Assembly (NCBI RefSeq): GCF_021172045.1
Contig: NZ_CP087164.1
Location: 3,286,001-3,350,000 of the forward strand
Reading direction: 5' to 3'
Source of the DNA: Capillimicrobium parvum
GTDB taxonomy: Bacteria; Actinomycetota; Thermoleophilia; Solirubrobacterales; Solirubrobacteraceae
Length of the DNA: 64,000 bases
The notes beneath the pieces are model-generated. The model made no database searches and had not been told where the DNA came from. It saw only the letters and a list, made by a program, of their open reading frames with translations. A program made the position numbers and the translations under genes. Below, piece by piece: positions 1-64,000 of the stretch (positions are counted from its first letter, which is position 1; the number at the start of each line of letters is the position of its first letter).

Positions 1-1
1 C

Positions 2-475
2 CGGTACCAGGCGACGGTGACGATCGACCGCCCCATCGAGGCGGTGTTCGACTGGCTCGCCGCCGGGGTCAACGACCGCACGTTCAGCCCGCGCGTGCAG
101 GAGATCGCCCAGGCGACCGACGGACCCGTCGGGCCGGGCACCGTGTTCCGCAGCACGGTCAAGGACGCCGGCATGACGACGAAGCGCGAGTTCGCCTACA
201 CGGCGTTCGAACGTCCGGTCCGGCTGCGGTGGACCGAGCGGTCCAAGAACCTCGTCACCGTGCCTGACGGCGGCTACGACCTCGTGCGCGCCGGAGACGG
301 GGCCACGCGGCTGACGGTGTTCAACACGTTCGAGGGCCACGGGCTCGGCAAGCTGTTCGCTCCGCTCGCGCTGAGGGCCGCGCGCAGGACCGCGGACGAC
401 TTCGCCGGCGCCATCAAGCGGGCCGTCGAGGAGCACGTTCCCGCGGACGCCGCGCCACCGGGCAGCGCCTCCTGA
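2..475 (+). CDS. SRPBCC family protein, 5' end outside window
   Basis: The reading frame is open to the left edge, and a GTG at position 17 lies inside a typical SRPBCC first strand (T-V-T-I-D-R-P-I-E-A-V-F-D-W-L). The true start is therefore probably upstream of the window. SRPBCC (polyketide cyclase/START-like) proteins fold into a helix-grip cavity that binds hydrophobic ligands, and ligand and reaction cannot be told from sequence. At least 157 residues are visible, close to a full domain. The C-terminal tail is Ala/Pro rich. Identification to superfamily level is good; function is unknown. Confidence 0.75.
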   Translation, partial: RYQATVTIDRPIEAVFDWLAAGVNDRTFSPRVQEIAQATDGPVGPGTVFRSTVKDAGMTTKREFAYTAFERPVRLRWTERSKNLVTVPDGGYDLVRAGDGATRLTVFNTFEGHGLGKLFAPLALRAARRTADDFAGAIKRAVEEHVPADAAPPGSAS

Positions 476-497
476 CCGGCCCGGTCAGGCGAGTCCG

Positions 498-874
498 TCA
501 GCGACCGCGCGCCCGCTCGCTCAGCGCGTGCGCCAGCCGTTCCTCGGCGCGCTGCGCCTCGCGCTCGAGCTCGCGCAGGCGCCCCGGCCGCGTCGGCCGG
601 CCGCCGTACTCCTTCGCGCGGTACAGGTCGGCGCGCTCGCGGCGGTGGCGCGCGTCGGCCCGCAGCTGCTCGAGCGCCGCGTCATCCACGAGATGGCGCT
701 CCAGCGTCACCCACGGGCGCGCGGGCGCGACGCCCGCGGCTCGCGCGGGGGGGCCGCGGCGCGGCGGTCGGCGGCGTCCTGCTTGAGCTGATCCTGCGCC
801 GCCTTGTACTTCTCGCTCATCTCGGCGGGCGTCTGGCGCTTGCTGGGGGAAGAGAACCTCGGCGGTGTGGCCAC
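498..874 (-). pseudogene. small charged protein, broken by a frameshift at a G7 run
   Basis: A GTG start at 874 follows a clear AGGAG site six bases upstream. It opens a frame reading ATPPRFSS...AEMSEKYKAAQDQLKQDAADRR, then running into low-complexity Pro/Arg/Ala sequence with a stop at 707. A second frame ending at 498 carries the plausible continuation (PWVTLERHLVDDAALEQL... through an Arg/Glu-rich helix to the end). The frames would join if the seven-G run at 747-753 had one more base. The joined product would be about 125 residues, hydrophilic, probably helical, of unknown function. Either a homopolymer sequencing error or a real frameshift. Confidence 0.6.
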
Positions 875-1010
875 GTGTCGCTCCTGAAACCGCCTCCGGG
901 GAATAGGGCCACGCGGTGGGAGGAGGCAAAGCACCAGAACGTGACTATCAGCATTTGAGGCTAGCGCAGCGCCCGGCGGAGTCCACGCTGCGGGCCGGGT
1001 GGCGAGGGGG

Positions 1011-1781
1011 TCACAGACCCGCCGGGTGCCGGACGGCGAAGCCGGAGCTCGAGCGGGCGGCCGGGCGCCACCGCGGCCCGCTCTCCCCCGCGCCCGATGT
1101 GTCGAAGCGCAGGCCCGCCACCACCATGTAGGCGTGGCCGCCGTGCCCGTACACGGAGATCCAGGAGCCCGGGCCGGCGTCGCCCCAGCGCGCGAGCGCG
1201 CCCGAGACGAGCGGCACGTCCAGCAGCCCCGCACCGTGCAGCGCATAGCTGACCGCTCCCGAGCAGTCGTAGCCGCGGTCCTCCCAGCGCTGATGGCCGC
1301 CGCCCCAGACGTAGGGCGTTCTGGTGATCCGGTTCGCCGCCGCGACGACCGCTACGACCTCGGGCGGGGCGCCCGCCGGGGCGACCGCCGTCCGGCCGTC
1401 CGCCGCGAGGGTCGCCGTGTCCGTGGGGACGGGCGCGACGCGCGCCTGCCCGCCGGTCGTAGCCGGGCCGGGCTCGATCAGCGAGCGCAGGGTGCGTGCC
1501 TCGGCCACGCTCAGGCGCGCGTCGGCCACGCCGTCGTGGCCCTGCTCGAAGCGCAGCACGCTGCGGGCCGTCCGCCGTCCGAACGTGCCGTCGACCCGCG
1601 TGGAGATCCCGATGTGCGTGAGCCAGCTCTGCAGCACCCGGACGTCGTGACCGCGCATGCCGACGTGCAGGGGCCGCTCGCCGAAGGACGCCGAGGCGGC
1701 GCTCGGGACGGCGAGGACGGCGCCGGCGGCCAGGGCAGCCGCCAGCGAGCGCGCGCGGACGCGCGCGATGGACGCAGGCAT
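1011..1781 (-). CDS. secreted NlpC/P60-type cell-wall hydrolase with peptidoglycan-binding domain
   Basis: 256 residues. Residues 1-31 form a signal peptide ending around A-S-A-S. Residues about 35-95 are a PG_binding_1 domain (GMRGHDVRVLQSWL, then the DGTFGRRT motif). An Ala/Pro linker follows, and residues about 140-225 are an NlpC/P60 papain-like domain with Cys173 in Y-D-C-S-G and His216 in GHGGHAYMV as the visible catalytic pair. It should cleave peptide stems of peptidoglycan outside the membrane. GAGGAG lies just upstream of the ATG. The leader carries a c-di-AMP riboswitch (separate entry), which fits the common pairing of that riboswitch with wall hydrolases in actinobacteria. Confidence 0.88.
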   Translation of the reverse strand: MPASIARVRARSLAAALAAGAVLAVPSAASASFGERPLHVGMRGHDVRVLQSWLTHIGISTRVDGTFGRRTARSVLRFEQGHDGVADARLSVAEARTLRSLIEPGPATTGGQARVAPVPTDTATLAADGRTAVAPAGAPPEVVAVVAAANRITRTPYVWGGGHQRWEDRGYDCSGAVSYALHGAGLLDVPLVSGALARWGDAGPGSWISVYGHGGHAYMVVAGLRFDTSGAGESGPRWRPAARSSSGFAVRHPAGL

Positions 1782-1799
1782 GAACGGACTCCTCTTTCG

Positions 1800-1936
1800 C
1801 TCGCGCTTGCGGGGTGAGCTGTCGGGCTCGCGCGGAAAGAGGCGCGCTACCCGCCCGTAGGCAGGATTCGCCCCATACGTCGATGGGTCCCCCGCCCGCC
1901 CCGGCGCCGGAACACGGCGGGGCGGTTCAGCAGTGT
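1800..1936 (-). promoter_or_regulatory. c-di-AMP riboswitch (ydaO-yuaA type)
   Basis: Read on the minus strand, the leader contains in order the hallmark blocks of the ydaO family: GCTGAACC near the 5' end, GGGGGACCCA, TGGGGCGAATCC, a GGGTAG segment, then CGAGCCCGACAGCTCACC and CGCAAGCG at the 3' end (about 1804-1811). These match the conserved core I know from the B. subtilis ydaO leader. The element ends about 20 bases before the ATG at 1781, so control of translation or a short terminator is possible. Boundaries are approximate. In this family c-di-AMP binding normally lowers expression of the downstream wall or osmotic gene. Confidence 0.9.
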
Positions 1937-2044
1937 GGTGTCGGCTGTCTCAACAACGGCGGCCCGGCGAAGTTGCGACACAGCGGCGTGGACGCCCCGG
2001 CACTCGGGGCCGCGCGCATGCGCGCGGCCCCGCCGGCCGCCGGC

Positions 2045-3028
2045 TCAGATCGCCTCGCCGGTCCGGTCGTCGAAGCAGACGAGCGCGAACGCGCCCGTGC
2101 CGCCGCCCTGGACCTTGAACGTGCGCGCCTTGATCCGCGGGTCCATGCCGAGGAACCAGCGGCCGTGGTTGTCCCACGTCCCCCCGTTGCCGACGTCGAA
2201 GCCGCCGACCAGGCCCTTCGCGTGCTGGCCGCAGCTCAGCTGCACGTCCCAGATGCCGTTGCCGCGGTCGAAGGCCTCGGTCGGACCGGTGACCTTCTTG
2301 GCGAACAGCTTGTGGACGTGCGGACCGGGCGCCGCCGCGCCGGTCTTGAGCCTCAGGCAGCGGCCGCCGGTGCTGACCTCGGTGCCCGGCTCCATCGCGT
2401 AGAACGCGTACGTCCAGCCGGCCAGGTCGTTCGTCGGCAGCGAGGCGAACAGCTCGGCGCTGCCGTGGTCCACGCTCCAGCTCGGGGCGATGAACGCCTC
2501 GCCCGGGGCGCAGCCGATGTCCGCCGGGTTCGATGTCACGGTGCCCGGCCCGCCGACGTAGTTACGGGCGTGGAAGGAGCCCGACAGCTGCACGTCGTTG
2601 GAGTGCGTGTCCGGCGCCGTCCTGCTGCCGAGGCAGGTGACGAACAGCTTGGCCTGCGCCTGATGCGTCGTGTTGTTGCGCAGCGAGAAACGGTAGGTGC
2701 TCACGTTCGCCGGGTCCGGGTTGAACGCCGTCGCGTAGAGCACGGTCACGCCGTTGGCGAGGTTCCAGCCGCCCGGGGGCGCCGTCGCGGCGTCGAGCTG
2801 GGCGTTGTAGTCGACCTGGTCGATGCGCCACATGCCGTCGGTGGCGATGTCGCCCCCGTTGCACGACAGCGTCTGCTCCGGGTTCAGGCCGGGCTGCAGG
2901 CTGACCTGCCGCTCGACCTTGTACATCTGCAGGTGATGGCGGCTGCCGGCGCTCGCCGAGCCCGTCGCCGCAAGGGCGGCGCCGGCGGCCACGATGGCCA
3001 CCGTCGCGATCCGTCCGTGGATCCTCAT
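2045..3028 (-). CDS. secreted protein with three Cys-pair modules, function unknown
   Basis: 327 residues; ATG at 3028 preceded by GGAGGA. Residues 1-27 are a signal peptide (cleavage after A-S-A). The mature part has six cysteines (56/132, 173/224, 266/318) that fall into three successive modules. Each module opens with a cysteine, passes an aromatic-rich strand, and closes with a V-T-C-L, G-R-C-L or L-V-C-F type strand, suggesting an internally triplicated beta fold with one disulfide per module. No catalytic motif seen. It stands alone on the minus strand upstream of the riboswitch-controlled hydrolase. I do not recognise the family. Confidence 0.8.
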   Translation of the reverse strand: MRIHGRIATVAIVAAGAALAATGSASAGSRHHLQMYKVERQVSLQPGLNPEQTLSCNGGDIATDGMWRIDQVDYNAQLDAATAPPGGWNLANGVTVLYATAFNPDPANVSTYRFSLRNNTTHQAQAKLFVTCLGSRTAPDTHSNDVQLSGSFHARNYVGGPGTVTSNPADIGCAPGEAFIAPSWSVDHGSAELFASLPTNDLAGWTYAFYAMEPGTEVSTGGRCLRLKTGAAAPGPHVHKLFAKKVTGPTEAFDRGNGIWDVQLSCGQHAKGLVGGFDVGNGGTWDNHGRWFLGMDPRIKARTFKVQGGGTGAFALVCFDDRTGEAI

Positions 3029-3174
3029 GGGTCCTCCTTCTCGAAGAGTCCCGGGGAGCATACGGCGTGCGCGCGCCTGTTGGCGCCGCGTCAACGGCCG
3101 CCGGGGCCTTTGCCGAACCATTGCCCGGCCGTGGCCCGAGGTTGGCGAGCGCGGGGGCACACTGCGAAGCGACC

Positions 3175-3492
3175 ATGCGCCCACCATCCGCCAGCGACCC
3201 GGTTCGAACGCGCAACCGAGCGCTGCGCACCGCTCGCCGCCTGACCCGCACGCTGGCCGTCGGCGGCATCGGGCTGGCGGCCGCCCTGTCGCTCCTGGCG
3301 GCGCGCGCCGTCCGGGGGCACGCGAGCTCCGCGCGACCCATCTCCGCGCCCGCGACCACGGCGCCCGCCGTCCCGCCGCCCGACCCGGTTCCCTCCGTCG
3401 ACGGAACGCCTCCGGCGCCCCGGCCGCCCGCGGAGCCTCCGGCTCCGGCGCCCGATCCGGCTCCCCCGGCCGCCGTATCGGGAGGGTCGTGA
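3175..3492 (+). CDS. small membrane-anchored Pro-rich protein, first gene of redox module
   Basis: 105 residues. A basic N-terminus (about 1-25) is followed by one hydrophobic segment (LAVGGIGLAAALSLLAARAV), then a Pro/Ala-rich extracytoplasmic tail ending A-V-S-G-G-S. Its stop overlaps the GTG of the apbE-like gene (GTGA), so it is translationally coupled to the redox module. The tail could serve as a tether or spacer. I found no haem, flavin or metal motif; in particular no clear S/T-G-A-T flavinylation motif. Function unknown. Confidence 0.65.
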   Translation: MRPPSASDPVRTRNRALRTARRLTRTLAVGGIGLAAALSLLAARAVRGHASSARPISAPATTAPAVPPPDPVPSVDGTPPAPRPPAEPPAPAPDPAPPAAVSGGS

Positions 3493-4409
3493 GCGCCGCC
3501 TCGGCCCGCGAGCCCGCGCTCGGCACGACCGCCCTGGTCGTGACCGACGCGCCGGCGCTCCCTGCCGCGCGCGCCGCGGTCACGGAGGTCATCGCCGCCG
3601 TGGATGCCGCCTGCAGCCGCTTCCGCGACGACTCCGAGTTGCAGCGCCTCAACCGCCGCGCCGGCCACGTCGTCGCCGTGAGCGAGCTCCTCATGGAGGC
3701 GATCGCGACCGCCCTCTGGAGCGCCGCGGCGACCGCCGGCGCCGTCGATCCCACGGTGGGGCAGGCGGTCGTGGTCTGCGGCTACGACCGCGACTTCGCC
3801 CAGGTCGCCGGGCATCCGTCGCCCCTGCGCGCGACGCGGGTGACCGGCTGGCGCACCGTGACCATCGACCGGACCGCGGGCACCGTCCACGTCCCGCCGG
3901 GCGTGACGCTGGACCTCGGCGCGAGCGCCAAGGCGCTGGCCGCCGACCGTGCCGCGCACGCGGCCGCGCGGCGATGCGCGACGGGCGTCCTCGTCGCGCT
4001 CGGCGGCGACGTGGCGGTCGCGGGCCGCGCGCCGGCCGCCGGCTGGCGGGTCCGCGTGTGCGAGGACCACCGCGCCGGGCCCGACGCGCCCGGCCAGACG
4101 ATCGCGATCCGCTCGGGCGGTGTGGCGACGTCGAGCACGACCGTGCGTCGCTGGCGGCGTGGGCCGGGCGCGGCGCACCACATCGTCGACCCCGCGACCG
4201 GACTTCCCGCGCGGGAGGTGTGGCGCACGGCGACGGTCGCCGCCGCGTCGTGCGTCGAAGCGAACGCGGCGAGCACCGCCGCCATCATCCAGGGCGAGGA
4301 CGCGGCGTCCTGGCTGGCCGGAGCCGGGCTCCCGGCCCGCCTCGTGGCGGCCGCCGGCGGAGCGGTGACGACCGTCGGCGACTGGCCGGCCGAGAGGCGG
4401 GCGGCGTGA
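3489..4409 (+). CDS. apbE: FAD:protein FMN transferase (ApbE family)
   Basis: 306 residues from the GTG at 3489, overlapping the upstream stop by four bases. ApbE enzymes use FAD and Mg2+ to attach FMN covalently to a Thr/Ser in a partner domain. Family signatures: an early FRDDSELQRLNRR block, the D-L-G-A-S-A-K-A-L-A-A-D segment in the place of DLGGIAKGYAVD, H-I-V-D-P-A-T-G-L-P, and a C-terminal EANAASTAA block equivalent to the usual A-x-x-A-D-x-x-S-T (the acidic residue here is Glu). No lipobox or signal peptide is visible, so a cytoplasmic form is possible. The target protein is not obvious in the neighbourhood. Confidence 0.88.
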   Translation: MSAASAREPALGTTALVVTDAPALPAARAAVTEVIAAVDAACSRFRDDSELQRLNRRAGHVVAVSELLMEAIATALWSAAATAGAVDPTVGQAVVVCGYDRDFAQVAGHPSPLRATRVTGWRTVTIDRTAGTVHVPPGVTLDLGASAKALAADRAAHAAARRCATGVLVALGGDVAVAGRAPAAGWRVRVCEDHRAGPDAPGQTIAIRSGGVATSSTTVRRWRRGPGAAHHIVDPATGLPAREVWRTATVAAASCVEANAASTAAIIQGEDAASWLAGAGLPARLVAAAGGAVTTVGDWPAERRAA

Positions 4410-5464
4410 TCGCCGCCGCCGGGCCCTCGGCGCTGTGGTACGTCTCGCGCGGCACAGGCCTGACCGCGCTCATCGCCCTCACCGCAAGCGTCGTGCTCGG
4501 GATCCTCCACGCCGATCGGCGCCGGCCTGCGGGCGCCCCCCGGATGCTCGTCGAGTCGGCCCATCGGACGCTGTCCCTCCTGGTCCTCGCGCTGCTGGCG
4601 GTGCACATCGCCACCACGGTCCTGGATCCCTTCGCGCCGATCCGCCTCGCCGACGCGGTCATCCCGTTCGCCTCGTCCTACCGGCCGCTCTGGCTCGGCC
4701 TGGGCGCGCTGGCGTTCGACATCCTGGCCGCCGTCGCGATCACGAGCGCGCTGCGCCTGCGACTCGGGGCGCGGGCGTGGCGCGCCGTGCACTGGCTGGC
4801 CTACGCGTGCTGGCCGCTCGCCGTCGTCCACGGCCTCGGCACCGGGACCGACGCCCGCTCGACCTGGATGCTCGCCCTGACGGCGGCGTGCGTGGCGGCG
4901 ACCCTCATCGCCGCGGCGGTGCGGCTGGCGGGCGCGGGTCCGGGCGCGCGGGCGGTCCGCGGCGCGGCGGCCGCCGCGGCCCTCGCCTTCCTGCTCGCGC
5001 TGCCGATCTGGCTCGCCCAGGGGCCGCTCGCCCGAGGCTGGGCGCGCCGCGCCGGGACGCCACCCGCGCTGCTGGCCTCAGCCGCGGTCCCGGCACCGCC
5101 GCGCCACAACCCCCAGGCGTTCTCCACCACGGTCAGCGGCACCGAGCGCGATGCGCAGACCGCGGACGGCCGGATCGTCGTGGACCTGGCCCTGCACCTG
5201 CACGGCGGCGGCGAGGTGCGCGTGCGCCTCGCCGGCGACCCGCTGGACGGCGGCGGGGTCGCGATGCGCTCGAGCGCCGTGACGCTGCGCCGCGGCCACA
5301 CCTACGCCGGCCGCATCCAGACGTTGCGCGGCAACGTCCTCGAGTCCCTCGTCGGCGCACCCGACGGCCGGGCCCTGCACCTGCGACTCGTGCTGGACCT
5401 GGGCGGCGGGACGGTCCGCGGCCGACTGACCGGCGAGCCGGCGACCGCCGTGGCGTCGTCGTGA
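4406..5464 (+). CDS. ferric-reductase-like transmembrane haem protein with C-terminal beta domain
   Basis: 352 residues from the GTG at 4406 (GTGA overlap with apbE). About six transmembrane segments cover residues 1-210. Histidines sit in paired positions within two of them (ESAHR / AVHIATT and RAVHWLAY / VVHGLG), the arrangement that binds two b-type haems in the ferric reductase/NOX-like family. After a last hydrophobic segment (LALPIWLAQG) comes a roughly 130-residue soluble, beta-rich domain that I cannot name. No FAD/NADPH-binding C-terminal half is present, so electrons must come from or go to another subunit, plausibly the coupled NuoF/RnfC-like protein. Confidence 0.8.
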   Translation: MIAAAGPSALWYVSRGTGLTALIALTASVVLGILHADRRRPAGAPRMLVESAHRTLSLLVLALLAVHIATTVLDPFAPIRLADAVIPFASSYRPLWLGLGALAFDILAAVAITSALRLRLGARAWRAVHWLAYACWPLAVVHGLGTGTDARSTWMLALTAACVAATLIAAAVRLAGAGPGARAVRGAAAAAALAFLLALPIWLAQGPLARGWARRAGTPPALLASAAVPAPPRHNPQAFSTTVSGTERDAQTADGRIVVDLALHLHGGGEVRVRLAGDPLDGGGVAMRSSAVTLRRGHTYAGRIQTLRGNVLESLVGAPDGRALHLRLVLDLGGGTVRGRLTGEPATAVASS

Positions 5465-6699
5465 CCCCGGCCCGGGGCCTCCCCCGCCTGACCGCCGGGC
5501 TCGCGCGGCGCGTGCGCCTGGACCTCGATGCGCACCTCGCGGTCCACGGTCCGCTCGACCTCGACGCACGCGCTCCGGGCGCGTTGATCGACGCGACGGC
5601 GGAGGCGGGCCTGCGCGGACGCGGCGGCGCGGGCTACCCGACGGCGCGCAAGCTGGCGGCGGTCGCGCGCGGACGGCGGCCCATCGTCGTCGTCAACGCC
5701 GCCGAGAGCGAGCCGCTGAGCCGCAAGGACGGCGTGCTGCTCGAGGCGGTGCCGCACCTCGTGCTCGACGGCGCCCTGGCCGCGGCGCGGGCCGTGGGAG
5801 CTCGCGAGATCGTGCTGGCGATCCCCGCCGGTGCAGGCCGGGCGCACGCCTCGCTCGCGGATGCCGTCGCCGACCGGCCGGACACCCGCGGGGTGACGAT
5901 CGCCGGCGTCCCGCGCCGGTATCTCGCCGGCGAGGAGAGCGCGCTGGTGCGCCATCTCGGGGGCGGCCCGCTGCGGCCGCAGGTGGTGCCGCCGCGTCCC
6001 GCACAGCGCGGACTGCGCGGGCGCCCGACGCTGGTGCAGAACGCCGAGACGCTTGCCCACCTCGCGCTCGTCGCCCGCCACGGCGGAGCCTGGTTCCGCG
6101 CCCTCGGCAGCGCCGCGCGCCCCGGCTCGGCGCTCGTCACGCTGACCGGAGCGATCGCGCGGCCCGGCGTCTACGAGATCGCCACGGGGACGCCGCTCGC
6201 GGCCGTCGCCGACGCGGCGGGGGGAACGACCGAGCCGGCGCGCGGCGTGCTGATCGGCGGATACTTCGGTGCGTGGTCGGCGACGGCCGCCGCCTGGGAC
6301 GCGCCGCTCGACGCGACGCTCGGCTCCGGAGTGCTGTGCGTCCTCGGCGAGTCGGCCTGCCCGGTCGCCGAGCTGTCGCGGGCGACGAGCTGGCTGGCCG
6401 GCGAGTCCGCGGGCCAGTGCGGCCCGTGCGTTCACGGTCTCGCGGCCATCGCCGGCGCGCTGCAGGCGCTCCAGGAGGGGACGCCCGACCAGCGCACGAC
6501 GAGCCGGATCGCCCGCTGGACGGGGCAGGTCGAGGGACGCGGCGCCTGCCACCTGCCCGACGGCGTCGCGCGGTTCGTGCGCAGCGGCCTGGCCCTGTTC
6601 GCGGCCGAGATCGAGGACCACCGGCGGCACGGCCCGTGCGCGGCATGCTCGCGCGTGCCGGTGCTGGAGACGCCGAGCGCGATCGGGATGGCGGCATGA
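5461..6699 (+). CDS. NuoF/RnfC-like flavo-iron-sulfur protein (SLBB domain)
   Basis: 412 residues from the GTG at 5461, overlapping the previous stop by four bases. Residues about 50-65 hold the FMN-binding loop GRGGAGYPTARK; VVNAAESEP follows, the counterpart of NADEGEPG in NuoF and NGAECEP in RnfC. A middle SLBB region (LTGAIARPGVYEI) and a C-terminal cluster domain (ESAGQCGPCVHG ... GACHLPDG) follow. In NuoF the cluster motif is S-C-G-x-C-x-P-C; here the first Cys is Ala, although another CAAC lies near the C-terminus (GPCAACSRV). It should pass electrons between a nicotinamide or flavin donor and the neighbouring ferredoxin or membrane haem protein. Direction is unknown. Confidence 0.82.
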   Translation: MTPARGLPRLTAGLARRVRLDLDAHLAVHGPLDLDARAPGALIDATAEAGLRGRGGAGYPTARKLAAVARGRRPIVVVNAAESEPLSRKDGVLLEAVPHLVLDGALAAARAVGAREIVLAIPAGAGRAHASLADAVADRPDTRGVTIAGVPRRYLAGEESALVRHLGGGPLRPQVVPPRPAQRGLRGRPTLVQNAETLAHLALVARHGGAWFRALGSAARPGSALVTLTGAIARPGVYEIATGTPLAAVADAAGGTTEPARGVLIGGYFGAWSATAAAWDAPLDATLGSGVLCVLGESACPVAELSRATSWLAGESAGQCGPCVHGLAAIAGALQALQEGTPDQRTTSRIARWTGQVEGRGACHLPDGVARFVRSGLALFAAEIEDHRRHGPCAACSRVPVLETPSAIGMAA

Positions 6700-6917
6700 C
6701 CCGGCTGCTGCGCGTGGACCCGATCGCCTGCCGGGGCCACGGACTCTGCGCCGAGCTGTTCCCGGAGGGGATCGCGCTCGACGACTGGGGCTATCCGATC
6801 ATCCTCGATCGCGAGGTTCCCGCTGAGCTCGTCGTGCACGCCCGACGGGCCGTCGCTTCCTGTCCCGTCCTCGCGCTGCATCTCGAGCGCGCACGGCACG
6901 GCGAGGGCGAGCGATGA
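6696..6917 (+). CDS. [3Fe-4S]-type ferredoxin
   Basis: 73 residues; ATG overlaps the preceding stop. Three cysteines are visible in the pattern C-R-G-H-G-L-C ... S-C-P-V, that is Cys-x5-Cys plus a distal Cys-Pro, the signature of the short one-cluster ferredoxins that serve actinobacterial P450s and related oxidoreductases. Four acidic residues surround the cluster. Position inside the redox operon suggests it carries electrons to or from the NuoF/RnfC-like protein. No P450 is encoded in the window. Confidence 0.85.
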   Translation: MTRLLRVDPIACRGHGLCAELFPEGIALDDWGYPIILDREVPAELVVHARRAVASCPVLALHLERARHGEGER

Positions 6918-7519
6918 GCATCCGCCTCCCGGCGCGTGCGGGCACGGCGCGCACGGTGGCGGTCGCCGGGCCGGCCGGCAACGAGCGGCTTACCGCCGCG
7001 GTCGCGATCGTCCTGCTCGTCCTGCTCGCGATCGAGGGCGTGACGATCCTCTTCCTCGGCCCGCTGCTGTCCGTGCACCTGTTCGTCGGGCTGCTCCTCG
7101 TGCCGCCGGTCGCGGTCAAGGTCGGGAGCACCGGCTGGCGCTTCGCGCGCTACTACCTGGGCAGCGAGCCGTACCGGCGCCGCGGCCCGCCGCACGCGAT
7201 CCTGCGCGCCCTCGCGCCGTTCGTGGTGCTGACGACCGCCGCGGTCCTCGCCACCGGCGTGGCGCTCCTGTTCGCGGGCCCGGCCTCCCGCGACTCGCTG
7301 CTGCCGTGGCACAAGGCGAGCTTCATCGCGTGGATCGCGTTCATGGGCGTGCACGTCCTCGGCCATCTGCCCGCCCTGCCGCGGGCGCTGCGGCCGTCGC
7401 CGCTGCCGGGCCGGCCGGCCCGCGCCGCGATCGTGGCCGGCGCGCTCGTCGCCGGCTCGGCGCTGGCGATCGCCCTGGCGGGCCACTTCGGCCCGTGGCT
7501 GCACGGGTCGGGCGCCTGA
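6914..7519 (+). CDS. b-type cytochrome-like membrane protein
   Basis: 201 residues; ATG overlaps the ferredoxin stop by four bases. Five or so hydrophobic segments start around residues 25, 50, 95, 135 and 175. Histidines lie within or next to membrane segments (SVHLFVG, LPWHKASF, GVHVLGHLP), consistent with a haem b protein of the cytochrome b561/formate-dehydrogenase-gamma kind. It is the last gene of the 3175-7519 module and probably the membrane partner of the soluble redox chain. Assignment rests on topology and His placement only. Confidence 0.65.
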   Translation: MSIRLPARAGTARTVAVAGPAGNERLTAAVAIVLLVLLAIEGVTILFLGPLLSVHLFVGLLLVPPVAVKVGSTGWRFARYYLGSEPYRRRGPPHAILRALAPFVVLTTAAVLATGVALLFAGPASRDSLLPWHKASFIAWIAFMGVHVLGHLPALPRALRPSPLPGRPARAAIVAGALVAGSALAIALAGHFGPWLHGSGA

Positions 7520-7546
7520 CGCCGCGCCGGTCGGCATACTCCCCGC

Positions 7547-9067
7547 ATGCGGCTACGGATGGCCACGGCGGGATGCGCCGCCGCGCTGCTCGGCGCGACG
7601 GTCGCCGCGCCGGCGCACGGGCTCACGGTGAAGGTCGACAACCAGAGCGGGCGCGACGCCAGGTCGGTGTTCCTCATGCTCAGCGGCGCCGCGAGCAGCG
7701 ACGGCAAGCTGCCCAACGACGTCGGCGTACCGCTGAGCGCGATCGGCGGCTCGCAGTTCACGGTCGGCGACATCACCAGCGGGCGGCTCTACGTCTCCTA
7801 TGGCGCGAAGGTGACCAACGCCGAGCCGCCGACCGCACCGATCCGCTACGACAAGGTCGAGTTCACGACGACCGGCTCCGCGCCGACGGCGAACCTCACC
7901 GCAGTCGACTTCTTCGGCATCCCGTTCAAGCTGCGCTCCCAGAACGCGTCGGGAGCGGCGCTCGGGACCCGCGCCGAGCCGGCCACGGCGACGGTGATGA
8001 ACGCGCTGCTGAAGATCCCGGGCGCAAGGGCGGCGACCGTGCCGGCGAGCGGCGGCGGCACGGCACGGATCCGCTCGCCGCAGCTCAGCCCGCCGCGCAC
8101 GTACCCGAGCCTGGACCCGTACGTCCGCTCGATGGCCGGCCAGCGGATCACGATCAAGGGCGCGTTCTTCGGCGCGCCGTTCACGACCTTCGCCTACTCG
8201 GGCACGTTCGCGGCCGACGGCTCGATCACGCTCACCGGCACGACGACGCCGCAGGGCGGGCAGTCCGCGCCCGGCCAGCCGCTCGCCGTCCAGGGCGCCT
8301 CCCTCTCGGACGCGATCTACGCGGGCGCCGGCCCGTACACCGTCGGCGGGGCGCGCCGGCCGCCCGACCCGAACGACCTGTATTCCGCCGTCTACCGCGA
8401 TCTGGTCGCGGGCTTCGCGTGGGGCTACTGGGGCGGCAGATACGGCAACGACACGATCGCTTGGTGCACGAACCCCGACCCGCGCGGGTACTGCCCGCTG
8501 GGGTGGAACAAGCCGAGCTTCGCGTCGGCGCGGGCCACGGCGCCCGCGTTCACCGCGTTCCACGGGTACGCGAGCATCATCAGCGACCTCACCGACGCGT
8601 ACGGGTTCGCCTACAGCGACACCGGCAGCGTCAAGACGGTCCTGCTCCCGATCGACCCGCGCGGCACGCTGACGGTGACGATCGTCGGCGACGGGTCGAA
8701 GGCCGAGGGCGGCTCCGATGCGCAGGCCGATGCCGCGATGCTCGACGACCTCGGCGTGCGCCGGACGGTCACGGTCGGCGACGACGACACCGCGACGGTC
8801 GGGCGCGTGTCGTGCCCGCCGGCCTGCGGCGAGCACGCGGTGAGGATCACCGGCGCCGACGGCGAGCTCGACGACGACGTGGTCGCCCGCGGCCGGGCCG
8901 GTGCCGACGACCGGCGGCGCCGCCCCCTCGAGGTCCGGCTCACGCCCCGCGCGCAGGCGTACCTGGCCGAGCACGGCGAGCTCGACGCGCGCATGACCGT
9001 CACGGTCCGCCGCCCGGGCGCCATCGTCGACCGCGCGACGACGAAGATCGCCCTGCGCCGCGGCTGA
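7547..9067 (+). CDS. secreted GH64/thaumatin-like (beta-1,3-glucanase-type) protein
   Basis: 506 residues. A signal peptide spans residues 1-24 (AAPAHG). The mature N-terminus (VKVDNQSGRDARSVFLML) resembles the opening strands of GH64/thaumatin-like beta-1,3-glucanases; later LVAGFAWGYWGG and two nearby Cys (WCTNP, YCPLGW) fit such a barrel. A C-terminal part (about 390-506) contains a second region with a Cys pair (VSCPPACGE), possibly a beta-sandwich add-on. If the family call is right it binds or cleaves beta-1,3-glucan outside the cell. I did not identify catalytic acids with certainty. Confidence 0.55.
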   Translation: MRLRMATAGCAAALLGATVAAPAHGLTVKVDNQSGRDARSVFLMLSGAASSDGKLPNDVGVPLSAIGGSQFTVGDITSGRLYVSYGAKVTNAEPPTAPIRYDKVEFTTTGSAPTANLTAVDFFGIPFKLRSQNASGAALGTRAEPATATVMNALLKIPGARAATVPASGGGTARIRSPQLSPPRTYPSLDPYVRSMAGQRITIKGAFFGAPFTTFAYSGTFAADGSITLTGTTTPQGGQSAPGQPLAVQGASLSDAIYAGAGPYTVGGARRPPDPNDLYSAVYRDLVAGFAWGYWGGRYGNDTIAWCTNPDPRGYCPLGWNKPSFASARATAPAFTAFHGYASIISDLTDAYGFAYSDTGSVKTVLLPIDPRGTLTVTIVGDGSKAEGGSDAQADAAMLDDLGVRRTVTVGDDDTATVGRVSCPPACGEHAVRITGADGELDDDVVARGRAGADDRRRRPLEVRLTPRAQAYLAEHGELDARMTVTVRRPGAIVDRATTKIALRRG

Positions 9068-9074
9068 GCGTCGC

Positions 9075-9455
9075 TCAGGAGTCCACGAGGATCATTAGCG
9101 CGGTCGCGACCGCGAGCACGATGCCGGCCGCGGTGAGCGCGATGACGACGCGCCGGTCCTGCGCGCGCCAGCCCGCGTCGAGCACGGCGGTCTCGACCTG
9201 GCGCTGGCGCCACGTCCCGGCCAGGACGAACAGGATCCCGTAGACGACGTACCCGACGCCGATGGCCGCGTACGCGACGTGCGAGCCGCCGCCGAGCTCC
9301 GGCACGACGCGCCCGATCCCGACGCCCACGGCAACCGAGGTCAGACCGGTGCGCCACCAGGCAAGCTGCGTGCGCTCGTTGGCGAGATGCGTACGGCGCG
9401 TGGCGTCCCCGGTGGGATCGCCGGCGTCGGCTGCCCGATCGGCTTGCTCAGACAT
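9075..9455 (-). CDS. DUF202 (YidH-type) small membrane protein
   Basis: 126 residues with a charged N-terminus, the conserved LANERTQLAWWRTGL block of DUF202 proteins, and three hydrophobic segments. Family members are inner-membrane proteins without an established reaction. It converges with the GH64-like gene, leaving only seven bases between the two stops. Confidence 0.85.
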   Translation of the reverse strand: MSEQADRAADAGDPTGDATRRTHLANERTQLAWWRTGLTSVAVGVGIGRVVPELGGGSHVAYAAIGVGYVVYGILFVLAGTWRQRQVETAVLDAGWRAQDRRVVIALTAAGIVLAVATALMILVDS

Positions 9456-9524
9456 GTCGCGCAGACGATGCCACGTCGCGCAGCGGGCGTGGTAGTCCGG
9501 CCCTGCCGCGACCGCTGACCCGGC

Positions 9525-9540
9525 CCGCGGCGCGCCGCGG
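9525..9540 (-). terminator. GC-rich palindrome downstream of MetE-like gene
   Basis: CCGCGGCGCGCCGCGG is a perfect 16-base palindrome about 30 bases past the stop of the MetE-like gene on the minus strand. No U-run follows, as is common for actinobacterial terminators. In such GC-rich DNA a chance palindrome is possible. Confidence 0.3.
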
Positions 9541-9567
9541 ACGGCGCCCGGGGCCGGACCCGGCTCG

Positions 9568-10797
9568 TCAGAACAGGCGCTGCGTGGCGAGCTTCGCCCC
9601 GGCGCTCAGCGCCTCGAGCTTCGCCCAGGCGACCATCGGGTGCACGCGGCCGCCGAGGCCGCAGTCCGTCCCGCCGATGACGTTCTCGCGCCCGACGGCG
9701 TTCGCGTAGCGCGCGATGCGGTCGGCGACGAGCTCCGGGTGCTCGATCACGTTGGTCGCATGGCTCACCACGCCCGGCACGAGCACCTTGCCGTCCGGCA
9801 GGTCCACGTCCTCCCACACCCGCCACTCGTGGTCGTGGCGCGCGTTGGCGGCCTCGAACGAGTAGCTGCCGCAGTTGATCTGCAGGAGCAGGTCGACGAT
9901 GTCCTTGATCTCGATGTCGGTCACGTGCGGCCCGTGCCAGCTGCCCCAGCAGCAGTGAAAGCGCGTCAGCTCCTCCGGGATCCCGCGCAGCGCGTGATTG
10001 AGCGCCTCGACACGGACCATGGTGAACCTGCGGTAGTCCTCGACCGACGGCGCCGGATCGAACTGGTCCCAGTTCTCCGCGAACGACGGCTCGTCGATCT
10101 GCACCATCAGGCCGGCGTTCGTGATCTCGAGGTACTCCTCGCGCATCACCTCGGCACAGGCCCAGACGAACTCCTCGTCGGTCTTGTAGTGCTTGTTGCC
10201 GATCCTCGACGCGCTGCCCGGCCCGACCGAGCACAGGAAGCCGTGGTCGATCCCGGCCGCCTCCATGCCCGCCTTCATATTGGCGATGTCGCGCTGCACC
10301 TCGGCCTGCCCGGTGTAGGTGAGCGGGCCCTCGACGACCGGCAGCGACATGCCGGGCTGGTCCGGGTCGTCCGCGCGGGACTTGGCCTTGACCGCGATGC
10401 CCGAGTCCGGGTCGGCGTAGGCCTCGGCAAAGAGGTTCCAGTCGCGCCGCTCGGGGAACGAGCTGAGCTGGATCGTCGACTCCGCCGGCGCCGACGGCAC
10501 GTGCCCCATGTCCGTCCACAGTCCGAGGCCGCCGAGCCGCTGGAACGAGTAGCTCCACCACGCGCCGTAGTCCACCTTGGCGCCCATCGTGTGCCCGTAC
10601 TCGCCGTCGTTGGGCAGGTCGATGCCCGTCTCCGCCTGCCGGCGGACGACGTCTATCGTGGCCTGGCGCAGCTCCTCGGCGTACTGCTCCTGGTCGTAGT
10701 CCTCCTCGTCGAGCCGCCTGCGGTTGAGCTCGATGAGGTCTTCGGGACGCGGCAGGCTGCCGGCGTGGCTGGTGAGGATACGGTCGCTGCTCTTCAC
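9568..10797 (-). CDS. cobalamin-independent methionine synthase-like (MetE C-terminal domain) zinc protein
   Basis: 409 residues. The GTG at 10797 was chosen because GGAGG lies just upstream and the family start (SSDRILTSHAGSLPRP) follows at once. The single TIM-barrel MetE/UROD-like domain carries candidate zinc ligands in order: His-x-Cys in RFHCCWGS, Glu in SFEAAN, and Cys in GTDCGLGG. This is the short COG0620-type family, lacking the N-terminal half of true MetE, which moves alkyl groups to or from thiols (epoxyalkane:CoM transferase belongs here). The real substrate is unknown. No cobalamin or SAM riboswitch precedes it. A link to the methionine operon at 13-15.6 kb is only a possibility. 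Confidence 0.8.
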   Translation of the reverse strand: MKSSDRILTSHAGSLPRPEDLIELNRRRLDEEDYDQEQYAEELRQATIDVVRRQAETGIDLPNDGEYGHTMGAKVDYGAWWSYSFQRLGGLGLWTDMGHVPSAPAESTIQLSSFPERRDWNLFAEAYADPDSGIAVKAKSRADDPDQPGMSLPVVEGPLTYTGQAEVQRDIANMKAGMEAAGIDHGFLCSVGPGSASRIGNKHYKTDEEFVWACAEVMREEYLEITNAGLMVQIDEPSFAENWDQFDPAPSVEDYRRFTMVRVEALNHALRGIPEELTRFHCCWGSWHGPHVTDIEIKDIVDLLLQINCGSYSFEAANARHDHEWRVWEDVDLPDGKVLVPGVVSHATNVIEHPELVADRIARYANAVGRENVIGGTDCGLGGRVHPMVAWAKLEALSAGAKLATQRLF

Positions 10798-11004
10798 CCT
10801 GGTCCTCCATCCGTCGACCCCCCGCCGAACGGGACGGCGGGCTGACTGCACGTGACGCGATGCTAAAGCGCGGCACCGAGTCCCGGATGGACCGCGCGCG
10901 TCTTTGTGCGCGCCGGGGCACGAACTGCCGCACGCATCGTCAAATCGCCCGCGCCCGCTGGACAGCCACGTTAGCCTGGGGCTGGTTCGGGTAGCGCATT
11001 CCGC

Positions 11005-12075
11005 ATGGCCATCGACATCGACTCAACCCGCGTCGAAACGGCGTTCGCCGATCTCCGGCAGCGAGCCGGCGCCGAGCGCGTGGTGACCGTCTGTCAGCTC
11101 GACGAGGTGGCGAAGGGCGCCGACCTCGAGGGCGAGGCCGTGGCCATGCTCCAGTCCCGCCTCGAGCAGGCGGGCATCGAGATCGACGACGACTGCGACC
11201 GCGACCCCGCCGAGCAGCCGAGCTACACGATCGCCTCGCTCTCGCACAACACCAGCGACGCGCTCGCCCAGTTCCTCGACGGCATCGGCCGCCACCGCCT
11301 GCTGCGGCCCGACGAGGAGCTCGAGCTGTCGCGCCGGATCGAGCGCGGCGACCTCGAGGCCAAGGACCGCCTCATCAACTCGAACCTGCGCCTCGTCGTG
11401 TCCATCGCGCGCCAGATGCAGGGCAACCACGACCTCTGCCTGCTCGACCTCATCCAGGAGGGCGTCATCGGGCTCGTGCGCGCAGCGGAGAAGTTCGACT
11501 ACCGCAAGGGGCTGCGCTTCTCGACGTACGCGACGCTGTGGATCCGCCAGGCGATCCAGCGCGGGATCGCCGACCGCGGCCGCACGATCCGCCTGCCCAC
11601 GAACATCGCCCAGCGCGAGCGCAAGGTCGGGGCCGTGCAGCGCCGGCTGACGGTCGAACTGGGACGCGAGCCGACCCCGGCGGAGATCGCCGAGGGGGCG
11701 GGGCTGCCGGAGGCCCAGGTGCAGCAGATCATCGACGTCTCGCGGGTCGTGACGAGCCTCGACCTGCCGGTCGGCGACGAGGGCGACGCGAGGCTCGGCG
11801 ACCTCATGCCCGGCGACGAGCCGCCCGTCGAGGAGTCGGTGCACGTGACGATGCGCCAGGACCTCGTCCGGGCGACCGTGGACCGCCTCCCGGAGCCGCA
11901 GCGCAACGTCATCAAGCTCCGCTACGGGCTGAACGGGTCGAGCGAGCCGCTGCCGCTGCAGCGCGTCGCCCGCGAGCTCGACATCGCCCCGCGCGACGTG
12001 CGCCGGCTCGAGGAGCAGGGCTTGCAGGCGCTCTCGCTGAGCAGGGAACTCGACGCGCTGCGCGAAGCTGCGTAG
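11005..12075 (+). CDS. RNA polymerase sigma factor, sigma-70 group 1/2
   Basis: 356 residues. An acidic N-terminal extension (1-75) precedes region 1.2 (about 80-120), region 2 (about 125-200, [44 protein letters not shown]), region 3 (about 205-270) and region 4 (about 290-345, [17 protein letters not shown] and a helix-turn-helix). The length and short region 1.1 fit an HrdB-like secondary group 2 factor or a compact principal factor. The LMPGDEPP sequence before region 4 resembles the usual D-x-x-D-x-x acidic linker. No anti-sigma gene is adjacent. Confidence 0.9.
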
Positions 12076-12111
12076 ATCGTCCCGTCCGACCTCGAGACCG
12101 GTCTCGCTACC

Positions 12112-12747
12112 GTGACACACGTGCCCCGGCACGGATTCCTGACGCGCGGCGCCCTGCGCGCGCGCTCCGACGAGCAGATCGTGGCCGCCCTGCGCGGCGG
12201 CGACGACGAGGCGATGGCGGTCATCACCGAGCGCTATCGCGACCGCCTGGTCGCGTACGTGCGCCGCATGTCGGCTGGTGCCGACGCCGAGGACGTGGTG
12301 CAGGACGTGCTGACCCGCGCCTTCCTCGCGCTGCGCGCCGATGACCGCCCGATGACGCTGCGGCCCTGGCTGTACCGGGTCGCCCACAACCGCTGCCTCG
12401 ACGTCCTGCGCAAGCCGGTGCCGCTGCCGACCGACGAGGTCGACCTCGGCCCGACGGCCACGACGCTCGGCGAGCAGGTGGCCGGGCGCGAGCGGCTGCG
12501 CCAGGTCGTCGCGGATATCCAGGACCTCCCCGACCAGCAGCGCTCGGCGCTGATCATCCGCGAGCTCGAGGGCCTGAGCTACGAGGAGCTCGCCGACGCG
12601 CTCGACACGACCGTCCCGGCGATCAAGTCGCTGCTCGTGCGGGCGCGGATGAACCTGGCCAAGGCCGCCGAGGCGCGTGCGCTGGCCGAGCAGCAGTGGG
12701 TCGAGCGGGCGCTGCCCGCGCCGGCCGCGCGGCCGGCTACCGCGTAG
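12112..12747 (+). CDS. ECF-type sigma factor
   Basis: 211 residues from a GTG start; a second GTG lies three codons in. Region 2 (about 15-85: EDVVQDVLTRAFLAL, LRPWLYRVAHNRCLDVLR) and region 4 (about 130-185: LPDQQRSALIIRELEGLSYEELADAL, VKSLLxRA-like helix) are intact. There is no zinc-binding anti-sigma in the operon. It starts 36 bases after the group 1/2 sigma gene and may share its transcript. Its stop overlaps the convergent zinc-ribbon gene by 11 bases. Confidence 0.88.
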   Translation: MTHVPRHGFLTRGALRARSDEQIVAALRGGDDEAMAVITERYRDRLVAYVRRMSAGADAEDVVQDVLTRAFLALRADDRPMTLRPWLYRVAHNRCLDVLRKPVPLPTDEVDLGPTATTLGEQVAGRERLRQVVADIQDLPDQQRSALIIRELEGLSYEELADALDTTVPAIKSLLVRARMNLAKAAEARALAEQQWVERALPAPAARPATA

Positions 12748-12973
12748 CCCAGGACGTCGGGGTCCCCAGGACCGCCGCGGGCGAGACGTGCGCCAGCGCG
12801 CGCTCGACCGGACCCGGTGGGGCCGCGACCGCGGCCTCGTCGTCCTGGCGGAGGAAGTCCAGATGGCCGCCGCAGCGGGGGCAGGCGCCGACGATCCGCA
12901 GGCCGTGCGAGGCCGTCGGACCGAACCACTCGAAGCCGCATCCGGCGCAACGCACCCGGGGAGATGGACGCAT
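12737..12973 (-). CDS. small zinc-ribbon protein
   Basis: 78 residues. Two Cys pairs (CAGCGFEWFG and CPRCGGHLDF) form a zinc ribbon, followed by an acidic, Pro/Ala-rich tail. Such stand-alone ribbons often accompany regulators, but nothing here assigns a role. It overlaps the end of the ECF sigma gene on the opposite strand, so the transcripts collide. Confidence 0.75.
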   Translation of the reverse strand: MRPSPRVRCAGCGFEWFGPTASHGLRIVGACPRCGGHLDFLRQDDEAAVAAPPGPVERALAHVSPAAVLGTPTSWATR

Positions 12974-13030
12974 GCCAGCACCTTAGGCGTCCCATCGCTC
13001 GAAGGTCATCGTCCATTTGTCGAGTGCGAG

Positions 13031-13050
13031 CGCTGGATTTCTCTCCAGCG
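13031..13050 (-). terminator. hairpin terminator candidate for the riboswitch operon
   Basis: A seven-base stem CGCTGGA / TCCAGCG encloses a six-base loop, in the gap between the end of the inositol-phosphatase gene and the zinc-ribbon gene. On the minus strand it would lie about 110 bases past the last stop of the SAM-riboswitch operon. No U-tract. Confidence 0.4.
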
Positions 13051-13140
13051 GGCGTGTTCTCCGCAGAGCCGACCAGATGCCCCGCGCGGCGGGAGTACCA
13101 GTTCGCCTACGACGAGCTGCGGGGGAGCGCCCGACGGCCG

Positions 13141-13160
13141 GGGCGCCTGCCGGGGCGCCC
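13141..13160 (-). terminator. GGGCGCC stem-loop at the stop of the inositol-phosphatase gene
   Basis: GGGCGCC (13141-13147) pairs with GGCGCCC (13154-13160) across a six-base loop, immediately downstream of and touching the TAG stop. It could be the first of two tandem terminators with the hairpin at 13031. GC bias makes chance pairing possible. Confidence 0.33.
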
Positions 13161-13909
13161 TACGCCGAACGCAACAGCGAACGCAGATCCGCGACGCAGT
13201 CGGGGTGCCCGGCGAGGCTCCACCGGGTCGGCGCGCCGTCGTCGACGGTGATCGCCGCGCCGTCCGCCTCGCGCACGAGCAGCGCGCCGGGCAGCCAGTC
13301 CCAGTCGGCGGCGTCGGGCTGCATCCAACCGTGCAGGCGCCCCGCGGCCACCCACGTCAGCTCGAGCGTCCCCGAACCCGGCACGCGCAGGGCGCCCACC
13401 CCGTCGACGATGCGATCGACGACGCCGCGCACGCCGGGCAGCGCGAGCTTGCCGTAGCCCCACTGGACGGCGACGGTCGTGCGGTCCAGCGGCGCCGGGC
13501 CGCGCACCTCCAGCCGCCGGTCGCCGCACCACGCGCCGTGGCCGCGGGCCGCGCCGAACAGCTCGGCGCGCTCGGGGTCGAACACGGCGCACGCCAGCGG
13601 CCCGGCGCCATCCGTGAGCACGACGGCCGAGCACCACCCGGGGATGCCGTGCGAGTAGTTCAGGGTGCCGTCGATCGCGTCGATGACCCAGCGGCGATCG
13701 CCCTCGCCCGCCCGGTCCGTGCCCTCCTCGCCGAAGACGGCGTCGGCCGGCCGCGCCGCCGAGATCGCCGCGACCGCGGCCGCCTCGGCCTCGCGGTCGG
13801 CGGCGGTCACGACGTCGGTCGGGATCGCCGACTTCACCTCGATCTCCAGCGGCCCGCCGTGGTGGCGCAGGGCGACGGCGCCCGCGGCGAGCGCCGCCGC
13901 CCGCGCCAC
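13160..13909 (-). CDS. inositol monophosphatase family phosphatase
   Basis: 249 residues from the first canonical start (GTG at 13909). Metal-site motifs of the Li+-sensitive phosphatase family are present: GEEG near 60-63, W-V-I-D-A-I-D-G-T near 73-81 (Ala replaces the usual Pro) and AADWDWLPGALLV near the C-terminus. Substrate could be inositol-1-phosphate, histidinol phosphate or another small phosphate ester. The frame stays open upstream, and a CTG at 13939 overlaps the TGA of the sulfur-carrier gene; starting there would restore a more typical N-terminus (LSPTPLADLEVARAAALAAG) and four-base coupling. Third gene of the SAM-riboswitch operon. Confidence 0.85.
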   Translation of the reverse strand: MARAAALAAGAVALRHHGGPLEIEVKSAIPTDVVTAADREAEAAAVAAISAARPADAVFGEEGTDRAGEGDRRWVIDAIDGTLNYSHGIPGWCSAVVLTDGAGPLACAVFDPERAELFGAARGHGAWCGDRRLEVRGPAPLDRTTVAVQWGYGKLALPGVRGVVDRIVDGVGALRVPGSGTLELTWVAAGRLHGWMQPDAADWDWLPGALLVREADGAAITVDDGAPTRWSLAGHPDCVADLRSLLRSA

Positions 13910-13935
13910 CTCGAGGTCCGCGAGCGGCGTGGGGC

Positions 13936-14214
13936 TCAGCGCCCGCCGGCGACGGCCGGGAGGATCGTCACCTCGCCGCCGGCCGCGACCTCGGTCGCCA
14001 GGCCGTCGAGGAAGCGGATGTCCTCGCCGCCGACGTAGACGTTAACGAACCGGCGCAGCTCGCCGTCGTCGCCGGCGATGCGGCCGCGCAGCCCGTCGTA
14101 GCGGGCGTACAGCGAGTCGAGGACCTCCGCCACGGTGCCGCCCTCGACCGACGTCTCGCCATCGCCGCCGGTCGCCGACCGCAGCTGCGTGGGGATCTTC
14201 ACCGTCACTGCCAT
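13936..14214 (-). CDS. MoaD/ThiS/CysO-like sulfur-carrier protein
   Basis: 92 residues with the beta-grasp pattern of MoaD (VKIPTQLRSATGG, VAEVLDSLYARY, FVNVYVGGEDIRFL, GGEVTILPAVAGG). Carriers of this type are adenylated at a C-terminal Gly-Gly and converted to a thiocarboxylate that donates sulfide. Here the protein ends G-G-R, so one residue would have to be trimmed before activation, as in carriers processed by JAMM-type peptidases. The ATG overlaps the stop of the threonine-synthase-like gene, so the pair is made together. No molybdopterin or thiamine genes are nearby, which favours an amino-acid role as for CysO. Confidence 0.88.
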   Translation of the reverse strand: MAVTVKIPTQLRSATGGDGETSVEGGTVAEVLDSLYARYDGLRGRIAGDDGELRRFVNVYVGGEDIRFLDGLATEVAAGGEVTILPAVAGGR

Positions 14215-15476
14215 CAGATGCGCGCTCCCTGCTCGACCGTCGCCTCGAAGTCGTCGAAGGACGGGGTGATCTCGTAGGCCTCGAACGTGCCGCGCACGGC
14301 GTCGAGGGTCTTCAGTCCGTCGCCGGTGATGACGAGCACGACACGCTCGTCCGCGCCGATGTCGCCGCGCTCGGCGAGCTTCGCCAGCGTCGCGGTGGTC
14401 ACGCCGCCCGCCGTCTCGGTGAAGATGCCGGTCGTCTCGGCCAGCAGGCGGATGCCGGCGCGGATCTCGTCGTCGGTGACCGAGTCGATCCCGCCGCCCG
14501 ACTCGCGCGCCAGCTCCAGCGCGTACGGGCCGTCGGCGGGGTTGCCGATCGCCAGCGACTTGGCGATCGTGTCCGGCTTGACCGGGCGGCACACGTCGGC
14601 GCCCGCCTCGTACGCGGCCGCGACCGGCGAGCACCCGAGCGCCTGCGCGCCGTTCATCTTCGGCTGGTCGCCGTCCAGCAGCCCGAGCTCGGTCCACTCG
14701 GAGAAGCCCTTGGCGATCTTCGTGAACAGCGACCCGGAGGCGATCGGCACGACGCAGCGGTCGGGCAGCGTCCAGCCGAGCTGCTCGGCGATCTCGTAGG
14801 CGACGGTCTTCGAGCCCTCGGCGTAGTAGGGGCGCATGTTGACGTTCACGAACGCCCAGTTCTCGCGCTCGCCGGAGACCTCGGTGCAGAGGCGGTTTAC
14901 GTCATCGTAGTTGCCGGCGACCTTGACGAGGTGCGTGCCGTAGACGCCGGTCGCGAGGATCTTCTGCTCCTCGAGATCCGCCGGGATGAAGACGTAGGAC
15001 GGCATCCCGAGCGCGGCGGCCTGGGCGGCGACCGCGTTGGCGAGGTTGCCGGTCGAGGCGCACGCCAGCGTGTCGAAGCCGAGCTCGCGGGCCCGCTGCG
15101 AGGCGATGGCCACGACGCGGTCCTTGAACGAATGCGTCGGGTTGTGCGTGTCGTTCTTGACCCACACCTCGCCCAGGCCGAGGCGCTCGGCGAGCCGGTC
15201 GGCGCGGATCAGCGGCGTGCAGCCGGCGGGCAGCCCGACCCGCGACGAGTTGCGCCCGGATGGCCCGGGCGGTGCGTCGAGCGGCAGGAAGTCGCTGTAG
15301 CGCCAGATGTTCTGCGGGCCCGCCTGGATGCGGCGCCGCAGCGCGCTGACGTCGTCACCCAGCGCCGAGTGGTCATAGGCGATCTCGAGGGGGCCGAAGC
15401 ACTGCTCGCAGACGTAGCGCGCCTCGAGGGGATACCGGGCCGCACATTCCCTGCACTTGAGCTCTGTCGCCGACAT
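14214..15476 (-). CDS. threonine-synthase-like PLP enzyme, probable O-phosphohomoserine-dependent homocysteine synthase
   Basis: 420 residues; ATG at 15476 chosen for the GGAGG six bases upstream. An N-terminal zinc ribbon (Cys8/11 and Cys23/26) precedes a fold-type II PLP domain with Lys118 in NPTHSFKDR as the Schiff-base lysine; classical threonine synthases have NPTGSFKDR, so Gly is His here. A phosphate-binding ACASTGNLANAVAAQAA loop follows. Sequence alone would give threonine synthase (O-phosphohomoserine to threonine). The SAM-I riboswitch upstream and the coupled sulfur carrier instead suggest sulfide is added to O-phosphohomoserine to make homocysteine. I recall a route of this kind (MetM) from Streptomyces but cannot check it here. 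Confidence 0.82.
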   Translation of the reverse strand: MSATELKCRECAARYPLEARYVCEQCFGPLEIAYDHSALGDDVSALRRRIQAGPQNIWRYSDFLPLDAPPGPSGRNSSRVGLPAGCTPLIRADRLAERLGLGEVWVKNDTHNPTHSFKDRVVAIASQRARELGFDTLACASTGNLANAVAAQAAALGMPSYVFIPADLEEQKILATGVYGTHLVKVAGNYDDVNRLCTEVSGERENWAFVNVNMRPYYAEGSKTVAYEIAEQLGWTLPDRCVVPIASGSLFTKIAKGFSEWTELGLLDGDQPKMNGAQALGCSPVAAAYEAGADVCRPVKPDTIAKSLAIGNPADGPYALELARESGGGIDSVTDDEIRAGIRLLAETTGIFTETAGGVTTATLAKLAERGDIGADERVVLVITGDGLKTLDAVRGTFEAYEITPSFDDFEATVEQGARI

Positions 15477-15524
15477 GAAGAAACCTCCGCCGTTCAAGTG
15501 GCGAAGGTCTCAGGAACCTGCCGC

Positions 15525-15617
15525 CACATCTCACAGGAATTGGCACCTTTCCCGCGTGGCGTTCGCGGGGGGTTGCCGGGGTTTCGTCGGGCCAGTCCCT
15601 CCACCCCTCTGGATGTG
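15525..15617 (-). promoter_or_regulatory. SAM-I (S-box) riboswitch
   Basis: On the minus strand the leader reads AGAGGGGTGGAGGGACTGG, then CCCGACGAAACC and CCGGCAACC, a variable stem, AAAGGTGCCAATTCCTG, and a closing P1 made from CACATC (15612-15617) and GATGTG (15525-15530). These are the invariant blocks of the SAM-I core. About 50 bases separate P1 from the start codon at 15476, including the GGAGG, so a translational switch is plausible; I see no strong intrinsic terminator. It places the threonine-synthase-like/sulfur-carrier operon under methionine (SAM) control. Confidence 0.93.
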
Positions 15618-15738
15618 TCCAGCTATGTGGTCGGCAGGATACAGGTTCTCCTGCAATGCGCGATTCCGAGCGGCCGGACGGGTACCATGGTGGCGACGCG
15701 AATGGACCTGACGATGACCGACGAGCCGCGAAGTCCCA

Positions 15739-16725
15739 ATGCCGAACCTTCCCCGCCTGCGCCGGGGTGCTCGCGGCCGCGCGCCCGTCCGTCCGCCTGA
15801 GCAGCCCGACACCCCGAACGTCGAGGAGATCGAGGCCTGCGGCCTGCGCTGGATCAACATCGAGCGCCCCCGGCAGGTCGATCGTGCCTGGCTCGAGGAG
15901 CACTTCGACTTCCACTCCCTCGACTACGAGGACGTCTTCTCGCGCAACCAGCGCCCGAAGGTCGACGAGTACGACGACTACCTGTTCGTCGTGCTGCACT
16001 TCCCGCGCTTCGACAAGCAGGTCGGGCGGCTGAACGCGGCCGAGCTCGACGTGTTCGTCGGCTCGGACTTCATCATCACGCTGCCCAACGAGCCGATCCA
16101 GCCGCTCGAGTACCTCTTCGAGCGCTGCCGCACGGGCGACGAGCTGCGCGAGCAGCTGTTCAGCAAGGGCGCCGGCTACCTGCTCTACAAGGTCGTCGAC
16201 GACTGCGTGGACGCGTCGTTTCCGATGCTGCGCAAGATGGGCAACAAGCTCGAGCGCCTGGAGGAGGAGATCTTCGAGGGCCGCTCCGAGGAGATCGTGC
16301 GCGACATCTCCAACGTCAAGCAGGAGATCATCAACTTCCGCAAGATCGTGCGCCCGCAGCGCGCCGCCCTGCGCGACCTCGACCGCACGCGCCGGTACGT
16401 GCCCGAGAGCCTCGAGGTCTACTTCGACGACATCGTCGACGCGTCCGAGCGCATCTGGGACATGCTCGAGAACTACAAGGAGGTCGTGGAGGCGCTCGAG
16501 TCGACGAACGAGTCGGTCATCTCGCACCGCGTCAACGACGTCCTGCGCGTCCTGACCTCGATCAGCGTCGTGGTGCTGCCGCTGACGCTCGTCGCCAGCG
16601 TGTTCGGGATGAACGTCCACGTGCCGGGACAGGGGTCGATCGAGGCGTTCTGGATCGTGATCGTCGCGATGGTGCTGATGCTCGGCGGGATGCTCGGGTA
16701 CTTCCGCCACCGTGGCTGGCTCTGA
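15739..16725 (+). CDS. corA: CorA-type magnesium/cobalt transporter
   Basis: 328 residues. A cytoplasmic N-terminal domain and long helices (about 1-265) lead to two C-terminal membrane segments; the first ends in V-F-G-M-N-V, carrying the Gly-Met-Asn selectivity motif, and the second runs GYFRHRGWL to a basic tail. CorA pentamers import Mg2+ and sometimes Co2+ or Ni2+. It is divergent from the SAM-riboswitch operon, and a GGTACCAT sequence about 50 bases upstream could be a -10-like element. The flavin-reductase gene overlaps its end by 14 bases. Confidence 0.93.
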   Translation: MPNLPRLRRGARGRAPVRPPEQPDTPNVEEIEACGLRWINIERPRQVDRAWLEEHFDFHSLDYEDVFSRNQRPKVDEYDDYLFVVLHFPRFDKQVGRLNAAELDVFVGSDFIITLPNEPIQPLEYLFERCRTGDELREQLFSKGAGYLLYKVVDDCVDASFPMLRKMGNKLERLEEEIFEGRSEEIVRDISNVKQEIINFRKIVRPQRAALRDLDRTRRYVPESLEVYFDDIVDASERIWDMLENYKEVVEALESTNESVISHRVNDVLRVLTSISVVVLPLTLVASVFGMNVHVPGQGSIEAFWIVIVAMVLMLGGMLGYFRHRGWL

Positions 16726-17221
16726 CCCCTCCCCCACCGAGCAGGCGTTCCAGCGGATCGTCGCCGAGCTCGGCGAGCCGATGCTCATCGTCACGACGGT
16801 CGCGGGCGACGGCGAGCGCTCCGGATGCCTGATCGGCTTCGCGACCCAGACGAGCATCCACCCGCCGCACTTCCTCGTCTGCCTCTCGCAGAAGAACCAC
16901 ACCTACGGCGTGGCGCTGCGCGCGACGCACCTCGGCGTGCACGTGGTCCCCGAGGCGGGCGAGGCGATCGCGGAGCTCTTCGGCGGGTCGACCGGCGACG
17001 AGGTCGACAAGTTCGCGCGGTGCGCCTGGCGCGATGGGCCCCACGGCGTGCCGCTGCTCGACGACTGCCCGAGCCGGCTGGTCGGCGAGATCCTGTGGCG
17101 CCGCGACGGCGGCGACCACGACGCGTTCCAGCTCGCGCCGGTGTTCGCCGAGTACGGCGGCACGGAGGCCGAGCTGCGCTTCGAGGAGGCCAAGCGGATC
17201 GATCCGGGGCACGCCCCGTAA
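16712..17221 (+). CDS. flavin reductase-like (FMN-binding split-barrel) protein
   Basis: 169 residues from a GTG inside the last codons of corA. The fold signature is seen in MLIVTTVAGDGERSGCLIGFATQTSIHPPHFLVCLSQ-type sequence: a first strand, a GCLIGF turn and P-P-H-F-L-V, as in flavin reductases of two-component monooxygenases. No monooxygenase partner lies beside it. It could reduce free flavin or simply bind FMN. Confidence 0.8.
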   Translation: MAGSDPSPTEQAFQRIVAELGEPMLIVTTVAGDGERSGCLIGFATQTSIHPPHFLVCLSQKNHTYGVALRATHLGVHVVPEAGEAIAELFGGSTGDEVDKFARCAWRDGPHGVPLLDDCPSRLVGEILWRRDGGDHDAFQLAPVFAEYGGTEAELRFEEAKRIDPGHAP

Positions 17222-17249
17222 CCGGCGGGCGCGGCCCGGTGTAGCGTTG

Positions 17250-18260
17250 ATGAACCCGGTCTTGGTCTCGCTCACCACCCCCTCCCTCGAGGCGCTCGAG
17301 CAACTCGCCTCCGCGGCGCAGCGCGACGCCGCCATCGACCGCAAGCGGATGCTCGTGGTCGTCAACCCGTATGCGACGACGGTGTCCGACCGCCTGCGCA
17401 ACCTCGTCGTGTACGCGCTCCAGGGCCGCTACGACGTGACCGCGATCGACACCGAGAGCAAGGACCACGCGACCGAGGTGTGCCGGCGCGTCGGCGATGA
17501 CGGCTACGAGGTCGTCGTCACGTTCGGCGGCGACGGCACGGTCAACGAGGCGGTCAACGGGCTGATCGGCTCCGACGTGCCGCTGTTCCCGCTGCCGGGC
17601 GGCAACACGAACGTCTTCTGCCGCATGCTCGGCATCCCGAACGAGATCGTCGACGCCACCGAGCACCTGCTGCGCATCGCCGACGACTGGCAGCCGCGAC
17701 GGGTCGACCTCCCGGCCGTCAACGGGCGCGCGTTCACGTTCTCGTCGGGTGTCGGGCTCGACGCGACGGTCGTCCGGCGCGTCGACGCCCGCCCGCACCT
17801 GAAGGCGCGCTTCGGCCCCTGGTTCTTCACGTCGGCCGCGGTCGTCTCGTTCATGAAGGACTACGTCGTGCGCCCGCCGCGGCTCGAGGTGACCTCGGAC
17901 ACCGGCTGGACCGACCGCGGCGTCACTGCGATCGTCCAGAACGGCGACCCCTACACGTACTTCCGCGACCGGCCGATCTCGCTCGCCGAGGGCGCGACGC
18001 TGGACTCGGGCACGCTGAGCGCCGTCGTGCTCGAGCGCGCCACCGCCCTCGACGTGCCGACGATCTCGGCGCGTGCCTTCCTGCCGCGAGCGCGGATCGT
18101 GCGGCACCGCCGGGTCGGCCACGCCGAGCGCCTCGACGCGCTGACCGTCCGCTCGACCGACGGCCGCGAGATCCCGCTGCAGCTCGACGGCGACTACGTC
18201 GGCTCGGTCACCGAGGCTCGCTACACGATCACGCCCGGCGGCCTGGCCGTCGTCAGCTGA
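17250..18260 (+). CDS. diacylglycerol/sphingosine kinase-like lipid kinase
   Basis: 336 residues from the ATG at 17250. The catalytic domain begins about residue 35 (LVVVNPYA), contains the nucleotide-binding motif FGGDGTVNEAVNG near 90, and FPLPGGNTN about 20 residues later. A beta-sandwich C-terminal half completes the YegS/DgkB-like architecture. It should phosphorylate a lipid hydroxyl, possibly in phosphatidylinositol- or diacylglycerol-related metabolism. The N-terminal 30 residues are less conserved, and a later start is possible. It converges with the MFS gene, overlapping by eight bases. Confidence 0.87.
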   Translation: MNPVLVSLTTPSLEALEQLASAAQRDAAIDRKRMLVVVNPYATTVSDRLRNLVVYALQGRYDVTAIDTESKDHATEVCRRVGDDGYEVVVTFGGDGTVNEAVNGLIGSDVPLFPLPGGNTNVFCRMLGIPNEIVDATEHLLRIADDWQPRRVDLPAVNGRAFTFSSGVGLDATVVRRVDARPHLKARFGPWFFTSAAVVSFMKDYVVRPPRLEVTSDTGWTDRGVTAIVQNGDPYTYFRDRPISLAEGATLDSGTLSAVVLERATALDVPTISARAFLPRARIVRHRRVGHAERLDALTVRSTDGREIPLQLDGDYVGSVTEARYTITPGGLAVVS

Positions 18261-19641
18261 CGACCGGGGCCGGCTCGTGCAGCGCTGCCCGGTTCGGCAG
18301 CGCCAGCCCGCACGCCGCCGCGAGCACCGACAGGCCGGTCGTCACGCCCATCGCCGCGACGAACCCGTCGGTGAACGCGCCCGGGGACGCGTAGCTTCCG
18401 GCCGCGGCGAACGCGGCCACGCCGAGCGCGATGCCGAGGACGCCGCCGAGCTCGCGCATCGTGCTGTTCGTGCCCGCCGCCTTGCCGATCGCCTCCGGCG
18501 GCACGGCGCCGACGACCGAGTTCTGGGCCGCAGGGAAGGACATCGAGACGCCCACGCCCGCGACGATCAGCGGCGGAACCATCTGGGAGTAGCCCGTGCC
18601 GGCGTCGGCGACGAGGGCGATCCAGCCCATGCCCGCCGCCTGCAGCAGCGGCCCCGCGACGAGGAACGGGCGCTCGCCGAAGCGATCGACGAGCTTGCCC
18701 GCCAGCGGCGCGACGAAGAACAGCGTCGCCGTCCACGGCAGCAGGCGCAGGCCGGCGTCGAGCGGGCCGTAGCCGAGCCCGGCCTGCAGGAACTGCGCCA
18801 TGAAGAAGACCGCGCAGAACAGCGAGCCGACCGTCAGGAAGATCGCCGCGTTGCCGGCCGAGAAGGCGCGGGAGCGGAAGAAGCGCATCGGCAGCATGGG
18901 CGCTCGGGCGTGCAGCTCGTAGGCGACGAACGCGGCGATGAGCGCCGCCCCGCCGAGGAGCGTGCCCAGCACCTCGGCGCTGTCCCAGCCGGCGGCGTTG
19001 GCGCGTACGAGTCCCCACACGAGGCCGAGCACCCCCGCGCTCACGAGGGCCAGGCCGGCGAGGTCGAGATGGCGATCCGGGCCGCGGCTCTCGGGGATGC
19101 GGGCCAGGACGAGCGGGATCAGCGCGATGCCGATCGGGACGTTGAGCCAGAAGATCCACTCCCAGTCGAGCCCCTGGGTGAGGGCGCCGCCGACGAGCGG
19201 GCCGCCGGCCACCGCGATGCCGTTGACGGCGAAGAAGATGCCGAGCGCCGCCCCGCGCTTCGTGGGCGGGAAGGCGGTGCTCACCAGGGCGAGGGCGAGC
19301 GTCGTCACGGCCGCCGCGCCGGCGCCCTGTACGGCTCTGGCGGCGATGAGCGCGCCGACCGACGGCGCGAGTGCGCAGGCTGCGGAGGCGACGACGAACA
19401 GGCCGATCCCCGCGGCGAACAGCCGGCGGCGGCCGAAGCGGTCGCCCAGCGCGGCGGCCGTCATGAGCAGGACGGCGAAGCTCAGGTTGTAGGCGTTGAC
19501 CGTCCACTCGAGCTGCTCGACCGATGCGCCGAGGTCGACGCGGATCGTGCTGAGGGCGGTCGTGACGACGAGCGTGTCGAGCGCCGTCATGAAGGCGGCC
19601 AGGGCGGCCAGGACGAGGATCCAGCGCTGTCTGTTGGTCAT
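18253..19641 (-). CDS. MFS drug exporter, DHA2 (EmrB/QacA) family
   Basis: 462 residues with about fourteen hydrophobic segments. The first contains FMTALDTLVVTTAL, the DHA2 version of the D1 motif; GDRFGRRRLF is motif A, and VAGGPLVGGAL is close to antiporter motif C. It exports hydrophobic compounds at the expense of the proton gradient; the substrate is unknown. It is divergent from the ECF sigma-SnoaL gene with about 70 bases between starts, so the sigma factor may regulate it. Confidence 0.9.
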   Translation of the reverse strand: MTNRQRWILVLAALAAFMTALDTLVVTTALSTIRVDLGASVEQLEWTVNAYNLSFAVLLMTAAALGDRFGRRRLFAAGIGLFVVASAACALAPSVGALIAARAVQGAGAAAVTTLALALVSTAFPPTKRGAALGIFFAVNGIAVAGGPLVGGALTQGLDWEWIFWLNVPIGIALIPLVLARIPESRGPDRHLDLAGLALVSAGVLGLVWGLVRANAAGWDSAEVLGTLLGGAALIAAFVAYELHARAPMLPMRFFRSRAFSAGNAAIFLTVGSLFCAVFFMAQFLQAGLGYGPLDAGLRLLPWTATLFFVAPLAGKLVDRFGERPFLVAGPLLQAAGMGWIALVADAGTGYSQMVPPLIVAGVGVSMSFPAAQNSVVGAVPPEAIGKAAGTNSTMRELGGVLGIALGVAAFAAAGSYASPGAFTDGFVAAMGVTTGLSVLAAACGLALPNRAALHEPAPVVS

Positions 19642-19714
19642 GCCGGTGCAGACACCGGCCGCGGGCGCGGATTGAGCGATGAGTTTCGGCCCGCGACGGT
19701 GTCTCTACGTCACC

Positions 19715-20737
19715 ATGCATGTCGACGCCGACGCCACACTCCAGCGCGCCCGCTCCGGCGACGAGGCTGCGTTCCGAGCGCTCACCGACCCGCACCGGCG
19801 CGAGCTGCAGGTGCACTGCTACCGGATCGTCGGATCGGTGCAGGACGCCGAGGACCTGGTGCAGGAGACGCTGCTGGCCGCATGGCGGGGACTCGCGGAC
19901 TTCGAGGGCCGGGCGACGGTGCGGTCCTGGCTGTACCGGATCGCCACGAACCGCTGCCTCAACGCGCTGCGCGCGGTCGGCCGTAGGCCCGAGGGCATGA
20001 TGGTGGCCGGGCCACCCGCGGACGCGCCGGAGCCGACCCGCCGGGCGGAGCCGCTGTGGCTGCAGCCCTATCCCGATGCGCTTCTGGATGGGTTGGCCGA
20101 CCGCGCCGACGGACCGGACGCGCGCTATGAGACCAGGGAGGCGGTCGGCCTCGCCTTCGTCTCCGGCCTGCAGCGGATGGCGCCGTTGCAGCGGGCCGTG
20201 CTCGTGCTGCGCGACGTGCTCGGCTACCGCGCCGCGGAGGTGGCGGAGATGCTGGATGCGTCCGAGGCCTCGGTCAACAGCGCCCTGCAGCGGGCCCGGG
20301 CGGCGCTCGAGGCGGCGCCGTCGCGTCCCGGCGGCGCCACGCTCCCGGAGTCGCCGGCCGCACGGGCGGTGGTGACCGCGTTCGCCGACGCGTTCGAGCG
20401 CGGCGACGTCGAGGAGGTCGTGGCGCTGCTGACCGACGATGCGTGGGTGCGGATGCCGCCCGAGCCGCACGAGTACCAGGGCCGGCCGGCGATCGCCGCG
20501 TTCCTGCGGTCGCGGCCCATCTGGCGCGGCGGGCACGGCATCCGGCTCGTGCCGACGCAGGCCAACGGCCAGCCGGCGTTCGCCTACTACCTCATCGACC
20601 CGCATGCGCCGGGCGTGATGCGGGCCGGCGGGGTGATCGTGCTCACGCTGGAGGGCGAGGCGATCGCGGCGGTCACGCGGTTCGGCGACTGCGGTGTGCT
20701 GCCGTACTTCGGGCTGCCGCGGACGCTGCCGGTCTGA
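19715..20737 (+). CDS. ECF sigma factor with C-terminal SnoaL-like domain
   Basis: 340 residues from the ATG at 19715, chosen because sigma homology starts at once (TLQRARSGDEAAFRALTDPH); a further ATG at 19679 is in frame. Region 2 covers about 5-80 (QDAEDLVQETLLAAWRGL, RSWLYRIATNRCL), region 4 about 145-200 (LQRMAPLQRAVLVLRDVLGY, SVNSALQRARAAL) and a SnoaL_2-type domain about 215-335. This is the SigG-like (TIGR02960-type) architecture, in which the fused domain is thought to modulate activity instead of a separate anti-sigma. Confidence 0.9.
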   Translation: MHVDADATLQRARSGDEAAFRALTDPHRRELQVHCYRIVGSVQDAEDLVQETLLAAWRGLADFEGRATVRSWLYRIATNRCLNALRAVGRRPEGMMVAGPPADAPEPTRRAEPLWLQPYPDALLDGLADRADGPDARYETREAVGLAFVSGLQRMAPLQRAVLVLRDVLGYRAAEVAEMLDASEASVNSALQRARAALEAAPSRPGGATLPESPAARAVVTAFADAFERGDVEEVVALLTDDAWVRMPPEPHEYQGRPAIAAFLRSRPIWRGGHGIRLVPTQANGQPAFAYYLIDPHAPGVMRAGGVIVLTLEGEAIAAVTRFGDCGVLPYFGLPRTLPV

Positions 20738-20782
20738 GCCTGTTGAACTTTCCCCGTCGCGCGAGCGAAAGATCAACAGACT
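20737..20782. repeat. long imperfect hairpin filling a convergent gap; copy 1 of a dispersed element
   Basis: AGCCTGTTGAACTTTC (20737-20752) pairs with GAAAGATCAACAGACT (20767-20782) with two mismatches over 16 bases; the loop is 14 bases. It fills the 46-base gap between the sigma gene stop (20737) and the ACC deaminase stop (20784), so it probably terminates both transcripts. The same arms recur at 57746-57794. Confidence 0.75.
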
Positions 20783-20783
20783 G

Positions 20784-21791
20784 CTAGAGGAACGCGGCGC
20801 CGTACGCGCTCAGCGACGGCTGACCGCCGAGGTGCGCGTAGAGGACGGCCGCGTCGCGCGGGATCTCGCCGCTCGAGACGAGGTCGATGAGACCCGCCAT
20901 CGACTTCCCCTCGTACACCGTGTCGGTGATCATGCCCTCGAGGCGTCCGGCGAGGCGGATCGCCGCGATCGTCGTGTCGTCCGGGATGCCGTAGGTGCCG
21001 GCGTGCCAGCGGTCGTCGAGGACGATCTCGGCGTCCTCGATGTCGCGGCCGACCTCGATCAGCTCGGCCGTGCGGCGCGCGATCCGCGCGACCTGGTCGA
21101 GGGTCTCCTGCGGCTTGGCGGACCCGTCGATGCCGATGATCCGCCGGGGCCGGTCCTGCGCCGCGAACCCGGCGATCATCCCCGCCTGCGTGCTGCCGGT
21201 GACCGAGCACACGACGATCGTGTCGAAGAAGACGCCGAGCTCGCGCTCCTGCTCGGCGACCTCGCGCGCCCAGCCGGCGAAGCCCAGGCCTCCGAGCTCG
21301 TGGTCCGACGCGCCCGCGGGGATCGCATAAGGCGTGCCGCCGCCGGCGCGCACGTCCTCGAGCGCCTGCTCCCAGCTCTCCTTGAAGCCGATCCCGAACC
21401 CGGCCTGCACGAGCCGCACGTCGGCCCCCATGATCCGGCTGAGCTGGATGTTGCCGACGCGGTCGTAGACGACGTCGGGCCAGTCCACCCAGCTCTCCTG
21501 CACGAGGACGCAACCGAGGCCCGTGCGCGCGGCGGCCGCGGCGACCTGGCGGGTGTGGTTGGACTGGACGCCGCCGATCGACACGAGCGTGTCGCAGCCC
21601 TTCGCGAGCGCGTCCGCGACGAGGTACTCGAGCTTGCGCGTCTTGTTGCCGCCGTAGGCGAGCCCGGAGTTGACGTCCTCGCGCTTGGCCCAGATCCGCG
21701 CGCCCCCGAGGTGCTCGGTGAGCCGGTCGAGCCGGTGGACCGGGGACGGGCCGAAGAGCAGCGGGTGGCGCGGGAAGCGGTCGAGGTTCAT
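20784..21791 (-). CDS. acdS: 1-aminocyclopropane-1-carboxylate deaminase
   Basis: 335 residues. Fold-type II PLP enzyme; Lys50 in [11 protein letters not shown] forms the Schiff base and S-I-G-G-V-Q-S-N-H holds the nucleophile-region Ser. The C-terminal V-Y-E-G-K-S-M with a Tyr-Glu pair and [12 protein letters not shown] carrying Leu are the residues that separate true ACC deaminases from D-cysteine desulfhydrases. It opens the cyclopropane ring of the plant ethylene precursor to 2-oxobutyrate and ammonia, suggesting plant or rhizosphere contact. It is monocistronic, with hairpins on both sides. Confidence 0.9.
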
Positions 21792-21977
21792 GCGGTGCTC
21801 CGGGGGTCGTCGGGGCGCAGGGCGGCATCGAGCAGGGCGCCGAGGGTCAGCCAGTTCTCTCGCCGTTGCCCGAGGCGGCGACGACCTGGGCGGCGTCGCT
21901 GGTGGCGCGGCGGCCCATGGGCGGGAACTGGCATCTGACATCTCAGCATGCCAGCTTGGTCCCTCCACCCACCGAGC

Positions 21978-22012
21978 GTCGACTTTCTCCGTCTGAGGCG
22001 CAGAAAGTCGAC
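21978..22012 (-). terminator. perfect 11-base stem hairpin after HTH gene
   Basis: GTCGACTTTCT pairs perfectly with AGAAAGTCGAC across a 13-base loop. It lies 55 bases past the stop of the minus-strand HTH gene (22067) and about 190 bases before the acdS start. Best read as a terminator. The rest of the 21792-22066 gap shows no gene; a TGGCA/TGCCA inverted pair near 21930-21955 is the only other structure noticed. Confidence 0.6.
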
Positions 22013-22066
22013 CCTGGATGCGGGCCGGGCCGGGGCGGGGCGGGCGGGTGGCGCGGCGCGGCGCGG

Positions 22067-22468
22067 CTACGCCACGGCGCCGAGCCAGGCCAGGAGCGCC
22101 TCGCGCGAGAAGCGCCAGTCGTCGCCCAGGCGCCGGCCCGGGGCGTCGCCGGCCTCCGCGCGCTCGCGCAGCGCGTCCGGACTCACCCGCAGGAGCTCCG
22201 CGGCGTCCTCCAAGGTGAGGACCTCGGGGGCCGGCGCCGGCGTGAACGAGGCGTGCCCGACGGTCATGCGCTCCGGTGCGTCCTCGATGACCACGCGGCG
22301 GGGCCGGCTCGCGGGCGCGCCCTCGTCGAGGTTCTCCGCCAGCAGTGCGCTGATCACGTCGCGCTTCGAGGTGCGCAGCCGCTCGGCCGCACGGTCGAGC
22401 TTCTCGGCGACAGGCACGGGGACCCGCACGTACAGGGCTCGGGTGGGTTCGGGGGATCGGGGCGACAT
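22067..22468 (-). CDS. excisionase/MerR-type helix-turn-helix protein with N-terminal ribbon-helix-like region
   Basis: 133 residues from the ATG at 22468, which has GGAGG six bases upstream. Residues about 8-50 ([32 protein letters not shown]) resemble a ribbon-helix-helix/CopG fold. Residues about 85-133 ([47 protein letters not shown]) match the excisionase-family DNA-binding domain. It is divergent from cydAB with an AT-rich repeat region between, so it is a good candidate regulator of that operon. Confidence 0.75.
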
Positions 22469-22487
22469 CTGAGACCTCCAGCCGCTC

Positions 22488-22520
22488 GATATCTGCAAAT
22501 AGCTATCTGAATGATATCAG
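22488..22520. promoter_or_regulatory. AT-rich TATCTG repeat cluster between HTH gene and cydA
   Basis: TATCTG occurs at 22490-22495 and again at 22504-22509, and TATCAG follows at 22515-22520; GATATC lies at both ends, giving a near-palindrome. This 33-base stretch is strikingly AT-rich for the window and sits 20 bases before the HTH gene start and about 110 before cydA. It probably contains the promoter(s) and an operator. Confidence 0.5.
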
Positions 22521-22627
22521 TCGGACGGCTCCCACCGCCTCTCCCGCCAGTAGGGTCCCGCCGTAATGCAGCGCATCGTCTCCGCGGCAGCGCAGGTGGC
22601 CGGCAGGCTCGCGGAGGTCGTCCGCTG

Positions 22628-24016
22628 ATGGACGGCATCCTCCTCGCCGCCACCGAGGTCGTCGGCAAGCTCGGGGAGTCCGACCAGCAGCACCTCGTCT
22701 GGGCCCGCGAGCTGCAGGCGATGTCGTTCGTCTTCCACATCCCGCTCGTCGCCTTCGGGATCGCCTTCCCGGCCATCGTCGTCTTCATGGAGGGCCTGTA
22801 CCTGCGCACCGGCAAGGCGCACTACCGGGCCCTGGCCAAGCGCTGGTCGAAGGTGATGATCACGCTGTTCGCCGTCGGCGTGGTCACGGGCACGATCCTG
22901 TCGTTCGAGTTCGGCCTGCTCTGGCCGAACTTCATGGCGACCTGGGGCGACGTCTTCGGGCTCGCGTTCGGCCTCGAGGGCTTCTCGTTCTTCATCGAGG
23001 CGATCTTCATCGCGATCTACGTCTACGGCTGGGACCGCATCCCGGCGCGGACGCACATCATGCTCGGGATCCCGATCATCATCACGGGCATCACCGGGTC
23101 GCTGACCGTCATCGCGGTCAACGGGTGGATGAACCACCCCGTCGGGTTCGACCTGTCGAGCAGCGGCGTCGTGTCGAACGTCCGGCCGTGGGAGGCGCTG
23201 TTCAACGACTTCTTCTGGCACGAGCTGGCGCACATGTACTTCGCCGGCTACATGGTCTGCGGGTTCCTGGTCGCCGGCGTCTACGCGTTCGCCTGGCTGC
23301 GCGGGCAGCGCAGCGCGTACGTCCGGGCGGGGATGCTCGTGCCGCTGACCGTCGCCTGTCTCGCCTCCCCCATGCAGGTCGTCCTGGGCGACTGGGCGGG
23401 CCGCACGGTCGCGGAGAAGCAGCCGGTGAAGCTCGCCACGTTCGAGGGCCTGCCGAAGACCGAGGCCGGTGCGCCGTTCCACATCCTCGGCTGGTACGAG
23501 AAGTCCACGCAGCAGGTCAAGTGGGCGATCGAGATCCCCGACCTGCTCTCGATCCTCGCCGACCACGACCCGCACGGGGTCGTGCAGGGTCTCGACTCGG
23601 TGCCGGCCAACGACCGGCCCGGGCCGATCAACGTCGTGCGCTACGCGTTCCAGACGATGATCGGGATCGGCACGCTGCTGGCCGCCATGGGCGTCTTCTA
23701 CGCGGCCGTGTGGTGGCGCAAGCGCAGACCGCCCCGATCGAAGTGGTTCTACCGCCTCGTGGTCGCCGCGGGGCCGATGGCCCTCGTCGCCATGATCGCC
23801 GGCTGGGTCACGACGGAGGTGGGCCGACAACCCTGGGTCGTCTACCAGATCATGCGCGTCGAGAACGCGGTGACGGATGCCGGCGGGCTGCCGATCGCGT
23901 TCTTCGCCGCGCTGGCGATCTACCTGTCGCTCGCGGTGACGGTGTTCTGGCTGCTGCGCCGCCTGGCGCGCAACCCGCCCGAGGTCGAGGTCCCCGGCCC
24001 GGTGGAGGCGAGCTGA
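22628..24016 (+). CDS. cydA: cytochrome bd oxidase subunit I
   Basis: 462 residues; ATG at 22628 with GGAGG about nine bases upstream. Around nine membrane segments. Haem ligands are visible as His in FVFHIPLVAFG (b595 side) and in the HELAHMYFAGYMVCGF segment (b558), and the V-G-R-Q-P-W-V-V-Y signature is present. The quinol-binding loop between segments six and seven is of the short type. It oxidises quinol and reduces O2 to water without pumping, giving a high-affinity terminal oxidase. cydCD maturation genes are not in the window. Confidence 0.96.
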   Translation: MDGILLAATEVVGKLGESDQQHLVWARELQAMSFVFHIPLVAFGIAFPAIVVFMEGLYLRTGKAHYRALAKRWSKVMITLFAVGVVTGTILSFEFGLLWPNFMATWGDVFGLAFGLEGFSFFIEAIFIAIYVYGWDRIPARTHIMLGIPIIITGITGSLTVIAVNGWMNHPVGFDLSSSGVVSNVRPWEALFNDFFWHELAHMYFAGYMVCGFLVAGVYAFAWLRGQRSAYVRAGMLVPLTVACLASPMQVVLGDWAGRTVAEKQPVKLATFEGLPKTEAGAPFHILGWYEKSTQQVKWAIEIPDLLSILADHDPHGVVQGLDSVPANDRPGPINVVRYAFQTMIGIGTLLAAMGVFYAAVWWRKRRPPRSKWFYRLVVAAGPMALVAMIAGWVTTEVGRQPWVVYQIMRVENAVTDAGGLPIAFFAALAIYLSLAVTVFWLLRRLARNPPEVEVPGPVEAS

Positions 24017-25077
24017 TGGCCGAGGTCTGCCTGGCGCTGGCCATCATCGGCATCACCGCCTATGCGGTGCTGGGGGGCGCCGACCTGGGCGCCGGCTTGT
24101 GGGACCTCACGGCCGGCGGCGATCAGCGCGGCGGCCGGGTGCGGGGGATGATCCAGCGCTCGATGAGCCCCGTGTGGGAGGCCAACCACGTCTGGCTCAT
24201 CTTCGTGCTGGTCATCCTGTGGACGGCGTTCCCGGAGTTCTTCGGGTCCAGCATGTCGACGCTCTACATCCCGCTGTTCATCGCAGCATTCGGGATCATC
24301 CTGCGCGGCGCGGCGTTCGCCGTGCGCGGCCAGGCGGCGACCATGCGGGAGGCCCGCTCCTTCGGCGCCGTGTTCGCGTCGTCGAGCGTGCTCGTCCCGT
24401 TCTGCCTGGGCGCGGCGCTGGGCGGCATCGCGTCGGGCCGGGTGCCCGTCGGCAACGCGGCCGGCGCGCCGATCGACTCGTGGGTCAACCCGACCTCCAT
24501 CCTCATCGGCGTGCTCGCCGTCGTCACGGGCGCGTACATCTCCGCGGTCTACCTGGCCGCCGACGCCGTCCGCGCGGACCTTCCCGACCTCGTCGAGTCG
24601 TTCCGCACGCGGGCGCTCGGCGCAGGTGCCGTCGCGGGGCTGATCGCGATCGGCGGCCTGTTCGTCATCCGCTCCGACGCCCACGGCCTCTTCGACGGCC
24701 TGACCTCCGACGGCGGGCTGGTCCTCGTGCTGCTCTCGGCGGCGTTCGGCGTGCTCACGCTCGCGCTCGTGTGGACGCGCCGGCTGTCGCTCGCGCGGTT
24801 CTCGTCCGCCGCCGCGGTCGGCTGCATCGTCGTCGGTTGGGCCTTCGCCCAGAGCCCGTACCTGCTGCCCGGCGAGCTGACGCTCGACCAGGCCGCGGCG
24901 AACGACGCGACCCTCACCGCCCTGCTGATCAGCGTCGCCGTCGGGCTCTGCCTGCTCGTGCCGTCGCTGGCCTACCTCTACCGGCTCGTCCTGCGCGGCA
25001 CGCTCGACCAGGAGTTCCAGCCGCTCGACCAGCGCTTCCGCCCCCTCACCGCCGACGACCATCCGAAGCAGCCATGA
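24016..25077 (+). CDS. cydB: cytochrome bd oxidase subunit II
   Basis: 353 residues; the ATG overlaps the cydA TGA by one base. Conserved CydB blocks are G-G-A-D-L-G-A-G-L-W-D-L near the N-terminus and SPVWEANHVWLIFVLV near residue 50, with about eight membrane segments. It forms the heterodimer with CydA. Confidence 0.95.
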   Translation: MAEVCLALAIIGITAYAVLGGADLGAGLWDLTAGGDQRGGRVRGMIQRSMSPVWEANHVWLIFVLVILWTAFPEFFGSSMSTLYIPLFIAAFGIILRGAAFAVRGQAATMREARSFGAVFASSSVLVPFCLGAALGGIASGRVPVGNAAGAPIDSWVNPTSILIGVLAVVTGAYISAVYLAADAVRADLPDLVESFRTRALGAGAVAGLIAIGGLFVIRSDAHGLFDGLTSDGGLVLVLLSAAFGVLTLALVWTRRLSLARFSSAAAVGCIVVGWAFAQSPYLLPGELTLDQAAANDATLTALLISVAVGLCLLVPSLAYLYRLVLRGTLDQEFQPLDQRFRPLTADDHPKQP

Positions 25078-25307
25078 GCCTGCGCCACCTCACCCTCATC
25101 CTGTTCGTCCTCACGCTCGCGCTGATGCTGCCGTTCGAGCTCACGATCACCCGCCTGCTCGGCGTGGCGAGCATGGTCGCCTTCGTCGTCGTGGGGCTCT
25201 TCTGGATCGCGACGCCCTCGAACCTCGAGCGCCTCGACGAGGACGCCCCAGCGGGCGATGCGGGCGACGCGGGCGATCAGCCGCCCGCGCCCGGCGTGAC
25301 CCGGTAG
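25074..25307 (+). CDS. small two-segment membrane protein after cydB
   Basis: 77 residues. ATG overlaps the cydB stop (ATGA). Two hydrophobic helices (LTLILFVLTLALMLPF and LLGVASMVAFVVVGLFWI) precede an acidic Asp/Gly/Ala tail. By position it may stabilise the oxidase like CydX, although CydX is shorter with a single helix, so homology is not claimed. Its end overlaps the convergent rel gene by 31 bases. Confidence 0.75.
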   Translation: MSLRHLTLILFVLTLALMLPFELTITRLLGVASMVAFVVVGLFWIATPSNLERLDEDAPAGDAGDAGDQPPAPGVTR

Positions 25308-27745
25308 GCGTCGAACACCGAGTCGATGTTGCGGATGCGGGTGATTGTGCCCTTCAGCGTCTGCGTGTCGGCGACCTCGACGACGAAGCGGTTCTGCACC
25401 ATCGGCGGCGAAACGATGCAGCGCGCCTCGACGATGTTCAGGCCGCCCTCGGCGATGGCTCGCGACAGGTCCTCGAGCAGCCGGTGGCGGTCCCAGCCGT
25501 CGACCTGCAACTCGACCTTGAACGAGCTGTTGTGCTCGCCCTCCCACTCGACCGGGACGAAGCGCTCCGGGTCCTTGCGCAGCGCGACGGCATTCGGGCA
25601 GTCGTCGCGGTGGATCGTGATGCCGCGCCCGAGCGAGACGTAGCCGACGATCGGATCGCCCGGCACCGGCCGGCAGCACTTGGCCAGGCGGATCATGACG
25701 TCCTCGACGCCCTCGACGCGGATCCCGTACGACGTCGCCGAGCCGGTCGGCTGGCGGCGCTGGCGGCGCGCATCGCCGACGAGGGTCTCGGCCGGCGTGT
25801 GCTCCTCCTCGGCCGCCTCGCCCTGCTTGAGGCGCTGCAGGACCTTGTTGACGACGACCTTGGCCGAGATCTTCGCGCCGCCCAGCGCGATGTAGAACTC
25901 CTCGGCCTTGCGGAAGCCCATCTCGCGGATGACGTCGGCGAGCAGCGCGCTGCCGGAGATCTTCTGCGCGGGCAGGCCGGCCTTGCGCAGGTGCTCCTGC
26001 AGCAGCTCGCGGCCCGTGTGCTCGGTGTCCTCGCGCGACTCGGCCTTGAACCAGGCCTTGATCTTGTTGCGGGCACGGGTCGTGCGCACCAGCGCCAGCC
26101 AGTCACGCGACGGCCCGCGCTCGCGCTTGGCGGTGAGGATCTCTACGATGTCGCCCGAGCGCAGCTCGTAGTGCAGCGGCACGATCTTGCCGTTGACGCG
26201 CGCGCCGACGCAACGGTGGCCGATCTCGGTGTGGACCTCGTACGCGAAGTCGAGCGGGGTCGCGCCCGCCGCGAGCGACTTCACCTCGCCCTTCGGCGTG
26301 AACACGAAGACCTCGTCCTCGAACAGGTCGACCTTGAGGTTCTCCATGAACTCCTTGGGATCGGAGAGCTCCTGCTGCCAGTCGAGCATCGACCGCAGCC
26401 ACTTGAGCTTCTCGTCGCCCGAGGCGTTGGCGGGCACGCCCCCCTTGCCCTCCTTGTAGATCCAGTGCGCCGCCACGCCGTACTCGGCCATGTCGTGCAT
26501 CTCGCGCGTGCGGATCTGGATCTCCAGCGGCTGCCCCTCCGGCCCGATGACCGTCGTGTGCAGCGACTGGTACATGTTGAACTTCGGCATCGCGATGAAG
26601 TCCTTGAAGCGGCCCGGCAGCGGCTTCCACAGGCTGTGGATCACGCCGACCGCGCCGTAGCAGTCCTTCACCGAGTCGACGACGACGCGCATGGCCGTCA
26701 GGTCGTAGATCTCGTTGAACTCGCGGCCCTTCTTCGTCATCTTCGAGTAGATCGAGTAGAAGTGCTTGGCGCGCCCCGCGATCTCGGCGTGGATGCCGAG
26801 CGCCTCGAGCTCGCGCGCCAGGTACTCGCCCGCCTCGGTGACGTAGTTCTCGCGCTCCTCACGCTGCTGCGCGACGAGACCCTTGATCTCCTGGTACTTG
26901 CGCGGATGCAGCGCCTGGAAGGCGAGGTCCTCGAGCTCCCACTTGATCGCGTGGATGCCGAGCCGGTGCGCGATCGGCGCGTAGATCTCCAGGGTCTCCT
27001 TGGCCTTGTCGATCTGCTTCTGCTTGGGCATCGCCGAGATCGTGCGCATGTTGTGCATGCGGTCGGCGAGCTTGATGAGGATGACCCGGATGTCCGAGGC
27101 CATCGCGACCATCATCTTGCGGTAGTTCTCGGCCTGCGCTTCGTCGCGCGACTGGAACGTGATCCCGGTGAGCTTCGTGACGCCGTCGACGAGGCTGGCG
27201 ATCTCGTCGCCGAAGCGCTCGCGGACCTCCTGGAGGCTCGCGCTCGTGTCCTCGACGGTGTCGTGCAGCAGCGCCGCGCACAGGGTCTCGGTGTCGAGGC
27301 GCAGGCCGGCGCAGATCTTCGCGACGCCGACGGGATGGACGATGAAGTCCTCTCCCGACTTGCGGCGCTGGTCGGCGTGGTGCTCGCACGCGAAGACGAA
27401 GGCGTCCTCGACACGGGCGCGGTCGATCTTGACGACCGAGTCCGAGGCGTGCTCCTCGACGATGGCGAACAGGTCGCCGAGCAGCTGGCGCTCGGTGTCG
27501 GTGAGATCCGCGCGCTGCGAGGCGCCGTGCGCGTCCGGGTGGGCGACGCGGTCGACCGGCGCGCGCTTGACGGGCGCGTGGCCGCGCCCGGAACGGTCGA
27601 CGGCCTCGCGCGGCCGCGGGCTGCCGTTCGCGCCGTCGCGCCTGGGAGCCCCGGCGCGGTCGGCGGCGTCGCCGCGCGTCCCGGCCTCGTCCAGGATGTC
27701 CGGCGACCCGGCCGGAGGGGCGACGTCCCCGGGCGGGACGGTCAC
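25277..27745 (-). CDS. rel: bifunctional (p)ppGpp synthetase/hydrolase
   Basis: 822 residues from the GTG at 27745, which overlaps the recJ stop as GTGA; a further start at 27787 would add 14 residues. A poorly conserved Pro/Arg-rich leader precedes the HD hydrolase (HPVGVAKICAGL, AALLHDTVEDT), the synthetase (RFKDFIAMPKFNMYQSLHTT, EIQIRT), the TGS domain (VFTPKGEVKSL), a zinc-finger-like CCRPVPGD region and a C-terminal ACT domain. Both active sites look intact, so it can make and degrade the alarmone and govern the stringent response. Confidence 0.95.
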   Translation of the reverse strand: MTVPPGDVAPPAGSPDILDEAGTRGDAADRAGAPRRDGANGSPRPREAVDRSGRGHAPVKRAPVDRVAHPDAHGASQRADLTDTERQLLGDLFAIVEEHASDSVVKIDRARVEDAFVFACEHHADQRRKSGEDFIVHPVGVAKICAGLRLDTETLCAALLHDTVEDTSASLQEVRERFGDEIASLVDGVTKLTGITFQSRDEAQAENYRKMMVAMASDIRVILIKLADRMHNMRTISAMPKQKQIDKAKETLEIYAPIAHRLGIHAIKWELEDLAFQALHPRKYQEIKGLVAQQREERENYVTEAGEYLARELEALGIHAEIAGRAKHFYSIYSKMTKKGREFNEIYDLTAMRVVVDSVKDCYGAVGVIHSLWKPLPGRFKDFIAMPKFNMYQSLHTTVIGPEGQPLEIQIRTREMHDMAEYGVAAHWIYKEGKGGVPANASGDEKLKWLRSMLDWQQELSDPKEFMENLKVDLFEDEVFVFTPKGEVKSLAAGATPLDFAYEVHTEIGHRCVGARVNGKIVPLHYELRSGDIVEILTAKRERGPSRDWLALVRTTRARNKIKAWFKAESREDTEHTGRELLQEHLRKAGLPAQKISGSALLADVIREMGFRKAEEFYIALGGAKISAKVVVNKVLQRLKQGEAAEEEHTPAETLVGDARRQRRQPTGSATSYGIRVEGVEDVMIRLAKCCRPVPGDPIVGYVSLGRGITIHRDDCPNAVALRKDPERFVPVEWEGEHNSSFKVELQVDGWDRHRLLEDLSRAIAEGGLNIVEARCIVSPPMVQNRFVVEVADTQTLKGTITRIRNIDSVFDAYRVTPGAGG

Positions 27746-30144
27746 GCCGCCCGCGCCGCGGCGTCGGCGGTCGGCTCGCTCAGCCATGCGAGGCCCTCCT
27801 CCAGACGGCGCTGGTAGGCGCGGTAGGCCGCCGAGCGCTCGAGCTCGGTCCGCTGCGCCGCGGGGACGCGCACCGCGCCGGCCGACCGGTCGAGCTCGAC
27901 GAGCTCGAGCTCGGTGAGGACGCGCAGGAGCCGTCCGGCCAGCGCCGCGGAGCGTGGACGGCCGGGGCCGCGCAGCAGCTCGGCCAGGCGCTCGCCCTGC
28001 GCACCGCCCGCGTCCCGCAGGGCGCGGTACAGCGCGGCGAGCGAGTCACGGAGTCGGTATTCGCGCTCATGGATCTGCCTGGCGAAGTGTAGCTCCGGCA
28101 CCCCCCACGCCAGCACGGTCGCGTGGGCCGCTCCGCCCCGCCAGTGCGGCGGGTCGATCGCCACGACGTGGGTGTACGGCGCGGCCAGCGCCGGGTCGGC
28201 CTCGACCGCTGGCCAGGACGCGAGCGCGAAGCCGCCCAACCGCTCGCTCAGCGCGGGCAGCCGCGCGGCAGTGTCGGAGCACACGGCGAGGACCGGCTCG
28301 CCGGAGGCGACGAGCGCGGCCAGCGTGCCCGCGACGCCGACGCCCCGCCGATCGACGGCTCCGCGCGTGAGCGGCACGACGACCGGCTCGGGCGGCTCGA
28401 GCGGCCCGTCCACGACGTCGAGCGCGGCGGCGAGGTGGTCCTCGGGCTCGCCGACCACGTCGATGGGGGCGGGCGTACAGCGCTGCGCGTGGCGCAGGAC
28501 GAGGCGCGGCTCGGTGCTGCCGTTGTAGTGGTTGAGCTCGAGCGCGACCGCGACGTCGGCGGGCGTGTCGCACGCGACCGGCAGGCGCCCGTCGCAGCCG
28601 AACGCCACCGCCCGGGCGCGCACGCCCCCCGCGTGGACGCTGAAGCGCACGTGGCTGCCGCCCTCCCCCATCGGCCGCGCGTCGGCGAGCTGGGCGGCGG
28701 GGATCAGCAGCGTGACGGACGGGTTGCCCTGGCCGAACGGCTCCAGCCGGGTCAGCTCCTCCGCCAGGGCGTGCCCGACGTCGCCGCCGGACGCGACGGC
28801 GTCGACGCGCTGCACCGGGACCAGGTCGTCGGCCGTGAGCACCGACTCGGCGTGCGCGCAGAACGCGGCGCGGAACGCGTCGATGGCCGCCGGGTCGATC
28901 TCCATCCCGGCCGCGGCGCGGTGGCCGCCGTGCCGGCGCAGATGCTCCGCACAGGCGTTCAGGCCGCCGAGGAGATCGAACGCCGGGATCGAGCGCGCCG
29001 AGCCGGTCGCCCCGCCCTCCCCGTCCAGGGCGATGACCACGGCGGGCCGGTGATGGCGCTCGGCCAGGCGCGACGCGACGATGCCGGCCACCCCCGGGTG
29101 CCAGCCCTCCGCGGCGACGACGTGGGCGATCGCCCCCGCCTGGTCGCGGACCTGCGCCTCGGCCTCGAAGAGCATGTGCTGCTCGACCTGGCGGCGCTCG
29201 TGGTTGACGCGGTCGAGCTCCTCCGCCACAGCGAGCGCGCGGTCGGGATCGGCCGTCAGCACCAGCTCGAGCCCGGCGTCGGCGCGCTGGAGGCGCCCGG
29301 CGGCGTTGATGCGCGGCGCCAGGCGGAACGCCACCGCGCGCGCGTCGAGGTGCGGCACGTCGCAGCGCGTGACGGCCATGAGCGCCCGCAGGCCCGGCTT
29401 GGAGGTCGTGCGCAGCGCCTGCAGACCCTCACGCACCAGACGCCGGTTCTCGCCGCGCAGCGAGACCACGTCGGCGACGGTGGCGAGCGCGACGAGGTCG
29501 AGGTCCTCCGCGGCCGTCGGGGCGCCGAGCGCCTCGGCCAGCTTGTGCGCGACACCCGCCGCGCACAGGTCGGGGCACGGGTAGCCGCAGAGCGACGGAT
29601 GCACGATCGGCGCGTCGGGCAGCGCGCCGTCCGCCCGCGGCGCGTGGTGGTCGGTGACGAGCACCTCCATGCCGGCGGCGCGGGCGGCGGCCACCTCCTC
29701 GACCGCCGTGATCGCGCAGTCGGCGGTGATCAGGAGCTTGACCCCGCTCGCGGCGAGCCGCGCCACGGTGTGCGCGCGCAGGCCGTAGCCGTCCTCGCTG
29801 CGCGACGGCAGGTACCACGACGGCGCCGCCCCCAGCGATCGCAGCGCCCGAACGAGGATGGCCGTCGAGCAGACGCCGTCGACGTCGTAGTCGCCGTGGA
29901 TCGCGATCGCCGAGCCGGCCTCGACGTGGCGGCGCACGAGCGCCACGGCCTCGTCCATCCCGGCGAACGCCGACGGCGGGTGGCGCTCGTCGGCGGCCAG
30001 CCACGCCCGCGCGGACGCCGGATCGCCGAACCCGCGCCGCACGAGCACCTGGGCCGTCACGTGGCTGAGGCCAAGCTCCTCCTCCAGCTGCCGCACGGCG
30101 GCGCTGGGACAGGGGGTCAGATCGAGACGGCGCTCCGGTGGCAC
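27742..30144 (-). CDS. recJ: single-stranded-DNA exonuclease RecJ
   Basis: 800 residues from the GTG at 30144; an in-frame GTG at 30198 would add 18 low-complexity residues. DHH-family motifs appear in order: HGDYDVDGVCST, TADCAITAVEEV, VTDHHAP, ATVADVVSL and the DHHA1 G-G-H-R-A-A-A-G-M-E-I, then an OB-like RecJ domain. The C-terminal 200 residues (about 600-800) are an actinobacterial-style extension with a Walker-less helicase-like appearance and unknown role. It degrades single-stranded DNA 5' to 3' in recombination and mismatch repair. Confidence 0.93.
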   Translation of the reverse strand: MPPERRLDLTPCPSAAVRQLEEELGLSHVTAQVLVRRGFGDPASARAWLAADERHPPSAFAGMDEAVALVRRHVEAGSAIAIHGDYDVDGVCSTAILVRALRSLGAAPSWYLPSRSEDGYGLRAHTVARLAASGVKLLITADCAITAVEEVAAARAAGMEVLVTDHHAPRADGALPDAPIVHPSLCGYPCPDLCAAGVAHKLAEALGAPTAAEDLDLVALATVADVVSLRGENRRLVREGLQALRTTSKPGLRALMAVTRCDVPHLDARAVAFRLAPRINAAGRLQRADAGLELVLTADPDRALAVAEELDRVNHERRQVEQHMLFEAEAQVRDQAGAIAHVVAAEGWHPGVAGIVASRLAERHHRPAVVIALDGEGGATGSARSIPAFDLLGGLNACAEHLRRHGGHRAAAGMEIDPAAIDAFRAAFCAHAESVLTADDLVPVQRVDAVASGGDVGHALAEELTRLEPFGQGNPSVTLLIPAAQLADARPMGEGGSHVRFSVHAGGVRARAVAFGCDGRLPVACDTPADVAVALELNHYNGSTEPRLVLRHAQRCTPAPIDVVGEPEDHLAAALDVVDGPLEPPEPVVVPLTRGAVDRRGVGVAGTLAALVASGEPVLAVCSDTAARLPALSERLGGFALASWPAVEADPALAAPYTHVVAIDPPHWRGGAAHATVLAWGVPELHFARQIHEREYRLRDSLAALYRALRDAGGAQGERLAELLRGPGRPRSAALAGRLLRVLTELELVELDRSAGAVRVPAAQRTELERSAAYRAYQRRLEEGLAWLSEPTADAAARAA

Positions 30145-30201
30145 CGCCGGAACGCTAGGCGCGCCACCCGACGGAACCGCCCGAGCGCGGCGAACCACCC
30201 A

Positions 30202-30374
30202 CCGCCGCGCCGGCGCGGGCTCCGCGCGCGACCTGCCGCATCAGTGCACGAGCGGCTCGTTGCCGCGCCGCGTGCCGACCAGCTATCACTCGCCCGCCGC
30301 GCCGGCGCGGGCTCCGCGCGCGACCTGCCGCATCAGTGCACGAGCGGCTCGTTGCCGCGCCGCGTGCCGACCAG
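30202..30374. repeat. 81-base direct duplication of the end of the small membrane-protein gene
   Basis: Bases 30202-30282 are repeated exactly at 30294-30374 (period 92). The right-hand copy holds the last codons of the gene at 30333-30605 (encoding VGTRRGNEPLVH) plus the downstream hairpin GCGCGG/CCGCGC. The left-hand copy is a non-coding remnant just upstream of recJ. It looks like a recent tandem duplication of the gene end and its terminator. Confidence 0.9.
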
Positions 30375-30605
30375 GTAGCAGAGCCCGAGGCCGATCAGCG
30401 TGCCCGGGATGGCCTCGATCGCGCTGACGACCGTCGTGTCCGCGCGGCTGGGCACCTGGAACCCGTTGACGATCAGCCCGAAGAGGAACGAGCCGAGGAT
30501 CGCGGCGACGAACGCGCCGACGATGCCGCCCCAGAAGCGGTCGGGCACGAAGATCGTGAAGTGCCAGAGGGCGAGGCCCATCATGACCCAGGCGAGCACG
30601 GCCAT
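30333..30605 (-). CDS. small membrane protein, GlsB/YeaQ-like
   Basis: 90 residues with three hydrophobic segments (VLAWVMMGLALWHFTIF, GGIVGAFVAAILGSFLFGLI, AIEAIPGTLIGLGLCYLVG). Size and Gly-rich helices resemble GlsB/YeaQ/YmgE stress-linked membrane proteins, but the match is approximate. ATG overlaps the secDF stop by one base. Its 3' end is duplicated downstream. Confidence 0.75.
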   Translation of the reverse strand: MAVLAWVMMGLALWHFTIFVPDRFWGGIVGAFVAAILGSFLFGLIVNGFQVPSRADTTVVSAIEAIPGTLIGLGLCYLVGTRRGNEPLVH

Positions 30606-33600
30606 CAGCGCGGCCTCCCGTGACGCTTGTTGCGCGGGCGCCGCTTGCCGGTGCTGCTGGAGCGCGACGGCGGCTTGGGCATCACGACCTCGTCCGGCGT
30701 GAGATCGGCGCCGGAGCTCGGCGCCGGCGGCGTCTCGTCCTCGGCCGGACCCGCGCGGTCGGCCTCGGTCTCGGCCTCGGGCTCGACCGCCGGCTCAGGC
30801 GCCGGCCGCGCGGGCCTCGGCTTCGGCTCCGCCTCCGGCTCGGCGACCGCGGTCCTGCGCGGGCGGGCCTGCGCGCGGTTCTCCTCGACCACTTCGTCCT
30901 GGATATCGCGCACCATCTCGTCGAACTCCTGCCGCGACACCTGCGTCGGGTCGTCTGGCTCGATCAACGCGCCGCGCTTGCGGCCGATGCCGCGCCGCTC
31001 CCGCTGCGGCGGCGCCACATCGATCGGCGAGCCGTCGACGGCGGTCGCGTAGGCCGGGATGTAGCCGAACTGCTGCTTGAGCTTCGCCGCACGGGCGCGC
31101 CAGACCGGATCGCGCTCCTTCCAGTGCGTCAGCACCGGGCCGGCGATGAAGATCGACGAGTACGTGCCGGACGCCGTGCCGATGAGCAGCGCGAACGCGA
31201 AGTCCTTCAGCGTCGCCCCGCCGAACAGCAGCAGCGCGAGCACCGGCAGCAGCGTGCAGAAGCTGGTCGCCAGCGAGCGGATCAGCACCTCGCTCATCGA
31301 GCGGTTGACGATCTGCGAGAAACCGGCGCGCGGCATGCGCGGCACGTTCTCCCGGATGCGGTCGAACACGATGATCGTGTCGTAGAGCGAGAAGCCCAGG
31401 ATGGTCAACAGCGCCGCGACCGTCGACGTCGTCACCTCCCGGCCGACGAGGGCGTACACGCCCGCCGTGATGAGGATGTCGTGCGCGACCGCTATGAGGA
31501 CCGGCACGGCGAACTTCCACTCGAATCTCAGGGTTATGTAGACCGAGATCACCAACAGCGATGCGATGATCGCGATGATCGCGCTGCGGGCCACGGTCTG
31601 GCCAAACGTCGGGCCGACCGACTGGTTCGTGAAGCTCGGCGTGCCGCCGAAGTCCTTCGTCAGCTCGGTCTTGACCCGGGTGACGTCGTTGGGCCCGATG
31701 TCGCCGGTGATCTGGAACCCGTTGTCGCCGAGCTGCTTGTTCGTCACACGCTGGACCTCGACGCCGCCGAAGCCGAGCCGCGAGATCGCGCTGCGGACGC
31801 CGTCCTCGTCGGTCTTCTTCTCGAGCGCGGTGGTGATCCGCGTGCCCGACTCGAAGTCGATGCCGAAGTTCAGCCCCTTGCTGCCCAGGGCGAGTGCGCA
31901 GACGAGCAGGATGATGCCGGACGCCGAGAAGAACCAGCGCGACGCGCCCATGAAGTCGAAGCGGATGCGGTGCTTCTGCTCGGTCGCGCCCAGGGCCGAC
32001 TTGTGCTGCAGCGCCCGGGACTTGCCCATCGTGCCGAGCGCCGCCTGCGTCGCGAGAACGGCCGTGAACAGGGACACGAGCGTGCCGATGCCCAGCGTGA
32101 ACGCGAAGCCCTTGACGCCCGCGGTCGCGAGCATGAAGAGGATGAACGCGACCATGAAGGTCACGACGTTGGCGTCGATGATCGCCGCCAGCCCCTTCTT
32201 GTAGCCCGCCGCGATGCCGGCCGGGATCGACCGGCCGCCGCGTATCTCTTCCTTGACGCGTTCGAATATGACGATGTTCGCGTCGGCCGCGACGCTCAAC
32301 GTCAGGATCAGGCCCGCGATGCCCGGCAGCGTCAGCGTGATCGGGATCAGCTTGATCAGCGCGAAGAAGTAGACGGCGTAGATCGCCAGGGCGCCGACCG
32401 CGATCATGCCGAGCACGCGGTAGAACGTGAGAAGGAACAGAGCGACGATGATGAAGCCGACGATGCCGGCGTGCAGGCCCTGGTCGAGCGCCTGCTGGCC
32501 GAGCGTGGCGGAGACCTGCGACTGCGAGATCAGGTCCAGCTTGATCGGCAGCGCGCCCGTCTTCAGCAGGTTCGCGAGGTTCTGGGCCGACTGGATCGTG
32601 AAGCCGCCCTCGATCTGCGAGCCGTTCGCGGCGTCGATGCCGTCCGGGTTGGCGCGGTAGTCGATGTACGGGACCGAGATGAGCTCGTTGTCGAGGACGA
32701 TCGCGAAGTGCTGCGCGGACGCGAGCGGGTCCTGGCCGGGGATCTGGTTGGCCTGGCCGCGCTGGGCGATCGCGCGGGTCGTCTCGCGCCAGATCTTGCG
32801 GCCCTTGTCGGTGAAGCCGAACGTGACGATCGGCGCGCCGGAGCCGCCCGGGCCGTTGTCGTAGTTCTGCTGCGGATCCTTGATGTCCGTGCCGTTGAGC
32901 GCCGGCGCGTCGTTGAGCACGTACCAGCGGTCCGGCTTGACCTTGGCGTTGTCGGGCGACTCGGCCCGGACGATCACCGTGCCGGGCTTGACCTCGTAGA
33001 CCTGCTCGCCGGGGCGCGGCTGGTTGGTCTCGCGCTCGGCGAACAGCGCGTCGCGGCTCTCCTCCGGCCCGCCCACGACCTTCTTGTTCTTCGAGTCGAG
33101 CAGGTAGAAGAGCGGCGGGTTGGTCGCCTTGTCCGGGTTCGACGCGGGCCGCTTCGAAGCGCGGATGACCGCGTCGTAGAGCGGGATGCCGCACGTCGGA
33201 TTGCCGCCCTGGGGTCCGCACGTCACGGACGGGTCGCCGGGCGCCGGCTTGCCCGCCGGGCCGATGACGTTCGTCTCCCAGTCGTAGAAGTGCATCTGCG
33301 CCGTCGTGCCGACGGCGTTGATGGCGCGCTGCAGGTCGTTGGTGCCCGGCAGCGAGACCTGGATCTGGTCGGAGCCCGTGCGCTGGATCTCCGGCTCGGC
33401 GACGCCGAGCTGGTCGACGCGCTCGCGCATGATGTCGATCGCCCGGTTCAGGGAATCCGGCGTGACCTGCGACTGGCGCGTCGGCTTGCCCTGGTAGATG
33501 AGCTCGACGCCGCCCTTGAGGTCGAGGCCGAGCTTCGTCGGCTTCGTGAGGATGACGGCCAGCGACGCCGCGAAGAGGCCCGCGACGAGCAGCAGGATGA

Positions 33601-33625
33601 AGAGATTGCGCCGACGGTCGGTCAT
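30605..33625 (-). CDS. secDF: SecDF fusion, protein-export subunit
   Basis: 1006 residues. The SecD half has the N-terminal helix, GLDLKGGVELIYQ, a large periplasmic P1 domain (about 30-380) and six membrane segments with LTLSVAADANIVIFERVKEE. The SecF half starts about residue 560 (KGLNFGIDFESGT) with its own six segments (LTILGFSLYDTIIVFDRIREN). A 130-residue charged Pro/Glu/Arg cytoplasmic tail ends the protein. It uses proton motive force to pull exported chains. Fusion is less usual in model actinobacteria, where secD and secF are separate. Confidence 0.95.
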   Translation of the reverse strand: MTDRRRNLFILLLVAGLFAASLAVILTKPTKLGLDLKGGVELIYQGKPTRQSQVTPDSLNRAIDIMRERVDQLGVAEPEIQRTGSDQIQVSLPGTNDLQRAINAVGTTAQMHFYDWETNVIGPAGKPAPGDPSVTCGPQGGNPTCGIPLYDAVIRASKRPASNPDKATNPPLFYLLDSKNKKVVGGPEESRDALFAERETNQPRPGEQVYEVKPGTVIVRAESPDNAKVKPDRWYVLNDAPALNGTDIKDPQQNYDNGPGGSGAPIVTFGFTDKGRKIWRETTRAIAQRGQANQIPGQDPLASAQHFAIVLDNELISVPYIDYRANPDGIDAANGSQIEGGFTIQSAQNLANLLKTGALPIKLDLISQSQVSATLGQQALDQGLHAGIVGFIIVALFLLTFYRVLGMIAVGALAIYAVYFFALIKLIPITLTLPGIAGLILTLSVAADANIVIFERVKEEIRGGRSIPAGIAAGYKKGLAAIIDANVVTFMVAFILFMLATAGVKGFAFTLGIGTLVSLFTAVLATQAALGTMGKSRALQHKSALGATEQKHRIRFDFMGASRWFFSASGIILLVCALALGSKGLNFGIDFESGTRITTALEKKTDEDGVRSAISRLGFGGVEVQRVTNKQLGDNGFQITGDIGPNDVTRVKTELTKDFGGTPSFTNQSVGPTFGQTVARSAIIAIIASLLVISVYITLRFEWKFAVPVLIAVAHDILITAGVYALVGREVTTSTVAALLTILGFSLYDTIIVFDRIRENVPRMPRAGFSQIVNRSMSEVLIRSLATSFCTLLPVLALLLFGGATLKDFAFALLIGTASGTYSSIFIAGPVLTHWKERDPVWRARAAKLKQQFGYIPAYATAVDGSPIDVAPPQRERRGIGRKRGALIEPDDPTQVSRQEFDEMVRDIQDEVVEENRAQARPRRTAVAEPEAEPKPRPARPAPEPAVEPEAETEADRAGPAEDETPPAPSSGADLTPDEVVMPKPPSRSSSTGKRRPRNKRHGRPR

Positions 33626-34089
33626 GTGGAGGACTGGGCGGCCTTCACCGGCGTGAGGATGATGAGCAGGCCGCCGTCATCATCGTAGGCCGGGAAGAGA
33701 TCGGCCGTTGCCTCGGCCGGCAGATCGCCCTCCGCGTGGACGCGCACGCGCTTGTCGCGCACGCGCACGCCCCACTCGAGCGCCTGCTCCACGTAGTCGG
33801 TGCCGTCCTCCCAGTCCAGGCCGAGAACCTCGGTGGCGGGGCGGCCGATCACGCGCTCGTCGTCGAGGCCCGTCAGCTCGAACGAGCCGCGCCCGCAATG
33901 GATCAGGCGGCCGTGCTGGTCGGCGGCGAAGAAGGCGGCATCAGGCGCCGGGTAGTAGTCGTCGAGCAGCTCGAACAGGAACGTGTGCCCGCACTTCGGG
34001 CACCCCCGGGCCTCACGCGAGAAGCCGCGCTGGCGATCGCTGGCCGTCGAGCGCGTCCCGCAATTGGGGCAGATGAACAGATGCGCCAT
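33622..34089 (-). CDS. zinc-ribbon plus PAS-like domain protein
   Basis: 155 residues. Residues 6-36 form a zinc ribbon (CPNCG ... CPKCG); about 45-150 resemble a PAS domain (AAFFAADQHGRLIHCGRGSFELTGLDDERVIG, VLGLDWEDG). A ribbon-PAS pairing suggests a small sensory or adaptor protein. Its stop overlaps the secDF ATG (ATGA), so it is co-translated with secDF, where yajC often sits. Function unknown. Confidence 0.75.
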   Translation of the reverse strand: MAHLFICPNCGTRSTASDRQRGFSREARGCPKCGHTFLFELLDDYYPAPDAAFFAADQHGRLIHCGRGSFELTGLDDERVIGRPATEVLGLDWEDGTDYVEQALEWGVRVRDKRVRVHAEGDLPAEATADLFPAYDDDGGLLIILTPVKAAQSST

Positions 34090-34143
34090 GAGCGTTCGTA
34101 GGGTAGTGACCTGTGGTGGGCCGGACGCTGGATCCCGCGCCCG

Positions 34144-35235
34144 TCAGGCGCGCGACGACGGCAACCTCCGGCGAGCGTGCAGCCCACGGTCGGCGGCGGC
34201 GAACAGCCCGGCCGGATCGCGGCTCTCGTCGGGGAACAGCGCCCACGACACGGTGAGCGCCACAGGCGGGGCGCTGGGCCCCGGCCGCACGTCGCTCGCC
34301 GCCTCGCGGATCGCCTGGGCCAGGCGCAGCGACCCCGGCTCGCCCGCCCCGGACGCCAGGACCGCGAGCTCCGCCGGGCGCGTTCGCGCCACCACGTCGG
34401 AGGGGCGCAGCACGCCGCGCACGCTCTCGGCGACGTCGACGATCACGCGATCGGCGGCCAGCGGGCCGAACGTGTCCGTGACGGTGGCGAGGTCCTCGAT
34501 CTCGACGAGCAGCAGCGAGAAGCGCACGCCGCCGTCGCCGGCGCGCCGGCCGACGCGCGGGTCGCCGGCCTGGGCCACCGCCCGCTCGAGCGCCGCATCG
34601 AGCGCGTCGCGACGATGCAGGCCCGTGAGCGGGTCGGGCGGCGGCGGGGCCGTCGCGGCGGCCTGCTCGGCCGTGACCAGCCGCCGTTTGAGGTGCTGCA
34701 GCGTGAGCGTCACGCCCTCGCACGCCACGGCGAACGCGAGGATCCGCGCGGCCGCCTGGTGCTCGCCCGGGCTGGTGTAGAGCAGCGGCGTGGCGTTCGT
34801 GACGACGAGTGCGCCGACGCCGACCCACGCCATCCAGCCCGGCATGAAGTAGGCGGCGTACAGCAGGGCGAGGATGAAGACGGGCTGGACGTAGGAGTCC
34901 ACCCCGCCGCTGGCCCAGAGCGCGAGCGCGAGCAGCGGCTGCCAGGCGATGATCGCGGCCAGGTGCCCGCCGTAGCTGACGCGCTCCCAGGGGATCACGC
35001 CCGTGAGGCAGGCGGCGCCGTAGACGACCGAGATGGCGATGAGCGTCCATGCCAGCCACGCGTGGTCGTGCGGGACCCCCGGCATCGCCTGGCCGGCGGC
35101 CCCCACCGCGCCGGCCAGGAGCCAGAGGGCTCCCGACCAGCGACCCATGATCAGGCGCTCGTCCCGCACGGAGAGAGCATCGTCACCCGGCGCGGCGGGC
35201 TTGAGCCGTTCCAGCCTGCGCAGACCGCTCATCAC
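34144..35235 (-). CDS. membrane protein with degenerate GGDEF domain
   Basis: 363 residues (GTG at 35235 with ATG one codon in). About six membrane segments occupy residues 30-175. Residues about 195-350 are a GGDEF-type domain: DPLTGLHRRDALD starts it and LLVEIEDLATVTDTFGPLAADRV follows, but the signature loop reads ARTRPAELAVL where R-x-G-G-D-E-F is expected. Catalytic diguanylate cyclase activity is therefore unlikely; a ligand-binding or protein-interaction role is more probable. It follows ruvB by ten bases. Confidence 0.8.
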   Translation of the reverse strand: MMSGLRRLERLKPAAPGDDALSVRDERLIMGRWSGALWLLAGAVGAAGQAMPGVPHDHAWLAWTLIAISVVYGAACLTGVIPWERVSYGGHLAAIIAWQPLLALALWASGGVDSYVQPVFILALLYAAYFMPGWMAWVGVGALVVTNATPLLYTSPGEHQAAARILAFAVACEGVTLTLQHLKRRLVTAEQAAATAPPPPDPLTGLHRRDALDAALERAVAQAGDPRVGRRAGDGGVRFSLLLVEIEDLATVTDTFGPLAADRVIVDVAESVRGVLRPSDVVARTRPAELAVLASGAGEPGSLRLAQAIREAASDVRPGPSAPPVALTVSWALFPDESRDPAGLFAAADRGLHARRRLPSSRA

Positions 35236-35245
35236 GGCGCCTCGC

Positions 35246-36252
<1,007 letters not shown>

Positions 36253-36256
<4 letters not shown>

Positions 36257-36831
36257 CGGCGGCTCCCGCGCAGGGCGCTGGCGATCAGCTGCTCGGCGGT
36301 CTCGCCGTCCGCGGCGGCGAGCAGCTCGTCGACCTCCGCCGCGGTGTAGCCGAGACCGAGCAGGCCGTCGCGGGCGATCCCGCGCGGGTCGTCGGCGCGC
36401 GTGATGGTGATCGACGGCTCGTCGGTGACGGCGCCGACCTTCTCGCGCAGCTCGACGATGATCCGCTCCGCCGTCCGCTTGCCGATCCCCGGCACGGCCT
36501 GGAAGCGGGCCGCGTCGCCCGCCGCGATCGCGCGCAGCAGCTCGCGCGGCGGCCCGCCGGACAGGACGGCCAGCGCCACCTTCGGGCCCACCCCCTGGAC
36601 CCCGAGCAGCAGGAGGAACAGGTCGCGCTCCTCCTCGGCGGCGAAGCCGTAGAGGGTGATCGCGTCGTCGCGCAGGATCAGGTGGGCGAACAGCGTCGTC
36701 TCCTGGCCGGCGGCGGGGACGTGGCGCAGGGTCTCGCCGGAGACCGCAAGGCGGTAGCCCACCCCGCCCGCGAGGACGACGACGTGGTCGGGACGGCGGA
36801 CGACGACCTCGCCGCGCACGAGGCCGATCAT
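36253..36831 (-). CDS. ruvA: Holliday-junction DNA helicase subunit RuvA
   Basis: 192 residues. N-terminal OB domain ([18 protein letters not shown]), tandem helix-hairpin-helix motifs ([16 protein letters not shown] and [16 protein letters not shown]), and the C-terminal RuvB-binding domain ([16 protein letters not shown]) after a linker. It binds the four-way junction as a tetramer. Overlaps ruvC and ruvB by four bases each. Confidence 0.97.
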
Positions 36832-37325
36832 GCGGCGCTCCCGATCGACGCGGCCAGCGGCGCACGGTTGGCGTGGCAGACGGCGACGGCGAGGGCGTCG
36901 GCGGCGTGGTCGGGCGTGGGCGGGGCGGGCAGCGCGAGCAGCGTCTGGACCATCCGCTGCACCTGGTCCTTGGCCGCCCGCCCGCTACCGCAGACCGCGC
37001 CCTTGACCTGCTGCGGCGTGTACGCGGCGCACGGGATCCCGCGCTGGCCGGCGGCGAGCATCACCACCCCGCGCGCCTGGCCGACCGCGAACGCGGACCG
37101 CGCGTTGGCCCCGAAGTACAGGTCCTCCAGCGCGACGCAGTCGACCGCGTGCTCGTCGAGCAGTTCGCTCACGCGGGCGTGGATGGCCGCGAGCCGCCGT
37201 TCGGGCGCGGTCCGGGGCGCCGTGGAGATGACGCCGCCGTCGTGGGCGAGCAGGCGCCCGCCGCGGCGCTCCACCACGCCGTAGCCGGTGTTCGCGGTGC
37301 CGGGATCGATGCCGAGGACGAGCAT
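36828..37325 (-). CDS. ruvC: Holliday-junction resolvase RuvC
   Basis: 165 residues. RNase-H-like core with acidic residues in L-G-I-D-P-G-T, V-A-L-E-D-L-Y and the C-terminal [10 protein letters not shown] motif. Cuts junctions symmetrically after RuvAB migration. First gene of the ruvCAB cluster; nothing precedes it except a short divergent gap to the GFA gene. Confidence 0.97.
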
Positions 37326-37381
37326 GTGAAGACCGGATTCTGCGTCGCGCGCCGGACGCCTCCAAGAGTAGGCTCGCGATC

Positions 37382-37804
37382 ATGCCCTCGCCCGAGACCC
37401 CCCTCACCGGTTCGTGCGCGTGCGGAACGCTGCGCATCGAGATCACCGCGCCGTTCCTCGACGCCGGCTACTGCCACTGCACGCGCTGCCAGCGCCGCAG
37501 CGGCGTGCCGTGGACCATGAACGGCATGGTCCCCGCGGAGGCGCTGCGCGTCGTCGCGGGCGCCGAGGCCGTGCGCACGTGGCGGCCCGAGGGCGGGTTC
37601 CCGAAGTCCTTCTGCGGCGAGTGCGGCGGCCACGTCTTCGCCGGCGTTCCGGGCGGCGAGGGCATGGCGGGCGTCCGCTTCGGCGCGCTGCACGGCGATC
37701 CCGGCATCGCGCCGCAGTGGCGCCAGTGGGTCAGCTCCACCCCCGCCTGGATCGAGATTCCCGACGACGGGCTGCGGCGCATCGACGGGAGCCGCTGGGC
37801 TTAA
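37382..37804 (+). CDS. GFA-family zinc protein (formaldehyde-activating-like)
   Basis: 140 residues. Zinc ligands of the Mss4-like GFA fold are complete: SCACGTLR, YCHCTRCQRR and FCGECGGHVFAG. The family was named for glutathione-dependent formaldehyde activation, but actinobacteria lack glutathione, so the real substrate is uncertain. It shares the tetranucleotide TTAA with the stop of the convergent TetR gene. Confidence 0.9.
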   Translation: MPSPETPLTGSCACGTLRIEITAPFLDAGYCHCTRCQRRSGVPWTMNGMVPAEALRVVAGAEAVRTWRPEGGFPKSFCGECGGHVFAGVPGGEGMAGVRFGALHGDPGIAPQWRQWVSSTPAWIEIPDDGLRRIDGSRWA

Positions 37805-38415
37805 GCGCCCTCGCCGCTGAGGCGCCCGAGCCCCAGCCACGCGAACGCCATCACACGGTCGACCAGCACCGACCGCGGGACGTCCTGATGGTCGTACCAC
37901 CAGTTCGCCAGGGCCTGCACCGCGCCCGACAGCATGAGCGCGACCATCTCGACGTCCTGATGGGCCGCCTGCGGCTCCGTGCCCGCGAGCATCAGCTCCG
38001 CGATCGCCGCCGTCGCCTGGCGCTGCACGTGCTCGACCACCTCGCCGAGGTGGGGGTCGGCCGCATCGCGGAACAGCGCGCGCCACGCCTCTCGGCGCTC
38101 CTCGACGAAGCCGAAGAACACGTCCACCCCGCCGCGCAGGCGCTGCTCGGCCGCGAGCTCCGGGTCCGCGGCCGCCGCCAGCCGGCCGAACAGCTCGCCC
38201 GCCTGGACGGAGATCAGCGTGTCGTGCAGGTTCTGCTTGGAGCTGAAGTGCTCGTAGATGAGCGCCTTGGACACCCCGGCCGCCGCGGCCACGTCGTCGA
38301 GCGAGGTCCCGTGGTAGCCACGGGTGGCGAACGCCTCCATGGCGGCGTCGAGGATCGCCGCGCGGCGGTCGGCGGCGGACATGCGGGTTCGGCGGGCCGA
38401 AGGCGGCTGGGTCAC
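37801..38415 (-). CDS. TetR/AcrR-family transcriptional regulator
   Basis: 204 residues from the GTG at 38415; an ATG at 38382 (MSAADRR) is an alternative. The DNA-binding part (about 15-60: RAAILDAAMEAFATRGYHGTSLDDVAAAAGVSKALIYEHFSSKQ-type sequence) is typical. The ligand-binding domain contains an FGFVEERREAWRALFRDA helix common to regulators of lipid or efflux genes. It is divergent from the cyclase gene by only about 45 bases; either that gene or its own transcription is the probable target. Confidence 0.9.
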   Translation of the reverse strand: MTQPPSARRTRMSAADRRAAILDAAMEAFATRGYHGTSLDDVAAAAGVSKALIYEHFSSKQNLHDTLISVQAGELFGRLAAAADPELAAEQRLRGGVDVFFGFVEERREAWRALFRDAADPHLGEVVEHVQRQATAAIAELMLAGTEPQAAHQDVEMVALMLSGAVQALANWWYDHQDVPRSVLVDRVMAFAWLGLGRLSGEGA

Positions 38416-38461
38416 GTGCCGCGCAGACTCTACGGGCGGGATGCGCCCTAGAGTCGCGGGC

Positions 38462-39577
38462 ATGGTCGACTTCGGGGCCGAGGGGCTGCTCGACGGGCTC
38501 GAGGGTCGGGAGCGGGACGCTCGCCTGCGGCTGCTCGAAGCGCTCCATGCCGACGGCGCCGACCTCGACGAGCTGCGCACCGCGGTCGCCGAGGACACGC
38601 TCTTCCTCCTCCCCGCGGAGCGGCTGATCGGCGGCGCCACCCGCTACACGCGCCGGGAGATCGCCGAGAAGACGGGCCTCGACCTCGCGTTCCTCGAGGA
38701 GCTGCGGCGCGCCCAGGGCCTGCCGACGGCCGAGGAGGACGCGCGCGTGCTCGCCGAGACCGACCTGCAGGCGGCGCGGACGGTCAGGACGCTCACGGAC
38801 GCGGGACTGCGCCACGAGGACATCCTGGAGGTCACCCGGATCCTCGGGCGGGGCCTGTCGCACGCCGCCGAGGCGATGCGGCGGATGACGCTCGGCCTCG
38901 TCCTCGATCCCGAAGCCGACGAGCACGAGCTCGCGATGCGCTACGCCCGGGCGGCGGCGGAGTTCGAGCCGCTCGCCGCGCCCGTGCTCGGCCAGATGCT
39001 CAACGCGCACCTGCGCCACGCGGTCCGCACCGAGCTGCTGCAGGCCACCGAGCAGGCGACCGGCGAGCTGCCCGGCGCGCGGGACGTGGCGGTGTGCTTC
39101 GCCGACCTCGTCGGCTTCACGCGGATGGGCGAGGAGGTCCCGCCGGACGAGCTCGGCGCGGTGGCCGAGCGCCTGGAGCGGCTCGCCGCCGACGTGGTGG
39201 AGCTGCCGGTGCGGATGGTCAAGACGATCGGCGACGCGGTGATGCTCGTCTCGTCGGAGGTCGACCCGCTCATCGAAGCCGCGCTGCAGCTCGTGGAGGC
39301 CGCCGACGACGAGGGCACCGGGTTCCCCCAGCTGCGCGCCGGGATCGCGTTCGGCCCGGCGCTGAACCGCGCGGGCGACTGGTACGGGCGGCCGGTGAAC
39401 CTGGCGAGCCGGCTGACCGCGCTCGCCCGGCCGGGGTCGGTGCTCGCCAGCGAGGAGGTCCGGGAGCTCGCCGACGACGGCTGGCGATGGTCGTTCGCCG
39501 GGGACCGGCGGGTCCGCGGCGTCCGCGGGACGATCAAGGTCAACCGCGTGCGCCGCGCGCGCGGCGACGACGACTAG
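38462..39577 (+). CDS. class III adenylate cyclase with Rv1264-like regulatory domain
   Basis: 371 residues. Residues 1-190 are helical and resemble the regulatory domain of the pH-sensitive mycobacterial cyclase Rv1264 (RYTRREIAEKTGLDLAFLEEL, RILGRGLSHAAEAMRR). Residues about 205-371 are the catalytic domain: metal-site Asp in CFADLVGFTRMGE, Lys and second Asp in VKTIGDAVM, Asp in GDWYGRPVNLASRL with Asn and Arg as transition-state residues. All catalytic positions look intact, so cAMP production is likely; a homodimer is required. Its stop shares CTAG with the convergent nitronate monooxygenase gene. Confidence 0.88.
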   Translation: MVDFGAEGLLDGLEGRERDARLRLLEALHADGADLDELRTAVAEDTLFLLPAERLIGGATRYTRREIAEKTGLDLAFLEELRRAQGLPTAEEDARVLAETDLQAARTVRTLTDAGLRHEDILEVTRILGRGLSHAAEAMRRMTLGLVLDPEADEHELAMRYARAAAEFEPLAAPVLGQMLNAHLRHAVRTELLQATEQATGELPGARDVAVCFADLVGFTRMGEEVPPDELGAVAERLERLAADVVELPVRMVKTIGDAVMLVSSEVDPLIEAALQLVEAADDEGTGFPQLRAGIAFGPALNRAGDWYGRPVNLASRLTALARPGSVLASEEVRELADDGWRWSFAGDRRVRGVRGTIKVNRVRRARGDDD

Positions 39578-40623
39578 CTCAGCTCGCGCAGGCGGGCCCG
39601 CGCGTCGCCCGCCAGCTCACGTACGAGCTGCGCCGCGGGCACCTCGCGCGCGAGCGGGTAGGCCTGGCCGGCCCAGAGGTTGATGGACTCGGCATCGCCG
39701 GCCCGGCGGGCGGCGGCCCGCAGCGGCGACGTGACGTGGTGCACCTCGGGGTACGCGCTCGGCGCATCGGGATGCTCGCGCTGGAAGCGGTTGACGATCC
39801 CGCGTGCGGTGCGGCCGCTGAACGCGCGCGTCAGGCCGGTCGGGCGGTCGCCGCCGCCGCCGCCGCCGGCGAGCGCGGCGCGATGCGGGGCGCTCGTTGC
39901 CGCCTCCGGCGTGCGCATGAACGCGCTGCCGAGCTGTGCGGCGTCCGCCCCCGCCGCCAGCACGGCGGCGATCGCGCGGCCGGTCATGATGCCGCCCGCC
40001 GCGACCATCGGCAGGCCGACCCACGCGCCCACGAGCTGCAGCAGCGACAGCAGGCCGATGTCGCCCGGCGCGGCGTCGGAGAACGAGCCGCGGTGGCCGC
40101 CGGCCTCGACGCCCTGGACGACGAGCGCGTCCGCGCCCGCGCCCGCGGCGGTCGCGGCCTCCGCCGGCGTGGTGATCGTCACCCAGACGGCGCACCCGGC
40201 CGACCGCATGCGGTCGACCACGGCGGGCGACGGGCAGCCGAACGTGAAGGAGACGACCGCGGGGCGCTGCGCCTCGAGGACATCGAGCTTCTCGGCGAAG
40301 GCGTCGTCGTCATGGCGCGGCTCGCCGAGCGGCTCGAGTCCCCCCGCGCGCAACGCCTCGACATACCGCGCGACCGCCGCCGTCTCGATCGCGGTGGCAG
40401 GCGGCGCGAAGAGGTTGACGCCGAACGGCCGGTCCGTGGCCGCGCGAATCTCGGCGATCTCGGCCGCCACCGCGTCCGGCGTCTTGTAGCCGGCCGCCAG
40501 CGTGCCGAGCCCACCGGCCTCGGCCACCGCGATCGCCAGCGCCGGCGTGGACGGGCCGCCCGCCAGCGGCGCCTGGACGATGGGCGCGTCCAGGTCCGAC
40601 GGCTGCAGGCGGTCCGCCGCCAT
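39574..40623 (-). CDS. nitronate monooxygenase (2-nitropropane dioxygenase family)
   Basis: 349 residues. FMN-dependent TIM barrel with IVQAPLAGG at the N-terminus, FGVNLFAPP, the Q-G-V-E-A-G-G-H-R-G loop carrying the catalytic-region His, and VAAGGIMTGRAI plus AQLGSAFMRT at the phosphate-binding end. It detoxifies alkyl nitronates or performs a related flavin oxidation. Its start overlaps the yebC stop by one base. Confidence 0.9.
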   Translation of the reverse strand: MAADRLQPSDLDAPIVQAPLAGGPSTPALAIAVAEAGGLGTLAAGYKTPDAVAAEIAEIRAATDRPFGVNLFAPPATAIETAAVARYVEALRAGGLEPLGEPRHDDDAFAEKLDVLEAQRPAVVSFTFGCPSPAVVDRMRSAGCAVWVTITTPAEAATAAGAGADALVVQGVEAGGHRGSFSDAAPGDIGLLSLLQLVGAWVGLPMVAAGGIMTGRAIAAVLAAGADAAQLGSAFMRTPEAATSAPHRAALAGGGGGGDRPTGLTRAFSGRTARGIVNRFQREHPDAPSAYPEVHHVTSPLRAAARRAGDAESINLWAGQAYPLAREVPAAQLVRELAGDARARLRELS

Positions 40624-41372
40624 CAGCCCGCGATGGCCTCCATCACGTCCGCGGAGACGTCGAAGTTCGCGTGGACGGCGTCGACGTCGTCGTTGTCCTC
40701 GAGCGCGTCGATGAGCTTGAGCACCTTGCGGGCGCCGTCCTCGTCGAGCGGCACGGTCGTCCTGGGCCGGTGCGCGACCTCGGCGCTCTGGACCTCGATG
40801 CCGGCGTCGGTCAGCGCCTGGCGAACGGAGGCGACGTCGGCCGGCTCGGTCAGCACCTCGAAGACGTCGTCGTCGACCGCGATGTCCTCCGCGCCGGCCT
40901 CGATCGCCGGCATCAGGTCGTCCTCGCCGTAGCGCTCGGCGTCGACGACCAGCACGCCCTTCTTGTCGAAGAGGTAGGCGACCGAGCCCGGCTCGCCGAG
41001 GTTGCCCCCGTGCTTGCCGAACGTGTGGCGCATCTCGGCGCCGGTGCGGTTGCGGTTGTCGGTCATCGCCTCGACGAGCACGGCGACGCCGCCCGGGCCG
41101 TAGCCCTCGTAGACGACGTTCTCGATCGCGTCGGCGTCGGCGCCCGCGCCGGTGCCCTTGGCGATCGCGCGCTCGATGTTGTCCTTCGGCATCGACGCGT
41201 CACGGGCCTTCTGCACCGCGAGCGCGAGCGACGGGTTGCCGTCGATGTCACCGCCGCCCTCCTTGGCGGCCACCGTGATCGCGCGCGCCAGCTTCGTGAA
41301 GAGCTTGCCCTTGCGCGAGTCGACGATCGCCTTCTTGTGCTTGATGCTCGCCCATTTCGAATGCCCGGACAT
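40623..41372 (-). CDS. yebC: YebC/PmpR-family protein
   Basis: 249 residues, full length. Signature start MSGHSKWASIKHKKA and middle block MPKDNIERAIAKG and YEGYGPGGVAVLVE are present. Members act as DNA-binding regulators or, as shown for some, assist translation of polyproline stretches. yebC is commonly found just upstream of ruvCAB; here three genes on both strands have come between. Confidence 0.95.
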   Translation of the reverse strand: MSGHSKWASIKHKKAIVDSRKGKLFTKLARAITVAAKEGGGDIDGNPSLALAVQKARDASMPKDNIERAIAKGTGAGADADAIENVVYEGYGPGGVAVLVEAMTDNRNRTGAEMRHTFGKHGGNLGEPGSVAYLFDKKGVLVVDAERYGEDDLMPAIEAGAEDIAVDDDVFEVLTEPADVASVRQALTDAGIEVQSAEVAHRPRTTVPLDEDGARKVLKLIDALEDNDDVDAVHANFDVSADVMEAIAG

Positions 41373-41411
41373 GGGGTTGGATCCTAGACGCCCGGGTCGC
41401 CGCCGGCACGC

Positions 41412-42365
41412 CTAGCACCCGTGGGTGCGGTACCACGCGATCGCGCGGCGCAGGCCGTCTTCGAGCGGCACCTGCGGGCGCCAGCCGGTGAGCTCACGCA
41501 GCTTCGCCGAGTCGACGTACTGGCGGTCGATCTCGCCGTGCGGGCTCCCGGTGCCGCGGACGTCGGGCTCGACGTCGGTCCCCGCGAGGCGGCAGACGAG
41601 CTCGACGACCTCGCGCACGCTGTGCGGCCGGTCGCCGCCCGCGTTGAACGCCTCGCCACCCGCCCCGCCGCCCCCGTCCAGCGCGTCCGCGATCGCCAGG
41701 TACGCGGCCGCGGCGTCCTCGGCGTAGAGGAAGTCGCGCTCGGGCGTGCCGTCGGAGCGGATGACGGGCGCGCGCCCGGCGAGCGCGGCGGCGATGGCCT
41801 CGGGGATCAGCCGCGACGGGTTGCGATCGCCGCCGCCGTAGACGTTCGCGAAGCGCGTGACCGCCACCGGCACGCCGTAGGTGTGCCAGTAGGACCGGGC
41901 GATGAGGTCCGTGCACGCCTTCGACACGTCGTACGGGTAGATCGGCTGCAGCGCCAGGTCCTCGCGGTAGGGCAGGTCGTCGTGGGCGCCATAGGCCTTG
42001 TCGGAGGAGGCGACGACGACGCGTGCGACCGCCTGCGCCCGGCACGCCTCCATGAGCAGATAGGTGCCCCGCACGTTCGTCTCCCAGGTCGACAGCGGCG
42101 ACCGGCTGGCGGTGCCGACGATCGTCTGGGCGGCGAGGTGGAAGATCGTGTCGACCTCGTGCTCGCCGATCGCCCGGTCGACGAGGCCGGGGTCCGTGAG
42201 GTCCCCGTGGACGACGGCACAGCGCGCCTCGAGGCCCTCCACGACGAGCGCGGAGCCCGGCACGTCGTCGCGCTTGAGCACGGTCACGCGGTCGCCGCGT
42301 TCGAGCAGCGCGCGGACGAGCCAGCCGCCGAGCATGCCGTAGGCGCCGGTGACGAGCGCGCTCAC
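41412..42365 (-). CDS. sugar-nucleotide 4,6-dehydratase/epimerase, CDP-glucose type
   Basis: 317 residues from the GTG at 42365 (GTGA overlap). SDR fold with N-terminal TGAYGMLGGWLV, ASSDKAYG, and YPYDVSKACTDLI giving the Tyr-x3-Lys pair. The close coupling to a glucose-1-phosphate cytidylyltransferase-like gene suggests it acts on CDP-glucose, giving a CDP-4-keto-6-deoxy sugar for surface polysaccharide. An epimerase on a related nucleotide sugar is the alternative. Confidence 0.8.
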   Translation of the reverse strand: MSALVTGAYGMLGGWLVRALLERGDRVTVLKRDDVPGSALVVEGLEARCAVVHGDLTDPGLVDRAIGEHEVDTIFHLAAQTIVGTASRSPLSTWETNVRGTYLLMEACRAQAVARVVVASSDKAYGAHDDLPYREDLALQPIYPYDVSKACTDLIARSYWHTYGVPVAVTRFANVYGGGDRNPSRLIPEAIAAALAGRAPVIRSDGTPERDFLYAEDAAAAYLAIADALDGGGGAGGEAFNAGGDRPHSVREVVELVCRLAGTDVEPDVRGTGSPHGEIDRQYVDSAKLRELTGWRPQVPLEDGLRRAIAWYRTHGC

Positions 42366-43054
42366 GCCCACGGCGCCGCCCCGGCCGCCCAGAGGTCGTT
42401 GAGCGCGACCGCGTCCTTGTAGGTGTCCATGCACTCCCAGAAGCCGGTGTGGCGGAAGGCGTGCAGCTGGCGGTCGCCGGCGAGGCCCTCGAGCGGCTCG
42501 CGCTCGAGCACGCTCGAGTCGCTCAGGTACTCGAAGACGCCGCGCTCGAAGACGAAGAAGCCGCCGTTGATCCAGTGCTCCGAGCGCGGCTTCTCGCGAA
42601 AGCCGGTGACGAGGCCGTGGTCGCCGTCGAGCTCGGTGATGCCGAACTGCAGCTCGGGCCGCACGACGGTCAGCGTGGCGAGCCTGCCGTGGCGCTCGTG
42701 GAACGCGAGCAGGGCGTGGAGGTCGACGTCGGCGAGGCCGTCGGCGTAGGTCGTGCAGAAGCGGTCGCCGTCGACGTGGTCGCGCAGCCGGTGCACGCGG
42801 CCACCGGTCGGCGTGTCGATCCCGGTGTCCACGCAGCGTACGTCGGCACCGGCGGGCCAGTCGCCGTAGGCCTCGATCTGCTCGCCCTTGTAGCCGGTCG
42901 CGAGCAGGAAGCGCGTGAGGCCATGGCGCGCGTACAGGGCGATGACGTGCCAGAGGATCGGCCGGCCGCCGATCTCCACGAGCGGCTTGGGGATCTCCTG
43001 GGTGCGTTCCTGCAGGCGGGTCCCCCGCCCGCCGCACAGAATCACGACGTCCAC
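42362..43054 (-). CDS. sugar-1-phosphate nucleotidylyltransferase, RfbF-like
   Basis: 230 residues from the GTG at 43054. Nucleotidyltransferase loop L-C-G-G-R-G-T-R-L, then EIPKPLVEIGGRPILWH, TTYADGLADVDL and the product-binding WINGGFFVFERGVFEYL match glucose-1-phosphate cytidylyltransferases. It makes CDP-glucose for the coupled dehydratase. No glycosyltransferase is in this small operon. Confidence 0.85.
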   Translation of the reverse strand: MDVVILCGGRGTRLQERTQEIPKPLVEIGGRPILWHVIALYARHGLTRFLLATGYKGEQIEAYGDWPAGADVRCVDTGIDTPTGGRVHRLRDHVDGDRFCTTYADGLADVDLHALLAFHERHGRLATLTVVRPELQFGITELDGDHGLVTGFREKPRSEHWINGGFFVFERGVFEYLSDSSVLEREPLEGLAGDRQLHAFRHTGFWECMDTYKDAVALNDLWAAGAAPWA

Positions 43055-43081
43055 GGCGCGGAATCTAGACTCCTCGCCCCG

Positions 43082-43654
43082 ATGGCCGATCAGCCGACCC
43101 TCACCTTCGAGACCGCCGAAGAGTGGGAACGCTGGCTGGAGGCCGAGCACGCCGCCTCCGACGGCGTCTGGCTGCGCTTCGCCAAGAAGGGCTCGGGCAT
43201 CGCCGGGCTCACGTACGCGCCCGCGCTGCAGATCGCCCTGTGCTTCGGCTGGATCGACGGCCAGGCCAGGCGGCTCGACGACACCCACTACCTCCAGCGG
43301 TTCACCCCGCGCCGCAAGCGCAGCGTCTGGTCCAAGCGCAACCGCGGCTTCGCCGAGGCGCTCATCGAGAGCGGGCAGATGCGGCCCGCGGGGCTCGCGG
43401 AGGTGGAGAAGGCCAGGGCCGACGGCCGCTGGGCCGCCGCCTATGACGGACCTCGCACCGCGACGGTGCCCGACGATCTCCGGGACGCCCTCGCCGCCCG
43501 GCCCGGCGCGACCGCGTTCTTCGAAGGCCTCGATTCACAGAACCGCTACGCGATCCTGCATCGCGTCCAGACCGCCGTGCGACCGGAGACCCGGGCCAAG
43601 CGCATAGAGAAGTTCGCAACCATGTGCGCGGCGGGCGAGAGGATCCACCCGTGA
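43082..43654 (+). CDS. YdeI/OmpD-associated family protein
   Basis: 190 residues. The family block VWLRFAKKGSG, ALCFGWIDGQARRLDDTHYLQRFTPRRKRSVWSKRN-type core and a C-terminal helical part are clear. Members occur as stress-linked cytoplasmic proteins of unknown activity. Divergent from the nucleotidylyltransferase gene with only 27 bases between starts. Confidence 0.88.
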   Translation: MADQPTLTFETAEEWERWLEAEHAASDGVWLRFAKKGSGIAGLTYAPALQIALCFGWIDGQARRLDDTHYLQRFTPRRKRSVWSKRNRGFAEALIESGQMRPAGLAEVEKARADGRWAAAYDGPRTATVPDDLRDALAARPGATAFFEGLDSQNRYAILHRVQTAVRPETRAKRIEKFATMCAAGERIHP

Positions 43655-43753
43655 ACCCACGGGGGCCCGCCTCCCGCCGGCAGCGGCTCCAAGCCCACCG
43701 TGCGGCGTTCCGGGCCGGCGTCGGCACCCCTGAGCCGCATAGGATCCGGGCCG

Positions 43754-45133
43754 ATGCCGATCGACCCCTCCATCTTCAAGGCCTACGACATCCGCGGCCT
43801 GTACGGCGAGCAGCTCGGCCCCGACGACGCCGAGCAGGTCGGCCGGGCGTTCGTGCGCGTCATCGCCGGCCTGGCCGGCAAGCACGCCGGGGACCTGCGC
43901 CTCGGCCTCGGCCGCGACATGCGCCTCACCGCACCGGAGATGGCCGCGCGCTACCGCGCCGGCATGGTCGCCGAGGGCGCGCACGTCGTGGACGTCGGGC
44001 AGGTCGGCACCGAGATGCTCTACTTCACCGTCGGCTCGCGCGGGCTCGACGGCGGCCTCATGTGCACCGCCTCGCACAACCCGAAGGCCTACACCGGCGC
44101 GAAGCTCGTGAAGGACGGCGCGATCGCGCTGTCGGGCGACGAGGGCATCCAGGACATCCGGCGGATGATCGAGGACGGCCTCGGAGAGCCTGCGGCGCGG
44201 GCGGGATCGGTGGAAGAGGCCGACATCTCCGCCGACTTCCGGGCCGCTGCGCTCGAGTTCATCGACCCCGAGAAGGTCCGCCGCCTGAAGGTCGTCGTCG
44301 ACGGCGGCAACGGCATGGCGGGCCCGATGGTCGGGCCGCTGCTCGAGCGCCTGGGTCTGGACCTCGTCGAGACGTACTTCACGCCGGACGGCAACTTCCC
44401 CGACCACGAGCCCAACCCGCTGCTGGAGGAGAACCGGCGCTTCATCGTCGACAAGGTGAAGTCCGAGGGCGCGGACCTCGGCATCGCCTGGGACGGCGAT
44501 GCCGACCGCTGCTTCTTCATCGACGACACGGGCGAATTCGTCGCCGGCGACTTCCTCACCGCGATCCTCGCCGAGCATCTGCTGGCGAAGACCGATCCCG
44601 CCCACCCTGCCGACATCCTCTACGACGCCCGCGCGTCCCGCGCCGTCCCGGACACCGTCCGCGCCGCGGGCGGCACGCCGCACATCAACCGCGTCGGCCA
44701 CGCGTTCTTCAAGACGCGCATGCGCAAGGAGGGCGCCATCTTCGGCGGCGAGGTGTCCGGCCACTACTACTTCCACGACTTCTACAACGCGGACTCGGGC
44801 ACCGTGCCCGCCCTGCTCGTCCTCGAGAAGCTCTCGGTCGAGGGCAAGAGGATGAGCGAGCTGCTCGAGCCGTTCCGCGCGAAGTACTTCATCTCCGGCG
44901 AGATCAACTCGGAGGTCTCCGACGCGGCGGCCAAGATGGCGGAGATCGAGAAGCGCTACGCCGACGGGGAGATCACCCATGTCGACGGCGTCTCGGTCGA
45001 CTACGACGACTGGCACTTCAACGTTCGCCCGTCGAACACCGAGCCGCTGCTGCGGCTGACCCTCGAGTCGCTCGTGTCCCCACAGGACATGGAGCGCCGG
45101 CGGGACGAGGTCCTTGGGCTCATCCGGTCCTGA
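43754..45133 (+). CDS. manB: phosphomannomutase/phosphoglucomutase
   Basis: 459 residues. Four-domain alpha-D-phosphohexomutase: FKAYDIRGLYG at the start, phospho-acceptor Ser in CTASHNPKAYTG, metal loop WDGDADRCFF, sugar loop GGEVSGHYYF and phosphate-binding RPSNTEPLLR. It interconverts hexose 1- and 6-phosphates and could supply glucose-1-phosphate to the nearby CDP-sugar genes. The MBL gene starts within its last 20 bases. Confidence 0.93.
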   Translation: MPIDPSIFKAYDIRGLYGEQLGPDDAEQVGRAFVRVIAGLAGKHAGDLRLGLGRDMRLTAPEMAARYRAGMVAEGAHVVDVGQVGTEMLYFTVGSRGLDGGLMCTASHNPKAYTGAKLVKDGAIALSGDEGIQDIRRMIEDGLGEPAARAGSVEEADISADFRAAALEFIDPEKVRRLKVVVDGGNGMAGPMVGPLLERLGLDLVETYFTPDGNFPDHEPNPLLEENRRFIVDKVKSEGADLGIAWDGDADRCFFIDDTGEFVAGDFLTAILAEHLLAKTDPAHPADILYDARASRAVPDTVRAAGGTPHINRVGHAFFKTRMRKEGAIFGGEVSGHYYFHDFYNADSGTVPALLVLEKLSVEGKRMSELLEPFRAKYFISGEINSEVSDAAAKMAEIEKRYADGEITHVDGVSVDYDDWHFNVRPSNTEPLLRLTLESLVSPQDMERRRDEVLGLIRS

Positions 45134-46106
45134 CGCAGGCGTCCTCACGCTGCCGATCCCGACGCCGTTCGCGGTCGGGCGCATCAACTGCTACCTCGTC
45201 GAGGACGACCCGCTCACGCTGATCGACACCGGGCCGAACAGCGGCGTCTCGCTCGACATGATGGACAGCATGCTGCGCGAGGCCGGCCACACGATCGCCG
45301 ACCTCGAGCGCATCGTGATCACACACCAGCACATGGACCACCTCGGCCTGGTGGACATCCTGTCCAAGCGGTCCGGAGCCGAAGTCTTCGCACTGCGCGC
45401 GCTCGGCCCGTGGCTCGCCGACTACCCGAAACCGGCCGCCGGCGACGACGAGTTCGCCGAGCGACTGATGGCACGCCACGGCATCGAGCAGCCGGTGCGC
45501 CTCGCGCTGCGGGCGGTGGCCGGACTCGCGCGCGCCTGGGGCGCCCCGGCCGAGGTGACCGGCCCGCTCGACGACGGCGACACGCTGCTGTTCGCCGGCC
45601 GGACGCTGCGGGTCCATCACCGACCTGGGCACTCGCCGTCGGACATCGTCCTTCACGACGAGAAGCGCGGGCTGCTGATCGTGGGCGACCACCTGCTCAA
45701 GCACATCTCGTCGAACGCCGTCGTCACGCGCCCGCTCGACGGCACCGACGGCGATCTCGACGAGCCGCACTCGCTCGAGGTCTACCTCGAGTCACTGCGC
45801 GCGACCCGGGAGATGGACGTCGCGCTCGTGCTCGGCGGGCACGGCGAGCCGATCACCGACCATCGAGCCCTCATCGACGACCGCCTCCGCGCCACGGAGC
45901 GGCGCGCCGACAAGATCGAGCAACTCGTGCGCGACCGGCCGCGGACCGCCCACGAGCTCGCGCAGGAGATGTGGGGCAACGTCGCCGTGACCCAGGCCTA
46001 CCTCACGCTCAGTGAGGTGCTCGGCCACACCGGCCTGCTCGTGGCCCAGGGGCGCGTGCGCGAGGTCGTCGAGGACGATGTCGTGCACTTCACGGCGATC
46101 TCCTAG
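45114..46106 (+). CDS. MBL-fold hydrolase with C-terminal winged-helix region
   Basis: 330 residues from a TTG at 45114 inside the manB end. Metal ligands: THQHMDHLG, HRPGHSPSD, IVGDHLL and a final GGHGEP. After about residue 260 a helical region (RPRTAHELAQEMWG, YLTLSEVLGHTGLLVAQG) resembles the winged-helix tail found in LACTB2-like lactamases. Substrate unknown. Its stop shares CTAG with the convergent oxidoreductase gene. Confidence 0.88.
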   Translation: MGSSGPDAGVLTLPIPTPFAVGRINCYLVEDDPLTLIDTGPNSGVSLDMMDSMLREAGHTIADLERIVITHQHMDHLGLVDILSKRSGAEVFALRALGPWLADYPKPAAGDDEFAERLMARHGIEQPVRLALRAVAGLARAWGAPAEVTGPLDDGDTLLFAGRTLRVHHRPGHSPSDIVLHDEKRGLLIVGDHLLKHISSNAVVTRPLDGTDGDLDEPHSLEVYLESLRATREMDVALVLGGHGEPITDHRALIDDRLRATERRADKIEQLVRDRPRTAHELAQEMWGNVAVTQAYLTLSEVLGHTGLLVAQGRVREVVEDDVVHFTAIS

Positions 46107-47173
46107 CGGATGCCTCGCCGGCCCGTACGCGAGACCACGACGCCCTCGGCGTTCGAGCGCCGCGCCGCCTCGATCGCCTCGAGGCCCGCGACCGTGTCGG
46201 CGGGATCGACCGGCGGCGGCGCACCGTCGCACAGCGCCGCCGCGACGCCGCGGTAGAACGCGCCGTAGTCGCCCGGCTCTGTCTCCACCCGGCGTTGGTT
46301 GCCGTCCGTGCCGAGCACCCCCCAGGCCGCCTCGTCCTCGCGCCCCCAGCCGGTGCCGCCGGGGTCGCCGCCGTCGCGCAGCGCTGCCTCCTGCACGTCG
46401 AGGCCGTGCTTGACGTAGCCCGCGCGATCGCCGAGCACGCGCAGCCGCGGTCCGACCTGCGCCGTCACCGCGCTCATCCACAGATGCGAGCGCACGCCCG
46501 ACGCATGGGTCATCGCGACGAAGGCGTCGTCGTCGACCCGCGCGCCGGTCCGGCGGACGTCGACCTCGCCGTAGACGTGGACCGCGGGCCCGAACAGCAG
46601 GAGCGCCTGGTCGATCAGGTGCGGCCCGAGGTCGTAGAGGACCCCGCCGGCGTCCTCGGGGTCGGCCCGCTCGCGCCAGCCCTCCGTGAGCTGGGGCCGA
46701 AAGCGCTCGAAGCGCGACTCGAAGCGCAGCACCCGGCCGAGATCGCCCGCCTCGATCAGCCTCCGCACGGTGAGCAGGTCGCCGTCCCAGCGGCGGTTGT
46801 GGAACACGGTGAGCATGCGGCCGCGCTCGCCGGCGAGCTTGACGAGCGCCCGGCCCTCAGCGGCGGTCGGCGCGAGCGGCTTGTCGACCACCACGTCGAG
46901 CCCGGCCTCCAGCGCCGCGGTCGCCAGCGTCACGTGCGCGCGGTTCGGCGCCGCCACCACCACGAGGCCGAAGTCGGCCGCGCGCGCGAAGACCTCCTCG
47001 GCGCCGTCGAGCAGCTCGACGCCGGGGTAGCGCCCGGTCGCCGCGGCGCGCCGGCCGGGGTCGCGCGTGACGATCGCCGCGAGCTCGAGCCCCTCGGTCG
47101 TCGCGATGAACGGGGCGTGGAACGAGGCACCGGCCAGCCCGTAGCCGATGAGCGCGACCCGTACGGGTCTCAC
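46103..47173 (-). CDS. Gfo/Idh/MocA-family oxidoreductase
   Basis: 356 residues from the GTG at 47173 (GTGA overlap). Rossmann start VALIGYGLAGASFHAPF, then VVDKPLAPT in place of the E-K-P motif, and the catalytic-domain block GGVLYDLGPHLIDQAL with the His. It oxidises or reduces a sugar, inositol or related alcohol with NAD(P). Last gene of a four-gene minus-strand set with NUDIX-CYTH and rpiB. Confidence 0.92.
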   Translation of the reverse strand: MRPVRVALIGYGLAGASFHAPFIATTEGLELAAIVTRDPGRRAAATGRYPGVELLDGAEEVFARAADFGLVVVAAPNRAHVTLATAALEAGLDVVVDKPLAPTAAEGRALVKLAGERGRMLTVFHNRRWDGDLLTVRRLIEAGDLGRVLRFESRFERFRPQLTEGWRERADPEDAGGVLYDLGPHLIDQALLLFGPAVHVYGEVDVRRTGARVDDDAFVAMTHASGVRSHLWMSAVTAQVGPRLRVLGDRAGYVKHGLDVQEAALRDGGDPGGTGWGREDEAAWGVLGTDGNQRRVETEPGDYGAFYRGVAAALCDGAPPPVDPADTVAGLEAIEAARRSNAEGVVVSRTGRRGIR

Positions 47174-47997
47174 GACGCCAGGCGCGCGTTGCTGTACTCC
47201 GGATCGCCGGTGACGTCGGCCCCCAGCCACGACGGGCCGGTCCAGCCGTGCGCGTCCTCCTCATCGGAGAACTCGACCTCCGCGACGACCAGCCCCTCGT
47301 GGGCGCCGGCGTACACGTCGACCTCGATCGTCCGGCCGTCCTGCTCGACGAGGTGGCGCACCTTCTCGACCCGGCGGCCCTCGGTCAGCGGCCACAGGCG
47401 GTCGAAGCGGTCGGGGTCGATCGGCAGCTCCTCCTCGGCGCGGACGAGGCCCGTGCCGGCCTTCACCGTCAGGAACGTCTCGTCGTCAGCCCGGCGCAGG
47501 CGGACCTCGACGTCCCCGGTGACCAGGTAGCCCTGGCTCAGCCGCCGCCGCGGCGCGCGCTCCAGGTCGTCGGGCAGCCGGTCGACGAGGAACTTGCGCT
47601 CGACCTCGCGCCCCCGGCGCCACCAGCCTGTGACGAGGTCGCGGTCGTGCGGATAGCTCAGCCGCTCGATCGCCTCCTCGGGCGTCAGCCAGGCGATCTC
47701 GTCGACCTCGTCGTTGGGCGCGAACTCGTCCTGGCCGACCGGCGTCATGACCCAGTAGCGGACCGTCTTCGGCCGTCCCTTGTTGTCGGTGTAGTGCACG
47801 GGCTCGAGCTCCTCGCCCAGGCGCACCCGCACGCCCGTCTCCTCCTCCACCTCGCGCATGGCCGCCTGCTCCGAGTCCTCCCCCGGCTCGAGCTTGCCCT
47901 TCGGTAGCGACCAGTCGTCGTAGCGCGGCCGGTGCTCGAGCAGCAGGCGTCCGTCGCGCACGACGAGGCCTCCGGCGGCGTGGACCTCGGCGCTCAA
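47170..47997 (-). CDS. NUDIX hydrolase fused to CYTH domain
   Basis: 275 residues from a TTG at 47997, which overlaps the rpiB TGA (TTGA). Residues about 5-135 are NUDIX: GKLEPGEDSEQAAMREVEEETG contains the complete Nudix box. Residues about 140-270 are CYTH, beginning E-V-E-R-K-F-L-V, the family's E-x-E-x-K strand, with later charged strands (VEVRLRRADDETFLTVK). CYTH enzymes hydrolyse inorganic triphosphate or related compounds; NUDIX enzymes hydrolyse nucleoside diphosphate derivatives. The combination suggests a nucleotide or polyphosphate housekeeping activity. Confidence 0.9.
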   Translation of the reverse strand: MSAEVHAAGGLVVRDGRLLLEHRPRYDDWSLPKGKLEPGEDSEQAAMREVEEETGVRVRLGEELEPVHYTDNKGRPKTVRYWVMTPVGQDEFAPNDEVDEIAWLTPEEAIERLSYPHDRDLVTGWWRRGREVERKFLVDRLPDDLERAPRRRLSQGYLVTGDVEVRLRRADDETFLTVKAGTGLVRAEEELPIDPDRFDRLWPLTEGRRVEKVRHLVEQDGRTIEVDVYAGAHEGLVVAEVEFSDEEDAHGWTGPSWLGADVTGDPEYSNARLAS

Positions 47998-48428
47998 ATC
48001 TCGGCGAGGTGGTCGATGTTGGCGCGGTCGTCCGGGTCCTCGCTCGGCCCGGCGGCGAACCAGGCGTCGAGGATCTCCTCGAGCTCGGCCTGCGATGTCG
48101 ACCGCAGCGAGAGCGCGAGCACGTTCGCGTCGTTCCAGCGCCGCGCCCCCTCGGCGGTCCTGGCGTCGCCGCACAGCGCGGCCCGCACCCCGGCGACCTT
48201 GTTGGCCGCGATCGAGGCGCCCGTTCCGGTCCAGCAGCAGACGACGCCCTGCTCGGCCCGGCCCTCGGCGACGTCGCGGGCCGCGCGCTCGGACGCCCAG
48301 GCCCAGTCGGGCCGCTCGTCGTCACTGAGGGCACCGTGCACGAGCGGGTCGTGACCGCGTCGCCGCAGCTCGTCGACCACGGCGTCGGCGACCCCGGTGC
48401 GCTCGTCGGCGGACACGGCGATCCTCAT
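47994..48428 (-). CDS. rpiB: ribose-5-phosphate isomerase B family (RpiB/LacAB)
   Basis: 144 residues. Active-site segment GVVCCWTGTGASIAANKVAGVRAALC holds the base-region Cys and the anion loop; RWNDANVLALSLR follows. Interconverts ribose-5- and ribulose-5-phosphate, or a related aldose/ketose phosphate pair. First gene of the set running to the oxidoreductase at 46103. Confidence 0.88.
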   Translation of the reverse strand: MRIAVSADERTGVADAVVDELRRRGHDPLVHGALSDDERPDWAWASERAARDVAEGRAEQGVVCCWTGTGASIAANKVAGVRAALCGDARTAEGARRWNDANVLALSLRSTSQAELEEILDAWFAAGPSEDPDDRANIDHLAEI

Positions 48429-48443
48429 CGCCTCCGCATGATG

Positions 48444-49130
48444 TCAGCCCGACCGACGGGCCACCAGGACGGCGAAGCCGCGGTCCTTGAAGAGGCAGTC
48501 CGCGTCGCCGAACCCGGCGTCGCGCAGCCAGGCGAGCTGGTGCTCGACGGTCGCCCAGCGATCGAGGCGCATGCGCTGGAGGGTCGCCTCCCACTCCTCG
48601 TCGGACGCCCCGCGGGCGAGCGCCTGCTCGTGCTGCCAGCGCTGATAGTGATCGGCGAACAGCGCCGTCGGGCCGGCGACCTGCTCGGCGTTGACGAACA
48701 CGCCGCCGGGAGCGAGCTCGTGGTGCACGCGCACGAAGAGCGCGCGCTTGGCGTCGTCGTCGAGGTGGTGGATGGCGAGGGCGGACACGATCGCGCCCCA
48801 CGGCCCGGCGGGCAGCGGGTCGGTGAGGTCGGCCTCGACGTAGGCGGCTCGGTCGCCCAGCTCGGCGCGGGCCTGATCGAGCATCGCGGGCGCGCCGTCG
48901 AGCAGGACCACGTCGGCCGTGGGATACGCGTCCAGCACGCGCCGGGCGAGCATCCCGGTCCCGGCGCCGAGGTCGAGCACGCGCGCCGGCGGCTGCGCGG
49001 CGAGCGCGAGCGCGTCGATCGCGGTGCCGTAGAAGGCGTCGAAGGGTGGGACCAGCTGGCGACGGAGGCGGTCGCGGTAGTCGCCGGCGTGAGCCTCGAA
49101 GATCTCCGTCGCACCGTGATCATCCGTCAT
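48444..49130 (-). CDS. class I SAM-dependent methyltransferase
   Basis: 228 residues. SAM-binding motif I VLDLGAGTGMLARRVLD, acidic V-V-L-L-D-G-A at the end of strand two, and IVSALAIHHLDDDAK at strand four. The substrate cannot be deduced. It ends 15 bases before rpiB and may be transcribed with it. Confidence 0.88.
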   Translation of the reverse strand: MTDDHGATEIFEAHAGDYRDRLRRQLVPPFDAFYGTAIDALALAAQPPARVLDLGAGTGMLARRVLDAYPTADVVLLDGAPAMLDQARAELGDRAAYVEADLTDPLPAGPWGAIVSALAIHHLDDDAKRALFVRVHHELAPGGVFVNAEQVAGPTALFADHYQRWQHEQALARGASDEEWEATLQRMRLDRWATVEHQLAWLRDAGFGDADCLFKDRGFAVLVARRSG

Positions 49131-49193
49131 GGTGTACGACTGTACGTGATCTCATACGCTGCCGTCAACCTCGGGCTCGTACGCTCTCGCGCC

Positions 49194-50231
49194 GTGCCCA
49201 ACGTCCTCATCAATGCGCGCGTGGCCGGCCGGCGCCAGCTCAGCGGCGTCGAGCGCTGGGCGGTCGAGCTCGTCGAGCGGCTCCCCGCCCTCGACCCGCG
49301 CGTCTACGCGGTGGCCCGGCCACCGCGCGGGCTCGCCTACCAGGCCGGCCAGGCGTGGGAGCAGGCGGCGCTGCCCGCCCTCGCCCGCCACCGCGGCGCC
49401 CGCCTGATCCTCAACCCCGCCAACCTCGCGCCGCTCGCCTGGCCGGGCAACGTCGTCGTCGTCCACGACGCGGTCGCGCTCACCCATCCCGAGTGGTTCG
49501 CGGCGCCGTACGCCGCCTGGCACGGCCGCGTGCTGCCCGCGATCGTCCGGCGCGCTCGGCGGGTGGTCACCGTCTCGGCGTTCTCGCGCGACGAGATCGC
49601 GGCGACGACGGGCCGCCCGGCGAGCGAGATCACCGTCGTGCCCGGGGGCGTGGACGCGCGCTTCTCGCCGAGCGTCGACCCTGAGCCCACTCGCCGGACA
49701 TTCGCCCTCGAGCGGCCCTACGCGCTCACGGTCGCCGGCCAGGGCGCGCGCAAGAACCCCGTCGTGCTCGGCGCCGCGGCCCGGGCGCTCGCCGGCCACG
49801 GGATCGACCTCGTCGCCGCCGGCTCGCGGCGCGCCCACCACGGTCGCGGCGCCGACGTGCCCGGCGTGCGCCACCTCGGCTACGTCGACGACGCCCTGCT
49901 GCCCGGCCTCTACGCGGGCGCGAGCGCATTCGTCCTGCCGTCGCTGCACGAGGGCTTCGGGCTGCCGTGTCTGGAGGCGATGGCCTCCGGCGTCCCCGTG
50001 GTCGCGTCCGACCGCGGCGCGCTGCCGGAGACCTGCGGCGACGCGGCGCTGCTCGTCGAGCCGCACCGCCCCGACCTCATCGCCGGCGCGCTGCTGGCCG
50101 CCTGCCTCGACCCACCGACCGCGGCAAGGCTGCGCGCCGCCGGCGCGGCACGCGCGGCCGGCTTCACCTGGGAGCACACCGCCGAGGCGGTCGACGCGAT
50201 CGTTCGCGAGGAGCTCGGGTCTCACGGGTAG
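49194..50231 (+). CDS. GT-B glycosyltransferase (GT4-like)
   Basis: 345 residues from the GTG at 49194. C-terminal nucleotide-sugar site SLHEGFGLPCLEAMASGVPVVASD with the Glu-x7-Glu motif, and the earlier VPGGVDARFSP. Mannosyl- or related transfer to a glycan or lipid acceptor is likely. Divergent from the methyltransferase by about 60 bases; an inverted GTAC-GACT-GTAC lies in the gap. Confidence 0.9.
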   Translation: MPNVLINARVAGRRQLSGVERWAVELVERLPALDPRVYAVARPPRGLAYQAGQAWEQAALPALARHRGARLILNPANLAPLAWPGNVVVVHDAVALTHPEWFAAPYAAWHGRVLPAIVRRARRVVTVSAFSRDEIAATTGRPASEITVVPGGVDARFSPSVDPEPTRRTFALERPYALTVAGQGARKNPVVLGAAARALAGHGIDLVAAGSRRAHHGRGADVPGVRHLGYVDDALLPGLYAGASAFVLPSLHEGFGLPCLEAMASGVPVVASDRGALPETCGDAALLVEPHRPDLIAGALLAACLDPPTAARLRAAGAARAAGFTWEHTAEAVDAIVREELGSHG

Positions 50232-50242
50232 GCTGGCCCTTG

Positions 50243-51613
50243 ATGGCTGACGCTCGCGTTGAGGTGGGCGACCCGGCGCTCGAGGAGGAGATCCGCCGCG
50301 TCGGCGGTGCGCTGGCCGCGGCCTTCCCGTCCGCCGCCCGCCACCCGCTCAAGGCGCTCGACTCCCGCGCGATGGACCTCGCGGCCGCCGACGAGGAGCT
50401 GCGCGCGGCGCTGTTTCGCTTCGTCGACGTCGCGCCCGCCTGCCGCTCGCTCGACGACCTCGCCGCACACCTCTCCGGCTTCCTCGACGAGGTCGGCGAC
50501 AAGCCGCCGCCGATCGCCGCCGCGATGCGGATGGCCGACACCGGCGCCGGGCGCAAGGCGCTGGGCGCGGCGGCCGCGGCAGGCGTGCGCCACATGGCCC
50601 ATCGGTTCATCGTGGCCGAGACCCCGCACGCGGCGCGCCATCTCGTGCGGCGCCTCTGGCACCAGGGCGTGGCGACCTCCGTCGACCTGCTCGGCGAGGC
50701 GACGGTCACCGCGGCCGAGGCCGACGGCTACGCCGCGCGCTGCGCCGACGCGCTCGAGCGTCTCGCCGCGATCCACGAGGACCTCCCGCACCGGCTGCAC
50801 CTCGAGCGCGACCGCCACGGACCGATCCCGCGCCCCAACCTGTCGGTCAAGGTCTCGGCGCTCACGCCGCTCCTGCGCCCGGACGCGCCCGAGCGCGGCA
50901 TGCGCGATGCCGGCGCGCGCCTGCGCGAGCTGCTGCGCCACGCGCGCCGGCTGCACGCCCACCTGCACATCGACATGGAGTCGCTGGACTCCCGCGAGGC
51001 CGTCACCGACCTCGTGCTCGCGTTGCTCGCCGACGACGAGTTCCGTGACGGCCCGTCGGCCGGCGTGGTCCTGCAGGCCTATCTGCGCGACAGCCCGCAG
51101 CTCGCCGAGCGGTTCATCGGCTGGGCGGGCGCGACGCCGCGCGCAGCGCCGCTCGTCGTGCGGCTCGTCAAGGGCGCCTACTGGGACCACGAGACCGTCG
51201 AGGCGCTCCAGCACGGCTGGCCCACACCGGTCTTCGACGTCAAGGCCGACTGCGACCGCAACTTCGAGGCGCTGACCGTGCGCCTGCTGGAGGCCTGCCG
51301 CGACGGCGCGCCGCTTCGTCTCGCCGTCGCGTCGCACAACCTGCGCTCGGTCAGCCACGCGATCGCGGTCAACCGGCGGCTCGGCGGCGGCGACCGGGAC
51401 CTGGAGCTCCAGGTGCTCCGCGGCCTCGGCGACGACCTGCAGGATGCGCTGGCCACGTCGGGATTCCGCGTGCGGGTCTACTGCCCGGTCGGTGACCTCG
51501 TCGCGGGCATGGCGTATCTCGTGAGACGACTGCTCGAGAACACGAGCAACGAGTCGTTCCTCCACGAGCAGGCACGCGGCATCCCGCTCGAGGAGATGCT
51601 GCGAGCGCCATGA
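50243..51613 (+). CDS. proline dehydrogenase
   Basis: 456 residues. FAD-binding TIM barrel of the PutA PRODH type: LSVKVSALTPLL, HIDMESLDSRE, VRLVKGAYWDHETVEA, and ASHNLRSVSHA. The N-terminal 130 residues are helical (HMAHRFIVAETP, DLLGEATVT). It oxidises proline to pyrroline-5-carboxylate and passes electrons to quinone. The downstream dehydrogenase overlaps its stop, giving a split PutA. Confidence 0.93.
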   Translation: MADARVEVGDPALEEEIRRVGGALAAAFPSAARHPLKALDSRAMDLAAADEELRAALFRFVDVAPACRSLDDLAAHLSGFLDEVGDKPPPIAAAMRMADTGAGRKALGAAAAAGVRHMAHRFIVAETPHAARHLVRRLWHQGVATSVDLLGEATVTAAEADGYAARCADALERLAAIHEDLPHRLHLERDRHGPIPRPNLSVKVSALTPLLRPDAPERGMRDAGARLRELLRHARRLHAHLHIDMESLDSREAVTDLVLALLADDEFRDGPSAGVVLQAYLRDSPQLAERFIGWAGATPRAAPLVVRLVKGAYWDHETVEALQHGWPTPVFDVKADCDRNFEALTVRLLEACRDGAPLRLAVASHNLRSVSHAIAVNRRLGGGDRDLELQVLRGLGDDLQDALATSGFRVRVYCPVGDLVAGMAYLVRRLLENTSNESFLHEQARGIPLEEMLRAP

Positions 51614-53172
51614 GCCTGCCGCCGTTCGCCAACGAGCCGATCCTCGAGCTGCGCCGCGCCGGCCCGCGCCAGGCGCTGCTCGACGCGCTGGCCGCCGTGG
51701 ATGCGCGCCTGCCGCTGCGCGTGCCGGTCCTGGTCGGCAGCGAGGCGCGCGCGGGCGACGCGTTGACGTCGACCGACCCGGGCGACCCCGAGCGCGTCGT
51801 GGCGCACGCCGCCGCGGCGACCGCGGCCGACGTCGACGCCGCCCTCGACGCCGCCGCCCGCGGGTTCGCCCGCTGGCGCGCGGTCCCCGCCGCCGAGCGC
51901 GCCGCCGCGCTGCTGCGCGCCGCCGCCTGGCTGCGCGACCGGCGCACCGAGGTCGCCGCGCTCGAGGTCCGCGAGTGCGCGAAGCCCTGGCCCGAGGCGG
52001 ACGCCGACGTCTGCGAGGCGATCGACTTCCTCGAGTACTACGCGCGCGGGGCGATCGCGCTCGAGGAGGGCCGTCCGCTGCTCCAGGTCCCCGGCGAGCA
52101 CAACGAGCTGCGCTACGTGCCGCGCGGCGTGACGGCGGTGATCGCGCCGTGGAACTTCCCCGTCGCGATCCCGATGGGCATGACCGCGGCCGCGCTCGCG
52201 GCGGGCAACGCGGCGGTCCTCAAGCCCGCCGAGCAGTCGCCCGCGTGCGGGCACGTGGTGGTGCAGGCGCTGCGGGCCGGCGGCGTGCCCGACGAGGCGG
52301 TCGCGCTCCTCCCCGGCGACGGGTCGGCCGGCGCGGCGCTCGCCCGCGACCCGCGCGTACAGACGATCGCCTTCACGGGCTCGGCGCCGGTCGGCCTGGA
52401 GATCCTGCGGACCGCGGCCGACACGCGCGAGGGCCAGCGGCACCTCAAGCGCGTCGTCGCCGAGCTCGGCGGCAAGAACTGCGTGCTGGTGGACTCGGAC
52501 GCCGACCTCGACGAGGCGGTGCCGGGCATCGTCCACAGCGCGTTCGACTACGCCGGCCAGAAGTGCTCGGCGGCCGCGCGCGTGCTCGTGCACGAGGCCA
52601 TCGCCGATGCGCTGATCGAGCGGCTGTCGGGCGCCGTCGAGGCGCTCGAGACCGGCCAGGCCGGCACGTTCGGGACCGACGTGCCGCCGGTCATCGAGCG
52701 CGAGGCGCAGGAGCGCGTGGACCGCTACGCGCAGCGCGCCGCCGCCGACGGGCGGATCGTCGCGCGGGGCGAGCGGCCGCCCGGCGGCTGGTTCTGCGCG
52801 CCGGTGGTCGCGGCCGACCTCGATCCCGGCTCGCCCGTGCTGCGCGAGGAGATCTTCGGACCGGTGCTCGCCGTCGACCGCGTCCGCGACATGGACGCCG
52901 CGGTCGCCGCCGTCCAGAGCCTGCCGTTCGCGCTCACCGGGGGCCTCTACGCCCGCAACCCGCGCACCGTCGAGGCCGTCGCCGCGCAGCTGCCCGTCGG
53001 CAACCTCTACGTCAACCGCTCCACCACCGGCGCGATGGTCGGGCGCCAGCCGTTCGGCGGCAACCGCCTCTCCGGCACCGGCACGAAGGCGGGCGGGCCG
53101 GACTACCTGCTGTCGTTCGTCGAACCGCGGGTGATCACGCACAACACCGTGCGCCACGGGCTCGTGGTCTGA
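51610..53172 (+). CDS. L-glutamate-gamma-semialdehyde (P5C) dehydrogenase
   Basis: 520 residues; ATGA overlap. Aldehyde dehydrogenase fold with APWNFPVAIP, IAFTGSAPVGLEI, general base in VVAELGGKNCV, and catalytic Cys in YAGQKCSAAARVLV. EEIFGPVLAV and PFGGNRLSGTGTKAGG fit the P5C dehydrogenase subfamily. Completes conversion of proline to glutamate. Confidence 0.94.
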   Translation: MSLPPFANEPILELRRAGPRQALLDALAAVDARLPLRVPVLVGSEARAGDALTSTDPGDPERVVAHAAAATAADVDAALDAAARGFARWRAVPAAERAAALLRAAAWLRDRRTEVAALEVRECAKPWPEADADVCEAIDFLEYYARGAIALEEGRPLLQVPGEHNELRYVPRGVTAVIAPWNFPVAIPMGMTAAALAAGNAAVLKPAEQSPACGHVVVQALRAGGVPDEAVALLPGDGSAGAALARDPRVQTIAFTGSAPVGLEILRTAADTREGQRHLKRVVAELGGKNCVLVDSDADLDEAVPGIVHSAFDYAGQKCSAAARVLVHEAIADALIERLSGAVEALETGQAGTFGTDVPPVIEREAQERVDRYAQRAAADGRIVARGERPPGGWFCAPVVAADLDPGSPVLREEIFGPVLAVDRVRDMDAAVAAVQSLPFALTGGLYARNPRTVEAVAAQLPVGNLYVNRSTTGAMVGRQPFGGNRLSGTGTKAGGPDYLLSFVEPRVITHNTVRHGLVV

Positions 53173-53197
53173 GAGCCGGCACGTGCGCGGCCCGTCG

Positions 53198-53770
53198 TCA
53201 GGCGGACGCTCGCCGCGCGGCCGCCTCGCGCACCAGCTCGAGGAAGCGCGCGTGCAGGCGCGGGTCGTCGGACAGCTCCGGGTGGAAGGCGACGGCGAGC
53301 AGGTTGCCCTGCTGCGCGGCGACGGGATGGCCGTCGACCTCGGCGAGGATCGTCACCTCCGGACCCGCATCCTCGATCCAGGGGGCGCGGATGAAGACGG
53401 CGCGAACCGGGTCGCCGTCGAGACCGGGAAGGTGGAGATCGGCCTCGAACGAGCGCGTCTGGCGACCGAACGCGTTGCGCCGCGCGGTGACGTCGAGGAC
53501 GCCGAGGTGCTCGCGGTCGAGCATGATCAGCCCGGCGCACGTGCCGAACACGGGCGTGCCGGCGGCAACCAGGTTGCGCAGAGGCTCGGCGAGCCCCTCG
53601 CGCTCGATGCCGAGCGTCATCGTCGTCGACTCGCCGCCGGGCCAGACGAGCCCGTCGAGTCCGTCGAGGTCGGCGGGCGTGCGCACCTCGCGCACGTCCG
53701 CACCGAGCGAGCGCAGCACACGGGCGTGCGCGTCGAAGCCGCCCTGAAGGGCTAGGACACCGACTACCAA
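53198..53770 (-). CDS. pdxT: pyridoxal-5'-phosphate synthase glutaminase subunit
   Basis: 190 residues from a TTG at 53770, the only usable start, overlapping the pdxS stop by seven bases. Class I glutaminase: WPGGESTTM, catalytic Cys in GTCAGLIML, His-Glu in AVAFHPEL. Supplies ammonia to PdxS. Confidence 0.95.
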
Positions 53771-54651
53771 CCGCGGCCGGCGAGCAGCTGCGACTCGTCG
53801 AGCTTGCGGGTCTCGAGGCTCTCCATCGCGCGGCCGAGGCCTTCCGACGCCTTGGCGACCCGCTCGGGGTCGGCGAAGTGGGTCGTCGCCTCGACGATCG
53901 CCCGCGCCCGCGGCGCCGGGTCGTCGCTCTTGAAGATGCCCGAGCCGACGAAGACGGCCTGCGCGCCGAGCTGCATGACCAGCGAGGCATCGGCCGGCGT
54001 GGCGATCCCGCCCGCGCAGAACAGCGGCACCGGCAGCGCCCCCGCCTGCGCGACCGAGCGCACCAGCTCGACCGGCGACTGCAGCGCCTTGGCGGCGCCG
54101 AAGAGCTCCATCTCGTCGAGCGTCCCGAGCCGGCGGATCTCGCCGCGGATGGACCGCAGGTGGCGCACGGCCTCGACGATGTCGCCGGTGCCCGCCTCGC
54201 CCTTGGAGCGGATCATCGCCGCGCCCTCGGAGATGCGCCGCAGCGCCTCCCCCAGGTTCGTGGCCCCGCACACGAACGGCACCTTGAACGCCCACTTGTC
54301 GATGTGGTGCGCCTCGTCGGCCGGCGTGAGGACCTCCGACTCGTCGATGTAGTCGACCTCGAGCGCCTCGAGGACCTGGGCCTCGGCGAAGTGGCCGATG
54401 CGCGCCTTGGCCATCACCGGGATCGTGACGGCCTCCTGGATGCCCTTGATCATGATCGGATCGCTCATCCGGGCGACGCCGCCGTCACGGCGGATGTCGG
54501 CCGGGACGCGCTCCAGCGCCATCACGGCGGAGGCGCCGGCATCCTCGGCGATCTTCGCCTGCTCGGCGTTGACGACGTCCATGATGACGCCGCCCTTGAG
54601 CATCTCGGCCAGGCCGGCCTTGACGCGGAACGTGGACTCGTCTCGAAGCAC
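53764..54651 (-). CDS. pdxS: pyridoxal-5'-phosphate synthase lyase subunit
   Basis: 295 residues from a GTG. Highly conserved: [32 protein letters not shown], active-site Lys in [11 protein letters not shown], and the phosphate loop [12 protein letters not shown]. Makes PLP from ribose-5-phosphate, glyceraldehyde-3-phosphate and ammonia. PLP serves the ACC deaminase and threonine-synthase-like enzymes, although nothing shows shared control. Confidence 0.97.
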
Positions 54652-54683
54652 GAACCGAGTCTAGCCGGGGCGGCCCGGCACGG

Positions 54684-55574
54684 TCACTTCAGCCGGAACG
54701 CCTTGATCCGATCCGCATACTGCGCCGCGTCGCGGCTGTACACGCCGTATGCCAGGGCCTGGATCATCGACAGCAGCGCGGTGTGCGAGCGCACGAACGC
54801 CGGGGAGTTCGACGAGTAGTACAGGCGGATCTGCGCGAGCTTGGCCACTTCGCTGAGCGTGGCGTCGGTGATCGCGACCGTCCGCGCCTTGCGATGGCGG
54901 GCGAGCTTCATGGCGCGCACGACGAGCGGGTGCGGCCGGCCGGCCGACAGTCCGATGACGAGCGTCTCGTCGTCGATGCGCGACAGGCGGCCGAGCGCCT
55001 CCTGCGAGGGGCTCGCCACGATCTCCGCGCGCAGGTCGAGCAGCGCGAGCAGATGGCGCATGTAGGAGGCGAAGAACGCCATCTGGTCGGTGCCGGCGAT
55101 GAGCACGCGCGGCGAGGAGGCGATGAGGTCGATGGCGGCCTCGACGTCCGAGCGCGACGACTTGCGCGCGGTCTCCTCGACGTTGACGTGGTCGGCGGCC
55201 AGGGCGGTCTCGAACTCGCTCTGGTCCAGCGAGAACAGCGGCGCGGCCGGGGCGCCGCTGCCGGCCCCGGGGACCGGGGCGGCATGGGCGCGCCGGTACT
55301 CCTCGCGCGCCGCGCCCTGCAGCTCGGGGAAGCCCTCGAAGCCGAGCGCCTGGGAGAAGCGCACCACCGTCGAGCTGGAGGTGTTGGCGCGCCGCGCCAG
55401 CTCCTCGGCAGTCTGGAAGGCCGCTTCGTCCAGATGGTCGACGATGTACTGCGCTACGTCCTTCTGGGAGCGCGAGAACTCGTCGAACCGCGCCTGGATG
55501 TATGCCGAGAGAGTCTGGTGGCGGGAGCCCTCGTAGGGGAGCGGGCTCGCCGTGGTCGTTGCCGCACGCTTCAT
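54684..55574 (-). CDS. RpiR-family transcriptional regulator with SIS domain
   Basis: 296 residues from the ATG at 55574. Residues about 20-95 are the RpiR HTH (FSRSQKDVAQYIVDHLDEAAFQTAEELARR, STVVRFSQALGFEGFPE-like). Residues about 135-280 are the SIS sugar-phosphate-binding domain (VLIAGTDQMAFFASYMRHLL, VIGLSAGRPHPLVV). Such proteins sense phosphosugars. It is divergent from the beta-helix pair and could control it. Confidence 0.9.
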   Translation of the reverse strand: MKRAATTTASPLPYEGSRHQTLSAYIQARFDEFSRSQKDVAQYIVDHLDEAAFQTAEELARRANTSSSTVVRFSQALGFEGFPELQGAAREEYRRAHAAPVPGAGSGAPAAPLFSLDQSEFETALAADHVNVEETARKSSRSDVEAAIDLIASSPRVLIAGTDQMAFFASYMRHLLALLDLRAEIVASPSQEALGRLSRIDDETLVIGLSAGRPHPLVVRAMKLARHRKARTVAITDATLSEVAKLAQIRLYYSSNSPAFVRSHTALLSMIQALAYGVYSRDAAQYADRIKAFRLK

Positions 55575-56011
55575 TGCGAGGGGGTGTTTCGCCGTCCCCT
55601 CGCACCCTCCTTCCGCCCGGCCCACCTTTCCGCTCCGGGAGACGCCGGCGGCGGTCCGGCATCCGCGCCGGACCGCCCACCGACGACGAACGCCCAGCTG
55701 TTCGCCGGGCGCTCGATGGCAAGCGTTTCGGTGTTCCGCCCTTGTCGCTTGCCGCCGAGGAGCAGGCGGGGGTTTATGTGCCGAATGACCGGCTCCTCGT
55801 TGGTGTGTCCAGGGCATACCCGGCCTGGTTCGGGCCACAAACGGCCGATTGCCCAGAATGTCGGGCAAAAGACCTCGAGGCGGTTGCGCGGTCTTGGCCG
55901 GCGGGCACCGGGGCACCGCCCTGGCCTTTCCGGGTCGATTGCTCAGGCCGCCCTTCGCAAGCCGCTCCGCGGACCGGTAGAGTCGCTCTTCGACGGTCCC
56001 AGGGGGAAGGT
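55575..56011. promoter_or_regulatory. 437-base divergent intergenic region between RpiR regulator and beta-helix genes
   Basis: The longest gene-free stretch of the window. No credible coding frame: the open frames across it lack family-like sequence and run through the hairpin. It contains a long-armed inverted repeat at 55718-55753, an AT-richer patch near 55770-55780 (GGTTTATGTG), and AGGGGGAAGG just before the GTG at 56012. It probably holds both divergent promoters and regulator sites. No known riboswitch pattern was recognised. Confidence 0.6.
55718..55753. promoter_or_regulatory. inverted repeat, candidate RpiR operator or leader hairpin
   Basis: GGCAAGCG (55718-55725) and CGCTTGCC (55746-55753) are perfect inverted arms separated by 20 bases, about 145 bases upstream of the RpiR start. 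It could be an operator for the regulator's dimer or a hairpin in its leader. Confidence 0.45.
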
Positions 56012-56791
56012 GTGATCAGGGACGAACATCACCCGCCGTGCGGCTCGGACGACGACGCTCCGGCGATCCAGGCCGCCCTCGACGCGGCGCACGGCAACGG
56101 CGGCGGCACCGTCGTCATCCCGCCCGGCCGCTGGCTGGTCGGAGGGCCGCTGCGCGTGCCCGACAACGTCACGCTGCGCGGCGTCACGATCACCGCGTCG
56201 ATCCTGCGGCGCACCGGCGGCGACGGGCCGATGGTCGAGGTCTCGGCGCCTGCGGGCGACGCGCCCGCCGAGGGCTGGGCGGTCGAGTGCCTGACGCTCG
56301 ACGGGGCCGGATCGGGCGCCACCTGCGGCATCGAGGTCTGCGGCGCGGCGCGCTACGGGATCATCCGCCGGGTCTGGATCCGCAACGTCGCCCACGACGG
56401 GCTGCGCTGCTCGGGCGGCACGCTCGAGCACCTCTGCGTCGAAGGCCTGACGCTCGAGCGCTGCGGACGGACCGGCGCCTCCCTGCTCAGCGACGATGGG
56501 TCCGCGGGAGTGTTCCTCTCCGAGGTGTCGGTGCGCGACTTCGGGCTGCGCCGCGGCACGGGCCCCGCCTATGCGGGCGTCCGGCTCGGGATGCGCTGCA
56601 TCATCAGCCAGCTGCACATCGAGCCGGTGCCGCCGGGACGGGTCGGCCTCCTGTTCGGCGCGGGCAGCGACCACGCATCGGTCAGCGGCCTGTACGTGGG
56701 CACCCGCGGCGGTGCCCCGTGCATCGTCGCCGACGGCGTGGCCGGCGTGAGCATGTCGACGCCGGCGGTGCGCTACCTGGAGCCGGCGTGA
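56012..56791 (+). CDS. right-handed beta-helix (pectate-lyase-like) protein A
   Basis: 259 residues from a GTG with a strong upstream purine-rich site. Starts with the Pectate_lyase_3-like pattern DDAPAIQAALDAAHGNGGGTVVIPPGRW, followed by repeating rungs (VTLRGVTITA, YGIIRRVWIRNVAHDGL, LEHLCVEGLTLERCG). No signal peptide and no obvious catalytic triad. The stop overlaps the next gene by four bases. It resembles carbohydrate-active or phage tail-spike-like beta-helices, but no phage genes are nearby. Confidence 0.75.
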   Translation: MIRDEHHPPCGSDDDAPAIQAALDAAHGNGGGTVVIPPGRWLVGGPLRVPDNVTLRGVTITASILRRTGGDGPMVEVSAPAGDAPAEGWAVECLTLDGAGSGATCGIEVCGAARYGIIRRVWIRNVAHDGLRCSGGTLEHLCVEGLTLERCGRTGASLLSDDGSAGVFLSEVSVRDFGLRRGTGPAYAGVRLGMRCIISQLHIEPVPPGRVGLLFGAGSDHASVSGLYVGTRGGAPCIVADGVAGVSMSTPAVRYLEPA

Positions 56792-57744
56792 CCGTCGCGA
56801 CGCGTTCGGCGGCGATCATCGACCTCCGTGACCACTTCGAGGCGACCGCCGACCCCGGCGACCCGGAAGCGGTGGCGCTGGCCTTCGCGTCCGCCGCGGC
56901 GGAGGTCGAGGCGGCGCGGGGCGGGACGATCTACGTGCCTCCCGGCGAGTGGCTGCTGGCCGGCGCGGGCGACGACCGCGAACCGGTCGTCCGGCTCGCC
57001 ACCCCGGGCACGCGGCTGCTCGGGGCCGGGATGCGCGCCACGCGCCTGCGGTTGGCGCCCGGGGAGAACCGCGCCGTGGTCGGCGTCAAGGCGCCCGGGG
57101 TGACGCTCGAGCGCCTCACCGTGCGCGGCAACCTGGACGCGCCGCCTCCGCGTGGATCGCCGCACGGCATCACCATGCGCGGCGACCCGACGTTCTTCAC
57201 CATCTCCGACGTGGTCGTCGAGTCGGTGTGCGGGTACGGGATCTTCGTCCGCGCCGTCCGCGACGACCCCGGGCTCTTCACGCACGTCATGCTGCGCAAC
57301 GTCGTGATCGACGGTTGCGGCAACGACGGCATCGACTTCAAGGTCGTGCGCAAGGCCACCCGGAAGGCCCGCTATCGCAGCCCCGGCCCGCGGGCCTACC
57401 TGCGCAGCGTGTCCGTCCGCGACCACAGCGTCCGCAAGCCCCTGCCGGGCGGCCAGGCCGGCGAGCGCGGCATCGACGTCCGCGGCCAACTGCACATGCA
57501 CGGCATCGAGATCCTCGCGGTCAAGGCGGGCACCGCCCGCACGAAGGGCGCGCTCGGCGTGGCGTTCCGCCCGCACGGCGACAGCAACCACGGCCGCAAC
57601 GGCGGCTGGTCGACGCTGGAGAACTACTTCATCTCGCTGCGGCCGCCGCCGGACGACGAGGGCCGGCGCGGGTGGGGCATCTCCGCCGCCAAGAGCATCG
57701 CCACCTCGGTGATCGTCGCGAACGGCACGATCCTCGAGATCTAG
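56788..57744 (+). CDS. right-handed beta-helix protein B
   Basis: 318 residues from a GTG (GTGA overlap). Same architecture as its neighbour: ARGGTIYVPPGEWLLAG near 45, GTRLLGAGMRATRL, VTLERLTVRGNL, and further rungs FTISDVVVESVCGYGIFV and VMLRNVVIDGCGNDGIDF. No signal peptide. The pair probably arose by duplication and may form a hetero-assembly or act on one polysaccharide. Ends just before the dispersed hairpin. Confidence 0.75.
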   Translation: MTVATRSAAIIDLRDHFEATADPGDPEAVALAFASAAAEVEAARGGTIYVPPGEWLLAGAGDDREPVVRLATPGTRLLGAGMRATRLRLAPGENRAVVGVKAPGVTLERLTVRGNLDAPPPRGSPHGITMRGDPTFFTISDVVVESVCGYGIFVRAVRDDPGLFTHVMLRNVVIDGCGNDGIDFKVVRKATRKARYRSPGPRAYLRSVSVRDHSVRKPLPGGQAGERGIDVRGQLHMHGIEILAVKAGTARTKGALGVAFRPHGDSNHGRNGGWSTLENYFISLRPPPDDEGRRGWGISAAKSIATSVIVANGTILEI

Positions 57745-57745
57745 G

Positions 57746-57794
57746 AGTCTGTCGATCTTTCATCCGTCGATGCGGCGGGAAAGTTCAACAGGCT
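57746..57794. repeat. long imperfect hairpin at a convergent gene end; copy 2 of dispersed element
   Basis: AGTCTGTCGATCTTTC (57746-57761) pairs with GAAAGTTCAACAGGCT (57779-57794). Read on the minus strand it is nearly the same sequence as 20737-20782, including the 5' arm AGCCTGTTGAACTTTC; the loop sequence differs. It sits two bases after the beta-helix gene stop and 22 before the stop of the convergent minus-strand operon. Confidence 0.75.
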
Positions 57795-57815
57795 CCTCGC
57801 GGATGCCTCCACTCG

Positions 57816-58058
57816 TCACTTCTTGAGCATGACGACGACGCCGAGCACGACGCCCACGCCGCACGCCACGAGGCAGAGCAGCGTGATGACGCTCCACAGC
57901 GCGGCGGTGGCGCCCTGCCCGGACCGGCGCTCCTGCGAAGCCCGTGCGGCGCCGGCGATCGCCAGCGAGAACATGAGCGAGAAGCCCAGACCGGCCGCGA
58001 TGCTGACCCAGACGACCTGCAGCAGCGCGCCGCCGTCGATGATCTCGGCGAACATCAC
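57816..58058 (-). CDS. small two-segment membrane protein after pit
   Basis: 80 residues from a GTG at 58058 overlapping the pit stop (GTGA); ATG one codon later is an alternative. Two hydrophobic helices (VVWVSIAAGLGFSLMFSLAI and ALWSVITLLCLVACGVGVVLG) flank a short basic loop. Last gene of the DUF47-pit operon; an accessory subunit is plausible but I know no family. Confidence 0.75.
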   Translation of the reverse strand: MMFAEIIDGGALLQVVWVSIAAGLGFSLMFSLAIAGAARASQERRSGQGATAALWSVITLLCLVACGVGVVLGVVVMLKK

Positions 58059-59170
58059 GCGGGCTCCGCCGCCGCGGGCGCCGGCGACGCGGCGTGGCGC
58101 ATCCGGTTGACGGACAGCAGGACGAGGCCGGCGATGAGCAGCACGGCGATGATGACCGGGCCGAGCGCACCGCTGCCGAAGATGCTGCTGAACGCGTAGA
58201 CGACGGCCCCGGTCGCGCCGGCCATCGGCAGCGTCAGCAGCCAGGCCAGCAGGATGTTGCCGGCCACGCCCCAGCGCACCGCCGAGAGCCGCTTGGCGGC
58301 GCCCGAGCCCATCACGGCGCCGGAGATCACGTGCGTCGTCGAGAGCGGGAACCCGGCGTGGGTGGCCGCAAGGATCACGGCGGCGCCGGAGCCCTGGGCG
58401 ACGAAGCCCTGCGCGGCGTCCATCTTGATGATCCGGCTGCCCATCGTGCGGATGATCCGCCAGCCACCAGAGTACGTGCCGAGCGCGATCGCGGAGGCCG
58501 ACGCGATGACCACCCAGGTCGGCACCTGCGGGTCGTCGGCCGAGACGGTGCCGTTGGCCACGAGCGCGAGCGTGATGATGCCCATGGTCTTCTGCGCGTC
58601 GTTCGTGCCGTGGGCGAGCGCCAGCAGGCCGCCGGAGACGATCTGCCCCGCCCGGTAGCCGCGCGTCACGGGCCCCGGCCGCTGCCGGCCCACGACCCGG
58701 TAGGCGACGAGGATCCCGATCCCGGCGACGCAGAACGCGAGCACGGGCGCGACGAGCGCCGGGATGATCACCTTGCCGAGCAGGCCCTCGCCGATGATCG
58801 CGCTCGGCCCCTGCGCGGCGAGGACGGCGCCCACGACGCCGCCGATGAGCGCGTGCGAGGACGACGACGGCAGCCCGAAGTACCAGGTGACGAGGTTCCA
58901 GACGATCGCGCCGACGAGGCCGGCAAAGATCACGGGCAGCGTGACCGCGGTCGCCTCGACGATGCCGCTGGCGATCGTCGCCGCCACGGCGAGCGACAGG
59001 AACGCGCCGACGAAGTTCAGGATCGCCGCGAGCCCGATCGCCGCGCGCGGACGCAGCGCCCGCGTCGAGATCGACGTCGCGACCACGTTCGCCGTGTCAT
59101 GGAACCCGTTGGTGAAGTCGAACGCCAGCGCCGTTACGACGACCAGGACGATCAGCAGGTCAGCGTCCAT
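58055..59170 (-). CDS. pit: low-affinity inorganic phosphate transporter, Pit family
   Basis: 371 residues, about ten membrane segments. The two PHO4 signatures are present: F-D-F-T-N-G-F-H-D-T-A-N near the N-terminus and LALAHGTNDAQKTMGII in the middle. Imports metal-phosphate by proton symport. Preceded by the DUF47 gene and by a PHO box, so it is probably induced under phosphate limitation, unlike classical constitutive pit. Confidence 0.94.
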   Translation of the reverse strand: MDADLLIVLVVVTALAFDFTNGFHDTANVVATSISTRALRPRAAIGLAAILNFVGAFLSLAVAATIASGIVEATAVTLPVIFAGLVGAIVWNLVTWYFGLPSSSSHALIGGVVGAVLAAQGPSAIIGEGLLGKVIIPALVAPVLAFCVAGIGILVAYRVVGRQRPGPVTRGYRAGQIVSGGLLALAHGTNDAQKTMGIITLALVANGTVSADDPQVPTWVVIASASAIALGTYSGGWRIIRTMGSRIIKMDAAQGFVAQGSGAAVILAATHAGFPLSTTHVISGAVMGSGAAKRLSAVRWGVAGNILLAWLLTLPMAGATGAVVYAFSSIFGSGALGPVIIAVLLIAGLVLLSVNRMRHAASPAPAAAEPA

Positions 59171-59183
59171 GGAGCAGGAGCCC

Positions 59184-59810
59184 TCAGGCGTTCTTGATGA
59201 CCACGCCCGAGAGGATGTTCGCCACGCCCTCGGTCGCGTCGATCGCGTCCTCCAGGCGCTCGTAGATGTCCTTCCAGCGGATGACCATCATCGGGTCGAT
59301 GCCGTTGTCGAACAGCGCGGCGGTCGCCTCGCGCACCGTTCGGTCGCCGTCGTTCTCCAGGCGATGGATCTCGGCCGTGAAGGGCGCGATGTCGCCGAAG
59401 TTGCGCAGCCGCGGCATGGCCTCGCAGATCTGGCGGGCGGAGAGCAGCAGGATGTGCGCGAGCTGCTGCGCCTGCTCCATCGGGGCTTCGATCTTGTAGA
59501 GCCCCATGAAGTCCGCGACCTCCTCGATGAAGTCGACGATGTCGTCGAGGCCGGTCGCCAGCTCGAGGATGTCCTCGCGCTCGATCGGCGTCACGAAGGT
59601 CTGGTTCAGGCGATTGACCAGCTCGGCCGTGATCCGGTCGCCGTCCTGCTCGCAGACCATGATGTCGCGGGCCAGCTCGGGCCGCTCGGGCCACGCGGAG
59701 AGCATCTGGTCCAGGAGGTCGGCCGCGCGGACGATGTTCGTCGCCGCGGACTCGAACAGGGTGAAGTAGGTCTGGTCGCGACCGACGATGGCGGAGCTGA
59801 TGCGGGACAC
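59184..59810 (-). CDS. DUF47 (PhoU-like) Pit accessory protein
   Basis: 208 residues from a GTG. Six-helix PhoU-like protein with acidic metal-binding motifs (LARDIMVCEQDGDRITAELV, LDDIVDFIEEVADFMGLY, RLENDGDRTVREA). DUF47 partners regulate or gate Pit. The start lies 20 bases from the PHO box, so the message may be leaderless or nearly so. Confidence 0.92.
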   Translation of the reverse strand: MSRISSAIVGRDQTYFTLFESAATNIVRAADLLDQMLSAWPERPELARDIMVCEQDGDRITAELVNRLNQTFVTPIEREDILELATGLDDIVDFIEEVADFMGLYKIEAPMEQAQQLAHILLLSARQICEAMPRLRNFGDIAPFTAEIHRLENDGDRTVREATAALFDNGIDPMMVIRWKDIYERLEDAIDATEGVANILSGVVIKNA

Positions 59811-59829
59811 GGGCGGGAGAGTAGAGCCG

Positions 59830-59862
59830 CCCCTGTGAACGAGTTGTCAACGAGTTGTGAAC
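59830..59862 (-). promoter_or_regulatory. PHO box, three 11-base direct repeats
   Basis: On the minus strand three consecutive 11-mers occur: GTTCACAACTC (59852-59862), GTTGACAACTC (59841-59851) and GTTCACAGGGG (59830-59840). This is the direct-repeat design of actinobacterial PhoP sites (G-T-T-C-A-C core every 11 bases). A C-T-A-C-T-C-type -10 could follow. It places DUF47-pit under PhoP control; phoRP is not in the window. Confidence 0.85.
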
Positions 59863-59883
59863 AGCCCCGTCATCAGCCCGCGG

Positions 59884-60294
59884 CTACCGGTGGATCGTGA
59901 TCGTCACGCGGCGGCGGACCGGGTTCGGCGAGCCGTCCTTGCCGCTCTCGCAGGACTGGCGGGCGACGAGCCGCCAGGTCCCCGCGCCGACGCGCGCACG
60001 GCGCACGACCCAGCTGGTTCGCCACCGGCCGCCAGGGCTGATGCGCACGGTGGCGACCGGCACGACGTTCTGCGCCGAGCGCAGCGAGAGGTGCACGCGG
60101 GGGCGGCAGAACTCGATGACCGGCCAGTGGCGGCCGCTGATGTGCAGGGCGTGGCCGAAGGCGACCGTCCTGGGCGCGACGCGCAGCGTCGGGCCGCCGG
60201 CGGCACCGGCCGTGGCCGGGGCGCCGGCGGCCGCGCACGCGGCGGACACGGCGGACACGGCGGACACGGCGAGCAGGAGGACGGGACGGCGCAT
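59884..60294 (-). CDS. secreted basic protein of unknown function
   Basis: 136 residues. The signal peptide contains V-S-A repeated three times and a Cys-containing region (SAACAAAG) that could be a lipobox. The mature part has strand-like TLRVAPRTVAFGHALHISG, VHLSLRSAQNVVPVATVRI and Cys in EFCRPR and SCESG, suggesting one disulfide and an Ig-like or cell-surface beta fold. Arg-rich and basic. No family recognised. Confidence 0.75.
   Translation of the reverse strand: MRRPVLLLAVSAVSAVSAACAAAGAPATAGAAGGPTLRVAPRTVAFGHALHISGRHWPVIEFCRPRVHLSLRSAQNVVPVATVRISPGGRWRTSWVVRRARVGAGTWRLVARQSCESGKDGSPNPVRRRVTITIHR
60241..60267 (+). repeat. three perfect 9-base repeats in a signal-peptide coding region
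   Basis: GGCGGACAC is repeated three times exactly, encoding Val-Ser-Ala three times on the minus strand in the signal peptide of the 59884-60294 gene. It may expand or contract without shifting the frame. Confidence 0.85.
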
Positions 60295-60350
60295 GTGCGG
60301 CGGACGCTACCCGCGCGCCGCCGCAGATGCGACCCCTTCCGTCCCGCGGC

Positions 60351-61940
60351 CTACGCCGCGACCGCGATCTCCCCGCGGGCCAGCAGCGCGGCGGCCTCGC
60401 ACAGCTCGTCGTCGCCGAGGACGTCGGCGATCATCTCCAGCGCGCCGATCTGCTCGGGACCCGGCGCGCCCGCGGCGGCGGCGCCCGCCGGGGCGTCGGC
60501 GAGCGCGCGCGCGAGGAGCTCCTCGGCGCCGGCCTGCGCCCCGGGACCGTCGAGGCGGTAGCCGGCCGGCGCGAGCGGCCCGAACAGCAGCGCGGCGGTG
60601 AGCTGCGGGCGCCGCGTCAGGCTCGGCACGACGCCGAGCTCGCCCGCGAACAGGCCCGCGAGCACGTGATGCGGCTCGGCGGCCAGCATCGGCCGGGCCT
60701 GGCGGTAGGCCTCGACGTCGGCGCGCATCTGCGCCTCGCCGGGGCCCGCCACGACGCCGTCCCAGAGCCCCGCCAGCAGGCGCGCCTGCAGCTCCAGCAG
60801 CGGGAAGTAGGGCCCGTGGGCGACGTACTGGCCGACGAACGCGAGGCCGGGCAGGTCGGGGTGCAGCGTCCGGGCGTACAGGTCGAGGAAGGTGTCGTCA
60901 GCCCCGAGGATCGTCCGGATCTCCGGCGCGAGGTAGGAGAGGTCGAGGTCATAGCCGGTGGCGCAGACGATGGCGTCGAACGCGCCGGTCGCGCCGTCGG
61001 CGAACTCGGCGACGCCCGGGCGCAGCTCGGAGATCGCCGGGCGCACGGCGATCCGGCCCTCGGCCACCATCGCCAGGTAGTGCTGGCACTGGGAGATGCC
61101 GCTGGCCAGCACGTCCGGGTCGGGCTCGAGGCCGCCGACGTCGGCGGGGTCGCCGGCGACGGCCAGCAGCTGGTCGCGCAGGCCGGCGGCCAGCGCGTCG
61201 GGCGGCAGCGCCCGGCCGAGCAGCGCGGCGAAGCGCGTGAACCACTGCCAGTCGGCCGGCACGCCGCGGACGACCTTCTGGAGGATGAACCGGGCCCGCC
61301 GGCTCGCCGAAGTCACCTCGATCGAGCTGTCCATCGCCAGGTCGGAGGCGATCTCCAGTCCGCTGATGCTGTTGCCGTAGACGAGCACGCGTTGCCCGCG
61401 GAACTCGTCGCGGGTGCGGTAGTCGGCGGCGTGCAGGACGCGCCCGGAGGGGGCGAAGGCGCCCAGGCCGGGGACGTCGGGCCAGCGGGGCCGCGAGAAC
61501 CGGCCGCCGGCGACGACGACGCGGTCGAAGCGCTCGCTGCGCTCCCGTCCGGTGAGCTCGTCGCGCGTGCGGACGGCCCACCCCGCCCCGTCGCGCTCGA
61601 CGCCGGTGACGCGCGTCGACGTCCGGACGCGCTCGCTCACGCCGAAGCGGCCGGCATAGGCGCGCAGGTACGCGCCGATGTCCTCGGAGCGCGGGAAGAG
61701 CGCCAGCCCGGCGTCATGCGGGAGGTCCGAGAACGCGGTCATGGTCTTCGAGGTGTTCGTGCACATGCCCTCCCACACGCCGCTGTGCGCGGCCGTGCGG
61801 TGCCACTGGCCGCCGATGTCGTCGCTCGCCTCCAGGACGACCGGCTGCGCGCCGTGCTCGATCAGGTGCTTGGCGCTGGTGAGTCCGCCCGGCCCGCCGC
61901 CGATGACCGCCACGCGCTGCCCGTTCAGATGTCCGCCCAT
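60351..61940 (-). CDS. flavin-containing monooxygenase-like FAD/NAD(P) oxidoreductase
   Basis: 529 residues; ATG at 61940 preceded by GAAGGAG. N-terminal FAD site VIGGGPGGLTSAKHL (about 11-25), GRFSRPRWPDVPGL (the FMO/BVMO-like linker) and a second dinucleotide site VYGNSISGLEIASDL (about 185), then VCATGYDLDLSYL, the C-A-T-G-Y of FMOs. Oxygenates a nitrogen, sulfur or ketone substrate that is not identified. The C-terminal 60 residues are Ala-rich. The PPOX-GAF-wHTH gene starts the neighbouring divergent-sense unit on the same strand. Confidence 0.88.
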   Translation of the reverse strand: MGGHLNGQRVAVIGGGPGGLTSAKHLIEHGAQPVVLEASDDIGGQWHRTAAHSGVWEGMCTNTSKTMTAFSDLPHDAGLALFPRSEDIGAYLRAYAGRFGVSERVRTSTRVTGVERDGAGWAVRTRDELTGRERSERFDRVVVAGGRFSRPRWPDVPGLGAFAPSGRVLHAADYRTRDEFRGQRVLVYGNSISGLEIASDLAMDSSIEVTSASRRARFILQKVVRGVPADWQWFTRFAALLGRALPPDALAAGLRDQLLAVAGDPADVGGLEPDPDVLASGISQCQHYLAMVAEGRIAVRPAISELRPGVAEFADGATGAFDAIVCATGYDLDLSYLAPEIRTILGADDTFLDLYARTLHPDLPGLAFVGQYVAHGPYFPLLELQARLLAGLWDGVVAGPGEAQMRADVEAYRQARPMLAAEPHHVLAGLFAGELGVVPSLTRRPQLTAALLFGPLAPAGYRLDGPGAQAGAEELLARALADAPAGAAAAGAPGPEQIGALEMIADVLGDDELCEAAALLARGEIAVAA

Positions 61941-62059
61941 GTCCGCTCCTTCGCTGGTGCGGCGGCCCGTGCCGCCGGTTGCCTTGTGCCGGCAGCGAAC
62001 GTCGCAGGCGACAGGCGGCACGTCTCCTATGTGTCCCTTCGCGGGACCTTGGGAGTTCC

Positions 62060-63466
62060 TTACCGGCTCTCGTGAGCGGCGCGCATGGGCCCGGTCGTGG
62101 GCACCTCGGTGAGCTGCGCGGCCCCCTCGACGGCCAGCTCGAGGCGCCCCCGCCCGGTGCGCCGCAGCCCGATCCCGCACCCGGCGGCGTCGAGCCGCCG
62201 GCGCAGGACGAGCAGGCGGGCCTCGAGGTTGTCGGCGCCGGCGGGCAGGCCGAGCGACTCGTCCAGGCGCAGCTCGCGGTTGGTGAACGCGGTGCGGCCG
62301 TGGCGGGCGTGCTCGCCGAGCAGCCGCCACAGGATGCGTCCCGGCACGCCCTTGACGAGGTACTCGCCGTCCACGAACACGCTGTCGTCGGCCTGGTAGT
62401 AGGTGACCGCGAGCGGCGCGGTGCCGGGGACGGCGCTCGGCTCGGACGCCCCGGCGGCCGCTGCCGCGGGCGCTCCCGCATCGGGCGCGTCGTGGCGCTC
62501 CGCGGCGAGCAGGGCGAGCGCGGTCGCGAGGTGGCCGCCGACGATCCGCAGCAGCCGCTCGTTGTGGCCGCCGAAGCGGCCCGGCCGGTCGCTCTCGAGG
62601 TACAGCGCGCCGGTCAGCCGGCCGCGCAGGATGAGCGGCACCGCCGCCGCGCTCTGCGCGTCGGCGAGCCCCGGCAGCGGGATCTCGCGGCCGGGCAGCC
62701 GGCCGCCCCGGTCCTCGACGCTCTCCCGCACCGCGGCGCGCATGGCGCGGCTGCGGGCGAGGTTCGGCACGCAGACGACCTCGCGGCGCTGGGCGGCGAT
62801 CCCGATGATCCCCTCCCCCACCGCGATCTCCGCCCCGGCCGACGGCGCCGGGTAGCCGTTGCCGCCCACCGCGAACAGGCGGTCGCCGCGCTCGTCGGCG
62901 ACCAGCAGGATCGCGTGGGAGAACCCGAAGAGGTCGTCGAGCGCCTGCAGGGCGACGCGCGTCGCGTCGTCGTAGTCGGGGCACTGCGAGACGCGGCGCA
63001 CGAAGTCGTCCAGACGGGCGATCGCGCGGTCCTCGGGCTGAGGCGCGGGTGCCGCGGGCGCCGGCCCGACCGCCGCGGAGCGGGTGACGCGGCAGACGTC
63101 GACGCCGCGCAGCCGGAACGCCTCGCCCATCCCGGTCTGCGAGGCGACCGCGTCGAGGTTCGCGCGCATGCGCTCGAAGACCGGGCCCTCGGTCTCTGTG
63201 TGCAGGTAGCTCAGGTCGAGGACGAAGTCCTGCAGCGTCTCGGGGTCGACGACGCGCACCTGGGCGCGCGGGTTGGCGTCGAGGTTCGCCCGGGTCTTGT
63301 TGAAGAACTGGCGCGAGAGCGCGACCCGCTCGCGATCGACGTATTGGACGATCGACAGGTAGGTGACGTTCGGCGTGCCGTCGGCCGCGCAGGTGGCCAG
63401 CGGCGAGGGGATCACGCCCTGCAGGCACGCGCGGATCGACTCGAGCGGGACCGCGAGGTCGCTCAT
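62060..63466 (-). CDS. PPOX-GAF-winged-helix regulator
   Basis: 468 residues. Residues about 1-125 are a pyridoxamine-phosphate-oxidase-like flavin barrel (TCAADGTPNVTYLSIVQYVD, SRQFFNKTRANLDANPRAQVRVV-like), 145-320 a GAF domain (LFGFSHAILLVADERG, VGEGIIGIAA, VPLILRGRLTGALYLESD), and about 355-450 an OmpR-type winged helix (TFTNRELRLDESLGL-like, LEARLLVLRRRLDAAGCGIGLRRTGRGRLEL-like). It could couple flavin or redox binding to transcription, probably of the following FMO gene 119 bases away. Confidence 0.85.
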   Translation of the reverse strand: MSDLAVPLESIRACLQGVIPSPLATCAADGTPNVTYLSIVQYVDRERVALSRQFFNKTRANLDANPRAQVRVVDPETLQDFVLDLSYLHTETEGPVFERMRANLDAVASQTGMGEAFRLRGVDVCRVTRSAAVGPAPAAPAPQPEDRAIARLDDFVRRVSQCPDYDDATRVALQALDDLFGFSHAILLVADERGDRLFAVGGNGYPAPSAGAEIAVGEGIIGIAAQRREVVCVPNLARSRAMRAAVRESVEDRGGRLPGREIPLPGLADAQSAAAVPLILRGRLTGALYLESDRPGRFGGHNERLLRIVGGHLATALALLAAERHDAPDAGAPAAAAAGASEPSAVPGTAPLAVTYYQADDSVFVDGEYLVKGVPGRILWRLLGEHARHGRTAFTNRELRLDESLGLPAGADNLEARLLVLRRRLDAAGCGIGLRRTGRGRLELAVEGAAQLTEVPTTGPMRAAHESR

Positions 63467-63942
63467 CCCAGCACCGCCCCCGCCCGCGGGCCCGGCGTCT
63501 GGTCGTAGACCTCGGCGACGGTGAACGTCACGGCGAGGACCCGGTCGTCGAGGAAGCGCATCGCCCGGCCGGGTGCGATGCCCACCTGCGCGACCTCGTC
63601 GGCGAACGCCGCGACGTGCTCGCGCATCCGTTCGAGGTCGGTCTCGGTCGGCTCACCCACCGCGGTGGCCGTGCCCTTCAACTGCACGCCCCGGTAGGTC
63701 GTGGGGAGGCTGAACGTGGCGGCGATCGCGCCGTTGCGTTCGAGGTTCGCCCGCGTCCGCGCCCCGGGCGGATCGCCGAGGCAGAGCGTCACGGCGGCGC
63801 CGTCCTGCGCCACCGCCGGCCCCCACGCGCGGGTGATCTCGGGCTGCAGATCCGCATCGCGGGTGGCGGCGACGATTGCCACGCCGCGGGCGAGGAACGC
63901 CACGACGTGCGGATCGAGGCGCAGCGCGGGAGGGGTCGTCAC
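63463..63942 (-). CDS. PPOX-type flavin-binding protein
   Basis: 159 residues from a GTG. Split-barrel PPOX fold: LARGVAIVAATRDADLQPEIT, VTLCLGDPPGARTRANLERNGAIAATFSLP-like, YRGVQLKGTATAVGEP. Its stop overlaps the start of the PPOX-GAF-wHTH gene by four bases, so the two flavin-fold proteins are co-translated. Substrate unknown. Confidence 0.87.
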   Translation of the reverse strand: MTTPPALRLDPHVVAFLARGVAIVAATRDADLQPEITRAWGPAVAQDGAAVTLCLGDPPGARTRANLERNGAIAATFSLPTTYRGVQLKGTATAVGEPTETDLERMREHVAAFADEVAQVGIAPGRAMRFLDDRVLAVTFTVAEVYDQTPGPRAGAVLG

Positions 63943-64000
63943 GAGCAGACCGTACCGACCATCGCCCGTTTGCCCGGCCGGGCGCCGGGTACCGAAGAGA

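Follow-up and report, generated by a model that had tools for sequence, protein, structure and literature searches.

The window, a stretch of 64,000 nucleotides from the genome of Capillimicrobium parvum (Thermoleophilia, Solirubrobacterales), harbors a metM-metO operon that we read, with a probability of about 90%, as a unit of methionine synthesis in which homocysteine would be formed from O-phosphohomoserine and the sulfur of the carrier protein MetO, and which would be shut off when SAM is plentiful. This reading builds on the gene content, architecture, conservation, phylogeny and riboswitch observed here. The first-pass annotation had proposed homocysteine synthesis from O-phosphohomoserine and a carrier thiocarboxylate, which is very probably right in the light of the SAM-I aptamer, the separate clade of the enzyme, the second thrC of the genome and the CysO-type carrier.

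According to Hasebe et al. (2024; doi 10.1128/aem.01247-24), as cited in PMC12172450, Streptomyces albulus has a SAM riboswitch followed by metM and metO, the products of which form homocysteine from O-phosphohomoserine; the MetM route from Streptomyces that the first-pass annotation had mentioned exists. The operon described here shares with the S. albulus system the upstream SAM riboswitch, the threonine-synthase-like gene and the downstream carrier gene, but it stems from another actinobacterial class, and its carrier has one extra residue after the GG and overlaps metM. Based on the common architecture the unit therefore belongs to the known MetM/MetO system, first published in 2024, of which it represents a well-supported further case. 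It combines an enzyme from a clade distinct from threonine synthase (ThrC), a downstream carrier ending in GG plus a short tail, and a SAM riboswitch upstream.

The SAM-I leader and the metM-metO operon

The S-box that had been suspected at 15525-15617 is confirmed by a full-length match on the reverse strand (15523 to 15619), to which cmscan aligned RF00162 end to end (model positions 1-108) with 76.5 bits and an E-value of 3.5e-16 at a gathering threshold of 44.4. It is the only SAM-I match that the genome-wide search returned from the single contig of 5.95 Mb. The expression platform predicted by RNA folding is a hairpin at 15484 to 15507 (reverse strand), in which CCUUCGCC pairs with GGCGGAGG with one wobble and whose 3' arm contains GGAGG, the Shine-Dalgarno sequence directly ahead of the start codon ATG. 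A hairpin that hides the Shine-Dalgarno sequence is also found in seven close relatives (L034, L035, L036, L041, L042, L053 and L056). The sequence and constrained folds suggest an anti-sequestrator pairing at 15498 to 15527 on the same strand: the 3' strand of P1, GUGGCG (15522-15527), is complementary to CGCCAC (15498-15503), and this pairing excludes both P1 and the Shine-Dalgarno hairpin. Two constrained folds of the ligand-free leader are predicted to lie about 1 kcal/mol apart (-65.1 versus -64.1), as expected of a switch that is tipped by ligand binding. High SAM would stabilize P1 and leave CCUUCGCC free to sequester the Shine-Dalgarno sequence, so that translation would stop; this direction, off at high SAM, is inferred by analogy with known SAM-I switches. 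The scan used found no terminator-like site or U-run in the metM leader, and its control is therefore probably translational rather than transcriptional. The leaders of L137, L140 and L142 have a hairpin followed by a U-run plus a separate Shine-Dalgarno sequence, and their control looks transcriptional. The window contains one further riboswitch, a c-di-AMP element of the ydaO/yuaA type with 69.2 bits (1789-1942, reverse strand).

The first gene, metM (14214 to 15476, reverse strand, stop included), encodes a PLP fold-type II enzyme of 420 amino acids (TIGR00260, PF00291), which together with its position in the tree makes it a predicted O-phosphohomoserine-dependent homocysteine synthase. 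Its start is the ATG at 15476, and the longer mechanical reading frame begins with a TTG at 15497. The protein has four invariant cysteines (8, 11, 23 and 26), and the expected resemblance to threonine synthase with the motif NPTHSFKDR is borne out: the motif occupies residues 112-120 (DNA 15117-15143) with K118 as the PLP lysine, and the NCBIfam model TIGR00260 (threonine synthase) is passed with 272 bits at a curated cut-off of 167.1. TIGR00260 also labels other members of the MetM clade threonine synthase and fails to distinguish MetM from ThrC. The histidine in place of glycine, which the first-pass annotation had taken as evidence, does not carry this weight, because SAM-I-metM-metO loci of Acidimicrobiia keep NPTGSFKD. 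NPTH was therefore rejected as a marker of MetM, given the NPTG and in some cases NPTN of Acidimicrobiia. NPTGSFKD is present in 26 of the 80 named loci, mostly Acidimicrobiia, with a similar carrier and, where sampled, a similar SAM-I element.

The carrier gene metO (13936 to 14214, reverse strand, stop included) encodes a CysO/SAMP1-type sulfur carrier protein of 92 amino acids, as judged from PF02597, NF041918, its PDB relatives and the alignment. The proposed translational coupling is supported by a TGATG overlap, in which one base, an A, is common to the metM stop and the metO start; the GTG at 14697, with which the mechanical reading frame 13936-14697 begins, is not the real start of metO. 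The immediate surroundings of metM-metO showed no thiamine or molybdopterin genes, in agreement with the initial description. The best profile is NF041918 (SAMP1; 68.5 bits, above its cut-off), moaD_arch lies just under its cut-off, and the protein also falls into the PF02597/ThiS family. MetO does not match bacterial MoaD better than CysO/SAMP-type carriers, and its closest solved relatives, 4n6e_B and 3dwg_C, the latter M. tuberculosis CysO with CysM, are of the CysO type and not bacterial MoaD, the grouping that would have spoken against the original proposal. The C-terminus AVAGGR extends one residue beyond the GG, and the tails of homologues are mostly AVAGG, others being GGC, GGA, GGAR and GGSR. 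Four ThiS-family carriers of the same genome have a single residue after their GG, namely MetO (R), the CysO L025 (R), L014 (D) and L015 (T), which suggests a shared trimming step; the ThiS of this genome (L011) ends plainly in GG. An inositol-monophosphatase-like gene (13160-13909) was rejected as a third operon member, since it lies near metO in one close relative only among the loci compared, which had flanks of 1.5-2.5 kb.

MetM, true threonine synthases and the methionine genes of the genome

In the maximum-likelihood tree the window protein is placed apart from true threonine synthases, as the first-pass annotation had implied. The MetM clade has a support of 100/100 and a branch length of 2.24, and comprises the window protein and homologues from Thermoleophilia, Acidimicrobiia, Nitrospirota, FCPU426 and Nonomuraea; true ThrC stands apart at 99/96. 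Streptomyces MetM was absent among the matches listed in the plasmid collection, and Nonomuraea (Streptosporangiales), which groups within the MetM clade, served as a stand-in for S. albulus MetM. Nonomuraea gerenzanensis, a closer actinomycete relative of Streptomyces, combines a SAM-I element with a MetM of 55.5% identity and a carrier ending in AVAGG. At 23 positions with little or no variation among ThrC proteins, the MetM clade holds other, equally fixed residues, which means, as far as sequences can tell, that the function of MetM has changed yet remained constrained rather than decayed. All five ThrC-specific residues considered are replaced in the window MetM (Tth R160 by Y218, N188 by S247, T88 by L145, N157 by R215 and Q164 by S222); we take Tth R160 and N188 to be phosphate-binding residues of ThrC.

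The genome has a separate canonical hom-thrC-thrB operon elsewhere, in which hom and thrB were identified from their ORF sequences. Its thrC keeps all ThrC-specific residues and the protein groups with the ThrC of known structure from M. tuberculosis, B. subtilis, T. thermophilus and A. aeolicus. A second, canonical thrC, the absence of which would have weakened the initial proposal, is accordingly present, and metM is not the sole thrC-like gene. The other known entries into methionine synthesis are missing: MetA (PF04204) has no match in the genome, MetX (TIGR01392) yields only weak hydrolase-type matches of at most 25 bits compared with mostly 320-480 bits for the full-length MetX of relatives, and the HcyBio/DUF39 route (PF01837) is absent. 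MetM thus appears to be the only recognized de novo route to homocysteine and the organism's sole start for methionine. The absence of metX is not absolute, because the genome is 96% complete and a gene may, with low probability, have been missed. The genome also encodes two enzymes that score strongly with PF01053, one resembling CGS/CGL and the other methionine-gamma-lyase; as an acylhomoserine source is lacking, neither can provide the conventional entry into methionine synthesis. A cluster at 4.26 Mb comprises CysO, CysM, a rhodanese-E1 MoeZ and a JAMM peptidase; this MoeZ is the only clear ThiF-family protein of the genome and the JAMM peptidase is single as well. The sulfur-loading machinery is therefore present, and MetO would have to share it. 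Two divergent MetE-C-terminal-like proteins were noticed, one in the window about 3.4 kb downstream of metM (9568-10851, reverse strand; PF01717, 40.9 bits) and another near a CGS/CGL-like gene (G000:C1:296605-297867).

Proposed route and competing readings

From these genes we infer the substrates of MetM, the transfer of sulfur and the trimming of the carrier. The products of hom and thrB, homoserine dehydrogenase and homoserine kinase, would supply O-phosphohomoserine from elsewhere in the genome. The single arginine after the GG of MetO would be removed before E1 activation, most likely by the lone JAMM peptidase, whereupon MoeZ would activate the C-terminal GlyGly and load sulfur as a thiocarboxylate; the MoeZ and JAMM peptidase of the CysO cluster thus probably also serve MetO. 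MetM would then exchange the phosphate of O-phosphohomoserine for the MetO sulfur, and the resulting homocysteine would be methylated by a methionine synthase.

A protein-thiocarboxylate homocysteine pathway of Wolinella succinogenes (Krishnamoorthy and Begley, 2011) is named in PMC5764234. This pathway reportedly uses a ThiS-like carrier, trimmed by a peptidase, as the sulfur source for homocysteine, and its enzyme is reportedly a MetY-type sulfhydrylase with O-acetylhomoserine as substrate. It thus resembles the present proposal in the carrier-fed synthesis of homocysteine and differs in having a MetY-type enzyme instead of a ThrC relative acting on O-phosphohomoserine. The carrier is of the same type as in the CysO-CysM-MoeZ-Mec system of M. 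tuberculosis (PDB 3dwg), the cluster of which also occurs in this genome; CysM, however, makes cysteine from O-phosphoserine, whereas MetM is closer to ThrC. Like ThrC (TIGR00260; PDB 2d1f, 6cgq, 1uim, 2zsj), MetM is a PLP fold-type II enzyme and presumably acts on O-phosphohomoserine, but it differs in its separate clade, the 23 fixed replacements, its regulation and its neighbors.

The observations that count against homocysteine synthesis are the TIGR00260 label, the activities of a Microcystis homologue, the genomes with both MetM and MetX, and a sister group devoid of an adjacent metO. The label and the homologue would suit a second threonine synthase, or a threonine synthase/deaminase, under SAM control that balances threonine against methionine, with the carrier as a mere neighbor: MetM scores above the TIGR00260 cut-off, and the Microcystis homologue, which has 51.6% identity to S. 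albulus MetM, was reported to act as threonine synthase and deaminase and to show no clear homocysteine synthesis (PMC12172450). We nevertheless hold this to be very improbable, given that a canonical thrC, complete in its ThrC-specific residues, lies between hom and thrB, that the MetM clade has its own fixed residues at 23 positions, and that metO is retained beside metM; it would also leave the genome without a known route to homocysteine.

The two remaining readings keep MetM in methionine synthesis and change its sulfur donor. MetM might use free sulfide together with O-phosphohomoserine, and MetO might serve cysteine synthesis, tRNA thiolation or the like, as would be allowed by the SAM-I-metM loci that, in several families of this class, have no metO next to them; the tight TGATG overlap, the carrier adjoining metM downstream at 78 of the 80 named loci of the genome-wide scan, and a separate CysO-CysM set in the genome make this similarly hard to credit. 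Least probable of all is a cystathionine synthase that condenses O-phosphohomoserine with cysteine in the manner of plant CGS, with a PF01053 enzyme then acting as cystathionine beta-lyase. The two strong PF01053 proteins would be available for this, but reverse transsulfuration or the breakdown of methionine would account for them just as well, and the conserved carrier would be left without a role. The preferred reading, homocysteine synthesis with MetO as sulfur donor, shows how an organism devoid of MetA, MetX and HcyBio could make methionine, and would directly connect one branch of the methionine pathway with O-phosphohomoserine, an intermediate of the threonine pathway.

Distribution of MetM and MetO

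MetM is present in 197 of the 300 sampled genomes of the class. Among the matches listed, all 122 class genomes with both MetM and SAM-I, compared by hand between the tables, have the aptamer 43-174 nt upstream of metM on the same strand. SAM-I directly upstream of metM also occurs in Acidimicrobiia, an FCPU426 MAG and Nonomuraea; it was found at 18 of 20 sampled named loci from Solirubrobacterales, Acidimicrobiia, FCPU426 and Nitrospirota, the two exceptions being Nitrospirota. With the thresholds used, MetM and MetX co-occur in 70 of the 300 genomes, among them two of the genus of the window organism, while 127 have MetM only, 60 MetX only and 43 neither. The negative association (odds ratio 0.40, p = 2e-4) is uncorrected for relatedness, and strict mutual exclusion was rejected on the basis of the 70 genomes with both. 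Because of this co-occurrence MetM is not simply a substitute for MetX and need not be the only route.

At nine loci (L076 to L081, L087, L091 and L096; families f7, f10 and f11), which form a branch inside the MetM clade within the same class, metM has the SAM-I element but no metO next to it. One example is L079, where the gene immediately after metM is homocysteine S-methyltransferase-like (1257-2171, reverse strand); this neighbor supports homocysteine as the product of MetM and does not favor a particular sulfur source.

The distribution of MetM/MetO is broad and mostly unannotated, which suggests that hundreds of "threonine synthase" annotations, made with an NCBI model that cannot tell the two apart, may represent homocysteine synthases. 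The loci of Acidimicrobiia and relatives (L146 to L181) encode a MetM with NPTGSFKD or NPTNSFKD and a carrier, with SAM-I where sampled. One of them is Acidithrix ferrooxidans (L166), which has SAM-I, metM and metO and belongs to the same family as Acidimicrobium; this bears on a gap noted by Price et al. (2018; PMC5764234), who listed Acidimicrobium ferrooxidans without a known route to homocysteine. We see about an even chance that the wider MetM clade provides Thermoleophilia and Acidimicrobiia, Acidimicrobium ferrooxidans among them, with their main and so far unrecognized route to homocysteine, and that a derived branch of Thermoleophilia dropped its own carrier and uses CysO or free sulfide.

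Three MAGs named as Chlamydiae, Acidobacteriota and Bifidobacterium breve (L115, L155 and L156) contain MetM loci that are 60-75% identical to that of the window; these organism names are probably binning or naming errors. In families g14 and g35, many genomes of two genera have two MetM matches each.
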